Assembly: GCA_919901855.1 (NCBI GenBank)
Contig: CAKKQC010000012.1
Span: 1-64,000, forward strand
Direction of reading: 5' to 3'
From: a bacterium
GTDB lineage: Bacteria > Oederibacteriota > CAKKQC01
Length of the DNA: 64,000 bases
The notes below the pieces were generated by a model that was not told the DNA's origin, did no database searches, and saw nothing but the letters and a program-made list of their open reading frames with translations. The position numbers were made by a program, and so were the translations under genes. Each line of letters starts with the position of its first letter. Within the stretch, counting starts at the first letter, position 1. Below, piece by piece: positions 1-64,000 of the stretch.

Positions 1-2
1 TG

Positions 3-2069
3 GTGGGCGGGACGACCGGGGTGGTGATCAACGGGACGAACCTCACGGCGGTCACGGCGGTCACGATCGGGGGCGCGGCGGCTACGGTTACGGGCAACAC
101 GGCGACGACGGTTACGGTGACGACGCCGGCGGGAACGGCGGGTGCGCAGGACGTGGTGGTGACCACGTGCGGCGGGCCGGTGACGAGCGTGGGCGCGTTC
201 ACGTACACGGCGGCACCGACGATCACGAGCCTGGGAACGACATGCGGGCCGGTGGCCGGCGGGACGACCGGGGTCGTGATCAACGGGACGAACCTCTCGG
301 CGGTCACGGCGGTCACGATCGGTGGGGCTGCGGCTACGGTTACGGGCAACACGGCGACGACGGTTACGGTGACGACGCCGGCGGGAACGGCGGGTGCGCA
401 GGACGTGGTGGTGACCACGTGCGGCGGGCCGGTGACGAGCGTGGGTGCATATACGTACACGGCGGCGCCGACGATCACGAGTCTGGGAACGACGTGCGGA
501 CCGGTGGCGGGCGGGACGACGGGTGTCGTGATCAACGGGACGAACCTGACCGGTGTCACTGCGGTCACGATCGGCGGGGCGGCGGCTACGGTTACGGGGA
601 ACACGGCGACGACGGTTACGGTGACGACGCCGGCGGGGACGGCGGGTGCGCAGGACGTGGTGGTGACCACGTGCGGCGGCGTCGCGACCAGCGTGGGTGC
701 ATATACGTACACGGCGGCGCCGACGATCACGAGCCTGGGGACGACCTGCGGACCGGTGGCGGGCGGGACGACGGGGGTGGTGATCAACGGGACGAACCTG
801 ACCGGTGTCACGGCGGTCACGATCGGCGGGGCGGCGGCGACGGTTACGGGCAACACGGCGACGACGGTTACGGTGACGACGCCGGCGGGAACGGCGGGTG
901 CGCAGGACGTGGTGGTGACCACGTGCGGCGGGCCGGTGACGAGCGTGGGCGCGTTCACGTACACGGCGGCACCGACGATCACGACGCTGGGAACGACGTG
1001 CGGGCCGGTGGCGGGCGGGACGACCGGGGTGATCATCAACGGGACGAACCTCACGGCGGTCACGGCGGTCACGATTGGCGGCGCGGCGGCCACGGTGACG
1101 GGCAACACGGCGACGACGGTTACGGTTACGACGCCGGCGGGGACGGCGGGTGCGCAGGACGTGGTGGTGACCACGTGCGGCGGCGCCGTGACGAGCGTGG
1201 GCGCGTTCACGTACACGGCGGTGCCCACGATCACGACGCTGGGGACGACCGTCGGACCGCTGTCGGGATGGACGCCGATGCAGATCACGGGGACGAACCT
1301 GGCGAACGTGACCACGGTGACGGTCGGGGGCGCGGCGGCGACCATCACGGGCAACACGGCGACAACGGTGACAATCCTTACGCCGTCGGGTACCGCCGGG
1401 ACCTGGGACGTGGTGGTGACCACGTGCGGTGGGGTGGCGACGGTGGTCAACGGATTCACGTATGACCCCGCGGCCAACAATCCGCCGGCGGTGTCCCTGG
1501 TTAGCCCGGTCGATGGGGGAACGTTCACGGCCCACACGACGGTTAGCCTGACGGCGAGCGCGTATGACAGCAACGGCACGATCAGCAAGGTGGAGTTCTA
1601 CGAGGGCGGCATTCTGCTGGCGACGGACACGACGGCCCCGTACACGGCATCGTGGACCGCGGGGGAGCCGGGCACGTACGCGTTGATCGTGAAGGCCTAC
1701 GATGACGTCGCCGCGGTCACGATCTCCCAGATTGCAGTCACGGTGACGCCGGCTCCGGTCGCGCCAGGGCTGGGGTTGAGGCGGTTCGCGGATCCGATCG
1801 TCGCGTACCCGAACCCGGTCGGGGGTGACGTCATGCACGTGGCGCTGAATCTCAAGGCGGACGCCGAGGTCGTGACCGTGATGGTGTACAACGCCGCGAT
1901 GCAGCTCAGCTACGAGGGCGAGTGGCGGAACGTCACGCTGGCCGACGGCGGAGTCCGAATCACGGGCCTCCAGGACTGGGCGCCCGGGGTCTACCTCCTG
2001 CGCGCGCGCGCGACCCTCGTCGGCGGTGACGTTCAGGTTCTTCCCGTCCTGAAGGTGGTGGTCAAATGA
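3..2069 (+). CDS. IPT/TIG-repeat surface protein with FlgD-like C-terminal domain (5' end outside window)
   Basis: The reading frame is open at the window edge and begins inside a repeat, so the apparent GTG at base 3 is not a start and the N-terminus is missing. Visible are one incomplete and five complete IPT/TIG immunoglobulin-like domains of 84 residues, each with a G-T-N-L core and a V-T-I-G-G-A-A-A-T strand. The first five are almost identical and the sixth is diverged. An Ig-like domain follows (about residues 490-580; [11 protein letters not shown] and [11 protein letters not shown] motifs). The last ~85 residues start with Y-P-N-P-V and end in K-V-V-V-K, resembling FlgD-like or type IX secretion C-terminal domains. 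The stop overlaps the start of the next gene (ATGA), a PorV-like barrel. I infer a secreted adhesin or surface-layer protein; partner and function are unknown. Confidence 0.85.
241..1250 (+). repeat. Tandem 252-bp coding repeats (IPT domains)
   Basis: Four consecutive copies with an exact 252-base (84-codon) period; the equivalent threonine-cysteine codons recur near 243, 495, 747 and 999, and a diverged further copy begins near 1251. The copies differ at only a few scattered positions, many synonymous. This points to recent amplification or gene conversion. The array continues left of the window. Confidence 0.9.
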
Positions 2070-3079
2070 CGCTCCGGCTGCCGGTCGCCTTCCTGGCCCT
2101 TCTTGCCGCGTCCGGCGCGAGCGCGCTGACCGAAACGCGGTCGACGGTGCTCGGACCGGGAACGGTGCGGGGGGCATTCCTCTCCCGCGGCACGAGCCCG
2201 CGGGCCGGGGGCATGGGCGAGGCGTTCGCGGCGGTGGCGGACGACGTCAGCGCGGTGGGGTGGAACCCGGCCGGGCTGGGCCAGCTAGAGTCCTTCGGCG
2301 CGGTGGCGTCGTGGGACGGCGCGGGCCAGGGGCTGGGGCTGAGCCATCTCGCGGTGGCGGCGCCGGTCGGGCCCGGCACCCTCGGGGCGAGCCTGACTGC
2401 GATGACGTATGGGAGCTTCACGTCATATAACGATCTCGGCGACCGGCTTGGCAGCGAGGGCTTCATGGATCTCGGCGTGACCGCGGCTTGGGGCATGTCC
2501 GTGGGACGGCTGATGGGTCATCCCGCCTGGGGCGGCGTATCGGCCGAGTTCGTGCGCGACGCCGCGGGCGGCACGATGGCCGGGTTCGGAGCCGGTGCAC
2601 TTCTCCCGCTCGGGCCCATTTTCCGGGTCGGGGCGTCGGTCCAGCATCTGGGTACGACGAGCGGCGGATTCTCGCTCCCGGGCCGGGCGCGTGTGGGGTT
2701 GGCAGCGAAGCTGGGCAACGGCCTGTTCGCCGGGGTCGAGGGCGCCTACGGCTTCCAGGACAAGCTCGGGACAATGGCGCTGGGGCTGGAGTGGTTGCCG
2801 GTCCGTCTCCTCGCCGTGCGCGCCGGCTACCGGCAGCCGTTCCGGACCCAGCGCCTCGAAGGGCTCACGGGGCTGACCGCGGGCGTGGGCGTGAAGTGGC
2901 GGTCGCTCGGCGTGGACTACGCCTTCCAGCCGTACGGCGACCTCGCGGTGAGCCACCGGGTGGGGCTGACCTGGACCGCCCCGGCGGCGGTTCCAGTGCA
3001 GTCGACTCCAGACGCCGGGAAGGAACCCGCCGTCGCCACTGAGCCGGCTCCGGCCGCTGCGCCCGCTACTCCCCGCTGA
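2066..3079 (+). CDS. PorV/PorQ-like outer-membrane beta-barrel protein
   Basis: A 337-residue protein with a cleavable-looking signal peptide (hydrophobic [11 protein letters not shown] near residues 10-20). The mature N-terminus contains the PorV/PorQ signature: [15 protein letters not shown] followed by W-N-P-A-G-L. Alternating amphipathic strands rich in glycine fill the rest, ending with a short Ala/Pro tail. In type IX secretion, PorV (LptO) is a barrel that binds the C-terminal signal of cargo. The ATGA overlap with the preceding repeat protein shows co-translation with that likely cargo. No type IX motor genes are in the window, so membership in that system is inference. The ATG is fixed by the overlap and the signal peptide. 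Confidence 0.8.
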
Positions 3080-3105
3080 TCAAGGACTGATTCGATCAGT
3101 TCATC

Positions 3106-3141
3106 AGCAACAGGCCGGGCCATGGGGTCCGGCCTGTTGCT
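3106..3141 (+). terminator. Strong hairpin terminator between convergent genes
   Basis: A perfect 13-bp stem (3106-3118 pairs with 3129-3141; AGCAACAGGCCGG) with a 10-base loop, followed by GTTTGC. The T-tract is weak. It sits between two convergent genes and can fold from either strand, so it probably terminates transcription in both directions. Confidence 0.75.
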
Positions 3142-3151
3142 GTTTGCGGGC

Positions 3152-4885
3152 TTATCGCACCTCGAAAGCGAAGAGGTGGGCGCGCTCGGCGCCCCAGGTC
3201 GTATCGAGGACCAGCCGGACCGATGAGGCGGTGATGCCGAGGGGGACCCGGACCAGCCGCTGGTAGCTCTCGGGGGCCGGGAAGGTCCGGACTGCTCCGG
3301 CGGTGTCACGGCACTCGATATGGAACGACTTTACGAGCGTTTCCGGCGGGCCCAGTGGCTCATCCGTGTGGCGCCGGAATGCGGGCATGTTCGCGCCCCG
3401 GCGCCGGCGGTTCCGGTTGAGGTCGCTGTCGAAGACGAGCCGGGCCTCGCGGACGGCGGCCGGTCTTGGGAACGCCAGCTCGACCCATCCGCCGGGTGCG
3501 CACGACCAGCCGTGGTCGCCGGCCTCGTCGGGCCGGTCCAGCCCGTCGCGCAGGGGCTCGGCATCGCCCTCGCTGGCCTTGAGTGTCGCGGTCCGCGTGA
3601 GCGCCGGGATCTCGCGGAGCCGCCACGGAAGCCAGCAGTCGTCTTCCATGAGCGCGGCCTGGAGTTCGGCCAGCCGGTTGGCGTGGACGCCCCGTGGGTC
3701 GAGTCCGTCCCGGACCGCGATCGCGGCCGCGGTCCCCACGGCCTGCCCCATGAGCGAGGTCGTGCCCATGACGCGCGTGGCGCTCATGGCCGCGTGCGTG
3801 GCCGAGATGTTCCGGCCCGCGCAGAACAGGTTCCCGATGTTGCGGGAATAGAGGCTGCGGTAGGGGATCCCGAACGGGCTCGGGGCGGGATGGAAGATCG
3901 TGCCCTCGCCCGGATGGTGGAACCCGGCGGGGAAGTGGTCGTCCATGGTCCAGCCGCCGTAGGCGATGAGATCCGGGAACCGTCCTTCCGCTTCCACGTC
4001 GTGCTGGGTGAGGACGTGGTCGCCCACGTACCGGCGGCTCTCGCGCTTGCCCGGCAGGAACCCGACCCAGTCCAGGACCCAGTTCGCGGCCCCGTGATCG
4101 CCCCGGTTCTTGACGTGGTCCCAGATGCCGAACGCGATCCGGAGCAGCTCCTCGCGGTTCTTCTCGGCGTCGTGGAGGACGTCGCCCTCGCCGCCGACCT
4201 CCATCCACCACCAGTTCGTGCCGGCGACGTCGTGGTCGCGGCCGTGGAGGTCCGCGTCGGTCTGGTAGACGTTCGCCCACGACGGCGGGGTGAAGGGCTG
4301 GGGCTGGCCGGTCTCGCGCGCCTGCAGGAGGCAGGTCATGCCCATCGTCTTCGCGTCCGCGACCTCGGGGGCGATCGGCTCGCCGAACTCGGCGCGCGCC
4401 TCCCGCCCGATCCGGAACTCGGCGCCCGAGAGCGGGGCCAGGATCGCGTCGCCGGAGCAGTCGGCGAAGAGCCCGGCCTCGACCGTGTGCCAGGTTTCGG
4501 TCGTCGTCTGCCAGCCGCGCACGGACCGGATTCGTTTCCATTCCATGGCGGCTTCATTCATGGAGCAATTGAGCAGGAGCGTGATCCCGGGCTGGTACTG
4601 GGCCGCGCCGTAGAGGACGGAGTCCCAGATCGACCACGACGGCTCGGGATTGCGGTGGAAGTTCTCGAGGATGAGCTCTTCCAGGATCCCGGTCTCGCGC
4701 CGGTTCGGTCCGTGCGCGCCCGAGATCTCCATCCGGACCTCGGAGGAGGCGTTCCCGCCAAGGACGGGCCGGTCGTGGACGAGCACGACCCTGGCCCCGC
4801 GTCGCGCGGCCGCGAGCGCCGCGATCAGCCCCGCCATTCCGCCGCCGACGATGCAGAGGTCCGTCCGGTGCGCCTGGCTCCGCAT
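3152..4885 (-). CDS. FAD-dependent oxidoreductase (FAD_oxidored family)
   Basis: About 577 residues. A dinucleotide-binding motif, V-G-G-G-M-A-G (residues 13-19), follows the first strand, and G-A-R-V-V-L-V-H-D and L-G-G-N-A-S-S-E follow, as in the FAD_oxidored family (PF12831-like). Y-R-S-L-Y-S and the N-L-F-C-A-G-R-N segment are the usual second FAD-contact region. The C-terminal ~120 residues look like a beta-sandwich appendage typical of carbohydrate-related members; the substrate is unknown. The frame is open further upstream to 4993, but that extension is Arg-rich and lacks family similarity. I chose the ATG at 4885 because a TAGGAT -10 box lies 7 bases before it. No signal peptide is seen, so it is probably cytoplasmic. 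Confidence 0.75.
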   Translation of the reverse strand: MRSQAHRTDLCIVGGGMAGLIAALAAARRGARVVLVHDRPVLGGNASSEVRMEISGAHGPNRRETGILEELILENFHRNPEPSWSIWDSVLYGAAQYQPGITLLLNCSMNEAAMEWKRIRSVRGWQTTTETWHTVEAGLFADCSGDAILAPLSGAEFRIGREARAEFGEPIAPEVADAKTMGMTCLLQARETGQPQPFTPPSWANVYQTDADLHGRDHDVAGTNWWWMEVGGEGDVLHDAEKNREELLRIAFGIWDHVKNRGDHGAANWVLDWVGFLPGKRESRRYVGDHVLTQHDVEAEGRFPDLIAYGGWTMDDHFPAGFHHPGEGTIFHPAPSPFGIPYRSLYSRNIGNLFCAGRNISATHAAMSATRVMGTTSLMGQAVGTAAAIAVRDGLDPRGVHANRLAELQAALMEDDCWLPWRLREIPALTRTATLKASEGDAEPLRDGLDRPDEAGDHGWSCAPGGWVELAFPRPAAVREARLVFDSDLNRNRRRRGANMPAFRRHTDEPLGPPETLVKSFHIECRDTAGAVRTFPAPESYQRLVRVPLGITASSVRLVLDTTWGAERAHLFAFEVR

Positions 4886-4892
4886 GCCCCTC

Positions 4893-4898
4893 ATCCTA
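4893..4898 (-). promoter_or_regulatory. -10 box of the FAD oxidoreductase gene (leaderless)
   Basis: TAGGAT on the minus strand, 7 bases before the ATG at 4885. Transcription would start at or next to the start codon. No separate ribosome-binding site is needed on this reading, although GAGGGG lies just before the ATG. Confidence 0.5.
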
Positions 4899-4946
4899 CG
4901 CCCCCCGTGGCTGAGGGATACCCAGCTTCTTCCCGCTCTGCGTCGC

Positions 4947-4990
4947 TTGACAGGACCTGGCAGGCGTGGCAGATTGAAGATGTGATCTTC
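4947..4990 (+). promoter_or_regulatory. Promoter with inverted repeat at the start point, upstream of the DUF4143 ATPase
   Basis: A perfect TTGACA (-35, 4947-4952) is followed after 17 bases by CAGATT (4970-4975), a moderate -10. Immediately downstream is the inverted repeat GAAGAT-GTG-ATCTTC (4976-4990), covering the expected transcription start. Outer arms GGCGT (4963-4967) and ACGCC (4994-4998) partly extend the dyad. This is a plausible repressor operator for the ATPase gene, and it is more AT-rich than its surroundings. Confidence 0.45.
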
Positions 4991-5001
4991 CAAACGCCAT
5001 A

Positions 5002-6213
5002 GTGGACTCCCCCCCGATGATCCGCCGGGCCCTCGCCGGGGCGCTCCGCCGCGCGGCCTCGGGCTTCCGCGTCGTGAGCGTGACCGGTCCCCGCCAGTCG
5101 GGAAAGACCACGCTGGTCAGGCAGGTGTTCCCGCGGCATGCCTATGTGTCGCTCGAGGTTCCGGACGACCGTCGACAGGCGCTCGACGACCCGCGCGGGT
5201 TCCTGGCGCGGTTCCCGGGGCCGGTCATCCTGGATGAGGCCCAGCGGGCCCCCGACCTGTTCTCCTACATCCAGACCATCGTGGACGAGCATCCGCGGCC
5301 CGGCCGCTTCGTGCTCACGGGTTCGAGCAACTTCCTGCTGATGCGCACGATCACCCAGTCCCTCGCCGGACGGTGCGCCGTCCTGCATCTGCATCCGTTC
5401 TCGCGCGCGGAGCTGGAGGGACGGGCGGCCCTGGACCTCCTGACGCTGGGTCGATCCCCCGTCCGCGACGCCCGCAAGCCGCGGGCCGCGCTCGACGAGG
5501 TCCTGTTCCGGGGCGGCTACCCGCCCGTCCAGGGCCGCCGGATCGAGCCGCGGCGATGGTTCCAGTCCTACGTGGAGACCTATGTGGAGCGGGATGTGCG
5601 CCAGCTCCTGCGGGTGGGCGACCTGGACACCTTCGAGCGCTTCCTCCGGCTTGCGGCCGCGCGCTCGGGCCAGCTCCTCAACCTGTCCTCGCTGGCCGCG
5701 GATGCGGGCATCACGCATCCGACGGCCCGGGCCTGGATCTCGATCCTCCAGACGAGCTTCCTCGTGCTCCTGATGCGGCCGTACTTCCGGAACGTCGGGA
5801 AGCGCATGACCAAGTCGCCGAAGCTGTACTGGCTGGACTCGGGGCTCCTCTGCTATCTCCTCGGGATCCGCTCGCCGGCGGAGATCGCGGGCCATCCCCT
5901 GCGCGGCGCGATCTTCGAATCCTTCGTGGTATCGGAACTCGTGAAAGCCTTCACGCACCGGGGGGAGATCGCCCCGTTGGCCTTCTGGCGTGACCGGACC
6001 GGGAAGGAGATCGACGTGCTGGTCGAGTCGGCCCGCGAGCCCGTCACGATCGAAATCAAGGCCGGAAGGACGATGGCGGCCGATGCGCTGGCCAACCTCC
6101 AGTATTGGCGGTCGATGCGCGGGGAAGCGGCTGGACGTGCCGCCCTCATTTACGGCGGGGATCGGGGCTTCGTGCACCTCGGCGTCACCGTTCTGCCCTG
6201 GTGGCGGATCTGA
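5002..6213 (+). CDS. AAA-family ATPase with C-terminal DUF4143 domain
   Basis: A 403-residue P-loop protein of the AAA_14/DUF4143 family. The Walker A motif G-P-R-Q-S-G-K-T-T is at residues 29-37 and the Walker B V-I-L-D-E-A-Q near 75-81. A sensor-like L-T-G-S-S-N segment follows (~110). The C-terminal DUF4143 region ends with R-T-G-K-E-I-D-V-L-V-E and T-I-E-I-K-A-G, the acidic/lysine arrangement of a PD-(D/E)XK-like fold. The cellular role of this widespread family is poorly known; it often sits in accessory regions. The start is uncertain: GTG 5002 or ATG 5017 (residue 6 of the longer form). It is a single-gene unit, divergent from the oxidoreductase, with its own promoter and operator-like dyad. 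Confidence 0.85.
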   Translation: MDSPPMIRRALAGALRRAASGFRVVSVTGPRQSGKTTLVRQVFPRHAYVSLEVPDDRRQALDDPRGFLARFPGPVILDEAQRAPDLFSYIQTIVDEHPRPGRFVLTGSSNFLLMRTITQSLAGRCAVLHLHPFSRAELEGRAALDLLTLGRSPVRDARKPRAALDEVLFRGGYPPVQGRRIEPRRWFQSYVETYVERDVRQLLRVGDLDTFERFLRLAAARSGQLLNLSSLAADAGITHPTARAWISILQTSFLVLLMRPYFRNVGKRMTKSPKLYWLDSGLLCYLLGIRSPAEIAGHPLRGAIFESFVVSELVKAFTHRGEIAPLAFWRDRTGKEIDVLVESAREPVTIEIKAGRTMAADALANLQYWRSMRGEAAGRAALIYGGDRGFVHLGVTVLPWWRI

Positions 6214-6500
6214 TGCGCGGCTGCATCGAACGCGCGGCTGACTGCCGCGCCCGCCCATGCGTGCCTGAGAATCTGAAAATCCAGAGCGCGTCCCTGCCTC
6301 TGCTGCCTCTGCGGGATGCCGTCGTCGCCCTGATCGCCCGGGTCGCCAAGTCGCTGAAGTAGCCGCCCGGGAAGATCGTTCCCGGGGGGCCAAGCGTCAC
6401 AGGCTCCCTGCACCACGGTCATGGAATAACGCTCCGTAAAGGCGCGCGGCGTGACGGCCAGTATTGTGCTGACTGGGCCAAGGCCCTACAATGCCTATCT
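6214..6500. other. 287-bp intergenic region with two hairpins and a promoter
   Basis: It holds a 7-bp stem hairpin (6232-6238 with 6244-6250, 5-base loop) and an 8-bp stem hairpin (CCCGGGAA 6366-6373 with 6379-6386, loop GATCG), neither followed by a T-tract. Either could end the ATPase transcript. The promoter of the next gene lies at the right end. Short frames here have no recognizable product. Confidence 0.5.
6464..6492 (+). promoter_or_regulatory. Sigma-70-type promoter of the Kelch protein gene
   Basis: TTGTGC (-35, 6464-6469), a 17-base spacer and TACAAT (-10, 6487-6492). The -10 ends 8 bases before the ATG at 6501, so the transcript should be leaderless or nearly so. Confidence 0.65.
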
Positions 6501-9500
6501 ATGGGTAGGGGAGCTTTGTTGCACATCTCGCACGCCCTGCTGGGCCTGTGCCTGCTCGTGGCGCCCGGCTGGGTCGTGGCCGCGGATCCTGTCTGGTCGG
6601 CGCTGGCCGCGATGCCGACGGGCCGGAGCATCTTCGGGGCGGCCGTGCTGGGCGGGACGCCCTATGTCGTGGGTGGCACCACGACCGGATCGAATGCGAT
6701 CACGACCGTCGAGGCCTACGTCCCCGAAGCCAACATCTGGCTGACGAAGGTCAGCATGACCACGGGCCGGAACAACCACGCCGTTGTGGCGGTGGGATCG
6801 ACGCTCTACGCCATCGGCGGCTGGAACATCAGCAACCTTTCCTCGATGGAAGCCTACGATCCGGTGACGACCGCGTGGGCTTCGAAGGCCAGCATGGGCC
6901 AGGCCCGGACTTACTTCGCCGCGGCCGCCATTGGCGGCACGATCTATGTCATGGGCGGATGGCAGGGCGGGTACACGTACCTGAACACCCTCGAGGCCTA
7001 TGACCGAAACACGAACACGTGGACGACAAAGGCGCCCATGCCCGTGCCCCGGGGGGGGCATGCGGCCGTGGCCATCGGCGGCACGATCTACGTGATGGGC
7101 GGGCACTGCCAGGATGCCGTCTCGGGCACCACGTACTCCAGCGTCATTGCCTACGATCCGGCGACAAACACGTGGACGTCGAAGGCGGACATGCCCACCC
7201 GGCGCGACACGTTCCAGGCGGCCCGCGTGGGGGCCTTGATCGTCGCGGTCGGGGGCAGCACCCCAACCAGCACGGCGACCGCGCTGGTTGAAGCCTACGA
7301 CCCCGCGACCGACACATGGGTGACCATGACGGACATGCCCACGGCGCGGAACTACCCCGCCGTGGCCGTGATTGGCGCCACGCTGTACGTGGTCGGGGGC
7401 TACCAGAACATGCAGACGGCGGAGGCCGGGTGTCTGACGGCAGTCTCGATTGCGCCCAACACGGCGCCGGGGGCGCCGTCGGCCGTGAGCGGGCCGGGGA
7501 ACGGGAAGAAGAACTACAGCTACACGTACACGGTGGCGGCGACCGATCCGGACGGTGACACGGTCAAGTACGGGTGGGACTGGGACGGGGATGGGACGGT
7601 GGACGAGTGGTCGTCGCTGGTGGCGAGCGGGACGCCAGACGTGCGGAGCCATAGCTGGTCGTCAGCCGGGACTAACAACGTCAAGGTAAAGACGCAGGAC
7701 GCGAACGCTGCCGAGTCCGGCTGGTCCACGGCCCGGAGCGTCGTGGTCGCGAACGGCGGTCCGGACATCTCGTGGACGGCCGCCGCATCAATGCCGGGCA
7801 CGCGGTCTTCGCCGGCCGTTGCGGTGGTGAACGGCCTCGTGTACTGCGCGGGGGGCGGTGACGGGGGCTATTTAGCGACGATGGTGGTCCTCGATCCGGG
7901 CACCGATTCTTGGACAACGAAAGCGAGCATGCCGACGGCTCGGGTCGCGCCGATGGGGGCGGCGGTGGGGAGCACGGTCTTCGTGATCGGGGGCTACGTC
8001 GGTGGGAATACCTACATCGGGACGGTCGAAGCCTACAACACGGTGACTAACACATGGACGACGCGGACCAGTCTACCCTACGCGAGCGCCTGGGGTGGAG
8101 CCGTCGCCATGAACGGATTGATCTATGTCGTCGGGGGGCAGAACTTTCCCGCCGGTGCCCATGCAACGGTGTCGGCGTACGATCCGGTGGCGGATAGCTG
8201 GTCTACGAAGGCGAGCCTGCCGACCGCGATCTCGGCCCACGCCGTGGTGGCCGTGGGGGCCACGATCTACTCCATTGGGGGATCCGGCCTGGCTACTGTC
8301 CATGCATATGACCCTACGACGAATACATGGGTGACGAAAGCGCCCTTGTCGCGGGGACTTAATGACGCGACAGCCGTCGTCGTGGGCGGGACGATCTACG
8401 TGTGTGGCGGCGATGATGGTGTTTCGGCGACCACGCTGGTGGAGGCGTACGATACGGCGACCAACACATGGACGATGATGGCAAGTCTGCCGACGGCGCG
8501 GACAAATGCAGGAGGCGCGGTGATCGGCGACTCGATTTACGTCATCGGTGGGGGGAACGTGACGATCCTCTCGACGGTGGTGTCCGGTCTCGTCTACGGC
8601 GCGGCGGGGGGGAACACGGCGCCGGGGGCGCCGTCGGCGGTGAGCGGGCCGGGGCACGGGAAGAAGAACTACAGCTACACGTACACGGTGGCGGCGACCG
8701 ATCCGGACGGTGACACGGTCAAGTACGGGTGGGACTGGGACGGGGATGGGACGGTGGACGAGTGGTCGTCGCTGGTGGCGAGCGGGACGCCAGACGTGCG
8801 GAGCCATAGCTGGTCGTCAGCCGGGACTAACAACGTCAAGGTGAAGACCGAGGACGCGAATGGCGCCCAGTCCGGCTGGTCGACGGCGCGGAGCGTGGTC
8901 GTAACGAACGGGGGCGGCGACATCTCGTGGACGTCCGCCGCGCCGATGCCGACGCCGCGGCAGGGACCGATGGCTGGCGCGGTGGGCAACATGATCTATG
9001 TGTTCGGAGGCAACCTGAACTCAGCAAGCACCACCCAGAGCTTGGTGGAGGCGTACGACGCGGGGACGGACACTTGGACCACCAAGGCGAACATGTCGGT
9101 TGTGAGAATACAGGCGGGGGTCGCCGTGCTTGGGGGCACGGTGTACGCCATCAGTGGTGGAGGGCCTAGTGATGGGGTGCCCGTGGCCTCCGTTGAAGCA
9201 TACGACCCTACCACGAACACGTGGACCGCGAGAGCCAACGTGAACACGGGGCGGCTCGCCCCTGCGGCGGCGGCGGTCGGCGGAACGATCTACCTGTGTG
9301 GCGGGATCATCGGCGGCGGTGTCATCTTCGCGCCTGTGGAGGCCTATGATCCGGCCACGAATACCTGGGTGACGAAGACCGCGATGCCCACGCCGCGGTA
9401 TGGACTGGCGGCCGTGGTGGTCTGCGGCACGGTCTACACAATCGGCGGATGGAACAGCTACCCAGGGCCGGGTGCCGTGAGCGGAGCCGTTGAGGCCTAC

Positions 9501-11624
9501 TATCCCGCCACGAACACCTGGGTGACGAAGGCCAGCATGCCGACGGTTCGGGCAAACATGGCCGCCACGGCAGTGGTGGGGGGTACCATCTACGTCTGCA
9601 GCGGAGGCAACGATTCGGGAAATGTCGCGACCGTGGAGGCCTACGACACGGCGACGAACACATGGACGACCATGGCGCCGATCACGGTTGCACGGAACGC
9701 CGCGGCGGGGGTTGCGGTGGGCGACTCGCTCTTCGTGTTCGGCGGCAACAGCGGAGGGCTGACGGCATCGGTTGAGGCCGGGTTGACGTTTGGCGCGGCC
9801 GGGAACACGGCGCCGGGGGCGCCGTCGGCAGTGAGCGGGCCGGGGAATGGGAAGAAGAACTACAGCTACACGTACACGGTGTCGGCGACGGATCCGGACG
9901 GGGACCAGGTCAAATACGGCTGGGATTGGGATGGGAATGGGACGGTGGACGAGTGGTCGGTAATGGGAGCGAGTGGGACGCCAGACGTGCGGAGCCATAG
10001 CTGGGCGTCGGCCTCGACCAACAACGTCAAGGTGAAGACCGAGGACGCGAATGGCGCTCAGTCCGGCTGGTCCACGGCGCGGACCGTCGTGATCACGAAC
10101 GGCGGAAGCGACATCTCGTGGACGGCGGGGCCCACTTTGTCAGGGTCGCGGAACGGCGCTGCCGTCGCTGTGGTTAACGGGCTTGTATACAGCGTGGGAG
10201 GTCATGACGGGATCTCCTACCTGTCGACGGTGGAGGTCCTTGATCCAGGCACCGACACATGGACGGCGAAAGCGAGCCTGTCCGCAGGTCGAGCCTCGAT
10301 GGGTGTCGCAGTCGTGGGGGCCACGATCTTCGTCATCGGCGGGTATTCGGGAGCGTCTCTGGTGACCGTGGAGGCGTACAACACGGCTACGAACACGTGG
10401 ACGTCGCGGGCGAACCTGCCGGCCCCGCGCTATCAAACCGGTGCTGCCACCGTGAATGGCCTAGTCTATGCCATAGGTGGACAGGATGGGGCCTCGGGTT
10501 ATCCGACGGTATTTGCCTACGATCCGGTGGCCGATAGTTGGTCCACGAAGGCGAATATGCCGACGGCGCGCTCTGAACCCCACGTCGCCGCGGTGGGCGG
10601 CACGATCTACGCGATTGCTGGCGACGGCTTGGCCGTGGTCGAGGCCTACGATACGGCGACGAACTCGTGGACAACGAAGGCGAACTTGCCGGGGGGGGGC
10701 CGGTTCTCTCCGACTGCAGTTGCCGTGGGCGGGACGATCTTCGTGTGCGGTGGCAGCGATGGCGTGACGGCCACAGGGACGGTGGACTCGTACGACACGG
10801 CGACCAACACGTGGACGGTGATGGCAACCATGCCGATGGCGCGGGCACTGGCGGGAGGCGCAGTGGTCGGGGACTTGATCTACCTCGTCGGGGGTTGGGA
10901 CGTGACCACTCTCTCGACGGTGGAGTCCGGTCTCGTATTCGGCGCGCCCGCTGGCGCGCCGACGACCCCTGCCGCGCACCTGACGGGTACCGTCGCGGTC
11001 ACGCCGGAGGCGCCGGTGGTCCGGGCGCCGGTGACGGTCCGGTTCAATGTCAGAAATGACGGCACCGGAGACGCCACGGGGGTCACGGCCGCCCTGACGT
11101 TCACCGCGGGGACATGCCCGGTCACCGGGCCGTCGCCGGCGGGGCCGGTGACGATCGCGGCGGGTGCGACGCAGGAGTTCACCTGGACCTTCACCCCGAC
11201 GGGCGGGGCCGTGGCGTTCACGGTTGCGGCCGTGGGGACGGACGCCCTGACGGCGCTGGCGGTCTCGGGCAGTGCCACGCAATCCGTGACCATCAAGACT
11301 GAGGCGAAGGACAAGGTCCTCAAGGGCAAAATCCTCGTGGCGCCCAACGTCCTGGACCTCTCGACTCCGGGGAGCAGCCTCACCTTCGCCATGAAGGGGG
11401 ATCCCGGCGTGGAGGTCGAGGTCATGATCTTCTCCCTCCACGGAGCGTACGTGGGCTCCCTCAAGGGGACGGCCGGCGCCGATGGGGTCACCGCGGTCAC
11501 GCTCGCGGGGGGCCGGGTCGAGGGCAAGGTCCTGGCCACGGGCGTCTACTGGGCGCTGGTCAAGGGCGGAGGCGTCACCGATAAGCGTCAGTTCGCGGTT
11601 GTGGCGCGCAAGGGGGGCAAGTAG
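6501..11624 (+). CDS. Giant Kelch/PKD-like modular surface protein
   Basis: A 1,707-residue secreted protein. A signal peptide (residues 1-28, ending V-V-A-A-D-P) precedes four blocks of Kelch repeats (~29-315, 430-700, 815-1095, 1209-1485). Typical repeat motifs are V-G-G-T-I-Y-V-x-G-G, V-E-A-Y-D and T-N-T-W-T. The blocks are separated by three near-identical PKD/Ig-like domains (~319-428, 704-814, 1101-1207) with the core D-P-D-G-D-x-V-K-Y-G-W-D-W-D. A CARDB-like domain (~1493-1600; P-V-T-V-R-F-N-V-R-N-D-G) and a FlgD-like C-terminal domain follow. Kelch blades form beta-propellers that usually bind proteins or sugars. The stop codon abuts the next ATG, a barrel-CsgG fusion, so the two are co-transcribed. 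I read it as a surface protein exported with that barrel's help. A TTG at 6519 after AGGGGAG is an alternative start, but ATG 6501 keeps the positive n-region. Confidence 0.85.
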   Translation: MGRGALLHISHALLGLCLLVAPGWVVAADPVWSALAAMPTGRSIFGAAVLGGTPYVVGGTTTGSNAITTVEAYVPEANIWLTKVSMTTGRNNHAVVAVGSTLYAIGGWNISNLSSMEAYDPVTTAWASKASMGQARTYFAAAAIGGTIYVMGGWQGGYTYLNTLEAYDRNTNTWTTKAPMPVPRGGHAAVAIGGTIYVMGGHCQDAVSGTTYSSVIAYDPATNTWTSKADMPTRRDTFQAARVGALIVAVGGSTPTSTATALVEAYDPATDTWVTMTDMPTARNYPAVAVIGATLYVVGGYQNMQTAEAGCLTAVSIAPNTAPGAPSAVSGPGNGKKNYSYTYTVAATDPDGDTVKYGWDWDGDGTVDEWSSLVASGTPDVRSHSWSSAGTNNVKVKTQDANAAESGWSTARSVVVANGGPDISWTAAASMPGTRSSPAVAVVNGLVYCAGGGDGGYLATMVVLDPGTDSWTTKASMPTARVAPMGAAVGSTVFVIGGYVGGNTYIGTVEAYNTVTNTWTTRTSLPYASAWGGAVAMNGLIYVVGGQNFPAGAHATVSAYDPVADSWSTKASLPTAISAHAVVAVGATIYSIGGSGLATVHAYDPTTNTWVTKAPLSRGLNDATAVVVGGTIYVCGGDDGVSATTLVEAYDTATNTWTMMASLPTARTNAGGAVIGDSIYVIGGGNVTILSTVVSGLVYGAAGGNTAPGAPSAVSGPGHGKKNYSYTYTVAATDPDGDTVKYGWDWDGDGTVDEWSSLVASGTPDVRSHSWSSAGTNNVKVKTEDANGAQSGWSTARSVVVTNGGGDISWTSAAPMPTPRQGPMAGAVGNMIYVFGGNLNSASTTQSLVEAYDAGTDTWTTKANMSVVRIQAGVAVLGGTVYAISGGGPSDGVPVASVEAYDPTTNTWTARANVNTGRLAPAAAAVGGTIYLCGGIIGGGVIFAPVEAYDPATNTWVTKTAMPTPRYGLAAVVVCGTVYTIGGWNSYPGPGAVSGAVEAYYPATNTWVTKASMPTVRANMAATAVVGGTIYVCSGGNDSGNVATVEAYDTATNTWTTMAPITVARNAAAGVAVGDSLFVFGGNSGGLTASVEAGLTFGAAGNTAPGAPSAVSGPGNGKKNYSYTYTVSATDPDGDQVKYGWDWDGNGTVDEWSVMGASGTPDVRSHSWASASTNNVKVKTEDANGAQSGWSTARTVVITNGGSDISWTAGPTLSGSRNGAAVAVVNGLVYSVGGHDGISYLSTVEVLDPGTDTWTAKASLSAGRASMGVAVVGATIFVIGGYSGASLVTVEAYNTATNTWTSRANLPAPRYQTGAATVNGLVYAIGGQDGASGYPTVFAYDPVADSWSTKANMPTARSEPHVAAVGGTIYAIAGDGLAVVEAYDTATNSWTTKANLPGGGRFSPTAVAVGGTIFVCGGSDGVTATGTVDSYDTATNTWTVMATMPMARALAGGAVVGDLIYLVGGWDVTTLSTVESGLVFGAPAGAPTTPAAHLTGTVAVTPEAPVVRAPVTVRFNVRNDGTGDATGVTAALTFTAGTCPVTGPSPAGPVTIAAGATQEFTWTFTPTGGAVAFTVAAVGTDALTALAVSGSATQSVTIKTEAKDKVLKGKILVAPNVLDLSTPGSSLTFAMKGDPGVEVEVMIFSLHGAYVGSLKGTAGADGVTAVTLAGGRVEGKVLATGVYWALVKGGGVTDKRQFAVVARKGGK
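7458..7786 (+). repeat. Near-identical PKD-module DNA repeat, copy 1
   Basis: First of three copies of a ~330-bp coding module. Copies 1 and 2 (8613-8942) are identical over long stretches of their first ~240 bases, including synonymous positions, which suggests recent duplication or gene conversion. Confidence 0.85.
8613..8942 (+). repeat. Near-identical PKD-module DNA repeat, copy 2
   Basis: Second copy, offset 1,155 bp from copy 1. Its end carries an E-D-A-N-G-A-Q variant that copy 3 shares, so the copies look like mosaics. Confidence 0.85.
9804..10123 (+). repeat. PKD-module DNA repeat, copy 3 (more diverged)
   Basis: Third copy, offset 1,191 bp from copy 2. Its middle part is more diverged (V-M-G-A-S-G-T in place of S-L-V-A-S-G-T), but the flanks remain very similar to copies 1 and 2. 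Confidence 0.8.
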
Positions 11625-13043
11625 ATGCGGCGGATCGGTCGGCTCGCGGCCCTCGTCATGGCGCCGTCCGTCGCCCTGTCCGCCGCTACGGGGGCGGGAT
11701 TCCTGAACGTGCCGCTGAGCGCCCAGCAGGTGGGGATGGGCGAGGTCAGCGTTGGGGGCGGGGACGTGTCGCGGGCGTGGAGCAATCCGTCACTGTTGTC
11801 CGCGCAGTCGACGCGGGGCGAGATCGGCCTGAGCGGGGGCTCGTACTTCGACGGCGGGCATTCGGGGATGGGCGCGTGCGCGGGCTGGCTACTGGGGTCC
11901 CGGTGGTCGGTGGGGCTGGGCTTCTCGTCGGAGTCCGTGTCGTTCTCCGAGGTGGATGCCTTCGGGGATCCCGTGGGGACCTCGGTCGCGCAGAGCCAGA
12001 TGGCCATCGTGGCCATGGGCGCCGTGCGCACGGGACCGGCCAGTATCGGGATCGCGGTCAAGAGCATCTCCGACACGACCGCCAAGAACAGCGCGTCGGC
12101 CGTGGGCGCGGATGCCGGCGTCTCGGTGGAGCTGGACGGGTTCCTGGCGGGCGCCGCGGTGCGCAACCTGGGGGCGGGATTGCGGACGGCGACGGCCGGC
12201 GCCGAGGGCGGCGAGAGTCTGCCGATGGAGGTGCGCGGCGGCGTTGCGTACCGGATCGCGCCGATGGGCCTGCTGGCGGGCGTCGAATACGCCACTGCGG
12301 ACACCGTCGGCAGGATCGGCTTGGGGGCCGAGTGGTGGATCAACAAGATGTTCGCCGTCCGGGCGGGAGTGGCCGGGCTGGGCGCCGTCAACGGACAGCG
12401 CATCACGGCGGGGCTGTCGGCGCGGCTCGCCGGGATCGGCGTCGACTATGCCGCGGCGACGCACGTGCTGGGGCTGACGCACCAGGTCGGGGTCAGCTAC
12501 GGCTTCGGCGGGCCGGCGCCGGTGCCCGTGGTGACGGCGGCGGAGGCTCCCGTCGAGGAGGAGGTGGCGGCGACACCGGAGCCGGCCCCGGTGCCCGTGC
12601 CCGTGGTAGCGGCCGCGCCGGTGCCCGCGAAGCGGACCTCGGGCCTGTTGAACATGGCCGTCTCCGAGCTGATCTCGCAGGGCGTCTCGGCCAGTGACTC
12701 GGCCGTCATCTCCGACATGCTCCGCGCCGAACTCGTCAAGACGAAGAGGTTCAACATCATCGAGAAGGCGAACATGGACAAGATCCTGGCCGAGCAGGCG
12801 TTCCAGCAGTCCGGTTGCACTTCGGAGGAATGCGCGGTCAAGCTGGGCAAACTGCTCAACGTGCACCGCATGATCGTGGGCTCGTTCGGCAAGCTCATGG
12901 ACAAGTACTTCGTCAGCCTGCGCGTGGTGAACGTCGAGACCGGGGCCGTCTTGTTCGCGGATTCCGCCAAGGGGCGCACGGTCGAGGACATCGAGACGGG
13001 CATCCAGCAGCTCGCCCGCAAGATCGGCAAAGAGGTCAGATAG
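11625..13043 (+). CDS. PorV-like barrel fused to a CsgG/FlgO-like domain
   Basis: 472 residues with a signal peptide (~1-24). The N-terminal ~300 residues are PorV/PorQ-like: Q-Q-V-G-M-G-E-V-S-V-G-G-G-D-V-S-R-A-W-S-N-P followed by glycine-rich beta strands. A Pro/Ala/Val/Glu linker (~305-340) leads to a ~130-residue C-terminal domain beginning N-M-A-V-S-E-L. That domain has the CsgG/FlgO/LpoB-like pattern: D-M-L-R-A-E-L, F-N-I-I-E-K-A-N-M-D-K-I-L-A-E-Q and V-H-R-M-I-V-G-S. CsgG-type domains sit in the periplasm or form outer-membrane secretion channels. The ATG directly follows the Kelch gene stop, so the pair forms one cassette. The domain fusion is unusual; the periplasmic domain may dock export machinery or cargo, which is inference. 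Confidence 0.8.
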   Translation: MRRIGRLAALVMAPSVALSAATGAGFLNVPLSAQQVGMGEVSVGGGDVSRAWSNPSLLSAQSTRGEIGLSGGSYFDGGHSGMGACAGWLLGSRWSVGLGFSSESVSFSEVDAFGDPVGTSVAQSQMAIVAMGAVRTGPASIGIAVKSISDTTAKNSASAVGADAGVSVELDGFLAGAAVRNLGAGLRTATAGAEGGESLPMEVRGGVAYRIAPMGLLAGVEYATADTVGRIGLGAEWWINKMFAVRAGVAGLGAVNGQRITAGLSARLAGIGVDYAAATHVLGLTHQVGVSYGFGGPAPVPVVTAAEAPVEEEVAATPEPAPVPVPVVAAAPVPAKRTSGLLNMAVSELISQGVSASDSAVISDMLRAELVKTKRFNIIEKANMDKILAEQAFQQSGCTSEECAVKLGKLLNVHRMIVGSFGKLMDKYFVSLRVVNVETGAVLFADSAKGRTVEDIETGIQQLARKIGKEVR

Positions 13044-13059
13044 CGGCCGACCGGCTCCG

Positions 13060-15408
13060 CTACGGCTTCTGGCGCTTGGCCAGCGCCTCCCGCGACGCCT
13101 GCACCAGCGCCGCCACTTCCCGCCGGGGCTCCGACCAGAACTCCTTCCGGTCCGACGGGACCTCGGCGAGCGCGTTCTCGGCGGCGTCGAGGTCCCGCGC
13201 CGAGGCGGCCCGCTGGCCGGCCTTCAGGCTCCGGACGGCGCGCTCCCGCAGGGCCCAGGCGAGGTTCACGCGGTTGGGGGAATCGGCGTCGTAAACCTCG
13301 ATCGACCGGGTGATGACGGCGATGGCCTCGTCGAGGGCGCCCTCGTAGATGATCGCGGCGCCGTAGGAGGGCAGGTTGACGCAGTCGTACATGCCGGCCC
13401 GGACGGACGGCCGGAAGGCGGCGGCGGCCCTCGGCCAGTCCTCCATGGCGTAGTACACGAGCCCGAGCTGGTTCTGGATATAGAAGGTGCCGGGCACGAC
13501 GGCGAGAATCCGCTCGAACGCCCGGATCGAGTCGCGGTCCTTCCGCGAGTCGCGCAGGATCCGGGCCTCCCGGATCGCGGTCTCGGCGCCCGGCAGGAAC
13601 CAGGGTGTGGCCGGGGCTGGATCGAGCGGCCGGTCCCGGAGGCCGAAGAGGCAGATCCCGCCGCCGCGGCCGTCCACCCGGTCCGGCGCGCGGCGGATCT
13701 CGAGATGACGGCGGCAGAAATCCCACCACAACCTCAGCATCCGGTCGTTCCACGGGAACGACGCGGCGAAGTCGCTGGCCCGCTCGACGCTGACGAAGTT
13801 GTACCAGATGGTCGTAACCCCGAGCTGGCGGACCCGCCGAGCCAGTTCGGGCCCGTTCCGCGAGGTCCGCGCCAGCCGCCAGACGAGCGGTGTCTCGCCC
13901 AGGAACCCGTTGTAGAGGACGCGGCCCGGTAAACGATATGTCCGCTCCTCGCCGATCGATAGCAGGCGCCTCGTCCGTAGGAGGGCGGGGGAACGCAGGG
14001 CGGCGTCGTAGGTCGTGAGGTCCGCCGCGCGGACCGCGGCGACGGGGAGGCCCGCGTCGGCCCAGGGTCCCGTGCGGGCGGCCGGGGACCGCCAGATCGA
14101 GACCAGGGCGATGAACGCGACGAGGGCAGCGGCGGTCCGGGAGGCGCGGCCTGCAAGGCGGTCGATCGCGGGGGGCACGAGGACGGCGGCGAGCCACGCC
14201 GACGGCGCGACGAACCGGGCCATGTGACCCGCGCCGAGCGTGACGAGCGAGCCCGCGGCGATGACGGCGGCGGCGCGGACCCGGCCGGCGGCCGCGAGGA
14301 GGACGAGCCCGAGCGCGGGCAGGGGGAAATCGCGCCACCACGCGGTCAGCCACGCGCGCAGGAGCTCGCGCGGCCGGAAGGTCTCGGGGGCCCAGACGCC
14401 CATCGCCCGGACGGCGTCGTCGTTCGCCGCGCCCCACCCGGCGTCGGGGAAGAGCCGCCACAGGAGCGGGTGGACGGGGTTTCCGGTGGCCAGCCAGGCT
14501 TTGACGAGCCACGGCGCGATCGGGAGCAGGGCGACGGCCAGGCACGCCGGCATCGAGCGCCTCCGATTCGAGGGGCTCATGAGGAGGAGCCAGAGCGCGA
14601 CGAGCGGCGCGTTCGTGAGCTTGACCGCGACGGCGGCGCCGAGGAGCACGGCGGCCGTCAACGAGCCGGCCTCCAGCCAGAGGACGCCGCCCGCGACGAG
14701 GCAGGCGGCGCCCGCGAGATCGTTCTTGGTAACGGTCGACAGCCCCAGGAGGGCGGGAGAGGACAGCGCGAGCAGTCCGCCCAACCATCCGACGTTCCGG
14801 TCGCCGCGGAACCGGCCCGCCACGACCGCGGTCGCCGCCGCGGCGGCGCCGAGCAGGAGGGCGCGGGCGAGCCGGTCCTCGCCGAGCACGAGCGGGAGCG
14901 CGTGCGCGAGGTCGAACGGGAGCGAGAGCTGGAAGGTCCAGGGCACTTCGGTCAGCGGCATGCGGTGAAGGCCAAGACATGTCCACGGGAACCCGAGGTG
15001 ATACGCCAGCGTGTCCTGGTCGACGCCCGGGCACAGGAACCAGGGCACGGCCGGGAGGGCGCCCAGCCCGAGGGCCGCGAGGGCGAGGCGCGGGAACCGG
15101 GAGGCCTCCGCCACGGCCCCGGCCATCGGCGACGCGATGATCCCGCGGGGCCGGCCGGCGAGGGCCACGACGGGAAGGGCCGCGAGGACGAGTACGGGCA
15201 CGAATAGGCCCGTCAGCGCCAGACCCAGCAAGCTGGTCCCGAAGGCGATCAGCCCGAGGAGGCCGGTCACGCCCCACCGGTCCAGCGCGCTCACGGGCCG
15301 GTGCCGCAGCCACGTGGCGGGCGAGGCTCCGGCGCGGGCGAGGAGCTCCCAGAGGACGGCGGCGGCCGCGGTCAACCCGAGCGCGGTGGTGGCGGCGTGC
15401 AGGGTCAT
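13060..15408 (-). CDS. GT-C-like membrane glycosyltransferase with TPR tail (family A, member 1)
   Basis: 782 residues. The N-terminal ~500 residues hold many hydrophobic spans. A first-loop motif, D-Q-D-T-L-A-Y-H-L (~128), matches the acidic D-x-L-x-Y-H-L signature of GT39-like lipid-phosphate-sugar-dependent transferases. Further family marks are T-K-N-D (~215), V-K-A-W-L-A-T-G-N-P (~301), R-Q-L-G-V-T-T-I-W-Y-N (~526), N-D-R-M-L-R-L-W (~550) and L-P-G-A-E (~605). The last ~150 residues are TPR-like helices. It probably transfers a sugar from a polyprenyl phosphate on the outer face of the inner membrane; the acceptor is unknown. It is monocistronic, convergent with the barrel-CsgG gene (16-bp gap) and divergent from the 15514 operon. 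Confidence 0.7.
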   Translation of the reverse strand: MTLHAATTALGLTAAAAVLWELLARAGASPATWLRHRPVSALDRWGVTGLLGLIAFGTSLLGLALTGLFVPVLVLAALPVVALAGRPRGIIASPMAGAVAEASRFPRLALAALGLGALPAVPWFLCPGVDQDTLAYHLGFPWTCLGLHRMPLTEVPWTFQLSLPFDLAHALPLVLGEDRLARALLLGAAAAATAVVAGRFRGDRNVGWLGGLLALSSPALLGLSTVTKNDLAGAACLVAGGVLWLEAGSLTAAVLLGAAVAVKLTNAPLVALWLLLMSPSNRRRSMPACLAVALLPIAPWLVKAWLATGNPVHPLLWRLFPDAGWGAANDDAVRAMGVWAPETFRPRELLRAWLTAWWRDFPLPALGLVLLAAAGRVRAAAVIAAGSLVTLGAGHMARFVAPSAWLAAVLVPPAIDRLAGRASRTAAALVAFIALVSIWRSPAARTGPWADAGLPVAAVRAADLTTYDAALRSPALLRTRRLLSIGEERTYRLPGRVLYNGFLGETPLVWRLARTSRNGPELARRVRQLGVTTIWYNFVSVERASDFAASFPWNDRMLRLWWDFCRRHLEIRRAPDRVDGRGGGICLFGLRDRPLDPAPATPWFLPGAETAIREARILRDSRKDRDSIRAFERILAVVPGTFYIQNQLGLVYYAMEDWPRAAAAFRPSVRAGMYDCVNLPSYGAAIIYEGALDEAIAVITRSIEVYDADSPNRVNLAWALRERAVRSLKAGQRAASARDLDAAENALAEVPSDRKEFWSEPRREVAALVQASREALAKRQKP

Positions 15409-15419
15409 GGTCTCCCAGC

Positions 15420-15425
15420 ATGATA
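15420..15425 (-). promoter_or_regulatory. Candidate -10 box for family A member 1
   Basis: TATCAT on the minus strand, 11 bases before the ATG at 15408. GGGAG just before the ATG could also act as a ribosome-binding site. Confidence 0.4.
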
Positions 15426-15497
15426 GGGGAAGGGGGATGAGACACGGTAACGCGCGATAGCGCCCGCCTTCGCCAGACGTTGCCGCCGATGCGGCGG

Positions 15498-15503
15498 TAG
15501 AAT
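15498..15503 (+). promoter_or_regulatory. Candidate -10 box of the ileS-lspA-lgt operon
   Basis: TAGAAT, 10 bases before the ATG at 15514. No Shine-Dalgarno sequence lies between them. No good -35 was found at the usual distance. Confidence 0.45.
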
Positions 15504-15513
15504 ATCACCCACG

Positions 15514-16287
15514 ATGAACAGATACCTTGCCGGCCTTGCCATGGCGCTCACCCTCGTTTCGGGCGCGACTTTCGCGGCCGCTCCGGCCGATGGCCCGGCC
15601 GACCCGCTTGGGCTCGATGCCGGCGCCGCGAAGGACGAGGCGGCATTTCTGGCCTGGGTCAAGGACCCCCGCACCGCGCCCATGCATCCGCTGGCCAAGC
15701 TCAAACTGGTCGTGCAGAAGGACGAGAAGAACCGGGCGGACTATTTCGCGTTCCTGCTGAACCAGGCGGGGATCAAGGGCGCCGGGGCGAAGGCCTTCAA
15801 GGCAATGGCCGAGACCATCTACGTCCGGAGCCCCTTCTTCGACTCGCCGCCGGCGACGCGCGAGCTCCAGCAGAAGGACGCGCGGCTGGCGTTGAAGCTC
15901 GAGAAGCAGGGCCGGGAGTTCTTCAAGCTCGTGCCCCGCGAGGCCCGGGTCCGCGTCTACACTATCGGCGAGAAGTTCGAGGTCGCGCGGTTGGCGATGC
16001 TCAACCTCGTCACGATGGCCCAGTCCGAGATCACGGACGCCTGGATCGACCAGGAACGCGCGGACGAGACCCGGAACGAGGCCGGTTATTTCTACGGGCT
16101 CTGCAAGGGCGCGAGCGCCGCGACCGTGCACGCCGTCACCGAGGACTTCAAGCTGACCGTGACTTTCATGCTCACGTTCGCGGGGCCGCCCTCCTACCTC
16201 AGCAAGGTGGAGAAGAACAAGGTCAGGGCCAAGCGTAGAGCGGATCGCGCCAAGCTCCTGAAGAGCCTCACGCCGATCAGCTTCTAG
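15514..16287 (+). CDS. Secreted protein of unknown function, first gene of the ileS operon
   Basis: 257 residues with a clear signal peptide (M-N-R-Y-L-A-G-L-A-M-A-L, cleavage after A-T-F-A-A-A near residue 23). I do not recognize the family. The mature part is mostly helical in character, rich in Lys, Ala and Glu, has a single cysteine and no repeats, and ends with a strongly basic segment (K-N-K-V-R-A-K-R-R). Its stop is 2 bases before ileS, so it shares the operon with ileS, a DUF5665 gene, lspA, lgt and an rluD-like gene. A periplasmic location is inferred from the signal peptide. Confidence 0.75.
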   Translation: MNRYLAGLAMALTLVSGATFAAAPADGPADPLGLDAGAAKDEAAFLAWVKDPRTAPMHPLAKLKLVVQKDEKNRADYFAFLLNQAGIKGAGAKAFKAMAETIYVRSPFFDSPPATRELQQKDARLALKLEKQGREFFKLVPREARVRVYTIGEKFEVARLAMLNLVTMAQSEITDAWIDQERADETRNEAGYFYGLCKGASAATVHAVTEDFKLTVTFMLTFAGPPSYLSKVEKNKVRAKRRADRAKLLKSLTPISF

Positions 16288-16289
16288 AG

Positions 16290-19103
16290 ATGGCCGGCAC
16301 CGCGGACTATCGCGCGACCCTGCACCTGCCCCACACGGGGTTCCCCATGAAGGCGGACCTCGTGAAGCGCGAGCCGGGCATGATCGAGGGCTGGGACCGG
16401 ATGCAGCTCTACTCGGCCATGCGGGCCGCCCGGGCGGGGGCCCAGAAGTTCGTCCTGCACGACGGCCCGCCGTTCTCGAACGGCCACTCGCACATGGGCC
16501 ACCTGCTCAACAACGTCCTCAAGGACGCGATCGTCCGGTACAAGTTCCTGCGCGGGTTCGACGTGCCGTTCGTGCCCGGCTGGGACAACCACGGCATGGC
16601 CATCGAGAACAGCTACCTCAAGACGTCGGGGATCCGGCCGGCGGACGTGGACCCGCTGGAACTCCGGCGGGCGTGCGCCGAATACGCGATGAAGTGGGTC
16701 AAGGTCCAGCGGGAGCAGCGGAAGCGCACCGGGGCGCTCGGCGACTGGGAGCGGCCGTACCTGACGATGGACAAGTCGCTCGAGGCCGCCGAGATCGAGG
16801 CGGTCGGGAAGCTCATCCGCGGCGGGTACATCTTCCGGGGCAAGAAGCCCGTCTACTGGTGCGCGACCTGCGAGACCGCGCTGGCCGAGAACTCGGTCGA
16901 GTACGGCCCCCATGTCGCGCCGTCGGTCTACGTCCGGTTCCGGGTGAAGGAGTGGCCGGCGTCGTTCCCGGCGGCCGCGCGCCCGGCCGGGGCGAAACCG
17001 GTCAGCGTCGTGGTCTGGACGACGATGCCCTGGACCCTGCCCGCCAACGTCGCGGTCGCGTTCAACCCGGAGTTCACGTACGACCTCGTGGAGACGGAGG
17101 ATGAAATCCTGGTGATGTCGCACGACCTGGCGGCGGGTGCGCTGGCGGTTTCGGGGCTGAAGGCCGTCAAGTCCGCGACCTCGGTCCCGGGCCGCTCGCT
17201 CGAGGGGCTCGTCTGCGACCATCCGTTCATCAACCGGACCTCGGTGGGCGTCCTCGCCGACTACGTGACCCTCGAGGCCGGGTCGGGCGTCGTGCACCTC
17301 GCCCCGGGCCACGGGAACGAGGACTACCGCACCGCCGTCGAGTACCGCCTTCCGATCCTGGCGCCCGTGGACAGCCGCGGCCGGTTCACGGACGAGTTCC
17401 CGGAGTTCCAGGGACAGAAGGTCTTCGAGGCGAATCCCGGGATCATTACGCTCCTCAAGGAGAGGGGCGCCCTCGTCCACGAAGGCGCCTTGGAGCACTC
17501 GTACCCGTTCTGCTGGCGCTGCAAGAAGCCGGTCATCTTCCGCGCGACCGAGCAGTGGTTCATCTCGCTGGAACATGCGGGTCTTCGCACCCGGGCGGTC
17601 GAGGCCGCGCGCGCGGTGGCCTGGACGCCGGCATCGGGGGCGGTCCGGATGGCGAACATGATCGACCTCCGGCCCGACTGGTGCATCTCGCGGCAACGGT
17701 CCTGGGGCGTGCCCATCCCCGTCTTCTACTGCTGCGCCTGCGGGGAGCTGCTTGCGACCGACGAGAGCCTGGCGGCCGTCCGGGACTGGGTCGCGCAGGA
17801 GGGGGCCGACGTGTGGTGGATCCGGGAGGCCGACATCCTCCTGCCGGCGGGGACGCGGTGCACGGCGTGCGGCGGGAGATCCTTCCGGAAGGAGATGGAC
17901 ACGCTCGACCCGTGGTTCGATTCGGGGTGCACGCACACGTCGGTCGTCCGGGCGAACCCCGACCTCCACTTCCCGGCCGACCTCTACATCGAGGCGACCG
18001 ACCAGTTCCGCGGCTGGTTCCAGAGCTCGCTCCTGACCTCCGTGGCCCTCCACGGGGCCGCGCCGTTCAAGGCCGTCGTCGTCCACGGCTGGGTCCTGGA
18101 TCCCAAGGGCGACAAGATGTCGAAATCGGTCGGCAACGTGGTCTCGCTCGAGGACGCGGTGAACCGCTGGGGCGCCGACGTCATGCGCGTCTGGGGGCTC
18201 TCGGAACACTACCACGACGACATGCGGGTCGAGGCCGAGGCCATGGAACGCATGGTCGAGGCCTACCGGAAGATGCGTAACACGCTCCGGTACCTGCTGA
18301 GCAATCTCGGCGACTGGACGGGGGAGGCTCCGCCGGAAACCGCGTTCCGCGAGGTGGACCGGTGGATGCGCGTGCGGCTCAGCAACACGGTCCGCGAGAC
18401 GACCGGGCACATGGACCGGTACGCGTTCCACCAGGCGTTCGGGGCGCTCTACCGGTTCTGCGTCGTGGACCTCTCCGCCTTCTACCTCGACCTGCTCAAG
18501 GACCGGCTCTACGCCTCGGCGGCCGGGGATCCCGCCCGCCGTGCGGCGCAGGCGGTCCTGGCCGAGACGCTCTCGGCGCTCGTCCGCATGCTCACGCCGT
18601 TCGTGCCCTTCACGACGGAGGAAGCCTGGACGCACCTGCCAGTGCCCCTGCAGGCGGGGGCCGCCGCGGCCCAGCTCACCAAGTGGCCGGAGCCGGCCGC
18701 GGTTCCCGGCGAGGCCGGCATTGCGGCCCGGTGGGAGTCGTTCATGCGGCTGCGGGAGCACGTGCTCAAGGCGCTGGAGGCCGCCAAAGCCGCGGGCGCG
18801 ATCGCGAAACCGCTGGAGTCGCGCGTGCGGCTCGAGGTCGCGGGGCCGTGGAAGGACCTGGTGACATCCCTGGAGCCCGGGCTCGCGGAACTGCTCATCG
18901 TCTCCCAGGTCGAGGTGGCGGACCTGGCGGCCGGCGCGACCCCCCAGGTCGCGGGCGCGGACGGCAAGCTCAGCGTGTCGGTCATGAAGCCCGAGGGTGC
19001 GAAGTGCGGCCGGTGCTGGCTCGTCAAGCCCGAGGTGGGCACCCTCGTGCCCGCGGACCTCTGCGGGCGGTGCGAGTCGGTGATCAAGGGGGGGGCGGCA
19101 TGA
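16290..19103 (+). CDS. ileS: Isoleucyl-tRNA synthetase
   Basis: 937 residues, the usual size for bacterial IleS. This class I enzyme charges tRNA-Ile and edits valine. The HIGH motif appears as H-M-G-H (residues 68-71) in the P-P-F-S-N-G-H-S context, and KMSKS is intact (609-613). The CP1 editing domain has T-T-M-P-W-T-L-P. The conserved W-D-x-H-G-L-P-I-E block reads W-D-N-H-G-M-A-I-E, an atypical variant. The C-terminal zinc finger is complete (C-G-R-C near 905 and C-G-R-C near the end). The ATG lies 2 bases after the preceding stop, and the stop overlaps the next gene (ATGA). Confidence 0.97.
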   Translation: MAGTADYRATLHLPHTGFPMKADLVKREPGMIEGWDRMQLYSAMRAARAGAQKFVLHDGPPFSNGHSHMGHLLNNVLKDAIVRYKFLRGFDVPFVPGWDNHGMAIENSYLKTSGIRPADVDPLELRRACAEYAMKWVKVQREQRKRTGALGDWERPYLTMDKSLEAAEIEAVGKLIRGGYIFRGKKPVYWCATCETALAENSVEYGPHVAPSVYVRFRVKEWPASFPAAARPAGAKPVSVVVWTTMPWTLPANVAVAFNPEFTYDLVETEDEILVMSHDLAAGALAVSGLKAVKSATSVPGRSLEGLVCDHPFINRTSVGVLADYVTLEAGSGVVHLAPGHGNEDYRTAVEYRLPILAPVDSRGRFTDEFPEFQGQKVFEANPGIITLLKERGALVHEGALEHSYPFCWRCKKPVIFRATEQWFISLEHAGLRTRAVEAARAVAWTPASGAVRMANMIDLRPDWCISRQRSWGVPIPVFYCCACGELLATDESLAAVRDWVAQEGADVWWIREADILLPAGTRCTACGGRSFRKEMDTLDPWFDSGCTHTSVVRANPDLHFPADLYIEATDQFRGWFQSSLLTSVALHGAAPFKAVVVHGWVLDPKGDKMSKSVGNVVSLEDAVNRWGADVMRVWGLSEHYHDDMRVEAEAMERMVEAYRKMRNTLRYLLSNLGDWTGEAPPETAFREVDRWMRVRLSNTVRETTGHMDRYAFHQAFGALYRFCVVDLSAFYLDLLKDRLYASAAGDPARRAAQAVLAETLSALVRMLTPFVPFTTEEAWTHLPVPLQAGAAAAQLTKWPEPAAVPGEAGIAARWESFMRLREHVLKALEAAKAAGAIAKPLESRVRLEVAGPWKDLVTSLEPGLAELLIVSQVEVADLAAGATPQVAGADGKLSVSVMKPEGAKCGRCWLVKPEVGTLVPADLCGRCESVIKGGAA

Positions 19104-19489
19104 CGGAACCCGAGTCCAAGCCGACAGAGCCGGCGGCCCCGGTGACGCCTTCCGAACAGCTCAAGCTGAACGAGAAGGTGCTCCAGAATCTCCACGACGC
19201 CGTCGTCAACCTCTCGCTCCGGCTCGAGCAGACGAATCTCGCCGAGTTCGTGGACGTGACGGGCAAGCCGTTGAAACTGATCCGGAACAACCTCATCGCC
19301 GGGGTCGCCCGGGGCGTCGGCATGTTCCTGGGCGCCGGGATGATGGGGGCGATCACGCTGGCCCTGATCTCGTGGGTCGTCTACCACGTTATCGACCAGC
19401 TCAACTGGATTCCCGTGATCGGCCAGTTCACGCACGGGGTCGGCGATCTCGTGAAGCAGTTCCTCGAACAGCACCCGGCGAAGAAGTGA
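19100..19489 (+). CDS. DUF5665-like small membrane protein
   Basis: 129 residues. A Pro/Glu/Thr-rich N-terminus is followed by a short helical stretch and the DUF5665-like core: F-V-D-V-T-G-K-P-L-K-L-I-R-N-N-L-I-A-G-V-A-R-G-V-G. One or two hydrophobic spans with A-L-I-S-W-V-V-Y come next, then a P-V-I-G-Q-F-T tail. The family is common in bacteria but has no assigned function. The start overlaps the ileS stop by 4 bases, and lspA begins 2 bases after its stop. Confidence 0.8.
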   Translation: MTEPESKPTEPAAPVTPSEQLKLNEKVLQNLHDAVVNLSLRLEQTNLAEFVDVTGKPLKLIRNNLIAGVARGVGMFLGAGMMGAITLALISWVVYHVIDQLNWIPVIGQFTHGVGDLVKQFLEQHPAKK

Positions 19490-19491
19490 CC

Positions 19492-19974
19492 ATGGCGTGG
19501 CGGCTGACCCCGGTCGCGGCCTGGGCCCTCGCCGTCGTCGTGATCGACCTCCTGACCAAGCGGCTCATCGAGCAGTCCTTCCGGCTCGGCGAGTGCACGA
19601 CCATCGTGGACTGGGCGGTGTCGTTCAAGATCTGCTACATCCGGAATCCCGGCGTCGCGTTCGGCCTGCTGGCGGACCTGGCGTGGCGCTGGCGGCTCCC
19701 GTTCTTCCTCGCGACGGCGGCCGCGGCGGGCTGGATCCTCTGGGAGGTGTTCAAGGAGGCGGGCCACCTCGTGCTCGGCCGGCTGTCCCTCGGGCTCATC
19801 GTCGGCGGCGCGGTGGGGAACTTCGTCGACCGGGTCCGGTACGGCGAGGTCGTGGACTTCCTCGACTTCTGGTTCGGGCGGTGGCACTTCCCGACCTTCA
19901 ACGTCGCGGACTCCGGGATCACGGTCGGCACGGGCCTCCTTCTGATCGCCCTTTGGAAAGTGAAAGCCCTGTAG
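19492..19974 (+). CDS. lspA: Lipoprotein signal peptidase (signal peptidase II)
   Basis: 160 residues with four hydrophobic spans. This inner-membrane aspartyl protease cleaves signal peptides of diacylglyceryl-modified prolipoproteins. The catalytic aspartates are D113 in the N-F-V-D-R motif and D140 in F-N-V-A-D. They are 27 residues apart, the same spacing as in the E. coli enzyme. N-P-G-V-A-F-G (~62-68) and G-E-V-V-D-F are also conserved. It is directly followed by lgt, which performs the preceding step in lipoprotein maturation. Confidence 0.96.
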   Translation: MAWRLTPVAAWALAVVVIDLLTKRLIEQSFRLGECTTIVDWAVSFKICYIRNPGVAFGLLADLAWRWRLPFFLATAAAAGWILWEVFKEAGHLVLGRLSLGLIVGGAVGNFVDRVRYGEVVDFLDFWFGRWHFPTFNVADSGITVGTGLLLIALWKVKAL

Positions 19975-19976
19975 CC

Positions 19977-20732
19977 GTGCACCCGGTAGTCGTCACCGTC
20001 TTCGGCATCCAGATCTTCGCCTACGGGTTCATGGTCGCGCTCTCGTTCCTGGCCGGGCTCTGGGTGTGCGCCCGCCGGGCGGTCCGGTACGGTTCCACGC
20101 CCGACGCGATCTACGACAGCGCCGTGCCCGTCCTGGCCGCGGGGCTCGTGGGCGCCAAGCTCACGTACTTCGTCACGAACGGCGCCGGGCCGGTGATGAG
20201 CCTCGGCGATCTGGTGGGGCTCGTGCGCGGCGGATTCGTCTTCTACGGCGGCGTGCTGGGCGGGGCCGCCGCCGCCATCTGGTGGTTGAAACACAACCAC
20301 TGGCCCGTCCTCGCCTACGGCGACGTCTGCGCGCCCGGGCTTGCCATCGCGCTCGCCGTCGGCCGGCTCGGGTGCTTCCTCAACGGCTGCTGCTACGGCC
20401 GGCCCGCGGCGTGGGGGATGGTGTTCCCGAGCCTGGGCGACAGCCTGCCGCGCATCCCGACGCAGCTCTTCGAGGCCGCCGGCGCGGTCGCGATCGGGGT
20501 AGGGCTCCACTTCGTGCCGCCGCCGCCAACGAATCGCCGCGGCCGCATTCTCGGGCTCTTCCTGATCGCGTACGCCTTCCTCCGATTCGGGATGGAGGCC
20601 CTGCGCGACGACCCCCGGGGCGCGTTCGTCTCGGGGCTTTCGCCCTCCCAGTGGCTGAGCGTCGTGGGGCTGGCGATCGGGATCTGGCTCGTGGCACGCC
20701 GGGCGCAGCCCGCCGGGGTCCCGACATCATGA
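19977..20732 (+). CDS. lgt: Prolipoprotein diacylglyceryl transferase
   Basis: 251 residues from a GTG start 2 bases after lspA. Lgt transfers diacylglycerol from phosphatidylglycerol to the lipobox cysteine of prolipoproteins at the inner membrane. The signature G-R-L-G-C-F-L-N-G-C-C-Y-G is present (~134-146), as are the N-terminal H-P and F-G-I-Q-I-F-A-Y-G-F segments and the late R-F-G-M-E-A-L-R-D-D-P-R-G. It has about seven hydrophobic spans. The GTG is preferred because the next in-frame ATG lies inside the first membrane span. The stop overlaps the next start (ATGA). Confidence 0.96.
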   Translation: MHPVVVTVFGIQIFAYGFMVALSFLAGLWVCARRAVRYGSTPDAIYDSAVPVLAAGLVGAKLTYFVTNGAGPVMSLGDLVGLVRGGFVFYGGVLGGAAAAIWWLKHNHWPVLAYGDVCAPGLAIALAVGRLGCFLNGCCYGRPAAWGMVFPSLGDSLPRIPTQLFEAAGAVAIGVGLHFVPPPPTNRRGRILGLFLIAYAFLRFGMEALRDDPRGAFVSGLSPSQWLSVVGLAIGIWLVARRAQPAGVPTS

Positions 20733-21637
20733 GGCTCGTCGCGGGGCCGACCCAGGCGGGGCTGCGGCTCGACGCCTGGCTCGCCACCGTGCTCGAAGTG
20801 TCCCGCGCCCGCGCCGTCGACCTCCTCGCGTCCGGCGCCTTCCGGTACAACGTCGGGGGGGCCGTCAAGCCGTCGCGGCGCGTCCGCAGCGGGGACGTGG
20901 TCGAGGGCGAGATACCCGATGTCGCGGTGGCCGCGCCCGCCGCCGAGACCGGTTCCGTCCCCGTCCTCTTCGAGGACCCGCACCTCCTCGTCGTGGACAA
21001 GCCCGCGGGGGTCACGGTCCATCCCGGCGCGGGCCGGCCGGGCGGCACGCTCGTGAACATCCTGCTCGGGATGGGGGTCAAGCTCTCGACCGTGGGAGGC
21101 CGTCTTCGGCCGGGAATCGTGCACCGGCTCGACCGCGACACGTCGGGGGTCCTCGTCGTGGCCAAGACCGACGCCGCGTTCTGGAAGCTCGTGAAGATGA
21201 TCGAGGCCCGCGAGATCAGGCGCGAGTACGTGGCCGTCGTGCTCGGGGTGCCCGCGTCGCGCGAGGGCACGATCGACGCAAACCTCGCGCGGGACCCGGA
21301 CCACCGCGAGCGGTTCACGGTCGTCGGGAGCGGGGGTCGCCGGGCGATCACGCACTACGCCGTCGACCGCGCGTTCGGGACGAAGGCCGCGCGGCTCAAG
21401 GTCACGCTCGAGACCGGCCGTACGCACCAGATCCGCGTCCACCTCGCGGCAATAGGCCACCCGATCCTCGGGGACACGGCCTACGGTGGATCGAAGGTCC
21501 GCAATGCGGGCATCCCCCGGCAGGCCCTGCACGCCGCGCGGCTCTCGTTCAAGCACCCGATGACGGGGAAGCCCGTGTCCGTGAAGGCGCCGGTCCCGGC
21601 CGACATGGCCGCCCTCCTCCGCCGGTTGGAAGGTTAA
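20729..21637 (+). CDS. RluD-family 23S rRNA pseudouridine synthase
   Basis: 302 residues. An N-terminal S4-like RNA-binding domain (~1-70) precedes the RluA/RluD catalytic domain. The catalytic aspartate is D135 in H-R-L-D-R-D-T-S-G. Also present are V-V-D-K-P-A-G-V-T-V-H-P (~90) and G-R-T-H-Q-I-R-V-H (~230). The S4 domain and the position after lspA, as in many genomes, favour RluD (pseudouridines in helix 69), but I leave the exact target open. Last gene of the operon; its TAA overlaps the stop of the convergent GGDEF gene. Confidence 0.93.
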   Translation: MRLVAGPTQAGLRLDAWLATVLEVSRARAVDLLASGAFRYNVGGAVKPSRRVRSGDVVEGEIPDVAVAAPAAETGSVPVLFEDPHLLVVDKPAGVTVHPGAGRPGGTLVNILLGMGVKLSTVGGRLRPGIVHRLDRDTSGVLVVAKTDAAFWKLVKMIEAREIRREYVAVVLGVPASREGTIDANLARDPDHRERFTVVGSGGRRAITHYAVDRAFGTKAARLKVTLETGRTHQIRVHLAAIGHPILGDTAYGGSKVRNAGIPRQALHAARLSFKHPMTGKPVSVKAPVPADMAALLRRLEG

Positions 21638-22845
21638 GCGAAGACCACCCGGTTCCGGCCCTCGGCCTTGGCGCGGTAGAGGGCGTCGTCCGCGCGTTTG
21701 ACCGCCTGCGCCGGCGTGCCCGTCTTCCCGCCCCCGGCCGTTACCCCGATGCTGATCGTGACCGTGAGCGTGCCCGCGGCGTCGTCCGCCGGTAGCGTGC
21801 CCCGGGCAGCGCGCCGCCGCGGCGTGTGGGTGCGCAGTCCGAACGGGTGCGCCTCGATCCGCCGGCGCGCGTCCTCGAACCGACGTGCCGCGGCGTCCGG
21901 GTCGGCGCCCTCGATTACGGCGCAGAACTCCTCGCCACCGTACCGGTAGACTCCGGGACCGAGGGACCTCCGGAGCCGGGCCGCGATCATGCGCAGCACG
22001 TGGTCGCCCTCCGTGTGCCCCCACCGGTCGTTGAACTCCTTGAACCGGTCCACGTCGATCATGGCGAGGGTGTAGGGACGGTCGAGGCGCGCGAGGTCCT
22101 CCTCGAGCGCCCGGCGGTTGAACAGGTCCGTCAGCTCGTCGAGGTAGACGCGGCCCCAGGTGACGTCCAGGATCGCGTGCAGGAGGATCAGCGAGATCGC
22201 CGCGAACGCAATCCCGAGGTGGGTCGCCGTCGGCGCCTTCCACCACGCGGCAATGGTGACGTGGACCGCGAACCAGAACGGGACCAGCGCGGGGAGGAGC
22301 GCGAGGGCGAACGGCCGAATCCGGCGGTTCCGCTTAAGCCAGGCCGTGCCGGCGAGCGGGAGGGCGAAGGCGACCGCGAGGTGCGGGCACCGGCAGACCT
22401 CGGGAGGGATCGGGAGCCGCAAGTCAGTGAGCTTCGCGAAGCCCTCGGGCGCCCACTGCGCGATCCCGCCAGCCAAGGCGAAGGGGGAGAGGATCACAGT
22501 CGCGCGGCCCAGCCATCCCTCGCGTAGGAGCGGGCCGTCGGGCATCGTGAAGACGAGCGCGAGACTCAGCGGGAACGCGAAGGCGAGGACCTCGAAGGCG
22601 GCCGCCGGGACGACGTCCGCCCGGCGGAACAACCCGTATGCGGCCAGCCACAGGAGGGCGGTCACGAGGACCCGCGACTGCCGGATCCGCAGCCCGAGGT
22701 AGCCCGCGAGCGCGAGCACGGCGATCGGAAGGTACGGAACCGCGTCACGCACGGCGGGCGTCCCCGTGACCCGCGCGTCCAGCGCCGGCCAGGCGTGGAT
22801 CACGACGGGCGCGGCTGCCAGCAGGCCGTAGACGATCCAGATCAT
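21634..22845 (-). CDS. Membrane-anchored GGDEF diguanylate cyclase
   Basis: 403 residues. The N-terminal ~225 residues form several hydrophobic spans (a putative membrane sensor), followed by a GGDEF domain that makes cyclic di-GMP from GTP. The active-site motif is G-G-E-E-F (~303-307), a functional variant, after the usual D-x-D-x-F-K-E-F-N-D-x-W-G-H segment. The RxxD inhibitory site expected nine residues before the motif is absent, so product inhibition is probably lost. Its start overlaps the stop of the GH26 gene upstream (ATGA), so the two are translationally coupled. Confidence 0.88.
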   Translation of the reverse strand: MIWIVYGLLAAAPVVIHAWPALDARVTGTPAVRDAVPYLPIAVLALAGYLGLRIRQSRVLVTALLWLAAYGLFRRADVVPAAAFEVLAFAFPLSLALVFTMPDGPLLREGWLGRATVILSPFALAGGIAQWAPEGFAKLTDLRLPIPPEVCRCPHLAVAFALPLAGTAWLKRNRRIRPFALALLPALVPFWFAVHVTIAAWWKAPTATHLGIAFAAISLILLHAILDVTWGRVYLDELTDLFNRRALEEDLARLDRPYTLAMIDVDRFKEFNDRWGHTEGDHVLRMIAARLRRSLGPGVYRYGGEEFCAVIEGADPDAAARRFEDARRRIEAHPFGLRTHTPRRRAARGTLPADDAAGTLTVTISIGVTAGGGKTGTPAQAVKRADDALYRAKAEGRNRVVFA

Positions 22846-24245
22846 CGGGCGGCCTTCGCCGTCCAGCGTTCAAGCGTTACGACGTCGGGGTCGTCATAGA
22901 TCGCGCGGAGGCGGTCGGGCGGGATGTCCCGGACGAACCGGCCGGACCAGACCGAGAACCAGCTCCACCGGACGCCGTACGCGCGCTCGCGGCCGGGGTC
23001 GGGCGGCGCGCCGCACTCCGAGAGCCCCACGAGCTTGCGGCCGCCGTAGAGCCGCCGGAGGGTCTCCCACTCGCCGGCCAGCGAGGAGGTGGCGTCGGCG
23101 TAGACCGAGGGCCCGATCGCGTCCACGACGTCGTCGCCCGGGTACCAGTCCGCGGCCTCGAGGCCGCCCCCGGGCGGGCCGTAGACCCAGATGAGCTCGT
23201 GCAGGCCGTGGTGCCGCGTGAACCGGTCGAACATGAGCCGCCAGAACGCCTTGAACGCCTCCGGCCCCTTCGCGCCCCACCAGAACCAGCCGCCCTGTGC
23301 CTCGTGCAGGGGCCGCCAGAGCACGGGGATGCCGGCGGCCTGGAACCGGGCCAGCAGGCCCGCGATTGCATCGAGGTCGCGCACGAGCAGGCGGTATCGA
23401 TCGGACTTCGGATCGGCCAGCGCGGCGGCCAGGTCGAAGGTCGTCGCCTCGGTGTAGAACCCGCGCCACCATTCCTGGCCCTCCCGGTCGAGCAGGTCCG
23501 CGGGCGCGTTCCAGTGCCACATCATCTGGACCACGCCGCCCGCCCGCCCCCACGCGATCGCCTGCTCCACCGTCCGGGTGCCGTCGGCGCCGCGCTCGAC
23601 CCGCGAGGGGGAGCAGTCCATGAAGTCGAACGACCCGAGCGCGGGGGCGCGGCCGGTCACGCTGCGCGCGTAGTCGATCTCGCGCTGATCCTGCTGGCCG
23701 GCTAGCGTCCGGTCTCCGTAGGCCGCGACCAGCCGCCGGAACAGGGCCTTTGCGGCGGCCCCGGCCCGGGGGTTGGCCAGCCGCGCGGGCGGCTTCGGCA
23801 CCGCCACGAGCGTCGTGGGCGTGAGCGTGATCCGGTCGAACTCCCACCAGCCCCAGCCCTTGCCCACCGCGATCCGGACGGGCCCGCCGGGCAGGATCAC
23901 GGGGCCCGCGTCGCACTCGTGCCAGTCCCCGCCGGTACGGGTCATCATCCCCGACCGCCGCTCGCAGTTGATCTCGAGGTCGAACCCCTTCTCGCCGTCC
24001 TCGAGCGCGTACCGGATCGAGACGGCGTAGAGGCCGGCGGGGACCTCGACCTCGAACTCGACCCGGTCGTCGTCCGCGTCGAACCCGGTCACGTACCCGG
24101 TGCCCGATAAGCCCGGCCGCGCGGTCACGACCTCGACGCCCACCAGCCGGCCGGTCTCGGCCTCGAGCACGATCACGGCCGCGGGACCGGCGGCCGGGAC
24201 GAGGGCGAGGATCGTCGCGAGGCGGAGGGAAGCCGAACAGGCCAC
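22842..24245 (-). CDS. Secreted GH26-family glycoside hydrolase with N-terminal CBM-like domain
   Basis: 467 residues. A signal peptide (~1-22) is followed by a CBM35/CBM6-like beta-sandwich (~25-145; V-L-E-A-E-T and G-Y-V-T-G-F motifs). The rest is a (beta/alpha)8 barrel of glycoside hydrolase family 26, whose known members are mostly beta-mannanases. The acid/base glutamate is E315 in W-R-P-L-H-E and the nucleophile E410 in G-L-S-E-C. G-Q-Q-D-Q-R near the barrel start is also typical of GH26. Substrate is likely a mannan or mixed glucan outside the cytoplasm. The start is a GTG, with a TAGGAT -10 box 6 bases upstream. It is coupled to the GGDEF gene. Confidence 0.85.
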   Translation of the reverse strand: MACSASLRLATILALVPAAGPAAVIVLEAETGRLVGVEVVTARPGLSGTGYVTGFDADDDRVEFEVEVPAGLYAVSIRYALEDGEKGFDLEINCERRSGMMTRTGGDWHECDAGPVILPGGPVRIAVGKGWGWWEFDRITLTPTTLVAVPKPPARLANPRAGAAAKALFRRLVAAYGDRTLAGQQDQREIDYARSVTGRAPALGSFDFMDCSPSRVERGADGTRTVEQAIAWGRAGGVVQMMWHWNAPADLLDREGQEWWRGFYTEATTFDLAAALADPKSDRYRLLVRDLDAIAGLLARFQAAGIPVLWRPLHEAQGGWFWWGAKGPEAFKAFWRLMFDRFTRHHGLHELIWVYGPPGGGLEAADWYPGDDVVDAIGPSVYADATSSLAGEWETLRRLYGGRKLVGLSECGAPPDPGRERAYGVRWSWFSVWSGRFVRDIPPDRLRAIYDDPDVVTLERWTAKAAR

Positions 24246-24251
24246 TTCTCG

Positions 24252-24257
24252 ATCCTA
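24252..24257 (-). promoter_or_regulatory. -10 box of the GH26-GGDEF operon (leaderless)
   Basis: TAGGAT on the minus strand, exactly 6 bases before the GTG start at 24245, with no Shine-Dalgarno sequence. Confidence 0.55.
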
Positions 24258-24341
24258 CCCCGAGTGACGCGGGCGGAGAACGGATCGCTCACGCCTCGGA
24301 AGGAGAATCGCCGCAGCTTGAGCGTCGCCACCCGCGGGCAG

Positions 24342-24350
24342 TGCTAGAAT
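24342..24350 (+). promoter_or_regulatory. Extended -10 promoter of family A member 2 (leaderless)
   Basis: TG-C-TAGAAT: an extended -10 element whose TAGAAT (24345-24350) ends 6 bases before the ATG at 24357. No Shine-Dalgarno sequence and no well-spaced -35. Confidence 0.6.
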
Positions 24351-24356
24351 CCGGCC

Positions 24357-26765
24357 ATGGTGACCCGTGCCTCCCGGTGGAGCGCTGCCATCCTCGGGCT
24401 TGGCGCTGTGTGGGCCCTGTGGACTTGTCCGTGGGAGGGCGGCGTGGCGCTGGGGCGCTTCATTTCAGTCTGGTGGCCCCCAGGCCCCCTACTGTCCGTT
24501 ATGGCGGGACGCATTGCGGCATCTGCCTCCCTCGCAGTCGGATTCCTGCTCCTGTGCGACGCCGTGGGCCAGATGATCCTGCGCTGGATCGCGTCAGCCC
24601 GGCCTCGCGGGGCGGTCAGGCTGGCGGCGGCGTTCCTCGGCTACGGGATCGTCTCGCTCGGGGTCCTGGGTCTCGCCGCCGCGGGCCTCTGGTTCGCGCC
24701 GGTGCTCGCAGGCGGCCTCGGGCTGGTCTTGCTGGTATCCTCCCGGTGTCTGTCGGGCACTATCCGAGCCTGGGGACAGGCGACCCGGGGTGCGTGGCGC
24801 GATCTGGCGCTCGCGGGCCGCACGGTGGCGGTCCTGCTTCTGGGCTGGAGCCTGATACTCCTCGCGCCACCCGAGATCCACATTGACTCACTGGAGTATC
24901 ACCTCGCCTATCCCCAGCAGGCACTGATCGCCCACAGTTTGATCGGTCACGGCTACATGAACTGGACGAATCCGCTCGCGGCCGATCTGCCGAACGTGTT
25001 TGCCCTGCTCGTGGGCCTCGACCCTGCGGCGAAGATGCTGCATCCACTCTTTGCACTCCTGGGCGCGCTGGTGCTGCTCCGGGCTCTCGGCGTGCGTCCC
25101 TGGTCGGCGAAGGGATTGGCTGCGACGTGGCTTGCACTCATGCTTCCGCGGGGGGCGGCCGCGTTCTTTACGGCGAAGAGCGACGCGATCGTGTGCGGGA
25201 CCGTTCTCGTAGCGTTGGCCATGGCTCGGCCGGGACGGAGGTCCCGCCGGTTCCCGGTCCACGAGGTCGCGTTCGCAGGGGCGGCCGTGGGGCTTGTGGC
25301 CTCGATGAAGATTGTCGTGGCACCCGTCGCCGCGGTGGCGCTCGCGCTGGCGCTGTGGCACCTGCCTTCCGGGCGGCGATGGGTGGGCGTCCGTCTCCTG
25401 CTGCCGTGGGCGCTTGTTCCCTTCCTGCCATGGGCGCTGAAATCCTGGCTGTTCACGGGCGATCCCGTCTACCCGGTGGGAGTCTCCCGTTGGCCCGGGC
25501 TCTCCGGGGACGGGGCAGCCGACAGGATGACCGGCCAGGCGCTCGCGTTGTTCTCCGACCCGGCCCGCCGTCTCTTCGCGTCGCCGTGGGAGGCGCTCCG
25601 GCTGGCGGCGGTCAACGCGCTCCCCGCTTTCGCGATCCTGCCTGTCCTCTGGCGGTCGCGGGCCGCGGGAGTTCGGGATGTCCTGGCGGCCGCGGCGATC
25701 GCCGCCGCGATCCAGACTGCCGGCCTCAGGTTCGGTCTCGACATCGTGGAGCGGTTCGCCGGGCCCGCGTTCGTAGCGGGCAACCTCGCGGCCTGCGCGG
25801 TGGTTCTCACGGGTTCCGGTCGCGCGTGGCGTGTCAGCCGGGCCGCGCTCGTGGTCCTCGTCCTCGTGGCGCATGTGCGTGCGACGGCGTTGAGTCTGGG
25901 GGGGGCCGCGCCAGCGGTGGCGGCACTTCTGGCGGGGCGAACGGCGCCAGAGGCATTCCGGACGGAAGCCCTGGGCTCCTACGGCCGGATCCTGCCCGAG
26001 GTGCGGCAGGTCACGCGCGATTCGGGACCGCACGGGCGTGTGCTCGAGGCGGGAGATACCGTGAGTTGGGGTGTGCCGGTGCGCGTGCTTGGAGAGGGGC
26101 TGGGTCCGCGCCTTCCGTGGGTCGCGGCCCGGGAATCCAATACGGAACAGCGGATGTCGATTCGGTACCGGCAGGCAGGCGTCCGCTGGGTGCTCCACAA
26201 CGCATGGAAAGCGGGTTGGGCGCGGCTCCACGAGCAACCATACGCATGGGATGCGCGGATGCTCCGTCTCTATGAAGCGTGGGTGCGGCGGCATCTGCGG
26301 CTGCGCGCGTTCAGCGGGCGGGAGGACCCGATCTGGGGGAGTCACTGGCTCTTCGAGGTCAGTCGTGCGCCGGCGTCCGCTCCGGTTCCGCGCGCTCTGT
26401 TCCTGCCGGGGGCCGAGGACGCCTTTGGACGAACGACTCGGGCGGCCCTCGGCGGGGATGTCAACGGGGCGGTCTCGGGATTCCGTTCCCTCCGGCGCCT
26501 CCTCCCGGGGGTTGTGGCCCTGGACGCGGTGCTGGGCCATCTGCTCACGCGCGCTGGCCGGTATCGGGAGGCGTACCCGCTTGTGCGGGCCTCCGTGGAC
26601 GCGGGCGTGGTCTACGAGATGAACCTCTTTGATTGGGCGATCACGGCGGGGCATCTTGGCCGGCGCGGGGAAGCGGTTGAGGCGTTGCGCCGGGCGGGTG
26701 AGACCTGTCCGGGATGGCCCGACTTCCTCATTGAGGCCCGCTGGGAGTCGGGCGTCGCCCGCTGA
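24357..26765 (+). CDS. GT-C-like membrane glycosyltransferase with TPR tail (family A, member 2)
   Basis: 802 residues with multiple N-terminal membrane spans. First-loop motif I-D-S-L-E-Y-H-L (~174), T-A-K-S-D (~280), L-K-S-W-L-F-T-G-D-P (~360), R-Q-A-G-V-R-W-V-L-H-N (~604), W-D-A-R-M-L-R-L-Y (~629) and L-P-G-A-E (~682) mark it as family A. The last ~100 residues form helical TPR-like repeats. Its bases are slightly less GC-biased than in its neighbours. It converges on member 3, and the two stops are 40 bp apart. By homology it would act on the periplasmic face with a lipid-phosphate sugar donor; the acceptor is unknown. Confidence 0.7.
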   Translation: MVTRASRWSAAILGLGAVWALWTCPWEGGVALGRFISVWWPPGPLLSVMAGRIAASASLAVGFLLLCDAVGQMILRWIASARPRGAVRLAAAFLGYGIVSLGVLGLAAAGLWFAPVLAGGLGLVLLVSSRCLSGTIRAWGQATRGAWRDLALAGRTVAVLLLGWSLILLAPPEIHIDSLEYHLAYPQQALIAHSLIGHGYMNWTNPLAADLPNVFALLVGLDPAAKMLHPLFALLGALVLLRALGVRPWSAKGLAATWLALMLPRGAAAFFTAKSDAIVCGTVLVALAMARPGRRSRRFPVHEVAFAGAAVGLVASMKIVVAPVAAVALALALWHLPSGRRWVGVRLLLPWALVPFLPWALKSWLFTGDPVYPVGVSRWPGLSGDGAADRMTGQALALFSDPARRLFASPWEALRLAAVNALPAFAILPVLWRSRAAGVRDVLAAAAIAAAIQTAGLRFGLDIVERFAGPAFVAGNLAACAVVLTGSGRAWRVSRAALVVLVLVAHVRATALSLGGAAPAVAALLAGRTAPEAFRTEALGSYGRILPEVRQVTRDSGPHGRVLEAGDTVSWGVPVRVLGEGLGPRLPWVAARESNTEQRMSIRYRQAGVRWVLHNAWKAGWARLHEQPYAWDARMLRLYEAWVRRHLRLRAFSGREDPIWGSHWLFEVSRAPASAPVPRALFLPGAEDAFGRTTRAALGGDVNGAVSGFRSLRRLLPGVVALDAVLGHLLTRAGRYREAYPLVRASVDAGVVYEMNLFDWAITAGHLGRRGEAVEALRRAGETCPGWPDFLIEARWESGVAR

Positions 26766-26805
26766 GTACGAGCGCCTTCGCGGTGCTTCCAGCGAACGGG
26801 CGGCG

Positions 26806-29448
26806 TTAGCGCTTCGTGGGGAGCATGGCCCCGGCGCGGGCGCGGAGGAACGCGGCGAGCGGAACCGGGGCGGTCACGGTCGCGAGGTCGGGGAGCGTGC
26901 GGGCGCCTTCGGCGAGATCCGCGCGCGCGTCGGCGGTGTTCCCAAGCCGGAATCGGGCGACCGCGCGCGCGCCGTGCAGGAGCCCCGTGAGCCGCGGATG
27001 CCAGAGGCTCCGGTTCGGCGGCGGCAGGACATTGAGAGCCTCCGTCGCGACGGCCTCGGCTTCCCGAATCTCCCCGCGGCCCAGTCGTTCCATCGTCCAC
27101 TGGAAGCGCGCCTCCGCCGAGAACCGGTCCGCGACCTCCCCCCACCCCGCATACGCGGCGCGCACGAGCGCGTAGCCGCGGACGGCCTCCGTCCACCGCC
27201 GCGTGACCAGCGAGGCTTGGGCATACACATAGAAGTTCTGGTCGTCGAGCGCCCCGGCGTCGATCGAGGGCCGGACGAGCCGCCAGGCCGCCTCCCAGTC
27301 GCCCGCTTCGGTCGCCATCCACGCGGCGAGATCGCCGTACTGGAGCACCGGCGGCATCGACCGGCAGGCGGCGGCCAGCCGGCCACGGGCCGGGACGGGG
27401 TAGCCCGTGGACGCGAGCGCCACGGCGGGCACGACCTCGCTCTCGGTACCGGGCAGTTGGAGGAGCGGGGAGGTGGGCCGCGTTCGCGGCGAACGGCGGA
27501 GCCGGTAGAGGTACGCGCACCCGTTGAGCGCGTCCGTCCGGGGCGGCGCGAACTCGAGGTCCCACCACCGGCCCACGAAGTCCGCCTGGAGCCGCACCTG
27601 CCGCTGGTCCCAGGCGAACGCGGTGAACGAGGAAGCGTTCGTCATCCCGAGCTCGGGGTTGACGAGGATCCGGGTGACTCCGAGCTGGCGCAGCCGTTTG
27701 GCGACTGCGTGCGCGGTCGGGCACTCGTGGGTGAGCCGCCAGAACAGGGGCGCCTCGCCGGACGCGTGGGCGCCCGCGAGCCGGCAGGGCTTCGGGAGCC
27801 GGTACTCGCGCATCTCGCCACACAGGAGCAGGGCCCCCGCGACGGGACGGGCGATGAGGAACCCGCGGGTCGGGGCGAACGTGGTGAGGACCCGGCCCCG
27901 GTAGGCTTCGCGGGACTCGAGCCCGAACGCGCAGGGCAGGGGGTTGTGATCGGTGGCGTGGCTTCCGATGGCGCCCAGCCAGCCGGTGGCGACGGCGGCG
28001 AAGAGCAGGGCGCGCACCCCGGGGCCCGCCGTCGCGGCGACGGTGGCGCTTCCACCGGCGAGGACGAGGACGGGGGCGAGCGCGGGGAACGACCAGCGGG
28101 GGAGCTGGGTGGGGACGAAGGCGGCATACCACACGACGAGCGTCGTGAGGGCGCCGAGAACGGCCCGGCGGCATAACCCCGGGGCCGCGAGCACGAGCGG
28201 TAGCAGGAGCACGAGCCCCGCGTGCTCACGCAGGAGGGCGGAGACGAGGGCCCTCGCGCCGTCGGCGTGCCAGCCCGTGCCCCCCGTGACCTGCGCCCAG
28301 ACCGCGGCGTTACGGTCGTCCCAACCTTCCTGCAGGGACGGGAACAGCCCTGAGATCACGGGGTACGCGGGGTCGCCCGTGAGCAGCCACGATTTCAGGC
28401 CCCAAGGCGCGGCGACGAGGGCGGCGAGTGCGGCCCAGCGCAGCACGCACGGCAGCCCGGCGCGGCCGAGCGGGAGGAAGACGACGAGCGGGATCCACGC
28501 CGCGTTCAGCCCGGCGAGGTACTTGGTCGAGAGCGCGAACCCGACCGCGATCCCGCTCACGCGCACGCGCCGGCGAAGCGCCGCCGCGAGCGACAGCATA
28601 ACGAACCCGGCGGCGAAGCCCTCGTTCTTCCCGGAAGCCACGAGGGCGCCGGTGGTGGAGGCGGTGGCGAGGAGGGCGAGGCCCTCCCACCCGGCGCGCG
28701 GAGTTTCCGCGTCCGCGGAAACTCCGACGGTCGCTCCTGCGACCGCGAGCGCCCCCGCCGCGAGGGCGAAGGCGTTCAGCCACTTGGCCGCCGCGTCGGC
28801 GTCGAGCCACACGGGCAGGGCGTAGAGCATTTCGGCCAGCGCCGGATAGTGCAACGGCGGCGTGGCGCCCAGCACCGAGATGCCGTGGGCGGCCAGCATC
28901 CGCTCCGGGCCGGCGAGGAAGTATTCCCAGCCGTCGGGGTGCGCCTCCGGGACGAGCATCCACGGCAGCCCGAGGGCGAGGGCGAGGAGGACGACCGACC
29001 GGGCGGGCTCGCTTACGGCGGGCAGCCGGAGGGCGGGGCGCGACCACCAGCCCGCCAGGGCGGGGAGTGCGAACGAGAGGATGAGGAGTCCGGGGTAGAA
29101 CAGCCGGGTGGCCGCGAGGCCGAGGCCGAGCAGGGCCACGGCGCCGGCACCCAGCAGGAACGAGGCGCTCGCCGGAGCGAGCGGGGGCGCCTCCGTGTTC
29201 GCCCGGAGCCAGCGAGCCGGCAGGGCGCCGGCGACCCAGAGGGCGAGCCCGGCCACGCCGGCGACGGCGAGGACGCGCAGGTGGGCGCCCCAGCCGGCCG
29301 CGAAGACGGCGAGGGACGGGTGCGGCCACCCGACCGCCAGCGCGCTTCCGAGCTCCGCGAGCCGACGCAGGGACGCGGGGACGGTTACCGCCAGGACGAT
29401 CGCGCCCCACGCCAGGAACAGGGCGCGGCGGGTGCGGGCGGCTGGCAT
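26806..29448 (-). CDS. GT-C-like membrane glycosyltransferase with TPR tail (family A, member 3)
   Basis: 880 residues from the ATG at 29448; the frame extends to 29538, but that part overlaps the upstream gene and is Arg/Pro-rich. Family motifs: P-D-G-W-E-Y-F-L-A-G (~166, in place of the usual Y-H-L), S-G-K-N-E-G (~260), L-K-S-W-L-L-T-G-D-P (~353), R-Q-L-G-V-T-R-I-L-V-N (~586), W-D-Q-R-Q-V-R-L-Q (~608) and L-P-G-T-E (~662). A TPR-like region of ~200 residues ends the protein. It lies 10 bases after member 4. A GATAAT 9 bases before its ATG, overlapping the member 4 stop, could be an extra promoter; GGGGAAG could serve as a ribosome-binding site. Confidence 0.68.
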   Translation of the reverse strand: MPAARTRRALFLAWGAIVLAVTVPASLRRLAELGSALAVGWPHPSLAVFAAGWGAHLRVLAVAGVAGLALWVAGALPARWLRANTEAPPLAPASASFLLGAGAVALLGLGLAATRLFYPGLLILSFALPALAGWWSRPALRLPAVSEPARSVVLLALALGLPWMLVPEAHPDGWEYFLAGPERMLAAHGISVLGATPPLHYPALAEMLYALPVWLDADAAAKWLNAFALAAGALAVAGATVGVSADAETPRAGWEGLALLATASTTGALVASGKNEGFAAGFVMLSLAAALRRRVRVSGIAVGFALSTKYLAGLNAAWIPLVVFLPLGRAGLPCVLRWAALAALVAAPWGLKSWLLTGDPAYPVISGLFPSLQEGWDDRNAAVWAQVTGGTGWHADGARALVSALLREHAGLVLLLPLVLAAPGLCRRAVLGALTTLVVWYAAFVPTQLPRWSFPALAPVLVLAGGSATVAATAGPGVRALLFAAVATGWLGAIGSHATDHNPLPCAFGLESREAYRGRVLTTFAPTRGFLIARPVAGALLLCGEMREYRLPKPCRLAGAHASGEAPLFWRLTHECPTAHAVAKRLRQLGVTRILVNPELGMTNASSFTAFAWDQRQVRLQADFVGRWWDLEFAPPRTDALNGCAYLYRLRRSPRTRPTSPLLQLPGTESEVVPAVALASTGYPVPARGRLAAACRSMPPVLQYGDLAAWMATEAGDWEAAWRLVRPSIDAGALDDQNFYVYAQASLVTRRWTEAVRGYALVRAAYAGWGEVADRFSAEARFQWTMERLGRGEIREAEAVATEALNVLPPPNRSLWHPRLTGLLHGARAVARFRLGNTADARADLAEGARTLPDLATVTAPVPLAAFLRARAGAMLPTKR

Positions 29449-29458
29449 GCTTCCCCGA

Positions 29459-32119
29459 TTATCGCGCGCCCCGGGCCGGGCCGGGGGCCGCCGCGAGGCG
29501 GCGCCGCTGGGCCGCCTCGAACTCGCGCAGGGTCGCATAGGTCTGCCCGGCGTCCATGCCGGCGAACTCGGGGAAGGCGGCGGCCGCGCGGTCGCGCTCC
29601 GCTCCCGCCTCGGCGGGGCGGTCCATGGCGAGGCAGGCCAGCGCGAGCGCCGCGTGCAGGGTGGCGGAGAGGCGGACGAGGTCCCGCGACGGCGGAGGCG
29701 CGGCGAGCTCGGTCAGCGCGGCTTCGGCGATTGCCGCCGCCCGCCCCGGCCGGCCGTTCAGCAGGTCCAGGACCCGGCGGAGCTGGATCGTGCCCAGGGC
29801 GAACCGGGCGGCCTCGACGTGACCCGGGTAGATCGCGCGGGCGCGCCGGAATCCGCGTTCGGCGTCGTCCAGACGTCCGGTCTCGTAGGCCGCGACGCCG
29901 AACCCGAACGCGTACTCGTCGGTGACGAGCCCGAGCTCGAAGGCGGGCCGGTACGAGTTCCAGGCGAGCTCGAAGTCCCCCGCCAGCCGCGCCGCGAATC
30001 CCAGCGTGGCCAGCACGTCGGCCACGGGGCCGGTCCGGGCGAGGTGCCGGCGCAGCGCCGCGTCCGCCTCCGGGACGCGACCCGCGTTGACGAGCTCGTA
30101 GAAGGCCTCGACGGGGCCCTCGGTCCCGGGCAGGTAGGCCACCATCGCGTGCGCGTCGCGCGGCGCGGGAGCCGTCCGGAACCGCCAGGCGCAGTACGCG
30201 CCGTTGAGATCGTCCGCGGTCGTGCCCGTCCATTCGGGGTCGAGATACCGCCCGACGAACGACCGCCAGATCCGGAGCTGGCGCGGACTCCAGACGAACG
30301 GCGTGTAAAATCCCCCCGTGTAGACGGCGCGGACGGGGTTGTAGACGAGCCGGCCGGCGTTGAGCTGCCGGAACTTCCGGGCAAGCGCGACCTCGTCCGC
30401 CGACGCGTTCGTGAGCGCCCAGAGCAGGGGCGTGCCGCCGCTTCCTTCCGGGTTCGCAGTGAAGGCCGGCGTGCCGACCGCGTATTCGTAGGGATCCCCC
30501 ACGAGGATGACCGAGCGGCCCGGGAGCGGCGCGCCCGCGGGACCAGACCGGAGTTCCTCGAGCGTCGTGAACGTGCGGTGGAGGAACGCGGGCCGCGACT
30601 CGCCGCCGAGGACGAACGGGACCGGGTTCGGCGCGAGGAAGGCCCACCCGATCCGGAGGGCGAACGCGAGCCCCAGGAGCGAAAAGCCGAACGCGGCGCC
30701 CAGGGCGCGGGGGAGGCCGCCGGCGCCGAATCCGGCCGGACCCTCCGCTCCAACCACGACGAGGCACAGGGCGACGATGGCGAAAGCGTGCCGGCTGGTG
30801 TGCGGATTGTGCATTCCGAGGTGCCACGCGGCGAAGACGGCGAGGGCGAGCGCGAGGTCGCGGCGGCGCGCCCCGGGCCGCAGTAGCCATGCCGGGAGGA
30901 GCCAGGCCAGGGGGGGCAGCATGCGGAAGAGCTCGAGCGCCACCTCGGCGGGCCGGGTCCATCCGGCCGGCGGCATGTGCGTCTGGAGCCGGAAGGTGGC
31001 GGCGTTGCGCGCATCCCATCCTCCCACGAATGCCGGCCACCATCCCGAGAGGAGGGGGAAGGCGGGATCGCCGGACAGCAGGTACTCCTTCACCAGCCAC
31101 GGACCCGCCACCGCGGCGGCCGCCACGGTCCAGTGCGCCGCCGTCCGCCACCGCGCGCGGCTGCCGGCCAGGACGAGGGGCAGGAGCCAGCAGGCGTGGA
31201 GCACGGAAGTCGGCTTGAGCGCGACCGACAGCCCGAAAAGCGCGCCCGCCGCCGCCGCCGGCCGCCGCCCGATCGCCCACGCGGCGAGGACGGAACCGAA
31301 CGCGAGGCCGTCGTTCTTGCCCGCCGTCAGGATCGGGAGTCCCGCGCAGTTGCTCACCGTGAGCCAGGTCCATCCCGGCGAGGCGGGAGAGATCGCGGCG
31401 ACGGCGGCCGCGATGCCGCACAGTCCGCCCGCGGTCGCCAGCCACCGCGGCACCGCGTCGAGCCCCGAGGCGACCGCGAGGGCGTTGAGGGACTCCGCCA
31501 CGGGAGAGAGGTGGAACGGCGCGCTCGTGTGGGCGGCCGTGAACCCGTGCGCGGCCAGCCAGCGCCGGGGCGCCGCCAGGAACTGCCACCACCCGTCGGA
31601 GCTGCACTCGGGGGCGAGCAGCCACGGCACCCAGAGGGCGAACGACACCAGGGCCAGCGCGCCCCACGGCCCGGGACGGGGGAGCGCGCGGAGCGCGCCG
31701 CGCAGCCGCGGCAGGCCGCGCGGCGCCGCCAGCATGGCCGGGCCGGCGACGGCCGCGGCGAGCAGCGGAACGTACCAGAGCCGGACGAGCAGCAGCCCGC
31801 CGATCAGGGCCGCCGCGCCGCCGCAGCCCGCCAGGTACGAGGCGGCATCCCGCACGGCGGCGGTGGTGCGCGTCCTAAGCCAGGCGAGCAGGGCGTCCCC
31901 CGCGAGCCAGAGCGCCAGCAGGTGGGCGCAGGCGAGGCCCGCCGTCGCGGCGATCTCGCCCGCGTTGGCGAAGACGGTGGCCGTGCTGAACCGCCACGGG
32001 CCGGCCGCGAACACCTGCCCGGCCCGGACGACGCCGGAGGCCGCGGGGAGGATGATGGTCGCGACGACAAGCGCGTACCAGGCGAGGGCCAGCGGGGCCG
32101 CGAGCGGGAGTGGGGACAC
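29459..32119 (-). CDS. GT-C-like membrane glycosyltransferase with TPR tail (family A, member 4)
   Basis: 886 residues from a GTG start. Motifs: S-S-D-G-W-W-Q-F-L (~173), A-G-K-N-D-G (~280), V-K-E-Y-L-L-S-G-D-P (~343), R-Q-L-N-A-G-R-L-V-Y-N (~586), W-S-P-R-Q-L-R-I-W (~611) and L-P-G-T-E (~663), then TPR-like helices including R-R-A-R-A-I-Y-P-G-H. Like member 3 it has D-G-W in place of D-x-L-x-Y-H-L, so members 3 and 4 form a subgroup. It is the middle gene of a three-gene run with members 5 and 3, with gaps of 13 and 10 bases. No clear Shine-Dalgarno sequence precedes the GTG. Confidence 0.68.
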   Translation of the reverse strand: MSPLPLAAPLALAWYALVVATIILPAASGVVRAGQVFAAGPWRFSTATVFANAGEIAATAGLACAHLLALWLAGDALLAWLRTRTTAAVRDAASYLAGCGGAAALIGGLLLVRLWYVPLLAAAVAGPAMLAAPRGLPRLRGALRALPRPGPWGALALVSFALWVPWLLAPECSSDGWWQFLAAPRRWLAAHGFTAAHTSAPFHLSPVAESLNALAVASGLDAVPRWLATAGGLCGIAAAVAAISPASPGWTWLTVSNCAGLPILTAGKNDGLAFGSVLAAWAIGRRPAAAAGALFGLSVALKPTSVLHACWLLPLVLAGSRARWRTAAHWTVAAAAVAGPWLVKEYLLSGDPAFPLLSGWWPAFVGGWDARNAATFRLQTHMPPAGWTRPAEVALELFRMLPPLAWLLPAWLLRPGARRRDLALALAVFAAWHLGMHNPHTSRHAFAIVALCLVVVGAEGPAGFGAGGLPRALGAAFGFSLLGLAFALRIGWAFLAPNPVPFVLGGESRPAFLHRTFTTLEELRSGPAGAPLPGRSVILVGDPYEYAVGTPAFTANPEGSGGTPLLWALTNASADEVALARKFRQLNAGRLVYNPVRAVYTGGFYTPFVWSPRQLRIWRSFVGRYLDPEWTGTTADDLNGAYCAWRFRTAPAPRDAHAMVAYLPGTEGPVEAFYELVNAGRVPEADAALRRHLARTGPVADVLATLGFAARLAGDFELAWNSYRPAFELGLVTDEYAFGFGVAAYETGRLDDAERGFRRARAIYPGHVEAARFALGTIQLRRVLDLLNGRPGRAAAIAEAALTELAAPPPSRDLVRLSATLHAALALACLAMDRPAEAGAERDRAAAAFPEFAGMDAGQTYATLREFEAAQRRRLAAAPGPARGAR

Positions 32120-32132
32120 GCGGCGCGTCCGT

Positions 32133-34586
32133 CTACCGGGCGGGGCCGAGCCGGGCCGCGACCCGGGACAGCCAGGTGCGGGTCTCCTCCCGGAACGCGG
32201 CCGAGACCCCGGGGACCTCGAGGATGGCCTCGAGCACGGGCCGGGCGTCGGCCCACCGCCGCCGGGAGAGGTGGAACCGGGCGAGCCGCGAGAGCACGCC
32301 GGGGTCGCGGGGGCGGAGCGCCCACGCCTCGGCGGCGGCCTCGACCGCCCGGGGCGATGCCGTGGACGGGGCTTCGGCGAGCGCGGTCAGCGCCTCCGCG
32401 AGCCGGGCGTTGATGTTGGGACGCAGGTCCGGGTAGACGTCGAGCGCGCGCCGGAGGGCCGCGACCCCCTCCGCCGGGTGGCCTGCCTTGGCCGCCGCCT
32501 CGCCGAAGTACATGAGGCTGGCCTCGCCCAGCATGCCCGCCGCGGTGCCGGGAGCGTAGAGGCGGTACACGGCCGGCCAGTCGCCGGCCCGGGTCGAGAA
32601 GACCGCGGCGTCGAACGCGAAGACGCCTACCCGTGGGTGGTCGCGCATGGCCGCCAGCGCCAGCGCCGCAGAACCCGCCGCATCGCCGCGCCGGGCGAAG
32701 GGGTCCCGGATCGACATCCGGAGGGACTTGATGCCGGGGAGGTAATAGATGAACCGGGCCGCGGGCGCGGGACGCGATCCGACGCGGTAGAGGTAGAACC
32801 CGCCGTTCGTGAGATCGACGTGGCGGGGCGCGGCCGCGATCGCGAGACACGTGCGGGCGACCTCGTCCCAGAGCCGGAGCTGGCGCGGGTCCCACGCGTA
32901 TGGGGCCGCGTACCGCTGCGGGAAGCCCTCGGTCACGAAGTTGAAGGCCAGGTGCGTGATTAGGCGCTGGCGCAGCCGGATCATGAGCCGCGCCGCGGTC
33001 GCGGCTTCCCGGGTGAGGGCCCATGGCGCCGTGCGTCCGGAGAACTCCTCCTTCCACGTCCGGGCGGGCCAGCCGTAGCTCCTGATCTCCTCGACGAGGA
33101 GGATCGAGCGCACGCCGGAGAGGCGGCCGAGGGCGTCGCGCGCCTCATGCAGCGTCGAGAGCCGCCGCGCCGTCCAACTGGAGCCGGGCTCCGCGAGGCC
33201 CCGGATCGCGTCCGCAGGGACGAGGTTGGCATCGTGGAAGACGACGGACACGGGGACCCAGACGAGGATCGCGGGCCCGGCCAGCAGGCAGGCCATCGTC
33301 CACCGGGGCCACCCGCGGGCCGCGGCTGCCAGGCCGGCGGCGGCGACGAACCCGAGGAGCATGAGTACGGGCAGGGGGTAGCGCTCGAACCCGGACCGGA
33401 GCGTGAGCACGATGCATCCGTAGGCGAGCACGCCCAGCCCCGCGGCCGACCGGATCGGTCCGGGGAGGCGAAACGCGGCCAGGGCGGCCGCCACGAATCC
33501 GAAGAGGAGCGCGGGCTGGTGCGTCACCCAGTGCCGGCCGATCGCGGCCGCGGTGGCGACCCAGCCCGCGGGCGCGGCGTAGAGCGCGGCATAGGCCTGC
33601 GCGGTCTCGGGATCGAACAGCGCTCCCTCGATCCGGCGGCTCAGGATCGGCCAGAAGGGATCGCCGCGCGCGAGCCAGTTGCGGATCATCCACGCCGCCG
33701 GAGCGGCCGCGAGCAGGACGAGCCAGACGGCGTCGGGCCGCCATTTCCGGCCGCGTACCCGCGCGCGGGCGGCCTCCATCCAGACCCAGGCGGGGGCCGC
33801 GAGCATCCAGCCGTTGAGCTTGGTCGCGCACGCGCCCCCGAGTACGAGACCCCCGAGCCGGAAGCGCCCCGTGGCGACCAGCGCCAGTCCGGCCACCCCG
33901 AATCCGGCCACCGCGGGATCGTTCTTGCCGTTCAGGACCGTCGTCCAGAGGACGGCGAGCGAGAGGCCGAAGCCGAAGCCGAGGAGGCCGGTGAGCGGGC
34001 CGGCGGCGCGGGCGAAAACGGCGGCCGCGACCACGAGGCCGGCGAGCGCGGGCACGAGCGAGACGACGGCGACGAGCTCGACGTGGCCGGCGACGATCGC
34101 CGCGGCGTTCAGGAGTTCGGCGGGCATCTGGACGTACGCCGCGACGCCTAGGCCGTCGGCGAATACCCGGTGGAGTCGCAGGAACTGCGCCGGCGCGCCG
34201 AGGTGGTAGTCGAGCGCGTCGACCCAGGTCGGGGGCAGGAGCGCGAACGGAGCGAGGGCCAGCGCCGGGGCGCCGGTCACGAGGGCGAGCCCGGCCTGCG
34301 GTGGCAATCGTAGTCGCCGGCCGGAGCGTCCCGCGACCACGGCCAGCACCGCCCCGGTGCCGAGGACCGGCGGAAAGAACAGCCCCGTGAGCCCGAGTCC
34401 GAGCCAGCCGAGCCCGAGCACGGTCCAGCCGGCGAGCACGGCGAGTCCTTCCCGGGCCCATGCACTGTCGCCGCTTCGCGTCGGGAGCGACAACACCCGC
34501 CGCCCGGCGCGGGCCGCGCCCCAGCAGAGCGCGACGGTCGCAACGACCGTTAGTCCGGCCCATCCCGCCGCCACCCCGATTTCCAT
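32133..34586 (-). CDS. GT-C-like membrane glycosyltransferase with TPR tail (family A, member 5)
   Basis: 817 residues. Motifs: V-D-A-L-D-Y-H-L-G-A-P (~124), N-G-K-N-D-P (~210), I-R-N-W-L-A-R-G-D-P (~302), R-Q-R-L-I-T-H-L-A-F-N (~540), W-D-P-R-Q-L-R-L-W (~567) and L-P-G-I-K (~615), then a ~200-residue TPR-like tail. I chose ATG 34586 over the TTG at 34595: a TATCCT -10 lies 8 bases before the ATG, and the TTG overlaps it. It heads the members 5-4-3 operon and diverges from the AEC transporter gene. Confidence 0.68.
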   Translation of the reverse strand: MEIGVAAGWAGLTVVATVALCWGAARAGRRVLSLPTRSGDSAWAREGLAVLAGWTVLGLGWLGLGLTGLFFPPVLGTGAVLAVVAGRSGRRLRLPPQAGLALVTGAPALALAPFALLPPTWVDALDYHLGAPAQFLRLHRVFADGLGVAAYVQMPAELLNAAAIVAGHVELVAVVSLVPALAGLVVAAAVFARAAGPLTGLLGFGFGLSLAVLWTTVLNGKNDPAVAGFGVAGLALVATGRFRLGGLVLGGACATKLNGWMLAAPAWVWMEAARARVRGRKWRPDAVWLVLLAAAPAAWMIRNWLARGDPFWPILSRRIEGALFDPETAQAYAALYAAPAGWVATAAAIGRHWVTHQPALLFGFVAAALAAFRLPGPIRSAAGLGVLAYGCIVLTLRSGFERYPLPVLMLLGFVAAAGLAAAARGWPRWTMACLLAGPAILVWVPVSVVFHDANLVPADAIRGLAEPGSSWTARRLSTLHEARDALGRLSGVRSILLVEEIRSYGWPARTWKEEFSGRTAPWALTREAATAARLMIRLRQRLITHLAFNFVTEGFPQRYAAPYAWDPRQLRLWDEVARTCLAIAAAPRHVDLTNGGFYLYRVGSRPAPAARFIYYLPGIKSLRMSIRDPFARRGDAAGSAALALAAMRDHPRVGVFAFDAAVFSTRAGDWPAVYRLYAPGTAAGMLGEASLMYFGEAAAKAGHPAEGVAALRRALDVYPDLRPNINARLAEALTALAEAPSTASPRAVEAAAEAWALRPRDPGVLSRLARFHLSRRRWADARPVLEAILEVPGVSAAFREETRTWLSRVAARLGPAR

Positions 34587-34594
34587 CACGCCCA

Positions 34595-34600
34595 AGGATA
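34595..34600 (-). promoter_or_regulatory. -10 box of the family A members 5-4-3 operon (leaderless)
   Basis: TATCCT on the minus strand, 8 bases before ATG 34586, with no Shine-Dalgarno sequence in between. Confidence 0.5.
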
Positions 34601-34627
34601 CCCCGCCGCGGGCGACGGCTGCACTCG

Positions 34628-34636
34628 TGCGATACT
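34628..34636 (+). promoter_or_regulatory. Extended -10 promoter of the AEC transporter gene (leaderless)
   Basis: TG-C-GATACT, with GATACT (34631-34636) ending 7 bases before the ATG at 34644; no Shine-Dalgarno sequence. Confidence 0.5.
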
Positions 34637-34643
34637 GGACGGC

Positions 34644-35555
34644 ATGACTGAGCGGATCCTAATCTTCTTCGCCCTCGCTGGGCTAGGCTGGGCGTTCCGG
34701 AAGGGGGGGCTGCTCACGCGGGACGGGGTCCGGGACCTCATCCGGCTCAACATGGACGTCTGCGTGCCCGCGCTCACGTTCGTCACGGCGGCCACGCGGC
34801 TCACCCCGGCGGTGGCGGCGCTCGACGCCGGGATCGCGGGGCCGCTCCTGGGCCTCCCGCTCGCGGCGATCCTCCTCACGCTCGCGAGCGTCGCGATCGG
34901 ATTCGCGACCGTGCCCCTCGCGGGCGTCTCGCGCCGCCGCACGCCCACGTACGTCTTCATCCTCACCTTCGCGAACGCGCTCTTCCTCCCGATCCCGCTC
35001 GCGTTCGCCCTGCGCGGCGAGGACGGCGTCCTCTTCGTCAACCTCTTCTACGCCGGCTACCTCGTCCTCTTCTGGACGCTCGGGACCTGGCTGCTGTCGG
35101 GGAAGGTGCGCTGGGGGTTCTTCCTCCACCCCAACCTCTTCGCCCTGGTGCTGGGGGCTTGGGTGGGGATGGCGGGCTGGACCGTGCCCGGCCCGCTGCT
35201 CGACATCCTCAAGATCGTCGCCGGCGGCGCGATCGGGCTCGCGCTCATCTACTCCGGCGCCGTGCTCGGCGAGGAACGGCTCTCGTTCGCCCGGGACGCC
35301 CGGGCGCTCGCCGTGCTCGCGGGCGTCAAGCTCGTGGTCTTCCCCCTGCTGGCCCTCCTGGCCGTCCGCGCGGTGGCGGCGCCGGGGCCGATCGCGTTCC
35401 AGGCGGTCCTCCAGGCCGCGATGCCGTGCATGGCGCAGGCCGGGCTCTACGTGGACCGGTTCGGCGGCGACACCGGATTCGCCAGCCGGGCGGCGGTGCT
35501 CACGAGCCTGCTCTGCCTCGTGACCGTCCCGTTCTTCCTCGGTCAGACCGGCTAG
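34644..35555 (+). CDS. AEC-family (auxin efflux carrier-like) transporter
   Basis: 303 residues, almost entirely hydrophobic with about ten membrane spans, as in the AEC family (PF03547-like). The diagnostic late segment A-M-P-C-M-A-Q-A-G-L-Y-V-D-R-F-G-G-D matches the family's A-M-P-x-A ... Y-G-x-D pattern. N-M-D-V-C-V-P-A-L-T-F near residue 35 is also typical. Bacterial members move small organic acids such as malate or malonate, but the substrate cannot be read from sequence. The next gene (family B member 1) starts 10 bases after the stop and uses an AGGGGGA ribosome-binding site, so the two are probably co-transcribed. Confidence 0.85.
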   Translation: MTERILIFFALAGLGWAFRKGGLLTRDGVRDLIRLNMDVCVPALTFVTAATRLTPAVAALDAGIAGPLLGLPLAAILLTLASVAIGFATVPLAGVSRRRTPTYVFILTFANALFLPIPLAFALRGEDGVLFVNLFYAGYLVLFWTLGTWLLSGKVRWGFFLHPNLFALVLGAWVGMAGWTVPGPLLDILKIVAGGAIGLALIYSGAVLGEERLSFARDARALAVLAGVKLVVFPLLALLAVRAVAAPGPIAFQAVLQAAMPCMAQAGLYVDRFGGDTGFASRAAVLTSLLCLVTVPFFLGQTG

Positions 35556-35565
35556 GGGGAACCCC

Positions 35566-37533
35566 TTGCGGCGCACGGTCCTGCTCGTCCTCGGCGTCGT
35601 GTGGGCGGCTACCGCGGTCTACGCCCTGGCCCGCACGGTCGCGGGGGAGGGCGGGCTGCTGGCGCGGCTGCCGGCCGGGTTCGCCCCGGCGGACCGGCGC
35701 GACTCGATCCGGACCGGCGACCCCGTGCTCGGCGGGTTCCTGGACCGGACCCGGGCCCTGGCCGGGGGCGCGCCCCGGCTTGCGATCCTGGGCAACGATC
35801 CGGACCGCCGGGACACGTTCCGGTGGTACCGGAGCGCGTACGAGCTCTTCCCCGAGCGCGTCTGGTACCTGCCCGTCCCCGGGCTCGTGCTGGGGGGGCG
35901 GGCCCGGCTCGACGTGGAGCCGGCCACGGCCGCGCTCGTCCGCGACCACGACATCCGGCACGCGGCGTATTTCGACGGCGCGAACCCCGACCGCCACGGC
36001 TGGTACGCGCTCGCGGTGTCCGGGACCCGGCGGCTCGTGCTGGACCCGCTGTCCGCGCCGCTGCCCCGTCCTCCCGAACCGCCTGCAAGTGCGTGGCGCT
36101 GGATTCTCGGGCTGCTCGCCCTCCTGCCGCTCGGGTTCGCGCTCTCGATGGCATCCGGGGTCGATCGCGGATTCCGCGACGCGCCCGCCGCCCGCGCGGC
36201 GCTCGCGTTCCTCTTCGGCGCGGCCGGCACCGGCTGGCTCATGCAGGCGCTGTCCCTCGCCGGGATCCGGTGGAGCCTCCCGGCGATCCTCGCCGCGTGG
36301 CTGCCCGTCATCGTCGTCGCGATCCGGCGGAAAGTCCCGGGGCGCGCGCGGGCCTTCCCCGCGCCGCGTCCATCCATGGCTCCTCCGTCCCGGGCCCGGC
36401 GCTGGGGGGCGGCGATGCTGGCCGCGGGGGCGGTCGTCGTCGCCGTGCAGGCGTGGATTCCGGTGCCGGCCTGGGCGAACTGGGACGCGTGGGCGATCGG
36501 GGGGCTCAAGGCGAAGGCGTGTTGGGAGGCGATGGGGATTCCCATCGCATTCCTGTCCGACCCCGCGTACCGGTTCGCGCATCCGGACTACCCGAACGGA
36601 CTGCCCGCCGTCCAGTGCTTCCTCGGCCTCTGTGCCGGCGGGCTCGACGAGGGGATGCTCCGGCTCCTGTCGGTCGCCCACTGGGCCGCCCTGCTCGCCC
36701 TCGTCCTCGCCGTGCTCCGCGATCTCGGGGCGGGGGAGTGGCGGTGGCTCCTCGCCGGCGGGCTCGCGCTCGTGCCGGCTCTTCAGCGCTACGGCTCGCT
36801 CGCGGTCGGGGAGGTGCCCGTCGCGGCCTGGATGGTCGCCGGGCTCGCGCTCCTCGTCCGCGCGCACCGGGGCGCGGTGCCGGTCTGGACCGTCGGGCTC
36901 GCTGGCGGGCTCTGTACGTTGACCAAGGACGAGGGCCTCCTCTGGGCGATCGGTTGCCTTGCCGCCATCGTGGTCTGGGCGGCGCGCGGGAGGATCGCGT
37001 GGTCCCGGGCGATCGCCGCGATCGCCGCGTGCCTGGCCGTTTCGGCGCCCGCGAGATGGATGCTCTGGTCGCTCGGGATCGGACCCAACGACTACGTCGT
37101 CGACGCCGCGCGGATGCTGACCGCTATCCCGGCGCGGCTCCCGGTCGTGGCCGCCGGATACGCGCTCGAGGCGTGGGGGCCGGGCGCCCTGGCCATCGGG
37201 ACTGCGGGCGCGGGCGGCCCGGGCGCATGGCTCGACCACCTTGCCGGGACCTTCCTTATCCTCTGGTACGCGGTGCCAATCTGCCTCGCGCTCGGCTGGC
37301 GGACACTCCGGGCCTCCCCGTACCGGGAACTCCTCCTCCCGTTCGCCGTCCAGGCGGCCGGGTGTGTCGCCGTCTACCTGGCGTCCATCCGGGGAGTCGA
37401 GTACCACGTCGTCTCGACCGCGGACCGGGTCCTGGTCGAGTTCCTGCCCGCGACGCTGGTGCTGGTTGCCGGCGCCTTGCTCGCGGGGAGATCCGGACGT
37501 AACCGCCGAAGCGGCGGTACCATAGACCAATGA
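35566..37533 (+). CDS. GT-C-like membrane protein (family B, member 1)
   Basis: 655 residues from a TTG start preceded by AGGGGGA 5 bases upstream. One N-terminal span, then a ~130-residue non-membrane domain (S-I-R-T-G-D-P-V-L-G-G-F-L near 45; R-S-A-Y-E-L-F-P near 90). The rest is a long multi-span region. Its centre carries W-A-N-W-D-A-W-A-I (~304), then A-H-P-D-Y-P-N-G (~340) and L-T-K-D-E-G (~445). The N-W-D acidic residue in a periplasmic loop recalls the catalytic acid of GT-C glycosyltransferases, but I know no characterized family with this layout. The stop overlaps the start of member 2 (ATGA). Confidence 0.65.
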   Translation: MRRTVLLVLGVVWAATAVYALARTVAGEGGLLARLPAGFAPADRRDSIRTGDPVLGGFLDRTRALAGGAPRLAILGNDPDRRDTFRWYRSAYELFPERVWYLPVPGLVLGGRARLDVEPATAALVRDHDIRHAAYFDGANPDRHGWYALAVSGTRRLVLDPLSAPLPRPPEPPASAWRWILGLLALLPLGFALSMASGVDRGFRDAPAARAALAFLFGAAGTGWLMQALSLAGIRWSLPAILAAWLPVIVVAIRRKVPGRARAFPAPRPSMAPPSRARRWGAAMLAAGAVVVAVQAWIPVPAWANWDAWAIGGLKAKACWEAMGIPIAFLSDPAYRFAHPDYPNGLPAVQCFLGLCAGGLDEGMLRLLSVAHWAALLALVLAVLRDLGAGEWRWLLAGGLALVPALQRYGSLAVGEVPVAAWMVAGLALLVRAHRGAVPVWTVGLAGGLCTLTKDEGLLWAIGCLAAIVVWAARGRIAWSRAIAAIAACLAVSAPARWMLWSLGIGPNDYVVDAARMLTAIPARLPVVAAGYALEAWGPGALAIGTAGAGGPGAWLDHLAGTFLILWYAVPICLALGWRTLRASPYRELLLPFAVQAAGCVAVYLASIRGVEYHVVSTADRVLVEFLPATLVLVAGALLAGRSGRNRRSGGTIDQ

Positions 37534-39590
37534 GACGCGGGATTATCGGCACGGCGGCGGCCGTCTGGCTCGCCATCCTGGCTGCGTCGCTGGTCGAGCG
37601 GCTGCCGGCGATCGCGACGCAGGCGCCCCGGATCCTGGCCGGACCGGTGGAGCGCGCCGAGATCCGGAGCGGCGACACGCCGTACCACCAGTTCCTGGGC
37701 CGGGTCGCGGACGTGGTGCCGAAGACCGAGCACCTGCTCCTCCTGGTCCACGACCCCTCGCAGTCGTTCGCCTTCTTCACCTACCGCGCCGCGTACATGC
37801 TCTACCCCGTGCCTCACCGGTTCGTGCCTTCGCCGGCCCCGCTGCCCGCCGGGCCGCGGTTCAATCTCGACGTGGACGAGCAGATCGCGGGCGCCGTGCG
37901 CGACGAGCGGATCACGTACGCCGCCGTGTACGCCACGAAGCCCGTGCCCGGCGGGCGCGTCTTCCGGATATTGCTCAAGGGTCCCCGGCGGCTCTCGTTC
38001 CAGGAGGAGACGGGACCAACGGTCCCGTCTGCCCGGCGCACGGGCGTGTTCGGGGCGACCAGTCCATGGTGCTGGCCCCTGGGACTCGTCCTGCTCGTCT
38101 GGTTCGGCTGGATGCTCCTGGACGTGCTGGGCCTCTCCGCGCACGTGCGAGGTTCGGTTTCCACGCGGATCGCGCTCGCGTGGCTGGCGGGGGCCGGGTC
38201 GACCGCGTTCTGGATGCTCCTGATCGGGCTCACGGGCGCGCGGTGGAGCCTGCCCGTCATCCTCCTGCCGTGGGTCCTCGTCGCTGCGGTGTGGGGCTGG
38301 CGGCTCTGGCGGGCCCGGGCGGTCCCGCCGCCTGCGGACGCAGGCACCGGGACCGTCGGGGTTTCCGCGGCCGCGGAGACCCTGCGCCCGCCGCCGGTCG
38401 CCGATCCCGTCACCGAGCCGAGCTGGCTTGCGCCGGCGGGTTGGGTCCTGATCGGGGCTACGACGCTCCTCGCCGCCGTCCAGGTCCTGATCCCGATGTC
38501 GGCGTGGGGTAATTGGGACGCGTGGGCGATCTGGAACCTCAAGACGCGCGCGTTCTGGACCGCCGGGAGCCTGCCCGTGTCGTACCTGCTCGATTTCCGG
38601 TACGACTTCTCGCATCCGGACTACCCGCCCGGCATTGCGCTCATCCAGACCTGGCTGGGCCTGTGGGCCGGAGGGCTGAGCGAGACGCTCCTGCGCGCGC
38701 TCTCGCCCGTCTGGCACCTGGCCCTCATGGTCCTGCTCGCCGGGCTCGGCCGGGAGCTGGGGCTCAGGGGCGAGCGCTGGCTGGTCGCGGGCGCCTACGG
38801 CCTCATGCCCCGCATCTTCGAGCAGGCCCACAACGGCTATTCGGACCTCGCGCTGGCCGCGGCCGTGACCGGGGTGCTCCTGTTCCTCGTCCGCGCGTCG
38901 CGCGGGGACGCGCCGCCGTGGACGGTCGCGCTCTTCCTCGGGATCGCGGGGCTGATCAAGGGCGAGGCGCTCGTCCTCGCCGGCGGGTGCGGCGCCCTCA
39001 TAGGCCTCTGGTGGCTCCTGAAACGCATCCGGTTCGGTCAGGCCGCGGCGGCGTGGGGGCTGATGCTGGTCCTGCTCGTGCCGTGGCGCGCGACCGTCGC
39101 CTCGCTTCATATCAAGTCCACGTTCGAGGTAAAGCCCGCCCGGATCGCGGCCCAGGCGCCACTGTACTTCCCTTACGTCGTGAAAGCCGCCTTCGTCGAC
39201 GCGCTGGGCCCCGAGCTCACGGTCGACCACCTGCGGGACATCGGCGACATCAACCCCGCGGACTGGCTCTGGCGCCAGCGCCGGAACTGGGCCGGGTTCT
39301 GGTACGTCGTCGTAACCGCCCTCGTCCTCTACGGCTTTCCCGGCCTCGTCCGCCCCGCGGGCGCAATGATGGCCGCGCTCCTCGCGCTCCAGCTCGCGGT
39401 AACCTGGGCCGTGACGCTCGGGGCGCAGTACCAGATCATCTGGGTGCTCGTGACCTCCGTGGATCGCATGCTCCTCCAGCTCTCGCCGCTGGGCTTTGCC
39501 CTCGCCGCCGCCTGCGTCGGCTCCGTGGGTCTCCGCCCTCCTCCTCCCGCCCCTCTTCCACCCCCCTCCAAAGGCAGGAAGAAGGGCTGA
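37530..39590 (+). CDS. GT-C-like membrane protein (family B, member 2)
   Basis: 686 residues, translationally coupled to member 1. Same layout: N-terminal span, soluble domain (I-R-S-G-D-T-P-Y-H-Q-F-L; Y-R-A-A-Y-M-L-Y-P), then multi-span region with W-G-N-W-D-A-W-A-I-W-N-L-K (~326-338), S-H-P-D-Y-P-P-G (~360) and L-I-K-G-E-A (~473). The last ~16 residues (Pro/Lys-rich, ending S-K-G-R-K-K-G) are encoded by the start of a palindromic repeat element, so the original C-terminus was probably replaced when that element inserted. Confidence 0.65.
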   Translation: MRRGIIGTAAAVWLAILAASLVERLPAIATQAPRILAGPVERAEIRSGDTPYHQFLGRVADVVPKTEHLLLLVHDPSQSFAFFTYRAAYMLYPVPHRFVPSPAPLPAGPRFNLDVDEQIAGAVRDERITYAAVYATKPVPGGRVFRILLKGPRRLSFQEETGPTVPSARRTGVFGATSPWCWPLGLVLLVWFGWMLLDVLGLSAHVRGSVSTRIALAWLAGAGSTAFWMLLIGLTGARWSLPVILLPWVLVAAVWGWRLWRARAVPPPADAGTGTVGVSAAAETLRPPPVADPVTEPSWLAPAGWVLIGATTLLAAVQVLIPMSAWGNWDAWAIWNLKTRAFWTAGSLPVSYLLDFRYDFSHPDYPPGIALIQTWLGLWAGGLSETLLRALSPVWHLALMVLLAGLGRELGLRGERWLVAGAYGLMPRIFEQAHNGYSDLALAAAVTGVLLFLVRASRGDAPPWTVALFLGIAGLIKGEALVLAGGCGALIGLWWLLKRIRFGQAAAAWGLMLVLLVPWRATVASLHIKSTFEVKPARIAAQAPLYFPYVVKAAFVDALGPELTVDHLRDIGDINPADWLWRQRRNWAGFWYVVVTALVLYGFPGLVRPAGAMMAALLALQLAVTWAVTLGAQYQIIWVLVTSVDRMLLQLSPLGFALAAACVGSVGLRPPPPAPLPPPSKGRKKG

Positions 39591-39722
39591 CGCGGGCGAG
39601 AGGGGCCGGGGAGAGGTCTCTTCGGCACGCTCGGTGGCCACGGCGTGTCGCCTCGCTGCGGACCGGCCGACCAGCGCCTCAGATACCTCTCCCCGGCCCC
39701 CTCTGTCCTGCTTGAGAGAGGG
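39567..39722. repeat. Palindromic repeat element (REP/MITE-like) at a gene 3' end
   Basis: Long inverted arms at 39598-39621 and 39681-39703 match over ~23 bp with one mismatch and one indel (core GGCCGGGGAGAGGT), around a 59-base centre. Weaker similarity extends outward (CCCTCCAAAGGCAGGA on the left against the complement of TCCTGCTTGAGAGAGGG on the right). There is no open frame inside. It overlaps the last codons of the family B member 2 gene and fills the gap before the methyltransferase. Such elements are usually dispersed in many genomic copies, though only one is seen here. Confidence 0.6.
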
Positions 39723-39745
39723 CAGTGGATCGAGAGCGACGCTGG

Positions 39746-40450
39746 TCAGTGTCTGGTGGCGACGGCGATGAGGGAGAGGCCGAAGGGCGGGGCGATGCGG
39801 TCCTCGAGTCGCAGGGCGGGCACGAGGAGGTTCAACAGCCGCGACTGGCCCTGCGGCAGGAAGCGGCGGCGCAGGAGGCGGACGTTGAACCACCAGCCCA
39901 GCGCCCCCAGCATGTTGAAGTAGCGCAGCTTGTCCACGAGGAACCCCGCCGCCACGAGCTTGGTCGCCAGCCCCTTCCGGTCGTAGCGGCGCACGTGGCC
40001 CGCGCTCGCGTCCACGCCGCCGTACAGGGCCTGGTGGGCCGGCACGAGCAGGAGCAGGCGGCCGCCGGGGACGAGGTGGTTCCGGAACCGCTTGAGCGTC
40101 ATCTCGTCCGCGGAGATGTGCTCGAGCACGTTCACGCACAGGATCGTGTCGAAGGTCCTCGTGCCCAGCGGGTCGACCGGCGCCGCGATGTCCATGATCT
40201 CGGTCTTGACGCGCGGCTGGCCTCCGAACCGCCGGCCGAACTCGCCCAGGAACGACGGGTCGATGTCCACGGCCAGGACCTCCTCGCAGGAGAGGAAGAA
40301 CCTGGTGAGGTTGCCCGTGCCCGCCCCGACCTCGAGCAGGCGCTGTCCCGCGAACGGGCGCAGGTGGTCGACGATCCAGCGGTTGTAGCGCTCGAGCGAT
40401 TCGAGGACGTCGAAGGCGTGTTCCTGGGTGGTGGGGGCGCCGCCGGTCAT
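39746..40450 (-). CDS. Class I SAM-dependent methyltransferase
   Basis: 234 residues. SAM-binding motif I is L-L-E-V-G-A-G-T-G-N (38-47), and the acidic end of strand 2 is V-D-I-D-P-S-F-L. A motif near 105-115 reads I-L-C-V-N-V-L-E-H-I, as in UbiE/SAM-dependent methyltransferases of the Methyltransf_11/23 type. The C-terminal half has a W-W-F-N-V-R-L-L-R-R-R-F segment seen in enzymes located beside lipid-linked sugar synthases. The start is the ATG at 40450; the longer frame overlaps the upstream gene. It follows the GT2 gene by 14 bases in one operon, so it may methylate a sugar or lipid in the same pathway (inference). Confidence 0.82.
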   Translation of the reverse strand: MTGGAPTTQEHAFDVLESLERYNRWIVDHLRPFAGQRLLEVGAGTGNLTRFFLSCEEVLAVDIDPSFLGEFGRRFGGQPRVKTEIMDIAAPVDPLGTRTFDTILCVNVLEHISADEMTLKRFRNHLVPGGRLLLLVPAHQALYGGVDASAGHVRRYDRKGLATKLVAAGFLVDKLRYFNMLGALGWWFNVRLLRRRFLPQGQSRLLNLLVPALRLEDRIAPPFGLSLIAVATRH

Positions 40451-40464
40451 GACGGGAGGCAAAG

Positions 40465-41145
40465 TCAGCGGAACAGGCCGAACCGCAGGATCGTGAACCC
40501 GGCCCGGAACCCGTCCCACCACGTGATCTTCTTGCCCTCGGCGTACGTGCGGCCGAAGTACGAGACGGGGACCTCGTAGATGCGGACGTTCGACCGGGCG
40601 ACCCCGATCATGAGCTCGGGTTCGATCTCGAAGCCCTCGCTCCGGAGAGTCAGGCCCTTGAGGACGCCGGCCCGGAAGGCCTTGAGCCCGCACTCCATGT
40701 CCTCGAGGTTCGTGTTCGCGACCATGTTGAAGAAGAGGGTCAGGAGCTTGTTGCCACGCGCGTGCCAGAAGAACAGGACCGCCCGGGGCTCGCCCGAGAA
40801 CCGCGTGCCCACGACGACGTCCGCCTTCCCGTCCCCGATGGGCTTCACGAGCTTGGGGTAGTCGGCGGGATCGTACTCGAGGTCGGCGTCCTGGAAGATG
40901 GCGACGTCGCCGGTCATGGTCTTGATCGCGTCCCGGATCGAGGCGCCCTTGCCCCGGTTCCTGTCGTGCATCACGAGCGTGATCTCGCCGGGCGGCAGGG
41001 ATTGCAGGTACTCGCGGGTGCCGTCGGTCGAGCAGTCGTCCACGACCACGATCTCCTTCTCCAGCGGCACCGCCTTGATGCGCTTGAGGATTTCACGGAT
41101 CGTGTCGGCCTCGTTGTAGCACGGGACGAGCACGGAAACTTTCAC
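40465..41145 (-). CDS. DPM1-like polyprenyl-phosphate sugar synthase (GT2)
   Basis: 226 residues, a single GT-A domain of the dolichol-phosphate mannosyltransferase type. The N-terminus has V-L-V-P-C-Y-N-E-A (6-14) and V-V-D-D-C-S-T-D-G (44-52). The metal-binding D-A-D is at 86-88, followed by E-Y-D-P. G-T-R-F-S-G and the late M-E-C-G-L-K-A-F-R segment are conserved. It lacks the C-terminal membrane spans of longer members. It would load a hexose from a nucleotide sugar onto polyprenyl phosphate at the cytoplasmic face, making the donor type that GT-C enzymes use. Start GTG is preceded by AGGAG. It lies between family B genes, which supports a joint pathway. Confidence 0.87.
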   Translation of the reverse strand: MKVSVLVPCYNEADTIREILKRIKAVPLEKEIVVVDDCSTDGTREYLQSLPPGEITLVMHDRNRGKGASIRDAIKTMTGDVAIFQDADLEYDPADYPKLVKPIGDGKADVVVGTRFSGEPRAVLFFWHARGNKLLTLFFNMVANTNLEDMECGLKAFRAGVLKGLTLRSEGFEIEPELMIGVARSNVRIYEVPVSYFGRTYAEGKKITWWDGFRAGFTILRFGLFR

Positions 41146-41162
41146 GATTCTCCTGCCCCCAT
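41142..41162 (-). CDS. Possible six-codon leader peptide overlapping the GT2 start
   Basis: ATG-GGG-GCA-GGA-GAA-TCG-TGA on the minus strand, encoding M-G-A-G-E-S. The ATG lies 7 bases after a TATACT -10, and the TGA overlaps the GTG start of the GT2 gene (GTGA). If the mRNA is leaderless this would be the first start codon and could couple translation to the GT2 gene. It may also be chance. Confidence 0.3.
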   Translation of the reverse strand: MGAGES

Positions 41163-41169
41163 GGAGTTA

Positions 41170-41177
41170 AGTATAAC
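41170..41177. promoter_or_regulatory. Bidirectional -10 segment (GT2 left, family B member 3 right)
   Basis: AGTATAAC reads TATAAC rightward (41172-41177), 6 bases before the GTG at 41184, and TATACT leftward (41175-41170) with an upstream TG-T extension. The two -10 boxes overlap by four bases in an AT-rich island. No good -35 was found for either. Confidence 0.55.
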
Positions 41178-41183
41178 AATGAT

Positions 41184-43142
41184 GTGAACCGCCGGGCGCT
41201 CCTCGTCCTGGCCGCCGTCTGGGCGGTCTGCCTCGCCGCGAGCCTCGCGCGCCGGGTTCCGGGACTCCGCCACCCTCCCGCCGCCGCCGGGGCGCCCGAC
41301 CGCGCGGTTCGGACGGACCGGGCCGCCGTCGAGTCCGGCGATCCCGGGTACCACGCCTTCCTCGCCCGGGTCGGGGGGGCCCTGGCTCTGAGCGCGACTG
41401 CGACAGCCGCGGAGCCGGGCCGAGTCGCGGCCGCCCTCCTCTTTGTCGATGACCCCGCCCGCGAGGACGAGTTCGTGGGCTACCGCGCCGCCTACGAGCT
41501 ATTCCCCGCCGCCGTCCACGTCGCGTTCCGCCCCCTGCCCCGGCCCGGCCGCCCAATCTCGCTCGCGGCCGACGACGAGACGTGGGCGGTCGCGCATCGG
41601 CCCGGCCTCCTCGGCATGTACGCGCGGCCGGAGCCCGACAGCGTCCGGCTGCGCCGTATCACGGAGGACAACCGGGGGCGGCTCGAGACCGCGCCGGTGG
41701 AGGAGGCGGTGCCGTCGCCGCCCCGCCCCGCGCGGCTGCTGCCGTGGCTTGCCGGGCTCGCGCTCCTGCTCGGGCTCGGCTGGTCGGTGGTCAATCTCAC
41801 CGGGGTCGTTCACGCGGCCGGCGGCGGCGCGGGGGCCACGCTCGCCCTGGGCTGGGTCGCGGGCGCCGGGTTGTTCGGCTGGCTGCTGACCATGCTCGCC
41901 CTCGCCGGGGTGCCGTGGACCGCGCGCTGGAGCGGGCTCGCGGGCGGACTGCTGGCCATGGCCCTGTGGCGCCCGCCGCGCCCGGAAGCGGCCCGCCCCC
42001 CGAAGTTCGGCGCGCTCGATTGGGCCGGGATCGTTCTCGTCGCGGTCGCGTTCGCCATCGCCGTGCTGGAGGCCCTCTCGCCCCGCCCGGCGTGGTCGAA
42101 CTGGGACGCGTGGGCGATCTGGGATTTCAAGGTCAAGGCCGCGCTCGAGGGGATGGGGCTGCCGGTCACCTTCCTCCGGAATCCCGACTACGGGTTCACG
42201 CATCCCGAGTACCCGTTCGGCTGGCCCGCGGTCCAGACCTTCCTCGCCCAGTGCGCGGGCGGGTTCGACACGCGGCTGCTCCGGCTCCTCTCGCCGCTCT
42301 TCGCCCTCTGCGTGCCCGCGCTCCTCGCCGCGCTCCTGCTCGAGGTGGGGGTGACGAACGGGCGGTGGCTGGTCGCGGGCGCCGTCGCCCTGCTCCCGGC
42401 CGCGCTGACCCAGTCCTCGAACGGCTACGTGGACTGGCCGGTGGCCGCGACCACGACCGCCGCGCTCCTGCTCCTGCTCCGCGCCTGCCGAGGGGCGGGC
42501 CCCGCCTGGGGTGCCGCGCTCTTCGCCGGGCTCGCGGGCAATCTCAAGAACGAGGCCGGGGTATTCGGCCTCGGGGTCCTGCTCGCGCTCCTCGTGGCCA
42601 CGGTGGGGAAGCGCGTCCGCCGGGGCGAGTTCGTCATGGCCGTGGCGGTCTGGATCGCGCTGATCGCGCCGTGGCGGGGCGTCGCGCTCATGCTCGATCT
42701 CTCGCCCCGCGACTTCGCCTTCAATCCCGGCGGCGCGCTCGACGCCGCCCCGGGCCGGATCTTCCTCTTCATCCAGGCGCTCGCGCTCGAGACGCTGGGC
42801 CCGGGCCTCGGGGGGGCGTCGTTCACCAGCGGCACCCCGGTCACGTGGGGCGAGTGGTGGAACCACCTGGTCAGCACCTGGCTCATCCTCTGGTTCGTCG
42901 TCGCGTTCGTGTTCGTGATCGGCTGGCGCCGCCTCACGCGCCCCGGGGCGCGCGAGCTCGCCCTCGTTCTCGCCGTCCAGGTCTTCGCCGCCCTCGTCGC
43001 CTACATCGTCACCGTTCGGGAGACGCGCTGGCTCCTCGCCTCCTCCCTCGACCGGCTGCTCCTGCAATGGGTTCCCGCCGTGGTGGCCCTCTGTGCCGCC
43101 CTGGTGCGGCCCGCGGACCCGATTGACCCTCAGTCCAAGTAG
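41184..43142 (+). CDS. GT-C-like membrane protein (family B, member 3)
   Basis: 652 residues from a GTG start. Same architecture as members 1 and 2: N-terminal span, soluble domain with V-E-S-G-D-P-G-Y-H-A-F-L (~50) and Y-R-A-A-Y-E-L-F-P (~95), then a multi-span region. W-S-N-W-D-A-W-A-I-W-D-F-K lies at ~304-316, followed by T-H-P-E-Y-P-F-G (~340) and N-L-K-N-E-A (~453). The K-N-E/K-D-E/K-G-E position is aligned in all three family B members and resembles K-N-D in family A. It is probably a lipid-linked-sugar glycosyltransferase, but neither donor nor acceptor is known. It has its own promoter, shared with the divergent GT2 gene. Confidence 0.65.
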   Translation: MNRRALLVLAAVWAVCLAASLARRVPGLRHPPAAAGAPDRAVRTDRAAVESGDPGYHAFLARVGGALALSATATAAEPGRVAAALLFVDDPAREDEFVGYRAAYELFPAAVHVAFRPLPRPGRPISLAADDETWAVAHRPGLLGMYARPEPDSVRLRRITEDNRGRLETAPVEEAVPSPPRPARLLPWLAGLALLLGLGWSVVNLTGVVHAAGGGAGATLALGWVAGAGLFGWLLTMLALAGVPWTARWSGLAGGLLAMALWRPPRPEAARPPKFGALDWAGIVLVAVAFAIAVLEALSPRPAWSNWDAWAIWDFKVKAALEGMGLPVTFLRNPDYGFTHPEYPFGWPAVQTFLAQCAGGFDTRLLRLLSPLFALCVPALLAALLLEVGVTNGRWLVAGAVALLPAALTQSSNGYVDWPVAATTTAALLLLLRACRGAGPAWGAALFAGLAGNLKNEAGVFGLGVLLALLVATVGKRVRRGEFVMAVAVWIALIAPWRGVALMLDLSPRDFAFNPGGALDAAPGRIFLFIQALALETLGPGLGGASFTSGTPVTWGEWWNHLVSTWLILWFVVAFVFVIGWRRLTRPGARELALVLAVQVFAALVAYIVTVRETRWLLASSLDRLLLQWVPAVVALCAALVRPADPIDPQSK

Positions 43143-43181
43143 GTCTAACCTGAAGTCGGGGGGCTCCGGAGGTGCGGTGGG

Positions 43182-43187
43182 GATAAT
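43182..43187 (+). promoter_or_regulatory. -10 box of the propeller/Kelch protein gene (leaderless)
   Basis: GATAAT, exactly 6 bases before the ATG at 43194; no Shine-Dalgarno sequence. Confidence 0.55.
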
Positions 43188-43193
43188 GGTCAG

Positions 43194-46100
43194 ATGAGGC
43201 GGTTCTTCCTGTCGGCTCTCCTGGTCTGCGCGGTGGCTCCGCCTGCCGCGGCCGTCTGTGTGCCGGATCTGACGTTGCACATTCGGAATCCTGAGCCGCT
43301 GTACGTAATTGGCGGGGACATTCAGCTCTGGCGATTCGCGTTCAGCAACTCGAGCATGGAGACGGCGTACAACCTCACGATCACGGAGCAGGCGGGCTCG
43401 TTCGATCAGCGGACCTACGCCGCGCCATCGCTAAGCGTGACGCTCGCGGGGGGCGGGACGGTGACATCGAGCTGGGCCACGGACCTCGCGGGGCCGTGGA
43501 CGGACGGCGAGCCGGTGGATGGAACGGGCGCCCCGCTGTACCTGCGCTGGGTGGTCTCGTCCCTTCCGCCGGGGGGAAGCGGCACGCTCTCGTACCGTAC
43601 GCTGACTGCGCCCGGCCCGGAATCGCTCCTGGTGACGGTGTCCACGGCCACCTTGTCGTGCGATCCGGCATCGACGAGCGGTGCGGCGCTGTCGTATTCC
43701 GACACCTCGACCGGCAAGCGCATCGAGCCGCCGCTCATGGCTCTCAAGCTCTACGACGGTTCGGGGAGTGAATTGAATCCGATTTCCTTGGACATGGCAT
43801 ATGCTATCGCCGTAGACGGGAGTGGGAACGTGGTGGTGGCGGGATTCGAGATCGGGGCACTTGGCGGGATGAACTGGCGGGTGCAGAAGTACGACGCAGG
43901 GCTGACGGTCGTCTTGGCCTCGACCGACTACAGCGGACCGGGGAACAACATGGACATCCCCCAGTCGGTTGCCGTCGATGGGAGCGGGAATGTGGTAGTG
44001 GCCGGGTGGGAAGTGGGAGCGGTCGGCGGGGAGAACTGGCGGGTGCGCAAGTATGACGCTACGCTCACTACACTTCTGGCCTCGACTGACTTCAACGGCT
44101 CCGGTAATGGTAACGACCGGTCCCAAGCCGTCGCCTTGGACGGGAGCGGAAACGTCGTGGTGGCGGGGTACGAGACTGGTATCACCGGTGGGAAGAACTG
44201 GCGCATCCGGAAGTACAACGCCTCGTTGACGACACTGCTGGCGACAACCGACTACAACGGCCCTGCGGATGGCATCGACAAGGCCAATGGAGTCGCTGTA
44301 GACCGAAACGGCGATGTGGTGGTGGTGGGGGACGAGGAGGCGGCACTGGGAGTGTCCAATTGGCGAGTTCGCAAATATGACTCGACGTTGACGGCGCTCC
44401 TGGCATCGACCAGCTACGACGGGTCTGGACATAACTATGATTCAGCCCGAGCTGTCGCGGTGGACCTAAACGGGAATGTGGTCGTCGCGGGGTTCGAGTT
44501 TGCCTTCGGGAGTCTGTATGACTGGCGGTTGCGGAAGTATGACGGTACGCTGGCAAACCTGTTGGCTTCGGCTTCCTATGACGGGCCGAGCAACAGCGAT
44601 GACGAGGCCAATGCCGTCGCCGTGGATGTGAACGGGAACGTGGTCGTGGCGGGATTCGAGACAGCTTCAGGGGGTTATGATTGGCGCGTGCGCAAGTACG
44701 ACTCGGCGCTGAATCTGGTGGATTCGGTCAATCACGACGGGGTGGCGGATGGCGACGATTATCTTCGCGGGCTGGCGACCTGTGGCACCGGCACGGTCTA
44801 TGTGGCGGGATCGGAAACCGTTCGGCACAATCTGGACGACTTTGCCGTGTGCCGGTATCACTTGGCGCAGTTCGACCCGCCGTCCGTTCCACTGGGGCTG
44901 ACGGCGACCGGGTATGCAGGACATGTCGGACTCGAGTGGAGTCCTTCGGCGCCGGGGACCCGGGGCGTGGCTGGCTATCGAATCTTCCGTCAGACCTTCG
45001 CGGGAGTTACCGAGGGCAGTCTTCTTGTGCAGGTGGCTGGTGCCTCGGTTTCGACGTTCACCGACTCCGCAGTCGTGCCGGGTGTTGCGTACTTCTACCG
45101 GGTTCTGGCGGTGGACGTGGCGGGTGCGGAGTCCATGATCTCCATGGAGGACTCGGCGGTGCCGGCCTGTGCGGTTTCACCATGGACCCCGCGGGCGGCG
45201 GTGCCGGCGGGGCGGATGGGGGCGGCGGGGATAGGGGTGGGCGGGACCGTGTACGTCGCGGGGGGATACGACGGGTCGTACCTGGCCCGGATCGACGGGT
45301 ACAACCCCAACTACGGCACCTGGACGCACATCGGCGACATGCCGACGGCGCGATACGGGCTCGGGGTCGCCCGGTTCGGCGGGTTCCTCTGCTTCTTCGG
45401 CGGGAGCAACGGCGGCGGGGTCACGGCCGTCACCGAGATGTGGGACCCGGTCGCGAACACGTGGTGGACGAAGGCGGCGATGCCGACGGCGCGGTACGCG
45501 CCGGGGGTGGCGGCGGCGGGGGGAAGTGCGTACGTCATGGGCGGCGACAACGGGAGCACGGTCGGCGTGGTCGAGGCCTACGACATGATGTTCGACGCTT
45601 GGGCGACGAAGGCGCCGCTGCCGACGCCGCGGTCCGAACTCGGCGCCGCCGCCCTGAACGGCCTCATCTACGCGGTCGGGGGCACGAACGGCGGGGGACC
45701 GATGGCCGTGGTCGAGGCGTACAATCCCGCCACCAACACCTGGTCCACCAAGGCCCCCATGAATGTCCCGCGGTTCGGGCTCGGGGTCGTCGCCGTGGGC
45801 GGGTCGCTGTACGCGGTCGGGGGCGACAACGCGGGCAACCGGGCCACGGTCGAGGCCTACGACCCCGCCACGAACTCGTGGGTCCTGCTCTGTGGGCTTA
45901 CGACGGGCCGGTCGTCCCTCGCGGTCGCCGACGTGGGGGGAACCGTCTACGCGATCGGCGGGTGGGGTCCCGGCTACCTCAGTTCCGTGGAAGCCGCAGT
46001 CTTCCCGAAGGGGCCCGCCGAGCCCCGGCTATACGTGTCGAAGGTCGGGGACAAGGGCAGCGGGCCGTGCGGGACCGCGGTCACGTACGATGTCACGGTC

Positions 46101-47489
46101 GCCTACCCGCCGATCGAGGACAGCCTCTTCCAGTGCGCGGACGACCAACCGGCAACGAGCGTGGTCCTGACGGACGCGATCCCGGCGGGGATGACGTACG
46201 TGCCGGGGTCCCTCAAACGGTCCACGGACAACGGGACGTCGTTCGGGGCGCTGACGGACGCCGCGGACGGCGATGCGGGCGAGGTCGCTGCGGGCACGGT
46301 CACGGTCCGGCTCGGGACGATCGCCGAAGGCGACGGGGACTGGAACTGCAATCTCGCCGGAGGCCAGGTCGTGCGGTTCACGGCCTCGCGCACGGGGCTC
46401 GTTGCGGCCACGATCTCGAACACGGTCTTCGTGAACTATGCCGATGGAAAGGGCGCGGCCCAGCCCGTCGTGCTCTCGTCCGCGGACTTCACCGGGGCGG
46501 GGTGTCCGCCGCCGCCCCCTCCGCCGGCGGCTCTGGCCGCCTGGATGGACATGTCGTCAGTCGTGCCCATGGGAACGTCGTTCACGGCCACGGTCTGGGT
46601 CGCCAACACGGGCGGTGTGTCGGCTACGGTGACCGGGCTCGCGCTCGGCGCCATCGGGAGCCCGCCGGGCACGGTCGGGGCGCCGGGGCCGGTCATCCCG
46701 GCCCTGCCGGTCGTGATCGCACCGCTGACGACGACGTCATTCCTCTGGTCGACGACCGCGCTCGCGTGCGGGAACGCGATCCTGACCGTGACGGTGACCG
46801 GGAGCGAGGGCGGGACCGGAAGTCCGCTCGGGCCGGTCGTGGTCGGGCGGCTCGTGACGGTGTCGGGCGTGCCGGCGGTCGTCCTCATCTCGGCGTCGCC
46901 GCCCGCGGTGCGGGCGGGCTCTACGGTCTCGATCACGGTCACGGTCTACGATTCCTGCTCGCCCGCTAATGCCCTGAACGGGGTGGCCGTGACGCTGGTC
47001 GTGATCGCGGGGGGCGGGACCGTGTCGTCCGCCGCGGGGGTCACCAACATCTTCGGCCGGCTGGTGACGACACTGACGACGGGGACCGCCGGGGGGACCA
47101 ACTCGGTTTGGGCAGGCGTGTCGGCGGGGACGTCCCCGGCGGGGACCGCGTACGTGACCGCGACCCTCGCGCCGCCGGTCCCGCCCGGGCCCCCCCTGCT
47201 GACGTCGCCCGGGGGCGCGACGGACAAGAACATCTTCGAGCCGTCAAAGGGCGACATCGTCCTGGCCCGCATCAACCCCCGGGACGACTCCGGGATCATA
47301 GTCCGCATCTACACGGCCTCCGGCCGGTTGGTCCGGACGCTCCGGAACCTCGAGCCCGCCGGCTCCGGCCAGTACGTGGTCCGGTGGGACGGCCGGACGG
47401 AGGACGAGTTCGTCGTGGCCCGCGGAGTGTATCTGGTGCATATCCTGGGCGGGGGGTTGAACGAGGTCGTGAAGGTGGTAGTAAAATGA
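43194..47489 (+). CDS. Modular surface protein: SBBP-like propeller, FN3, Kelch, DUF11-like, FlgD-like C-terminus
   Basis: 1,431 residues. Signal peptide (1-20, ending P-A-A-A) and a DUF11-like N-terminal domain (~25-165). Six 54-residue beta-propeller repeats (~182-555) carry A-V-A-V-D-G-S-G-N-V-V-V-A-G and N-W-R-V-R-K-Y-D. Next come a fibronectin III domain (~562-659), Kelch repeats (~662-939), a DUF11-like domain (~943-1100; V-V-L-T-D-A-I-P-A-G-M-T-Y-V-P-G), a CARDB-like domain (~1112-1222) and a Big-1-like domain (~1225-1332). The C-terminus is FlgD-like (~1340-1431; I-V-R-I-Y-T-A-S-G-R-L-V-R-T-L) and ends K-V-V-V-K, like the first protein of the window. A barrel-TPR gene follows 7 bases after the stop. 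Likely exported to the cell surface; ligand unknown. Confidence 0.85.
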   Translation: MRRFFLSALLVCAVAPPAAAVCVPDLTLHIRNPEPLYVIGGDIQLWRFAFSNSSMETAYNLTITEQAGSFDQRTYAAPSLSVTLAGGGTVTSSWATDLAGPWTDGEPVDGTGAPLYLRWVVSSLPPGGSGTLSYRTLTAPGPESLLVTVSTATLSCDPASTSGAALSYSDTSTGKRIEPPLMALKLYDGSGSELNPISLDMAYAIAVDGSGNVVVAGFEIGALGGMNWRVQKYDAGLTVVLASTDYSGPGNNMDIPQSVAVDGSGNVVVAGWEVGAVGGENWRVRKYDATLTTLLASTDFNGSGNGNDRSQAVALDGSGNVVVAGYETGITGGKNWRIRKYNASLTTLLATTDYNGPADGIDKANGVAVDRNGDVVVVGDEEAALGVSNWRVRKYDSTLTALLASTSYDGSGHNYDSARAVAVDLNGNVVVAGFEFAFGSLYDWRLRKYDGTLANLLASASYDGPSNSDDEANAVAVDVNGNVVVAGFETASGGYDWRVRKYDSALNLVDSVNHDGVADGDDYLRGLATCGTGTVYVAGSETVRHNLDDFAVCRYHLAQFDPPSVPLGLTATGYAGHVGLEWSPSAPGTRGVAGYRIFRQTFAGVTEGSLLVQVAGASVSTFTDSAVVPGVAYFYRVLAVDVAGAESMISMEDSAVPACAVSPWTPRAAVPAGRMGAAGIGVGGTVYVAGGYDGSYLARIDGYNPNYGTWTHIGDMPTARYGLGVARFGGFLCFFGGSNGGGVTAVTEMWDPVANTWWTKAAMPTARYAPGVAAAGGSAYVMGGDNGSTVGVVEAYDMMFDAWATKAPLPTPRSELGAAALNGLIYAVGGTNGGGPMAVVEAYNPATNTWSTKAPMNVPRFGLGVVAVGGSLYAVGGDNAGNRATVEAYDPATNSWVLLCGLTTGRSSLAVADVGGTVYAIGGWGPGYLSSVEAAVFPKGPAEPRLYVSKVGDKGSGPCGTAVTYDVTVAYPPIEDSLFQCADDQPATSVVLTDAIPAGMTYVPGSLKRSTDNGTSFGALTDAADGDAGEVAAGTVTVRLGTIAEGDGDWNCNLAGGQVVRFTASRTGLVAATISNTVFVNYADGKGAAQPVVLSSADFTGAGCPPPPPPPAALAAWMDMSSVVPMGTSFTATVWVANTGGVSATVTGLALGAIGSPPGTVGAPGPVIPALPVVIAPLTTTSFLWSTTALACGNAILTVTVTGSEGGTGSPLGPVVVGRLVTVSGVPAVVLISASPPAVRAGSTVSITVTVYDSCSPANALNGVAVTLVVIAGGGTVSSAAGVTNIFGRLVTTLTTGTAGGTNSVWAGVSAGTSPAGTAYVTATLAPPVPPGPPLLTSPGGATDKNIFEPSKGDIVLARINPRDDSGIIVRIYTASGRLVRTLRNLEPAGSGQYVVRWDGRTEDEFVVARGVYLVHILGGGLNEVVKVVVK
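43800..44770 (+). repeat. Six 162-bp coding repeats (beta-propeller blades)
   Basis: The G-N-V-V-V codons recur at about 43823, 43985, 44147, 44309, 44471 and 44633, an exact 162-base (54-codon) period. Copies are clearly more diverged than the 252-bp IPT repeats, so this array is older or under stronger diversifying pressure. Confidence 0.85.
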
Positions 47490-47496
47490 GGGTGAA

Positions 47497-48798
47497 GTGA
47501 CGAACGTGCTGGTGGGATTTCTGGTCACCGTCCGGCTGGCGCAGGCCGCCGGCGGCACCGCCCTCGACGCCTTCAACTTCGTGACGGGGGCGCGGGCGGC
47601 GGGAATGGGCGGCGCGGCCGTCGCGGTCGTCTCGGACGTCACCGCCCTCCAGTGGAACCCCGCCGGGCTCGCGCGGTCGTCCGAGATCTCGACCACGCTC
47701 TCGCACCTGGTCTGGGTCGCGGACATCAACTACTCGTACGCCGGCGTCGCGGTGCCGGTGCCCGCGGGTTGGGCGGGCCTGCCCGTGAACGGGACGGCGG
47801 GCTTCTCGGTCCAGATGTTCAACTACGGCTCGATCGAGAGCACGCGCGGGCTCGCGGCGGCCGTGGACGCCTCCGACCTCGGGTTCACGGCCGGCGGGGC
47901 TGTGCGGGTCGCGGAGGCCGTGTCGGGCGGGGCGGCGGTCAAGGTCTTTCACCACGCCCTCGGCGGGGCCGGGGTGTCCGAGGCCGCGATCGACGCGGGG
48001 GCCGCGTACGAGGCGGTGCCGGACGCGCTCTCGATCGGGCTCGTGGTCCAGAACCTCGGATACTCGGGGTCGCTCGAGGGACGGACGCCGCCGCTCCCGG
48101 CCTCGATGAAGCTCGGGTTCGGGTTCGGCTTCGAGGTCACCAGAGAGCCGCTCCCGATCGAGGGGGAGGCGCCGAAGTGGCATCCGAAAGTGCGCGCCCT
48201 GCTCTCGGGCGACATCATTGCGTACCAGCGCGGCGAGCCCGTGAACTACACGATGGGCGCCGAAGCGAACCTCAACGGCATCCTCTACGGGCGCGTGGGG
48301 CTCCAGAGCGCGATCAAGGCCGCGGGCGCGAGCGCCGGGCTCTCGGGCGGCGTCGGGCTCAGCTTCTACGGCTTCCGGCTCGACTACGCCTACGGGTCGG
48401 TGGGCGATCTCGGGCACGCGCAGTACGTGAGCCTCAGTTGGTCTCCGTGGCACCGCAATAGCGGTGCCCCCGCAGTTTCGCCGAAGGGCGAGACTGCGCC
48501 GCCACCGCAGGGCACGGCGGCGGCCCCCGCCCTGCTGCCGGGCATCCCGACGGCGGAGGACGCCTACCGCTCCGGCGCCGCGCTGTACGGAGAGCAGAAG
48601 TACGCGGAGGCCGCCGGGCAGGCGCAGTCGGCGCTGGACGCGGACCCGAACTACTGGGAGGCGTGGCAACTGCTCGGCAACTGCCGGTTCTCGCTCAACG
48701 ACCGCGCGGGCGCGCTCGCGGCGTACGGAAAGTCGCTCGCCCTGCACCCGGACAATCCATCCCTGAAGGCGTTCGTGGACCAGTTGGGGGCGCCTTGA
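47497..48798 (+). CDS. PorV-like outer-membrane barrel with C-terminal TPR
   Basis: 433 residues from a GTG start. A short signal peptide (V-L-V-G-F-L-V-T-V-R-L-A-Q-A-A) precedes the PorV/PorQ signature F-V-T-G-A-R-A-A-G-M-G-G-A-A-V-A-V-V-S-D-V-T-A-L, given here in part, and Q-W-N-P-A-G-L-A. About 300 residues of glycine-rich beta strands follow. The last ~90 residues contain two TPR-like repeats (A-Y-R-S-G-A-A-L-Y-G-E-Q-K-Y-A-E-A-A; Y-W-E-A-W-Q-L-L-G-N-C). It sits 7 bases after the propeller/Kelch protein, repeating the cargo-then-barrel order seen at 2066 and 11625. The periplasmic TPR may recruit a partner; this is inference. Confidence 0.8.
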   Translation: MTNVLVGFLVTVRLAQAAGGTALDAFNFVTGARAAGMGGAAVAVVSDVTALQWNPAGLARSSEISTTLSHLVWVADINYSYAGVAVPVPAGWAGLPVNGTAGFSVQMFNYGSIESTRGLAAAVDASDLGFTAGGAVRVAEAVSGGAAVKVFHHALGGAGVSEAAIDAGAAYEAVPDALSIGLVVQNLGYSGSLEGRTPPLPASMKLGFGFGFEVTREPLPIEGEAPKWHPKVRALLSGDIIAYQRGEPVNYTMGAEANLNGILYGRVGLQSAIKAAGASAGLSGGVGLSFYGFRLDYAYGSVGDLGHAQYVSLSWSPWHRNSGAPAVSPKGETAPPPQGTAAAPALLPGIPTAEDAYRSGAALYGEQKYAEAAGQAQSALDADPNYWEAWQLLGNCRFSLNDRAGALAAYGKSLALHPDNPSLKAFVDQLGAP

Positions 48799-48854
48799 CG
48801 GGTCGCCATGCCCGGGTTTCCAGGACAAAGATCATTCACAGGAGGAAGATAGCC

Positions 48855-49235
48855 ATGCGCAAGGTGCTGATGACGGCGATGACGGTGGTGCTGGTGACGG
48901 GTGTCGCGATGGCCGACGGAGCCAAGGAGAAGCCCAAGGGCAAGGGCGGCAAGCACTCGGCGGTGACGGGTGAGGTCACCGCGGTGGATGCCGCGGGTGG
49001 CAAGCTCGGCATCAAGGACGCGAAGGGCGTCGCGACCGAGGTCGCGATTCCGGCCGACGCGAAGATCGTCAAGCCCGGCAAGAAGGGCGCGACGCTGGCC
49101 GACGTGGTGGTGGGCGACTCGGTCGTGGTCATGTCGATGGAGACGGACGGCGTGAAGACGGTCAAGTCCGTGAAGGTGCGTCCCGTGAAGCCCCCCAAGG
49201 GCGGCAAGAAGGCCGAGGGTCACGCGGCGAAGTAG
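48855..49235 (+). CDS. Small exported DUF5666-like protein, paralog 1
   Basis: 126 residues. Signal peptide (M-R-K-V-L-M-T-A-M-T-V-V-L-V-T-G-V-A-M-A) followed by a Lys/Gly-rich linker and a small beta domain: V-T-G-E-V-T-A-V-D-A-A-G-G-K-L, I-K-D-A-K-G, then V-V-V-G-D-S-V-V-V. The pattern resembles DUF5666/OB-like domains of periplasmic proteins. The end is strongly basic (Lys-rich). It has no cysteine. Start ATG is preceded by a good GGAGGAAG site, unlike most genes here. It is 56 bases downstream of the barrel-TPR gene. Function unknown. Confidence 0.78.
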   Translation: MRKVLMTAMTVVLVTGVAMADGAKEKPKGKGGKHSAVTGEVTAVDAAGGKLGIKDAKGVATEVAIPADAKIVKPGKKGATLADVVVGDSVVVMSMETDGVKTVKSVKVRPVKPPKGGKKAEGHAAK

Positions 49236-49386
49236 CCTTCAGCCCGGACCGTCCAGACGTTCCCGGGCGGGGCGTCGAAGCCTTGCATGGAACCGTGGAG
49301 GATCCGGGTCGGTTTGACCATCAGGCGCAAGGTGAGATACTGGGTGTCGGCTAAGGGCATGCATATAGGTTAAGGAGGATACAGCG
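49236..49386. promoter_or_regulatory. Promoter and leader of the second small exported protein
   Basis: TTGACC (-35, 49314-49319), a 16-base spacer and GATACT (-10, 49336-49341) would give a ~38-base leader. The leader carries AAGGAGGAT before the ATG at 49387. This is the conventional led, Shine-Dalgarno type of expression, in contrast to the leaderless genes. The remaining bases show nothing recognizable. Confidence 0.6.
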
Positions 49387-49770
49387 ATGTACAAGATGAC
49401 GATGGCGGCGGCGGTATTGATGATGAGCGCGAGCGTGGCCCTGGCGGGCGGCGAATGCTCGCGGTCGAAGGGGGCCAAGGCGTGCCCGGCGAGCGGGTCC
49501 ACGGTGACGGGCGAGGTGACGGCAGTCGACGCGGCGGCGGGCAAGATCAGCGTCAAGGACGCGAAGGGCGTCGTGACGGACTGGACGGTCCCGACGGATG
49601 CCAAGCTCATGTGCCCGGGCAAGAAGGATGCGGGGCTGGCCGAGATCGCGGTCGGCTCGACGGTGACGGTCTGCTACACCGAAGCCGACGGGGTCAAGGT
49701 CGTGAAGTCGGTGAAGGCGGCGAAGAAGGCAAAGGCGGCGAAGAAGGTGAAGAAGGCCGCGGCAGCCTGA
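49387..49770 (+). CDS. Small exported DUF5666-like protein, paralog 2 (four cysteines)
   Basis: 127 residues, clearly paralogous to the upstream small protein: V-T-G-E-V-T-A-V-D-A-A-A-G-K-I, V-K-D-A-K-G-V-V-T-D-W and V-G-S-T-V-T-V. Signal peptide M-Y-K-M-T-M-A-A-A-V-L-M-M-S-A-S-V-A-L-A. Unlike its paralog it has four cysteines (in G-E-C-S, K-A-C-P, L-M-C-P and T-V-C-Y), which could form disulfides or bind metal. The C-terminus is a run of K-K-A-K/A-K-K repeats. A strong Shine-Dalgarno site, its own promoter and a strong terminator suggest high expression. Function unknown. Confidence 0.78.
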   Translation: MYKMTMAAAVLMMSASVALAGGECSRSKGAKACPASGSTVTGEVTAVDAAAGKISVKDAKGVVTDWTVPTDAKLMCPGKKDAGLAEIAVGSTVTVCYTEADGVKVVKSVKAAKKAKAAKKVKKAAAA

Positions 49771-49787
49771 GGCGGGCCACCAACCCG

Positions 49788-49828
49788 GAGGGGGAGGCGG
49801 AACGGTCCGCCTCCCCCTCGTTCTTTTT
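49788..49828 (+). terminator. Rho-independent terminator
   Basis: A perfect 14-bp stem (49788-49801 with 49806-49819; GAGGGGGAGGCGGA) with a 4-base loop, followed by GTTCTTTTT. It ends the small-protein transcript and lies just before the stop of the convergent family A member 6. Confidence 0.93.
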
Positions 49829-49836
49829 CGGGAAAA

Positions 49837-52056
49837 CTACTGCAAGAGGGCTGAGAACCCGAGCGCGCGGACCCGGGCCGCCGCCATTTGCTCCCAATCC
49901 GGTGACGGCGCGAGTCGGGCCGCGAGCCAGACCCGGTACCACGCCGGGGCGAACCAGGGTTCGCGATCCGCAAGGTCAAGGGCGACCGCGAACGCGGCGT
50001 CCAGCCGGTTCGCGTCGAGGTGCTGGTCGATCGGGTTCGTCACCGGCTCGGTGCCCGGGACCGTGTACCAGAGGGCCGAGACCGGCCGGACGAACGGCCC
50101 CGCCCGGGTCCGCAGGCGGAATCCCTGGTAGAAGCAGTTCTCGGCCGGGTGCTCGTCCACCCAGACCGGCTCCGCCCAGTCGCGCCAGAAGTTCTGGAGC
50201 CGCCCGAGCGCGGGACCCGAGAGCGCGGCGCCCGACATGCGGACCATCGAGATCATGCCCCCGACGGAGTACAGGATCGCCGTGATCCCGCGCTGGCGCA
50301 GCCCTATCCGGACGCGCGCCGCCGACGGGCAGTCCGCGGCCAGCGCGAAGAGTACGGACGGCGCCAGCTCGAACTCCCAGCGTACCTGGCCGGATGCCCC
50401 GAACGCCTTGGGGTCCCCGAGCACGAGCAGCCGGCCGGGTGCCGCTACGGCGCTCGCGCGTTCGATGGCGGGCAGGTAGCGTCCCCCCGGGGGGAGGATC
50501 CGGAGGAGATACCCCCGTTCGGACTCGTGGCCCGCCAGCAGGGACGAGGAGCCGAACGCCTTCGCGTCGGCGCCGATCAGGGGCACGGCCTGGACCGCGA
50601 CGCAGGCCGCGAGCGTCCAAGTGACCGCTTGGGGCGGCACGCGGAGGAGCGGGACGAGGGCGCCCGCGAGCAGGACCGCGGCCGGGTACAAGGGCGCGAG
50701 GTAGCGGTAGATGCCGCCCGCGGACCAGAGCCACGCGATCCACATCGCCGCGCAGGCCGCCAGCAGCAACCGGGCCGGGCGTGGGAGCGGTTTCGCGGCG
50801 GCCGCGACCCCGCCCACGATGAGGAAGAGCGCCGGGGACAGCGCCTCGCCCAGCCCGTCGTAGATGCCGCGGGTGAGCGAGACGGGGACGAGCGACGCCC
50901 ACGATGACCAGAGGGGATGCGCGGCGCGCCACTCGGGGACCCAGGCGAGGTGGAGCCGGAACGTCTCCGGCTCGAGCTGCCAGTGGCCGAAGAAGTACGG
51001 GTAGACGGGGTTGCCGGTCGTCAGCCAGGCTTTCGCGCCCCACGCCGCGGCGAGAAACCCCGCGACTGGCAGGCCGGCCGCGGCGGCGGGGAGGAGGAGC
51101 CGCGGCGCGCATACGAGCAGGCCGGCCACCATCCCGCCGATCCCGAGCGCGGCCAGGTACTTGACCCCGAGCGCGGTCCCGAAGAGCCAGCCGGCGAGCA
51201 GCCAGTCGCGGCGGCGGGGCCGGTCGAGCTGGTCGAGCACGACCAGGAAGCCCGCGAGCTCGAGGCAGATGAGAGGATGGTCCACGCCCGCGGTGCCCGC
51301 GTGCGACGAGAGGAACGGCATCGCCGCGAATGCGGCGGTCAGGCACCACGCCTGGGCGCGGGGAAGTAGAGGCGCCAGCCGGCTCCAGAGCTGGATCGTC
51401 GAGAGGGCGAAACACTCCCACGCCAGCAGCTTGGCGGTCACGGTGGTGCCGAACGCGAGCGCGATCCCGTAGAGCATTTCCATCCCCTGCGGGTAGGTGC
51501 CGAAGAGGAACCGTTCCATATGGAAGACCTTGTGCGCCTGGAGGTAGGCGTCCGGGAGCGCGAGGTGGTAACGCAGGGCGTCGAACACGATCTCGGGGGC
51601 GAGCGCGCCGGGGAGCGCGAGCAGGCACGGCGCGACCGCGAGGACCCAGCCCGCCAGCGGCCGGGGCCGGCCCGGCGGGCACCGGAGGAGCAAGGCCACC
51701 GATGCGGTGGCTACGAGGACAAAGGGGACGCGGGAGAAGAGGCTGCAGAGCCCGAGCCCGAGGGCCAGCAGGGCGACCGGGGCGAACCCGAGCAGCCAGG
51801 TTCGGATCCAGCCCGGGCGGCCCCCGAGCCACCGGCGGGCGGCGGAGCCGAAGCCCAGGAGCGCGACGTTGAGCCCGGCCCAAGCGGCGGCGGCCCCCGC
51901 GCGCGAGAGCCAGCCGGCTACGAGGACGTCGAAGTCCCAGGTCCCGTGCCGGGGGACGACGTAGGCGAGGAGGTCGCCCGGCGGGACCAGGTGCTGGGGC
52001 GATCCCGCGTAGAGGAGGATGACGAGCGCGGCCCAGACGGCCAGCAGGATCGGCAT
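49837..52056 (-). CDS. GT-C-like membrane glycosyltransferase (family A, member 6, short tail)
   Basis: 739 residues, the shortest family A member. Motifs: F-D-A-L-R-Y-H-L-A-L-P (~160), G-V-D-H-P (~254, where other members have K-N-D), A-K-A-W-L-T-T-G-N-P (~343), R-Q-R-G-I-T-A-I-L-Y-S (~587) and V-P-G-T-E-P-V (~667). Only ~70 residues follow, too short for the full TPR tail, though A-W-Y-R-V-W-L-A-A-R suggests one remnant. The membrane domain carries the usual multiple spans. The ATG at 52056 has a TAGAGT -10 box 8 bases upstream. Confidence 0.68.
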   Translation of the reverse strand: MPILLAVWAALVILLYAGSPQHLVPPGDLLAYVVPRHGTWDFDVLVAGWLSRAGAAAAWAGLNVALLGFGSAARRWLGGRPGWIRTWLLGFAPVALLALGLGLCSLFSRVPFVLVATASVALLLRCPPGRPRPLAGWVLAVAPCLLALPGALAPEIVFDALRYHLALPDAYLQAHKVFHMERFLFGTYPQGMEMLYGIALAFGTTVTAKLLAWECFALSTIQLWSRLAPLLPRAQAWCLTAAFAAMPFLSSHAGTAGVDHPLICLELAGFLVVLDQLDRPRRRDWLLAGWLFGTALGVKYLAALGIGGMVAGLLVCAPRLLLPAAAAGLPVAGFLAAAWGAKAWLTTGNPVYPYFFGHWQLEPETFRLHLAWVPEWRAAHPLWSSWASLVPVSLTRGIYDGLGEALSPALFLIVGGVAAAAKPLPRPARLLLAACAAMWIAWLWSAGGIYRYLAPLYPAAVLLAGALVPLLRVPPQAVTWTLAACVAVQAVPLIGADAKAFGSSSLLAGHESERGYLLRILPPGGRYLPAIERASAVAAPGRLLVLGDPKAFGASGQVRWEFELAPSVLFALAADCPSAARVRIGLRQRGITAILYSVGGMISMVRMSGAALSGPALGRLQNFWRDWAEPVWVDEHPAENCFYQGFRLRTRAGPFVRPVSALWYTVPGTEPVTNPIDQHLDANRLDAAFAVALDLADREPWFAPAWYRVWLAARLAPSPDWEQMAAARVRALGFSALLQ

Positions 52057-52064
52057 ATGCCTCC

Positions 52065-52070
52065 ACTCTA
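52065..52070 (-). promoter_or_regulatory. -10 box of family A member 6
   Basis: TAGAGT on the minus strand, 8 bases before ATG 52056. GGAGG also lies in the gap, so this start could use either leaderless or Shine-Dalgarno initiation. Confidence 0.4.
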
Positions 52071-52110
52071 TCCGAATACGGCGGGGGGGAGATCGCCCCT
52101 CCGCCGCGGG

Positions 52111-52980
52111 TCAGCGGAGGAAGTACGTGGTCACGTAGCTGGTGCAGTCCGCGAGGGGGCGGCCCGCGATCGCGGCCGAGTCGGTCCGGGTCCCGAACGC
52201 GACCGGGCGGCCCCGGAAGAGCCGGAGCATGAGCTCCAGCCCGGCGTGGCAGTCGACGTCGAGGTCGCGCACGCGCGCGAGGTCGCACCCCACGATCGCG
52301 GCCATCGCGTCCCGGTCGAGCGCGGCCGCCTCCGCGGGCGCCTTTCCATGGGAGAAGTCCATGCTCAGGATCACGAGGGCGTCGTCGCCGAGCAGGGGCG
52401 CGAGGGCTCCCGCCAGCGCCGCGATTCGCCGGGGGCCGGCGCGATCCGAGAGCAGGATGGGCAGGACGCGGGCGTCCGGGAAGTAGAGGCGGATGAAGGG
52501 GACGAGGAGGCCGGTCGAGTGTTCCCGGAAGAAGACCGCGGCGTCGTCGCCGGGGGGGAGGCGCAGCGCCTGCCGGAGCCCGCCAACCGCCTCCCGGTCG
52601 CACGCGAGGACGCCGAACGGAGTCCGCCAGTCGAGGGCCGAGAGGCTGATCCCCCGGGGGCCGAGACGTTCGTGGTCCGGGCCTATCAGGATGACCAGCC
52701 GGGGCCGCGCGGTGCAGGCGGACGCGTCGAAGAACTCGACCATGAGGGGGGCGGCCAGGAAGTGATGGGTCACGATCCCGCCGGCGACGCGGCCGGCGGG
52801 GGCCCGGGCCGCCGGGGGCGGTCCCCCTCGGACCGCATCCAGGTAGCGCCCGGGGTCGTCCGCGAAACTCGAGTATAGGAGGTCCCGGCCGGCGGCGGCG
52901 CGCGCCGCGAGGAGCAGGACTAGCGGAAGTACGTGTACCAGGCGGGCACCCACTTCGCGAGGGCGGGATCCGGGGGGCAA
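52111..52980 (-). CDS. Exported MEMO1-like protein (AmmeMemoRadiSam system B family)
   Basis: 289 residues. Family marks: I-V-T-H-H-F-L-A-A-P-L-M (~70), V-I-L-I-G-P-D-H-E-R-L-G (~97), F-R-E-H-S-T-G-L-L-V-P-F (~150) and L-S-M-D-F-S-H-G (~209). The histidines and the late D-C-H-A/D-C-T segments would form the metal site seen in Memo proteins. The family is usually cytosolic and next to AMMECR1 and radical-SAM genes. Here neither neighbour is present, and a hydrophobic leader (V-H-V-L-P-L-V-L-L-L-A-A-R-A-A-A-G, ~15-31) predicts export. The start is uncertain: TTG 52980 has GGAAGG upstream, GTG 52953 gives a cleaner signal peptide. Both overlap the DUF3160 gene end, so the two are coupled. Confidence 0.8.
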   Translation of the reverse strand: MPPGSRPREVGARLVHVLPLVLLLAARAAAGRDLLYSSFADDPGRYLDAVRGGPPPAARAPAGRVAGGIVTHHFLAAPLMVEFFDASACTARPRLVILIGPDHERLGPRGISLSALDWRTPFGVLACDREAVGGLRQALRLPPGDDAAVFFREHSTGLLVPFIRLYFPDARVLPILLSDRAGPRRIAALAGALAPLLGDDALVILSMDFSHGKAPAEAAALDRDAMAAIVGCDLARVRDLDVDCHAGLELMLRLFRGRPVAFGTRTDSAAIAGRPLADCTSYVTTYFLR

Positions 52981-55487
52981 ACTCTAGCCTTCCACTCCTC
53001 GTCGGTCCACCGTTTCGAATCCGTGAACTCGTAGTAGCTGTACACGTAGCCGGTGGTGACCCGGGTGCCGCCCCAGTAGTCCTTGACGATGACCCGGGCC
53101 TGCTGCGGGGTACCCACGGCCTCGAGGAGCACCCGGCCGCTTGCTGCGTCGGTGGCCACGTCCGCGATCAGGGCCATCCGCACGAAGTCGGTCGAGACGT
53201 GGTTCCCCGAGCCCTCGGGGAGGAGGAGCCGGCCGCCGATGCCGCCGCCGCCCGCGATCCACTCGTAGTCATCGTCCGTGATCTCCAGCCCTTCCACTTC
53301 CTTCTTCGCGATGGCGAGGGCGCGGTCCGTGAGCCCGGCCAACTGCGCGAACTTGTCGTCGTACTCGGCCGTGGCGGCCCCCGTCCGCGTCAGCATCTCC
53401 GTGGTCAGGGAGACAAGCCGGCGCAGGGACTCGAAAAACGCGGGATTCGGCTCGACGTAGCCCTTCGGCCGCGGCGGCTCGTACTGGGCCGGGGGAAGGG
53501 AGTCGGGGCCTCCGCCGCCCATCTCGGCGTAGCTCTGCTCGGCGTACAGGATCGTGTCGTGCTTGAGCTCGGTCCAGGACCCCAGCCCCGCGTTCAGCGA
53601 CTTGTACTTCCAGGCGTCCGTTCGCGTGAAGTGCTGCCGGGACGGCGTCGGCTGGAACAGGGCTCGCAGGGTCTTCAGCCACGCCAGGTACGCGGTCCGG
53701 TCGGAGGCCGCGGGGTCCTGGGAGGCGACCTCGGCCTTCAGCGCGGCGAGGGCCGCGGGGTAGCCTTCGACTTCCGAGGTCCAGGCCGGGGGCAGGTTGC
53801 GCTCGGCGACATCGGAGCCGAGCAGGGTCATGACCTCGAGCCCGGAGGGCAGGTTCTTGGGGTGCCCGAGGCTGCCGACCGACGGCGAAGTGAGCCGCTG
53901 GAAGTACCCGGCATCCGGGGTGAACCGCTGGCCGATCAGGCGGAAGCTCCGGGTGGCGGCCAGCCGCTCCGCCTGCGCCTCGGGCGACGCGACCGGGACG
54001 GGGGCCGTCTTCTCGCTGACGATGCGGTGGGGGGCGAGCATGGAGCCGGCGAGCCGGCGGAACGCCGCGATCCGGGCCGGGTCGGCGAGTTCCTCCTCCG
54101 GGCCGGTCTCGCCGAGCTTGCCCAGAACATCCAGGAACTGCGGCGGCCCCCAGTCGTCGGACTCGCCGACCAGGAAGGTGATCGGATCGACCACGGTCCG
54201 CCACGGGGCCATCCGGTCGCCGGTGCGGAACAGCCGGGCGAGCAGCAGGGCCGACAGCGTGGTGGAATCGTCGCGCAGGGCGAAGGACTTGCGGCCGAAG
54301 AACATCATGGCCCGGAAGTAGGTCTTCAGGTCCTCGCTGAGCGTGTAATGCCCGCGGGGGCGGTACTGGGAGTAGTCGTCCTCGTACTTCGGCAGTTGCG
54401 GGCTTTCCCCAGAGCCCGAAGCCGCCCGGATCCGGCCAACCTCGTCCCGGACGTCGCCGGCGAGCTCGGGCGGGACCTCAACGTCCACCCCGAGCAGGGC
54501 GGCGGCCACGCCGAAGTACCAGACGTTCCGGCCCGCGGCGCGGCGCATCGCCGGCGCCTTCGCCGCCGCGTAGAGTTCCGCGGATTCCGCGAAGGAATCC
54601 TTCGTGAGCGTCTTCAGCGCGGGGAGCATCTTCTCGGCCTCGATCTTCTGGAGCATCCGGTCGAAGACCACGTGGAAGGCGTGCAGGAACAGGTCGGACG
54701 AGAGGAAGTGCGGCACGCGGCGGTCCGCGTAGAGGTCCACCATGTCGTCGACCCCGAGGCTCGTGAGCGGCGGGATGTTCCGGATGAGGAGGCCCCGCTG
54801 GGCCAGCCGCCCGCGGGCCGGATCTGAAATCCTGCCGTCCACGTTTCGGGTCACGGCCGGCACCTCCACGGCCGTGACCGTCCCCTCGTCGAGGTCCGGC
54901 TTGAGTTCCACGCCCGGCCCGGCCTCGATCCAGCCGACCCGCTCCTCGACGAATCCGTAGAAGATCTCGTCCTGCTGGAGGCTCCGGAAGGAGGTGCGGT
55001 ACCAGGTCCTGCCGTCGCGGGTCGCGACCCCGGTCAGGGGCACGACCTCGCCGTGGACGAGCTCGAGGACCACGCGCGCGGCCGGGGAGGGCAGGAGGCG
55101 TACCTTGGCGCCGGACGCCGCGATCGCGCACCGGCCCGGCTTCGGCGTGTACGCGTCCTCGCGGCGGACGTCGCGCGCCGGGACGTACAGGGTCCGGCCC
55201 GTGGCGGGATGCGCCAGTTCGATCCACCCGCGGTGGTTCGCCGCGGGCCGGCCGGCAAAAACGCAGCCGAAGACGAGGCCGGCGGCCGGCGCCCCCTCGC
55301 CCTGCGGCATCTCCGTCATCGGCGCCGGGGTCTCGCCGGGGATCGTGTCGTACGCGGGCACGACGTCGGCGGTGGCGACCCAGGGCCGGTCGTCGCCGCC
55401 CTTGGCGCGCGCGCCCGCGCCGCCCAGTGCGGCGAGCGCGACAAGGGCGCAAAACGCCGGACCCCGGGACCCCGACCGCATCGACAT
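52920..55487 (-). CDS. Exported DUF3160-family protein
   Basis: 855 residues from the ATG at 55487, after which a signal peptide is clear (~5-28, A-L-V-A-L-A-A-L-G-G-A-G-A-R-A). An N-terminal SH3-like region (~30-185) precedes the long, mostly helical DUF3160 domain. Its hallmark is D-Y-S-Q-Y-R-P-R-G-H-Y-T-L-S-E-D-L-K (~370), followed by F-R-A-M-M-F-F-G-R. H-A-F-H-V-V-F-D-R near 275 is also conserved. No function is established for the family, which occurs in several environmental phyla. The frame is open upstream to 56015, but that part overlaps a divergent gene on the other strand. It is co-transcribed with the MEMO-like gene, which starts inside its 3' end. Confidence 0.82.
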   Translation of the reverse strand: MSMRSGSRGPAFCALVALAALGGAGARAKGGDDRPWVATADVVPAYDTIPGETPAPMTEMPQGEGAPAAGLVFGCVFAGRPAANHRGWIELAHPATGRTLYVPARDVRREDAYTPKPGRCAIAASGAKVRLLPSPAARVVLELVHGEVVPLTGVATRDGRTWYRTSFRSLQQDEIFYGFVEERVGWIEAGPGVELKPDLDEGTVTAVEVPAVTRNVDGRISDPARGRLAQRGLLIRNIPPLTSLGVDDMVDLYADRRVPHFLSSDLFLHAFHVVFDRMLQKIEAEKMLPALKTLTKDSFAESAELYAAAKAPAMRRAAGRNVWYFGVAAALLGVDVEVPPELAGDVRDEVGRIRAASGSGESPQLPKYEDDYSQYRPRGHYTLSEDLKTYFRAMMFFGRKSFALRDDSTTLSALLLARLFRTGDRMAPWRTVVDPITFLVGESDDWGPPQFLDVLGKLGETGPEEELADPARIAAFRRLAGSMLAPHRIVSEKTAPVPVASPEAQAERLAATRSFRLIGQRFTPDAGYFQRLTSPSVGSLGHPKNLPSGLEVMTLLGSDVAERNLPPAWTSEVEGYPAALAALKAEVASQDPAASDRTAYLAWLKTLRALFQPTPSRQHFTRTDAWKYKSLNAGLGSWTELKHDTILYAEQSYAEMGGGGPDSLPPAQYEPPRPKGYVEPNPAFFESLRRLVSLTTEMLTRTGAATAEYDDKFAQLAGLTDRALAIAKKEVEGLEITDDDYEWIAGGGGIGGRLLLPEGSGNHVSTDFVRMALIADVATDAASGRVLLEAVGTPQQARVIVKDYWGGTRVTTGYVYSYYEFTDSKRWTDEEWKARVCPPDPALAKWVPAWYTYFR

Positions 55488-55489
55488 GG

Positions 55490-55499
55490 CAGAATGGTA
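55490..55499. promoter_or_regulatory. Bidirectional extended -10 segment between starts 14 bp apart
   Basis: Rightward TG-G-CAGAAT (-10 at 55490-55495) ends 6 bases before ATG 55502. Leftward TG-C-TACCAT (-10 at 55499-55494) ends 6 bases before ATG 55487. The two -10 boxes overlap by two bases, and each TG extension lies in or next to the opposite start codon. Both transcripts would be leaderless. Confidence 0.55.
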
Positions 55500-55501
55500 G
55501 C

Positions 55502-58045
55502 ATGCCCACCGATTCGGGGGTCCGGTTTTCCACCCGGCTCGTCGCGGCCGCCGCGGTCGCGTGGGGCCTGCTCGTGTGGGCGAACTGGCTCGCGCACAAC
55601 CCGCTCTCCGCCCGCCAGGTTTTCGTCGCCCTCGCGGCGTTCGCGAAGCTCCAGCCGGGTCCCGCGCTGGCGGCCTGGGGTCCCCATCTCGGCCGGCTCC
55701 TGCTCCTCGGCCTGCTCGCGACGGCGGCGGCCGGGTTGGGGGTGCCCGTCCTCGGCTGGCTCGCGCGCCGCGGGGGGACGTCTCCAGGCCTTCTCGCCGC
55801 CGGGCTCGGGTCCGGCGTCGCCGCGCTGGCCGTGCTCGGCGCCGGGCTCGCGGGGCTCGCGTTCCGCGGCCCCGCCTGGATCTGCGTCGGCGTCGCGGCG
55901 GTCGCGGGCCTACGCCGGCTCCGGCTCCCGCGCTGGGGATGGGCGCTAAAAGCGGGGTGCTGGCCCATGACGGCGGCACTCGGAGTCGCCCTGTTCGTCG
56001 CGCTGCTCGGCGCACTCGCCCCCGAGGTCAGCTTCGACGCGCTCGCGCACCACCTCGCGCATCCGGCGTCCTGGGCTGCGGCGCACAAGGTCCATGGCCT
56101 CCCGTATCATTTCCTGGCCCTGTATCCGGCCGTGCTCGAGATGCAGTACCTGCTGGCCATCCTCCTCGACGGCGTCGCGCTGGCCAAGCTCGTGCACTTC
56201 GGGTTCGGGCTCCTGACGATCGCGGCGCTGGTCGCGTGGGCGCGCCGAACGCTCCCCGATGCCTGGGCTCTCGCCGCCGCCGCCGGGTTCGCGCTCCTTC
56301 CCTACGTCCAGACGGTGGCGATGTGGGCGTACGTGGACCTCGGGGCCAGCGCTTACCTTACGCTGGCCCTGAGCGAGGCCGCAGGCCGAGTCGAAGGGCG
56401 AGCTCGGGACGGAGGAGGGAACCCGGCCCTCCTCGGGGTCCTGTGCGGGTTGTGCGCGGGGACGAAGGCCGCGGGCGTCTTCGCCCCCGTCCTGGTCGCG
56501 GGCGTGCTCGCCGGCCGCCGCGCGCCGCCGCGCGCGTGGATCGCGTTCGCGGCGGCGGCTTTGATGGCCGCGGTGCCGTGGGGAATCCGGAACTGGGCGC
56601 TGACGGGGAACCCCTTCGCCCCGTTCCTGTCGGGTTGGGTGCCGACGCTCTGGTGGGACGCCGGGAACCAGGCCCGTTACGCGAAGGAGCTCGGGGGCTA
56701 CGCGCTGGGGCACGCGCCCGTCGGGGGCGTGATCGCGCTCCTCGCCCATGCCTGGTCCTCGTCGGTCCTGAACTACGGCGTCCTCGACCAGCAGTCGGGC
56801 ATGGGGGCGTGGTTCCTGTGGCTGATCCCCCTGCTCGCCCTGGTTGGCGTGGCCGAGGCGCGCCTGCCGGCGCGGCTCGCGCTCGGATTCTTCCTCCTCT
56901 GGTTCCTGATCCCGCGCCAGGTCAGGTACCTCCTGCCCGTGTGGCCGGCGGCCGCGCTCGCGAGTGCGCATGCGCTGCGGGCCCTCGCGGCCCGCAGTGG
57001 TACCGCGCTCATCCCGGTCTGGGGGGCGGGCGCGATGCTTGTCCTCGCGGTCGCGGGCGCCTTCCAGCGCGAGCACTGGGTCATCAATCCGTTGCCCGTC
57101 GTCTTCGGCACCGAGAGCGCGGAAGACTACCACGCACGGGGCCTGCCGGGGAAGCTCTATACCGTGCGGGCATCGGCGTGGCTCCGGGACCACGCGCAGG
57201 AGCGGCGGGTCCTCGTCGTCAGCCACTACGGGCTGAACCTCCTCTGGGGCCCGCGGGCGATCGCGCAGGCGGCCTTCGACACGCCCGTGATCGAGCGGGT
57301 GGCGCGGGAGGCGTCGGGGCCGGCGCGGATCGCGGTCAAGTTCCGCGAGCTGGGGGTGCCGTGGATCCTGTACTCGACCTTCGGGGGATTCACGATGCAC
57401 GCCGTCTACGAGATGTACGGGTTCGACGAGGGGGCCGCGGCGCGCTGGCGGGCCTTCTGGATCTCCCGGAGCGTCCCGGTCGTGAACCTCGACGACCGCT
57501 ACCAGGTCTGGCGGATTGCGGCCGCGCCGACTGGTCGGACGACCGCGAGCGTCCTGCCCGGGCTCGACGAGCAGTGGCTGGGCGCCACGGACTGGGACCT
57601 CCAGTACGCGGAGCAGACGGGCCGGGTGGCGGCCGCCCTGCCGAAAGCCGAGGCCGAGTACCGGGCGATCGCGGCAGCGCGCCGGACCCCCGCGGCGTTC
57701 GAGCGGCTCGGGAGCGTGCTGATGCGCCGGGGGCGGCTGGGCGAGGCCGAGCGCGCCCTGCGCGAAGCCGCGCGACTGGGACGCGACACGGCCGTGCTCC
57801 ACGACGCCCTGGGCGTCCTCTGCGCGCGCGACGGCCGGCTGGCCGAGGCCATCCGGGAGTTCCGCCGGTCGCTCGCGATCGAGCCCGGGCTCGTGGATCC
57901 GCGGCGCAACCTCGCGACCGTGCTCTGGAACATGGGGGACCGCAACGCCGCCATGGGCACGCTCCGCGAGGGGCTGGCGCTCGACCCGGATTCCGGCGAG
58001 CTCCGCGACCTGCTCGTGCGCTGGACCGGCGGGGGCGCGCCATGA
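55502..58045 (+). CDS. GT-C-like membrane glycosyltransferase with TPR tail (family A, member 7)
   Basis: 847 residues. Motifs: F-D-A-L-A-H-H-L-A-H-P (~178), A-G-T-K-A-A-G (~318), I-R-N-W-A-L-T-G-N-P (~361), R-E-L-G-V-P-W-I-L-Y-S (~614) and L-P-G-L-D-E-Q-W-L-G-A-T (~684). A well-formed TPR tail (~720-840) has L-G-S-V-L-M-R-R-G-R-L-G-E-A-E and A-I-R-E-F-R-R-S-L-A-I-E-P. It is most similar to member 8, which it overlaps by 4 bases (ATGA), so the two arose by tandem duplication. It diverges from the DUF3160 gene with only 14 bases between start codons. Confidence 0.72.
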   Translation: MPTDSGVRFSTRLVAAAAVAWGLLVWANWLAHNPLSARQVFVALAAFAKLQPGPALAAWGPHLGRLLLLGLLATAAAGLGVPVLGWLARRGGTSPGLLAAGLGSGVAALAVLGAGLAGLAFRGPAWICVGVAAVAGLRRLRLPRWGWALKAGCWPMTAALGVALFVALLGALAPEVSFDALAHHLAHPASWAAAHKVHGLPYHFLALYPAVLEMQYLLAILLDGVALAKLVHFGFGLLTIAALVAWARRTLPDAWALAAAAGFALLPYVQTVAMWAYVDLGASAYLTLALSEAAGRVEGRARDGGGNPALLGVLCGLCAGTKAAGVFAPVLVAGVLAGRRAPPRAWIAFAAAALMAAVPWGIRNWALTGNPFAPFLSGWVPTLWWDAGNQARYAKELGGYALGHAPVGGVIALLAHAWSSSVLNYGVLDQQSGMGAWFLWLIPLLALVGVAEARLPARLALGFFLLWFLIPRQVRYLLPVWPAAALASAHALRALAARSGTALIPVWGAGAMLVLAVAGAFQREHWVINPLPVVFGTESAEDYHARGLPGKLYTVRASAWLRDHAQERRVLVVSHYGLNLLWGPRAIAQAAFDTPVIERVAREASGPARIAVKFRELGVPWILYSTFGGFTMHAVYEMYGFDEGAAARWRAFWISRSVPVVNLDDRYQVWRIAAAPTGRTTASVLPGLDEQWLGATDWDLQYAEQTGRVAAALPKAEAEYRAIAAARRTPAAFERLGSVLMRRGRLGEAERALREAARLGRDTAVLHDALGVLCARDGRLAEAIREFRRSLAIEPGLVDPRRNLATVLWNMGDRNAAMGTLREGLALDPDSGELRDLLVRWTGGGAP

Positions 58046-60639
58046 CGCCGGCGCCGCCGCGCCCGGCCGCCGGGGGACCCCGGCTCCGCGGGCCCGCCCC
58101 CCTCCCTTCGCGCCCCAGCTCCATTCCGGTCCTGCTCGCGCTCGGCTGGACGCTCCTCGTCTGGCTTAACTGGTACCGGGCGAACCCGCTAACCGTCGCG
58201 CAGGTGGGTGAGGCGCTGGGCGAGTGGATCGCCTTCGCGCCCGGCGCCGCGGTCGTGGCGTGGGCCCGGAATCTCGGACTGCTCGTCCTGCTCGCGGTCC
58301 TCGGGTTGGCCGGATTCGGCGCAGGAAGACCCTTCGGCCGGTGGATGGCGTCGCGCGGGACCGGGATCACGGCTTCCATCGCCCTGGGGTCGGGCCTCTT
58401 CGGGCTCGGGGTCCTGGGCGCGGGACTCGCCGGGCTCGCGCATCCGGCGGTCGCCTGGGGAACGGTCGCGGCCGCCGCGGTCGCGGGCTTGCGCGGGTGG
58501 CGGCGGACCGACGCCAGCTGGGTATTCCGGGGACGCTGCCGGCCGCTCGCGGCGATCCTCGGGACCGGACTGCTGATCGCGCTCGTCGGCTCGCTCGGCC
58601 CCGAGGCGAGCTTCGACGGGATGGCCCACCACCTGGGGCATCCGGAATCCTGGGCCGCGCGCCACAAGGTCTTCGCGATGCCCTGGCACTTCCTCGCTAG
58701 CTTCCCGGCCCTGCTCGAGATGCAGTACCTGCTCGCGCGCCTCGTCTCCGGGACGCCCGCGCTGGCCAAACTCGCGCACTTCGGGTTCGGGCTCCTGACG
58801 CTCGCGGCGCTCGTGGGCTGGGCCCGCGAGTCGCTCGAGGACGAGTGGGCGCTCGCCGCCGCGGCGGCCCTGCTGTTCATCCCGTACTTCATGCTCGTAA
58901 TGATGTGGGCCTACGTCGATCTCGGCGCCGCGTGCTACCTCACGTTGGCCCTTCGGCTGGCCGCGTCGCGTGGGCCGTCGCCGGTCCTGCTCGGCGTCCT
59001 CTGCGGGTTCGTGGCGGGGACCAAGGTCACGGGCGTCTTCGCGGTCGCGCTCGTGGCCGGCATCCTCGCGGTCCGCAGGGCGTCCCCGGCGCGCTGGGCC
59101 GCGTTCGCGGGATCGTTCATCGTCGCCGTCGGCCCCTGGGGCGCCCGGAACCTCCTCTTCACCGGGAACCCCGTGGCCCCGTTCCTCTCCGGGACGTTCC
59201 CGACCCTGTGGTGGGGGCCCGCGAACCACGTCCGGTACCAGCGCGAGCTGGCGAGCTACAACGCCGGGGGCGCGACCCTGCCCGGCGTCTTCGGGTTCCT
59301 GGCCCGGCCCTGGGACGTCACGATCCGGAACACGGGGTGCCTCGACACCCGCGCGGGGATGGGCGGCTGGTTCCTCTGGGGGCTGCCGCTGCTCACGCTG
59401 GCTGGTTTCGTCCCCGCAGCTCGGATTCCTGCCTGCGCCGCGCTGGGCTGGTTCCTCCTTTGGCACCTGATCCCGCGCCAGATCCGGTACCTCCTGCCCG
59501 TCTGGCCCGCGGCCGCGCTCGCGTGCGCCCATGCGGCCCGCGCCCTCGCGCGCCGGGGCGGCGTACAGCGCTTCGCTGCGTGGGCCGTCGCCGCGGCCGG
59601 GCTCTTCCATGTGCCGTGGGCGCTCCGGATGCAGTTCGACGCGACGCACGCCGTCCGGGTCGTCCTCGGCGGCCAGACGGCGGAGGCGTACCTGGGGCAG
59701 GGGATGCCGGGGAAGACGCGGACGATCGCGGCCAGGCGCTGGTGGCGGGAACAGGAGGGGCGGGACCCCGGTCAGGTCCGTGACCGGCTCCTGGTGGCGG
59801 ACCAGTACGGGCTGAACCTCTTCTGGGGCCCGCGCGCGATCGTGCAGTCGTTCTTCGACACGCCCCTGATCGTCCGGGCCGCGGACTCGGCCCGCTCTCC
59901 CGCGGAGATCGGCCGGCGGCTCCGCCAGCTCGGGATCGGGTGGCTCCTCGACGACGAGGAGAACAGCTTCCTGATGCAGACGAGCTACGAGCCCTACGCG
60001 TTCACCTCCGCGGCGGGCGCCCGGTGGCTCGCATACTGGCAAGCCACCGCGCGGCTCGCGACGCGGGTTGAGGACGTCTTCTATATCTATCGGCTTGGGG
60101 GCAGCGCCGCATCGGCGCCGCCGCTGGCGGCGTTGCCGCCGACCTGGCCGGGGCTCGACCAGCAGTGGCTGGCGGCTACGGAGGCCGAGGTCAACGCGGC
60201 GGCGGCCTCCGGCCGGCTCGACGCGGCCGTGCCGAAAGCGGCGGACGACTACGGCCGGATCGCGCGCGAGACCGGATGCCCGGCGGCGTGGGAGCGGCGG
60301 GGGACGATGCTCCTCCAGCTCGGGCGGGCCCGGGAGGCGAAGGACGCGCTCCTCGAGGCGGCCCGTCGCGGTCGCGCGACCGGCCGGGTGCTGGGCACCC
60401 TCGCCGTGATCGAGGCCAACGCCGGGCGGCTCGCGGCGGCGGCGCCGCTGATGGCGAGGGCGCTCGAGTACAACCCCGGGGACGAGACGAACCGGCGGAA
60501 CCTGGCCGTCGCCCTCGCCCGGCTGGGCCGGGGTCCCGAGGCCCTCACGATCCTGCGCGAGGGGCTGGCGCGGAACCCCGGCTCCCGGGACCTGCTGGGG
60601 GCCTGGGGCGCGTTGACGGGGCGGGCTTTCACGCCCTGA
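58042..60639 (+). CDS. GT-C-like membrane glycosyltransferase with TPR tail (family A, member 8)
   Basis: 865 residues. A Pro-rich N-terminus of ~28 residues precedes the membrane region. Motifs: F-D-G-M-A-H-H-L-G-H-P (~190), A-G-T-K-V-T-G (~322), A-R-N-L-L-F-T-G-N-P (~367), R-Q-L-G-I-G-W-L-L-D-D (~627), W-P-G-L-D-Q-Q-W-L-A-A-T (~702) and a TPR tail (~740-860). It is a tandem paralog of member 7. Both replace the K-N-D motif of other members with G-T-K and share long identical stretches such as L-L-E-M-Q-Y-L-L-A. Confidence 0.72.
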   Translation: MTPAPPRPAAGGPRLRGPAPLPSRPSSIPVLLALGWTLLVWLNWYRANPLTVAQVGEALGEWIAFAPGAAVVAWARNLGLLVLLAVLGLAGFGAGRPFGRWMASRGTGITASIALGSGLFGLGVLGAGLAGLAHPAVAWGTVAAAAVAGLRGWRRTDASWVFRGRCRPLAAILGTGLLIALVGSLGPEASFDGMAHHLGHPESWAARHKVFAMPWHFLASFPALLEMQYLLARLVSGTPALAKLAHFGFGLLTLAALVGWARESLEDEWALAAAAALLFIPYFMLVMMWAYVDLGAACYLTLALRLAASRGPSPVLLGVLCGFVAGTKVTGVFAVALVAGILAVRRASPARWAAFAGSFIVAVGPWGARNLLFTGNPVAPFLSGTFPTLWWGPANHVRYQRELASYNAGGATLPGVFGFLARPWDVTIRNTGCLDTRAGMGGWFLWGLPLLTLAGFVPAARIPACAALGWFLLWHLIPRQIRYLLPVWPAAALACAHAARALARRGGVQRFAAWAVAAAGLFHVPWALRMQFDATHAVRVVLGGQTAEAYLGQGMPGKTRTIAARRWWREQEGRDPGQVRDRLLVADQYGLNLFWGPRAIVQSFFDTPLIVRAADSARSPAEIGRRLRQLGIGWLLDDEENSFLMQTSYEPYAFTSAAGARWLAYWQATARLATRVEDVFYIYRLGGSAASAPPLAALPPTWPGLDQQWLAATEAEVNAAAASGRLDAAVPKAADDYGRIARETGCPAAWERRGTMLLQLGRAREAKDALLEAARRGRATGRVLGTLAVIEANAGRLAAAAPLMARALEYNPGDETNRRNLAVALARLGRGPEALTILREGLARNPGSRDLLGAWGALTGRAFTP

Positions 60640-60745
60640 AGAGCCCTCGGGGGCACCGCGACGCCGCAGGCGGCGCGCGGCGGGCCCGTCTTCGGGCCCG
60701 GGCCCTTGCAGACCGGGGCGCGGCCAAGGCATAATAGTCCTTCCC
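60640..60745 (+). promoter_or_regulatory. Hairpin region and promoter of the rplU-rpmA operon
   Basis: A palindromic 8-bp stem hairpin (CGGGCCCG 60681-60688 with 60693-60700, loop TCTT) without a T-tract may end the member 8 transcript. Next come TTGCAG (-35, 60706-60711), an 18-base spacer and CATAAT (-10, 60730-60735), 10 bases before the rplU ATG. The bases before the ATG (CCTTCCC) have no Shine-Dalgarno character. Confidence 0.6.
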
Positions 60746-61075
60746 ATGAACGACGCCACCGAATACGCCGTGATCAAGGACGGCGGGAACCAGATCAAGG
60801 TTGCCGCCGGGGACTCGGTCCGCCTCGAAAAGCATCCGGGCGAGCCCGGGGCCGAGCTCGTGTTCGCGAACGTCATGCTCCTGGCCGCCGGGGGCACGGT
60901 GTCGGTCGGCCGTCCGTTCGTCGCGGGGGCGAGCGTCAAGGCCGAGATCGTCAAGCACGGGCGGGGGAAGAAGATCCGCATCTACCGCTTCAAGCGGAAG
61001 AAGGGCTACCAGCGGACCGTCGGCCACCGCCAGGACTTTACGCTCGTCCGCATCAAGGAAATCGTTCACAGCTAG
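60746..61075 (+). CDS. rplU: 50S ribosomal protein L21
   Basis: 109 residues, normal length for bL21. Typical segments: Y-A-V-I-K-D-G-G-N-Q-I-K-V (start), V-F-A-N-V-M-L-L, K-A-E-I-V-K-H-G-R-G-K-K-I and the C-terminal R-R-K-K-G-Y-like run F-K-R-K-K-G-Y-Q-R-T-V-G-H-R-Q. It binds 23S rRNA in the large subunit. It is followed by rpmA after 18 bases, the standard bacterial order. No Shine-Dalgarno sequence lies before the ATG, and the -10 is very close, so initiation is probably leaderless. Confidence 0.97.
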   Translation: MNDATEYAVIKDGGNQIKVAAGDSVRLEKHPGEPGAELVFANVMLLAAGGTVSVGRPFVAGASVKAEIVKHGRGKKIRIYRFKRKKGYQRTVGHRQDFTLVRIKEIVHS

Positions 61076-61093
61076 TCAGGAGGACCACCAGCC

Positions 61094-61345
61094 ATGGCAT
61101 CCAAGAAGGGACAGGGGAGTTCGGAGAACGGCCGGAACAGTCCGGGCCAGCGGCTCGGGGTCAAGGTGTTCGGCGGCGGCGCCGTCGGCGCGGGCGCGAT
61201 CATCATCCGCCAGCACGGAACGAAGGTCCATCCGGGCCGGTTCGTGCGGTTGGGCAAGGACGACACCCTGTACGCGCTCCAGGCCGGAACCGTCAAGTTC
61301 GGGCGCCTGCGCGGCAAGTCGATCGTGAGCGTGGTCCCGGTCTGA
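61094..61345 (+). CDS. rpmA: 50S ribosomal protein L27
   Basis: 83 residues, normal for bL27. It has [23 protein letters not shown], the [10 protein letters not shown] core and D-D-T-L-Y-A-L. The N-terminus reaches toward the peptidyl-transferase centre; it lacks the cleavable extension found in Firmicutes. The internal ATG has an AGGAGGA ribosome-binding site, in contrast to the first gene of the operon. Confidence 0.97.
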
Positions 61346-61391
61346 CGTCCCGACCGGGAACCCGGACCATGCCGGGTCGGTTGCCTCTGTC

Positions 61392-61661
61392 ATGACCAAG
61401 ACCGCCCCCAAGATCATCGTCTGGACCAAGCCCTACTGTCCGTGGTGCCAGGGGCTCATGGCCATGCTCAAGAGCCACGGCCTCGTCTTCGAGGCCCGGG
61501 ACGTCATCGGACACGAGCGCTACCACGACGAGATGGTCCAGCTCACGCACCAGGAGAAGGCGCCCTGCGTCCAGATCGACGGCCACATGCTCGTCGACAC
61601 CTCGGACCGCGAGACCGAAGCCTGGATGATCGGGAAGGGTTACATCACCAAGAAGGGTTAG
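61392..61661 (+). CDS. Glutaredoxin-like protein
   Basis: 89 residues, single thioredoxin-fold domain. The dithiol active site C-P-W-C is at residues 16-19 (W-T-K-P-Y-C-P-W-C). A-P-C-V-Q-I-D-G (~57-64) is the position of the usual cis-proline loop, and V-D-T-S-D-R-E-T is the glutathione-contact region. C-P-W-C differs from the common C-P-Y-C. It lies 46 bases after rpmA, and its stop overlaps the stop of convergent fumC (TTAG). The gap from rpmA contains a 6-bp stem hairpin (61360-61377). Confidence 0.85.
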   Translation: MTKTAPKIIVWTKPYCPWCQGLMAMLKSHGLVFEARDVIGHERYHDEMVQLTHQEKAPCVQIDGHMLVDTSDRETEAWMIGKGYITKKG

Positions 61662-63073
61662 CCGCCGCCAATTCCTTCGCGGATGCCGGGCTGGGTCATG
61701 CCGCCGAGATCGAGCAGGGCGTCGAGTTCCTTTTCGGGGATTAGTTTCCGCTCCAGCACCACCTCGCGCACGGTCTTCCCCGTCCGGTGGGCCTCGGCAG
61801 CGATCTCCGCCGCCGTCTTGTAGCCCAGCTTCGGCACCAGCGCCGTCACGGGCATCAGGCTCCGCTCGACCAGCGCCCGGCACCGGTCCCGGTCCGCGGT
61901 CATGCCCGTCACGCACTTCTCCGTGAACGCGCGGCTGGCGGAGGCGAGCAGGGACGCGGACGAGAGGATGTTGTGGGCCATGAGCGGCATCATGACGTTG
62001 AGGTCGAGCTGGCCGAGCGCGCCGCCCATCGTCACCGCCAGGTCGTTGCCGATCACCTGCGCGCAGACCTGGATCATCATCTCCGGCATCACGGGGTTCA
62101 CCTTGCCGGGCATGATCGACGAGCCGGGCTGGAGCGCGGGCAGGACGAGCTCGCCCAACCCGGCGCGCGGGCCGCAGGACAGCAGCCGCACGTCGCCCGC
62201 GATCTTCATCAGCGAGACCGCCACGACCTTGAGGGCGGCGGAGGCCTCGACGAGGGCGTCGCGGGCCGCCATCGCCTCGAACGGGTTGGCGGGCGGCGAC
62301 ACCGGGAAGCCGGTCCCGGCCCGGAGCTTCTCGCACACCCGCCGGCCGAACTCGGGGTGGGCGTTGAGCCCGGTTCCCAGCGCCGTGCCCCCGAGGGGGA
62401 GCTCGACGAGCCGGACGCTGCCCGCGGCGATGCGCTGCATGCCGCGCGCGACCTGGGCGGCCCAGCCGGAAACCTCCTGGCCGAGCGTGATCGGGACCGC
62501 GTCCTGGAGGTGCGTGCGGCCCGTCTTGACGACGTCCGAGAACTCGGCCGACCTGGCCCGCAGGGCGGCGGCGAGGCCGCTGAGGGCCGGGATGAGGTCC
62601 CGGTCGAACGCGTCGAGCACGGCCAGGTGGATCGCGGCCGGGATAACGTCGTTCGACGACTGGCATTTGTTGACCTCGTCGTTCGGCCGCACGGGGGCGC
62701 GGTCGCCCTTCTTCCCCCCGAGGAGCTCGTTTGCCCGGCTCGCGATGACCTCGTTCGCGTTCATGTTAGTCGAGGTGCCGGATCCGGTCTGGTAGATGTC
62801 GACCGGGAACTCGTCGTCCCACCGGCCCTCCGCCACCTCGGCCGCGGCCTTCGCGATCGCGTCCGCCGTCTTCCCGTCCAGGAGCCCGAGGTCCCGGTTC
62901 GTCTCGGCCGCCGCGAGCTTGACCAGCGCGAGCGAGCGGATGAACCGGGGCGGGAACCGGGTGCCGGACACGGGGAAGTTCTCGACGGCGCGCTGGGTCT
63001 GCGCGCCCCAGTGGCGGTTCGCGGGGACCCTGACCTCGCCCAGGCTGTCGGTTTCGGTGCGGAACTCGCTCAT
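61658..63073 (-). CDS. fumC: Fumarate hydratase, class II
   Basis: 471 residues, the length of class II (iron-independent) fumarases. It interconverts fumarate and L-malate in the TCA cycle. The superfamily signature G-S-S-I-M-P-G-K-V-N-P is present (~324-334), as are the T-G-S-G-T-S-T-N-M-N-A-N-E segment (~95-107) and the T-G-R-T-H-L-Q-D-A block with the catalytic-region histidine. Aspartase is a related possibility, but S-S-N-D-V-I-P-A-A and the overall pattern favour fumarase. It is divergent from obgE with 20 bases between the start codons. Confidence 0.93.
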   Translation of the reverse strand: MSEFRTETDSLGEVRVPANRHWGAQTQRAVENFPVSGTRFPPRFIRSLALVKLAAAETNRDLGLLDGKTADAIAKAAAEVAEGRWDDEFPVDIYQTGSGTSTNMNANEVIASRANELLGGKKGDRAPVRPNDEVNKCQSSNDVIPAAIHLAVLDAFDRDLIPALSGLAAALRARSAEFSDVVKTGRTHLQDAVPITLGQEVSGWAAQVARGMQRIAAGSVRLVELPLGGTALGTGLNAHPEFGRRVCEKLRAGTGFPVSPPANPFEAMAARDALVEASAALKVVAVSLMKIAGDVRLLSCGPRAGLGELVLPALQPGSSIMPGKVNPVMPEMMIQVCAQVIGNDLAVTMGGALGQLDLNVMMPLMAHNILSSASLLASASRAFTEKCVTGMTADRDRCRALVERSLMPVTALVPKLGYKTAAEIAAEAHRTGKTVREVVLERKLIPEKELDALLDLGGMTQPGIREGIGGG

Positions 63074-63080
63074 GCGCGGT

Positions 63081-63087
63081 TATGATA
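63081..63087. promoter_or_regulatory. Symmetric bidirectional -10 (fumC left, obgE right)
   Basis: The near-palindrome GTTATGATAAC (63079-63089) gives TATGAT rightward (63081-63086), 7 bases before the GTG of obgE. Leftward it gives TATCAT (63087-63082), 8 bases before the ATG of fumC. The two -10 boxes overlap by five bases, and no Shine-Dalgarno sequence precedes either start. Confidence 0.6.
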
Positions 63088-63093
63088 ACAGAC

Positions 63094-64000
63094 GTGTTCA
63101 TAGACCGGTCGACCATCCGGGTCAAGGCAGGCGACGGGGGACGCGGCTGTGTCGCGTTCCGCCGGGAGAAGGGCGTGCCGCACGGCGGGCCGTCGGGCGG
63201 CGACGGCGGGGCGGGGGGGTCGATCTGGCTGAAGGCGGACGCCCACCTGCGGACCCTGATCGACTTCCAGTTCCGGCCCGAATACAAGGCGCGGCGCGGC
63301 GAGCACGGCCTCGGGAGCCGGTGCTCGGGGCGCGACTCCGAGGACATGATCGTGCTCGTGCCGCCGGGCACGATCGTCCGGGACCTCGGGACCGGGCTCG
63401 TGATCGCGGACCTCGTGACGCACGGCCAGACGGCCCTCGTCGCCAAGGGGGGGCGCGGCGGCCGGGGCAACCAGCATTTCGCCACCTCGACCCGGCAGGC
63501 GCCGGACTGGGCGTACCCCGGCGTGCCGGGCGAGTCGAGGACCCTCGAGCTCGAGCTGCGCGTCATCGCCGACGTCGGGCTCCTGGGGCTCCCGAACGCG
63601 GGCAAGTCCCTGCTCCTCTCGAAGATCTCGGCCGCGCGTCCGAAGGTCGCGGCGTACCCGTTCACGACCAAGGAGCCCCAGCTCGGCGTCGTGAGCCTCG
63701 GGGCCGGCGAGAGCTTCGTCGTCGCGGACCTTCCGGGTCTGCTGGAGGGCGCGCACCGCGGTGTCGGGCTCGGCCACGAGTTCCTCCGGCACGTCTCGCG
63801 CACCCGGGTCCTCGTCCACGTCGTCGACGTCGGGACCGAGAAGCCGCTGGCGGAACTCAAGCGCGACCACGACGTGATCCTGGAGGAGCTGGCCCGGTAC
63901 GACCCGATCCTGGCCTCCCGTCCGCGCGTCCTGGCGGGCAACAAGATGGACATGCCCGGCGCCGAGGCCCGGTTCGCGTCGCTGGCGAAGCACGCGCTGA
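63094..64000 (+). CDS. obgE: Obg-family GTPase (3' end outside window)
   Basis: Only the first ~302 codons are present and the frame is open at the window end. The N-terminal Obg fold is complete: V-K-A-G-D-G-G-R-G-C-V-A-F-R-R-E-K and G-G-P-S-G-G-D-G-G-A-G-G. The G domain begins with G1 G-L-P-N-A-G-K-S (165-172), G3 D-L-P-G (212-215) and G4 N-K-M-D (283-286). Obg proteins bind the 50S subunit and act in ribosome assembly and stress control. The gene usually follows rplU-rpmA; here a glutaredoxin gene and reverse fumC intervene. Start is a GTG. Confidence 0.96.
   Translation, partial: MFIDRSTIRVKAGDGGRGCVAFRREKGVPHGGPSGGDGGAGGSIWLKADAHLRTLIDFQFRPEYKARRGEHGLGSRCSGRDSEDMIVLVPPGTIVRDLGTGLVIADLVTHGQTALVAKGGRGGRGNQHFATSTRQAPDWAYPGVPGESRTLELELRVIADVGLLGLPNAGKSLLLSKISAARPKVAAYPFTTKEPQLGVVSLGAGESFVVADLPGLLEGAHRGVGLGHEFLRHVSRTRVLVHVVDVGTEKPLAELKRDHDVILEELARYDPILASRPRVLAGNKMDMPGAEARFASLAKHAL

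Follow-up and report, generated by a model that had tools for sequence, protein, structure and literature searches.

The window, a 64-kb stretch of DNA, contains a gene whose product combines in a single chain an outer-membrane barrel related to PorV, a disordered Pro/Ala-rich linker and a CsgG/LpoB-like domain (Table 1). We consider it probable that this fusion serves a type IX-like secretion system (T9SS) as a dedicated carrier and anchor and would collect the Kelch protein encoded next to it by way of the C-terminal domain (CTD) of the latter. The proposal builds on computed observations, namely the architecture of the protein, the folds of its parts, the pairing of the genes, the co-variation of barrels and CTDs, the repeated exchange of tails and the presence of SprA in the genome; support is good for the architecture and the pairing.

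The initial annotation had recognized a PorV/PorQ-type barrel, a Pro/Ala linker and a CsgG-like domain on one chain, encoded immediately 3' of a probable Kelch cargo. The architecture is borne out by NCBIfam (NF033709), Pfam and AlphaFold2, and the gene order by the ORF positions, since the first base of the fusion ORF directly follows the stop codon of the 1,707-residue Kelch ORF. The AlphaFold2 model (mean pLDDT 83), for which relatives from named MAGs were used as input, consists of plug helices and 14 strands (residues 63-297), a linker with a pLDDT of about 50, and a compact beta-alpha-beta domain. The fusion is no artefact of assembly or frame, because 15 genes for a barrel with a CsgG-like domain occur in the same genome and the combination is found again in Elusimicrobia MAGs and in a sister genus. 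A phmmer search of the whole protein against the PDB sequences gave no useful match. Within the open-licence literature, papers that name PorV and CsgG together deal with other subjects, and those on PorV with FlgD-type CTDs, or on T9SS in Elusimicrobia or Coatesbacteria, do not describe the architecture, a weak negative in view of the open-licence scope of these searches.

Table 1. Carrier genes, probable cargos and their parts in the 64-kb window
Feature	Positions	Strand	Remarks
CTD of third cargo	1752..2066	+	Gene cut by contig start; TIGR04183 21.9 bits, just under cut-off 23
Third carrier, PorV-family barrel without folded tail	2066..3079	+	4-base overlap with cargo gene
Probable cargo of the fusion carrier, Kelch protein	6501..11624	+	1,707 residues; 23 Kelch repeats and PKD-like modules
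CTD of Kelch cargo	11307..11621	+	Ig-like beta sandwich, class A of the genome's CTDs; pLDDT 81, eight short strands
Fusion of PorV-like barrel, Pro/Ala linker and CsgG/LpoB-like domain	11625..13043	+	472 aa
Fusion, probable Sec signal peptide	11625..11699	+	About residues 1-25; basic N-terminus, hydrophobic stretch, ALSAATGA; by eye from sequence
Fusion, plug helices at the N-terminus and barrel of 14 strands, FadL/PorV type	11718..12515	+	Residues 32-297; AlphaFold2, Foldseek
Fusion, disordered Pro/Ala-rich linker	12516..12647	+	Residues 298-341; pLDDT 44-60 at 301-340
Fusion, CsgG/LpoB-like alpha/beta domain, predicted periplasmic	12648..13037	+	Residues 342-471; Pfam, Foldseek
Fusion, Cys398 and Cys403	12816..12833	+	Conserved Cys pair in tail
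Second cargo, Kelch protein	43194..47489	+	1,431 residues
CTD of second cargo	47172..47486	+	TIGR04183 passed, 26.4 bits, cut-off 23
Second carrier, PorV-family barrel with TPR tail	47497..48798	+	NF033709 128 bits, cut-off passed

Residues 22-294 of the fusion match the NCBIfam PorV family model (PorV_fam, NF033709) with an E-value of 2e-19 and a score of 70.4 bits, under the cut-off of 90 bits; the T9SS PorV equivalog (NF033710) gives 12.3 bits, far under its cut-off of 250. In fold, according to AlphaFold2 and Foldseek, the protein has the PorV/PorQ features of a 14-stranded FadL-type barrel with an N-terminal plug. Among PDB entries, Foldseek ranks first PorV from the T9SS translocon, in the substrate-bound (8gl6_F, E 1.1e-12) and then the free form (6h3i_F, E 3.5e-10), and FadL proteins (E. 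coli FadL and TodX) come after them. An outer-membrane barrel whose strands are even in number has both ends of its chain on the periplasmic side, and the even strand count thus places the tail of the fusion, by prediction, in the periplasm.

The host genome (4.68 Mb, 93% complete) shares its family with Candidatus Coatesbacteria nzgw597, the nearest named genome, and contains 66 stretches that match PorV_fam. We examined 61 barrel genes, located in the stretches around each of these matches or at loci found via the fusion itself; C15:35678, which spans two stretches, and C81:3039, cut by a contig end, were left out of the counts, and for fusions with a higher-scoring antisense frame the positions were taken from the search coordinates. 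At least 15 of the paralogues pass the PorV_fam cut-off, including the second carrier of the window. The barrel is followed by nothing in 25 of the 61 genes, by a CsgG-like domain in 15, by FN3 in six, by TPR in five and by Pro-rich stretches in four; rarer additions are a domain without a Pfam match, a FlgD-like domain and OmpA (two genes each, with FN3 in one of the OmpA cases). The linkers are short in the five fusions of class A2. The combination is no isolated case: this genome contains it 15 times, and in the Elusimicrobia group at least 12 of the 100 genomes sampled have fusions. Two other arrangements were observed. C32:41735 (L106) codes for a single chain in which FN3 domains and a pair of OmpA domains follow the barrel, with a second barrel gene immediately after it. 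C28:144978 (L029) and C22:34345 (L085), the barrels of which are of different classes, share at their C-termini a domain of about 100 residues ('DGLFPVRDE...YKGDGTEVP') without a Pfam match, which we regard as another exchanged tail.

The CTD of the Kelch cargo is matched weakly by FlgD_ig (E 0.009) and is not matched by TIGR04183, the T9SS type A sorting domain, which the cargo of the second carrier passes. Its model finds only generic beta sandwiches in the PDB, none under an E-value of 0.001. By hhalign, the class of this CTD (class A) matches class C, which holds a TIGR04183-positive member, at 98.6%; the cargo of the fusion is thus linked to the T9SS CTDs solely through class C. The body of the same cargo contains, between its propellers, three copies of a 300-base PKD-like module (7458-7757, 8613-8912 and 9804-10103), the latter two 95% and 88% identical to the first, indicative of gene conversion or of a recent duplication. 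A short way upstream of this cargo gene, positions 5002-6213 code for an AAA ATPase with DUF4143, of a common and scattered family, which shows no sign of belonging to the pair. The window contains three carriers in all: the bare barrel, the CsgG fusion and the TPR fusion. The bare-barrel gene is near-identical to that at C37:1189 (L078), and the cargo gene of each is cut by a contig end; the two stem from a recent duplication, the probable source of the break in the assembly.

In 52 of the 61 cases the same-strand gene before the barrel ends in a FlgD/T9SS-type Ig-like CTD, and this holds for all 15 CsgG-tailed fusions of the genome. The pairs are closely spaced (50 of the 52 lie no more than 50 bases apart, and 29 overlap by 4 bases with the start codons as chosen), so that the fusion and its paralogues share with the PorP/SprF-like carriers the location beside a cognate CTD cargo. 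The distances among the barrels are correlated with those among the CTDs (Mantel r 0.69 over the 52 pairs, p 0.0002; null mean 0, sd 0.03), and remain so when only the 15 fusions with a CsgG tail are compared (r 0.66, p 0.0002). The correlation of barrels with cargo bodies is 0.20; the partial correlation of barrels with CTDs, given body similarity, is 0.69, and over the 941 pairs without detectable homology between the cargo bodies r is 0.62 (p 0.0005). The cargo bodies therefore do not account for the co-variation of barrels and CTDs. Moreover, five groups of barrels match five classes of CTDs, the latter being mutually related by profile comparison. A cargo body that is swapped while CTD and barrel stay paired is what a recognition pair predicts.

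It could be argued that barrel and CTD genes were merely co-inherited by duplication of operons, with one common carrier for all cargos and the paralogues otherwise employed. Operon duplication also yields correlated distances, and in the Bacteroidota, as exemplified by Flavobacterium, a single PorV is common to all Type A CTDs (PMC12618676). Part of the observed co-variation can come from entire operons that were duplicated long ago, and such duplication with later replacement of the bodies would be expected to leave the same trace in the correlations. As an explanation of the whole pattern, however, simple co-inheritance is unlikely, given that the correlation persists among cargos without body homology and that the five barrel classes accompany five CTD classes.

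The tail was assessed by sequence profiles and by structure. Its 135 C-terminal residues pass the Pfam cut-offs of both CsgG (PF03783; E 9e-13, 42.5-48.4 bits, cut-off 20.8) and LpoB (PF13036; E 3e-8, 30.5-34.1 bits, cut-off 22.3), whereas FlgO (PF17680), which had been proposed at the outset beside CsgG, was rejected, scoring 12.2 bits with the whole fusion and 15.4 bits (E 0.018) with the tail, under a cut-off of 22.6. TolB_N is likewise under its cut-off (E 0.003). The CsgG match spans positions 39-97 of the 210 in the profile, and the modelled tail, of some 130 residues, contains three short consecutive strands without long membrane hairpins; by this partial match and the AlphaFold2 model, it is not a full-length CsgG with pore-forming hairpins. 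By Foldseek the tail matches LpoB (2mii, E 8e-6; 4q6z, E 1.7e-5; TM 0.69 by target). Cys398 and Cys403 are invariant in all 15 fusions of the genome and in all 17 rows of a wider alignment that includes non-barrel proteins of other phyla, although they are missing from some more distant fusions. A link to a gliding track through this Cys pair, as in SprF, was considered and set aside, since the pair is equally fixed in the non-barrel relatives. The CsgG-like domain occurs in about 12 further proteins of the genome in unrelated contexts, for example in a PEGA-type lipoprotein, after a beta-propeller or ahead of small barrel-like domains (L034, L036, L038, L039, L040), and it is N-terminal in barrel-less proteins of Spirochaetes, Fibrobacteres and others.

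The resemblance to LpoB raises the question of a working Lpo-type activator, in which the barrel would replace the lipid anchor and the tail would stimulate a peptidoglycan synthase, thereby coupling surface display to wall growth. In structure the tail comes closest to LpoB, the Pfam LpoB cut-off is passed, and in LpoB, too, a disordered linker precedes the domain. We nonetheless judge such an activity improbable: the LpoB equivalog (TIGR02722) scores 25 bits, far under its cut-off of 110.55, the domain recurs elsewhere in the genome as described above, and TPR or OmpA domains occupy the same place in other carriers, which favours docking over the action of one enzyme.

A FadL-like barrel for the uptake of hydrophobic compounds, similar to PorV through the common FadL fold only, is very unlikely; E. 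coli FadL and TodX do come next in the fold search, but PorV matches better in sequence and structure alike, and neither the coupling of 52 of the 61 barrels to CTD genes nor their co-variation with the CTDs is expected of a nutrient channel. Least credible of all is an export channel for curli-type fibres or polysaccharide, formed by the CsgG-like part with the barrel as an accessory, since CsgG is indeed the top sequence family of the tail but the domain is short, lacks the hairpins of the pore and finds LpoB rather than CsgG among its top structures, while the 14-stranded barrel is complete alone and 46 carriers of the genome have no CsgG-like domain. A curli-type pore was accordingly rejected, and the tie to fibre export drawn in the initial annotation is not supported; of that annotation, the architecture and the adjacent cargo were retained and the FlgO membership was not.

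The CsgG-like tail has been joined repeatedly to distinct barrel lineages, those of Elusimicrobia included. On a tree of the barrels alone, to which fusions from Elusimicrobia and from another family of the phylum were added (a quick method, with SH-aLRT support only), the CsgG label requires eight changes, at least four of which are forced by strongly supported branches. The median identity among the fusions is 25% for the barrels and 49% for the tails, and in 222 of 231 comparisons the tails resemble each other more closely than the barrels do. The clearest exchange in the genome itself is C34:49378, in which a class B barrel (28% identical to that of the window) bears a CsgG tail (55%). The survey of other genomes proposed in the initial annotation located the fusion in a sister genus, in family f3 and in Elusimicrobia. 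In the phylum, all 45 of 45 genomes contain matches to parts of the fusion model, and complete fusions were seen in the family of the host genome and in f3; among the matches listed, at least 12 of the 100 genomes sampled from the phylum whose MAGs are named Elusimicrobia have full-length fusions. Where the flank is readable, a CTD gene precedes 13 of the 16 distinct fusions outside the host genome. In another family of the phylum (L118, G009), one barrel carries two CsgG-like domains in tandem.

The genome codes for the SprA/Sov translocon (TIGR04189, 263.5 bits, cut-off 200), in a cluster with the order SprA, 709-residue CTD protein and PorV-family barrel, and each of the 18 genomes tested, of which 10 belong to the phylum, has SprA matches. 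A search for the PorU sortase (NF033707) matched the CTD part alone in this 93% complete genome; its positive control in Fibrobacterota (G051) gave an E-value of 1e-95, and it replaced a search with Pfam Peptidase_C25 that had no control. PorP/SprF (TIGR03519) has no match at an E-value of 0.001 in the whole genome, and the same search is positive in Elusimicrobia (G046). GldL and GldM gave no match either, in searches in which no positive control was matched.

From homology and genome structure, we propose the following course for CTD binding, anchoring and docking in the periplasm on a partner. Sec would export both the Kelch protein and the barrel, and the SprA translocon would pass the Kelch protein, the CTD of which may then be handed to the extracellular loops of the PorV-like barrel made from the neighbouring gene. 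The precedent is Flavobacterium, where PorV shuts the lateral gate of SprA and grips the CTD within the pore by its extracellular loops; the complex then departs laterally (PMC10994853). Since no PorU was found, the CTD probably remains bound to the barrel, which would double as a surface anchor, a role already suggested for PorP/SprF and their type B CTDs. Linker and CsgG/LpoB-like domain together would project into the periplasm and tether the barrel to a fixed partner; TPR domains or OmpA domains (a peptidoglycan-binding family) occupy the same place in other carriers of the genome. A swappable periplasmic dock of the carrier is thus our best reading of the tail, and its partner could be a wall synthase, peptidoglycan or a scaffold in the periplasm. 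Several observations count against the carrier reading: the PorV-model scores under the cut-offs, the lack of a TIGR04183 match or a PDB hit for the CTD of the Kelch cargo, the short linkers of class A2, the searches for GldL and GldM without a match or a positive control, and the share of operon duplication in the co-variation. The presence of about 60 carriers, most of them encoded behind a probable cargo, suggests a little-explored, one-carrier-per-cargo version of T9SS. More tentatively, and with some doubt, we envisage a sortase-free branch of T9SS in which the PorV-family carrier of each cargo stays as its anchor and the interchangeable tail sets where or how firmly the cargo is fixed.

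Like PorV of the Bacteroidota, the fusion has a 14-stranded FadL-type barrel with PorV as its best structural match, in a genome with SprA and CTD-bearing partners; unlike PorV, it scores under the cut-offs of the PorV models and has some 60 paralogues, most of them beside a cargo and some with a fused periplasmic domain, in a genome in which no PorU was found. The location of the carrier gene directly after the cargo gene recalls SprB-SprF and PG1035-PorP (PMC12618676, PMC9143113), as would cognate specificity and the role of the carrier as surface anchor, both of which we infer for the fusion. Type B CTD cargos are encoded alongside their cognate PorP/SprF barrels, which also act as anchors (PMC12618676). 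Those barrels, however, belong to another family (TIGR03519), and the CTDs of the present genome are FlgD/Type A-like. PorE, a lipoprotein with TPR, beta-propeller and OmpA-like peptidoglycan-binding parts, holds PorP to peptidoglycan in the PorP-PorE-PG1035 complex (PMC9143113). PorE resembles the present tails as a periplasmic anchor of a carrier-cargo complex and in its TPR and OmpA domains, but it is a separate protein in the Bacteroidota, whereas the anchor-like CsgG/LpoB-like, TPR and OmpA domains are here fused to the barrel. With the LpoB/CsgG/TolB-N superfamily the tail shares fold and sequence profile, as opposed to its barrel in place of a lipid anchor, its lack of the CsgG hairpins and the Cys pair conserved in most members. 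The twin-cysteine periplasmic tail of SprF is bound to GldK of the gliding track (PMC12635249); in both cases a C-terminal tail of the carrier would link it to a periplasmic structure, but that of SprF is short and bonds to the track through Cys-X-Cys, whereas the present tail is a folded domain whose Cys pair is found also in non-barrel relatives.

Cognate carriers have so far been known in the Bacteroidota only as PorP/SprF-type barrels, about 10 per genome and for Type B CTDs, with PorV as the general carrier. What is new here is the PorV family itself with about 60 members, paired with cargos and fused to a periplasmic anchor, in a candidate phylum. The conserved motifs of CTDs have been called necessary, but not sufficient, for recognition by the carrier (PMC12618676); the 60 or so natural carrier-CTD pairs of this one genome make CTD recognition directly accessible to co-variation analysis, and the exchange of tails provides a natural test of what holds a secreted protein in place. 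If the sortase-free branch proposed above is real, it would constitute a modular address system that arises from the exchange of domains.
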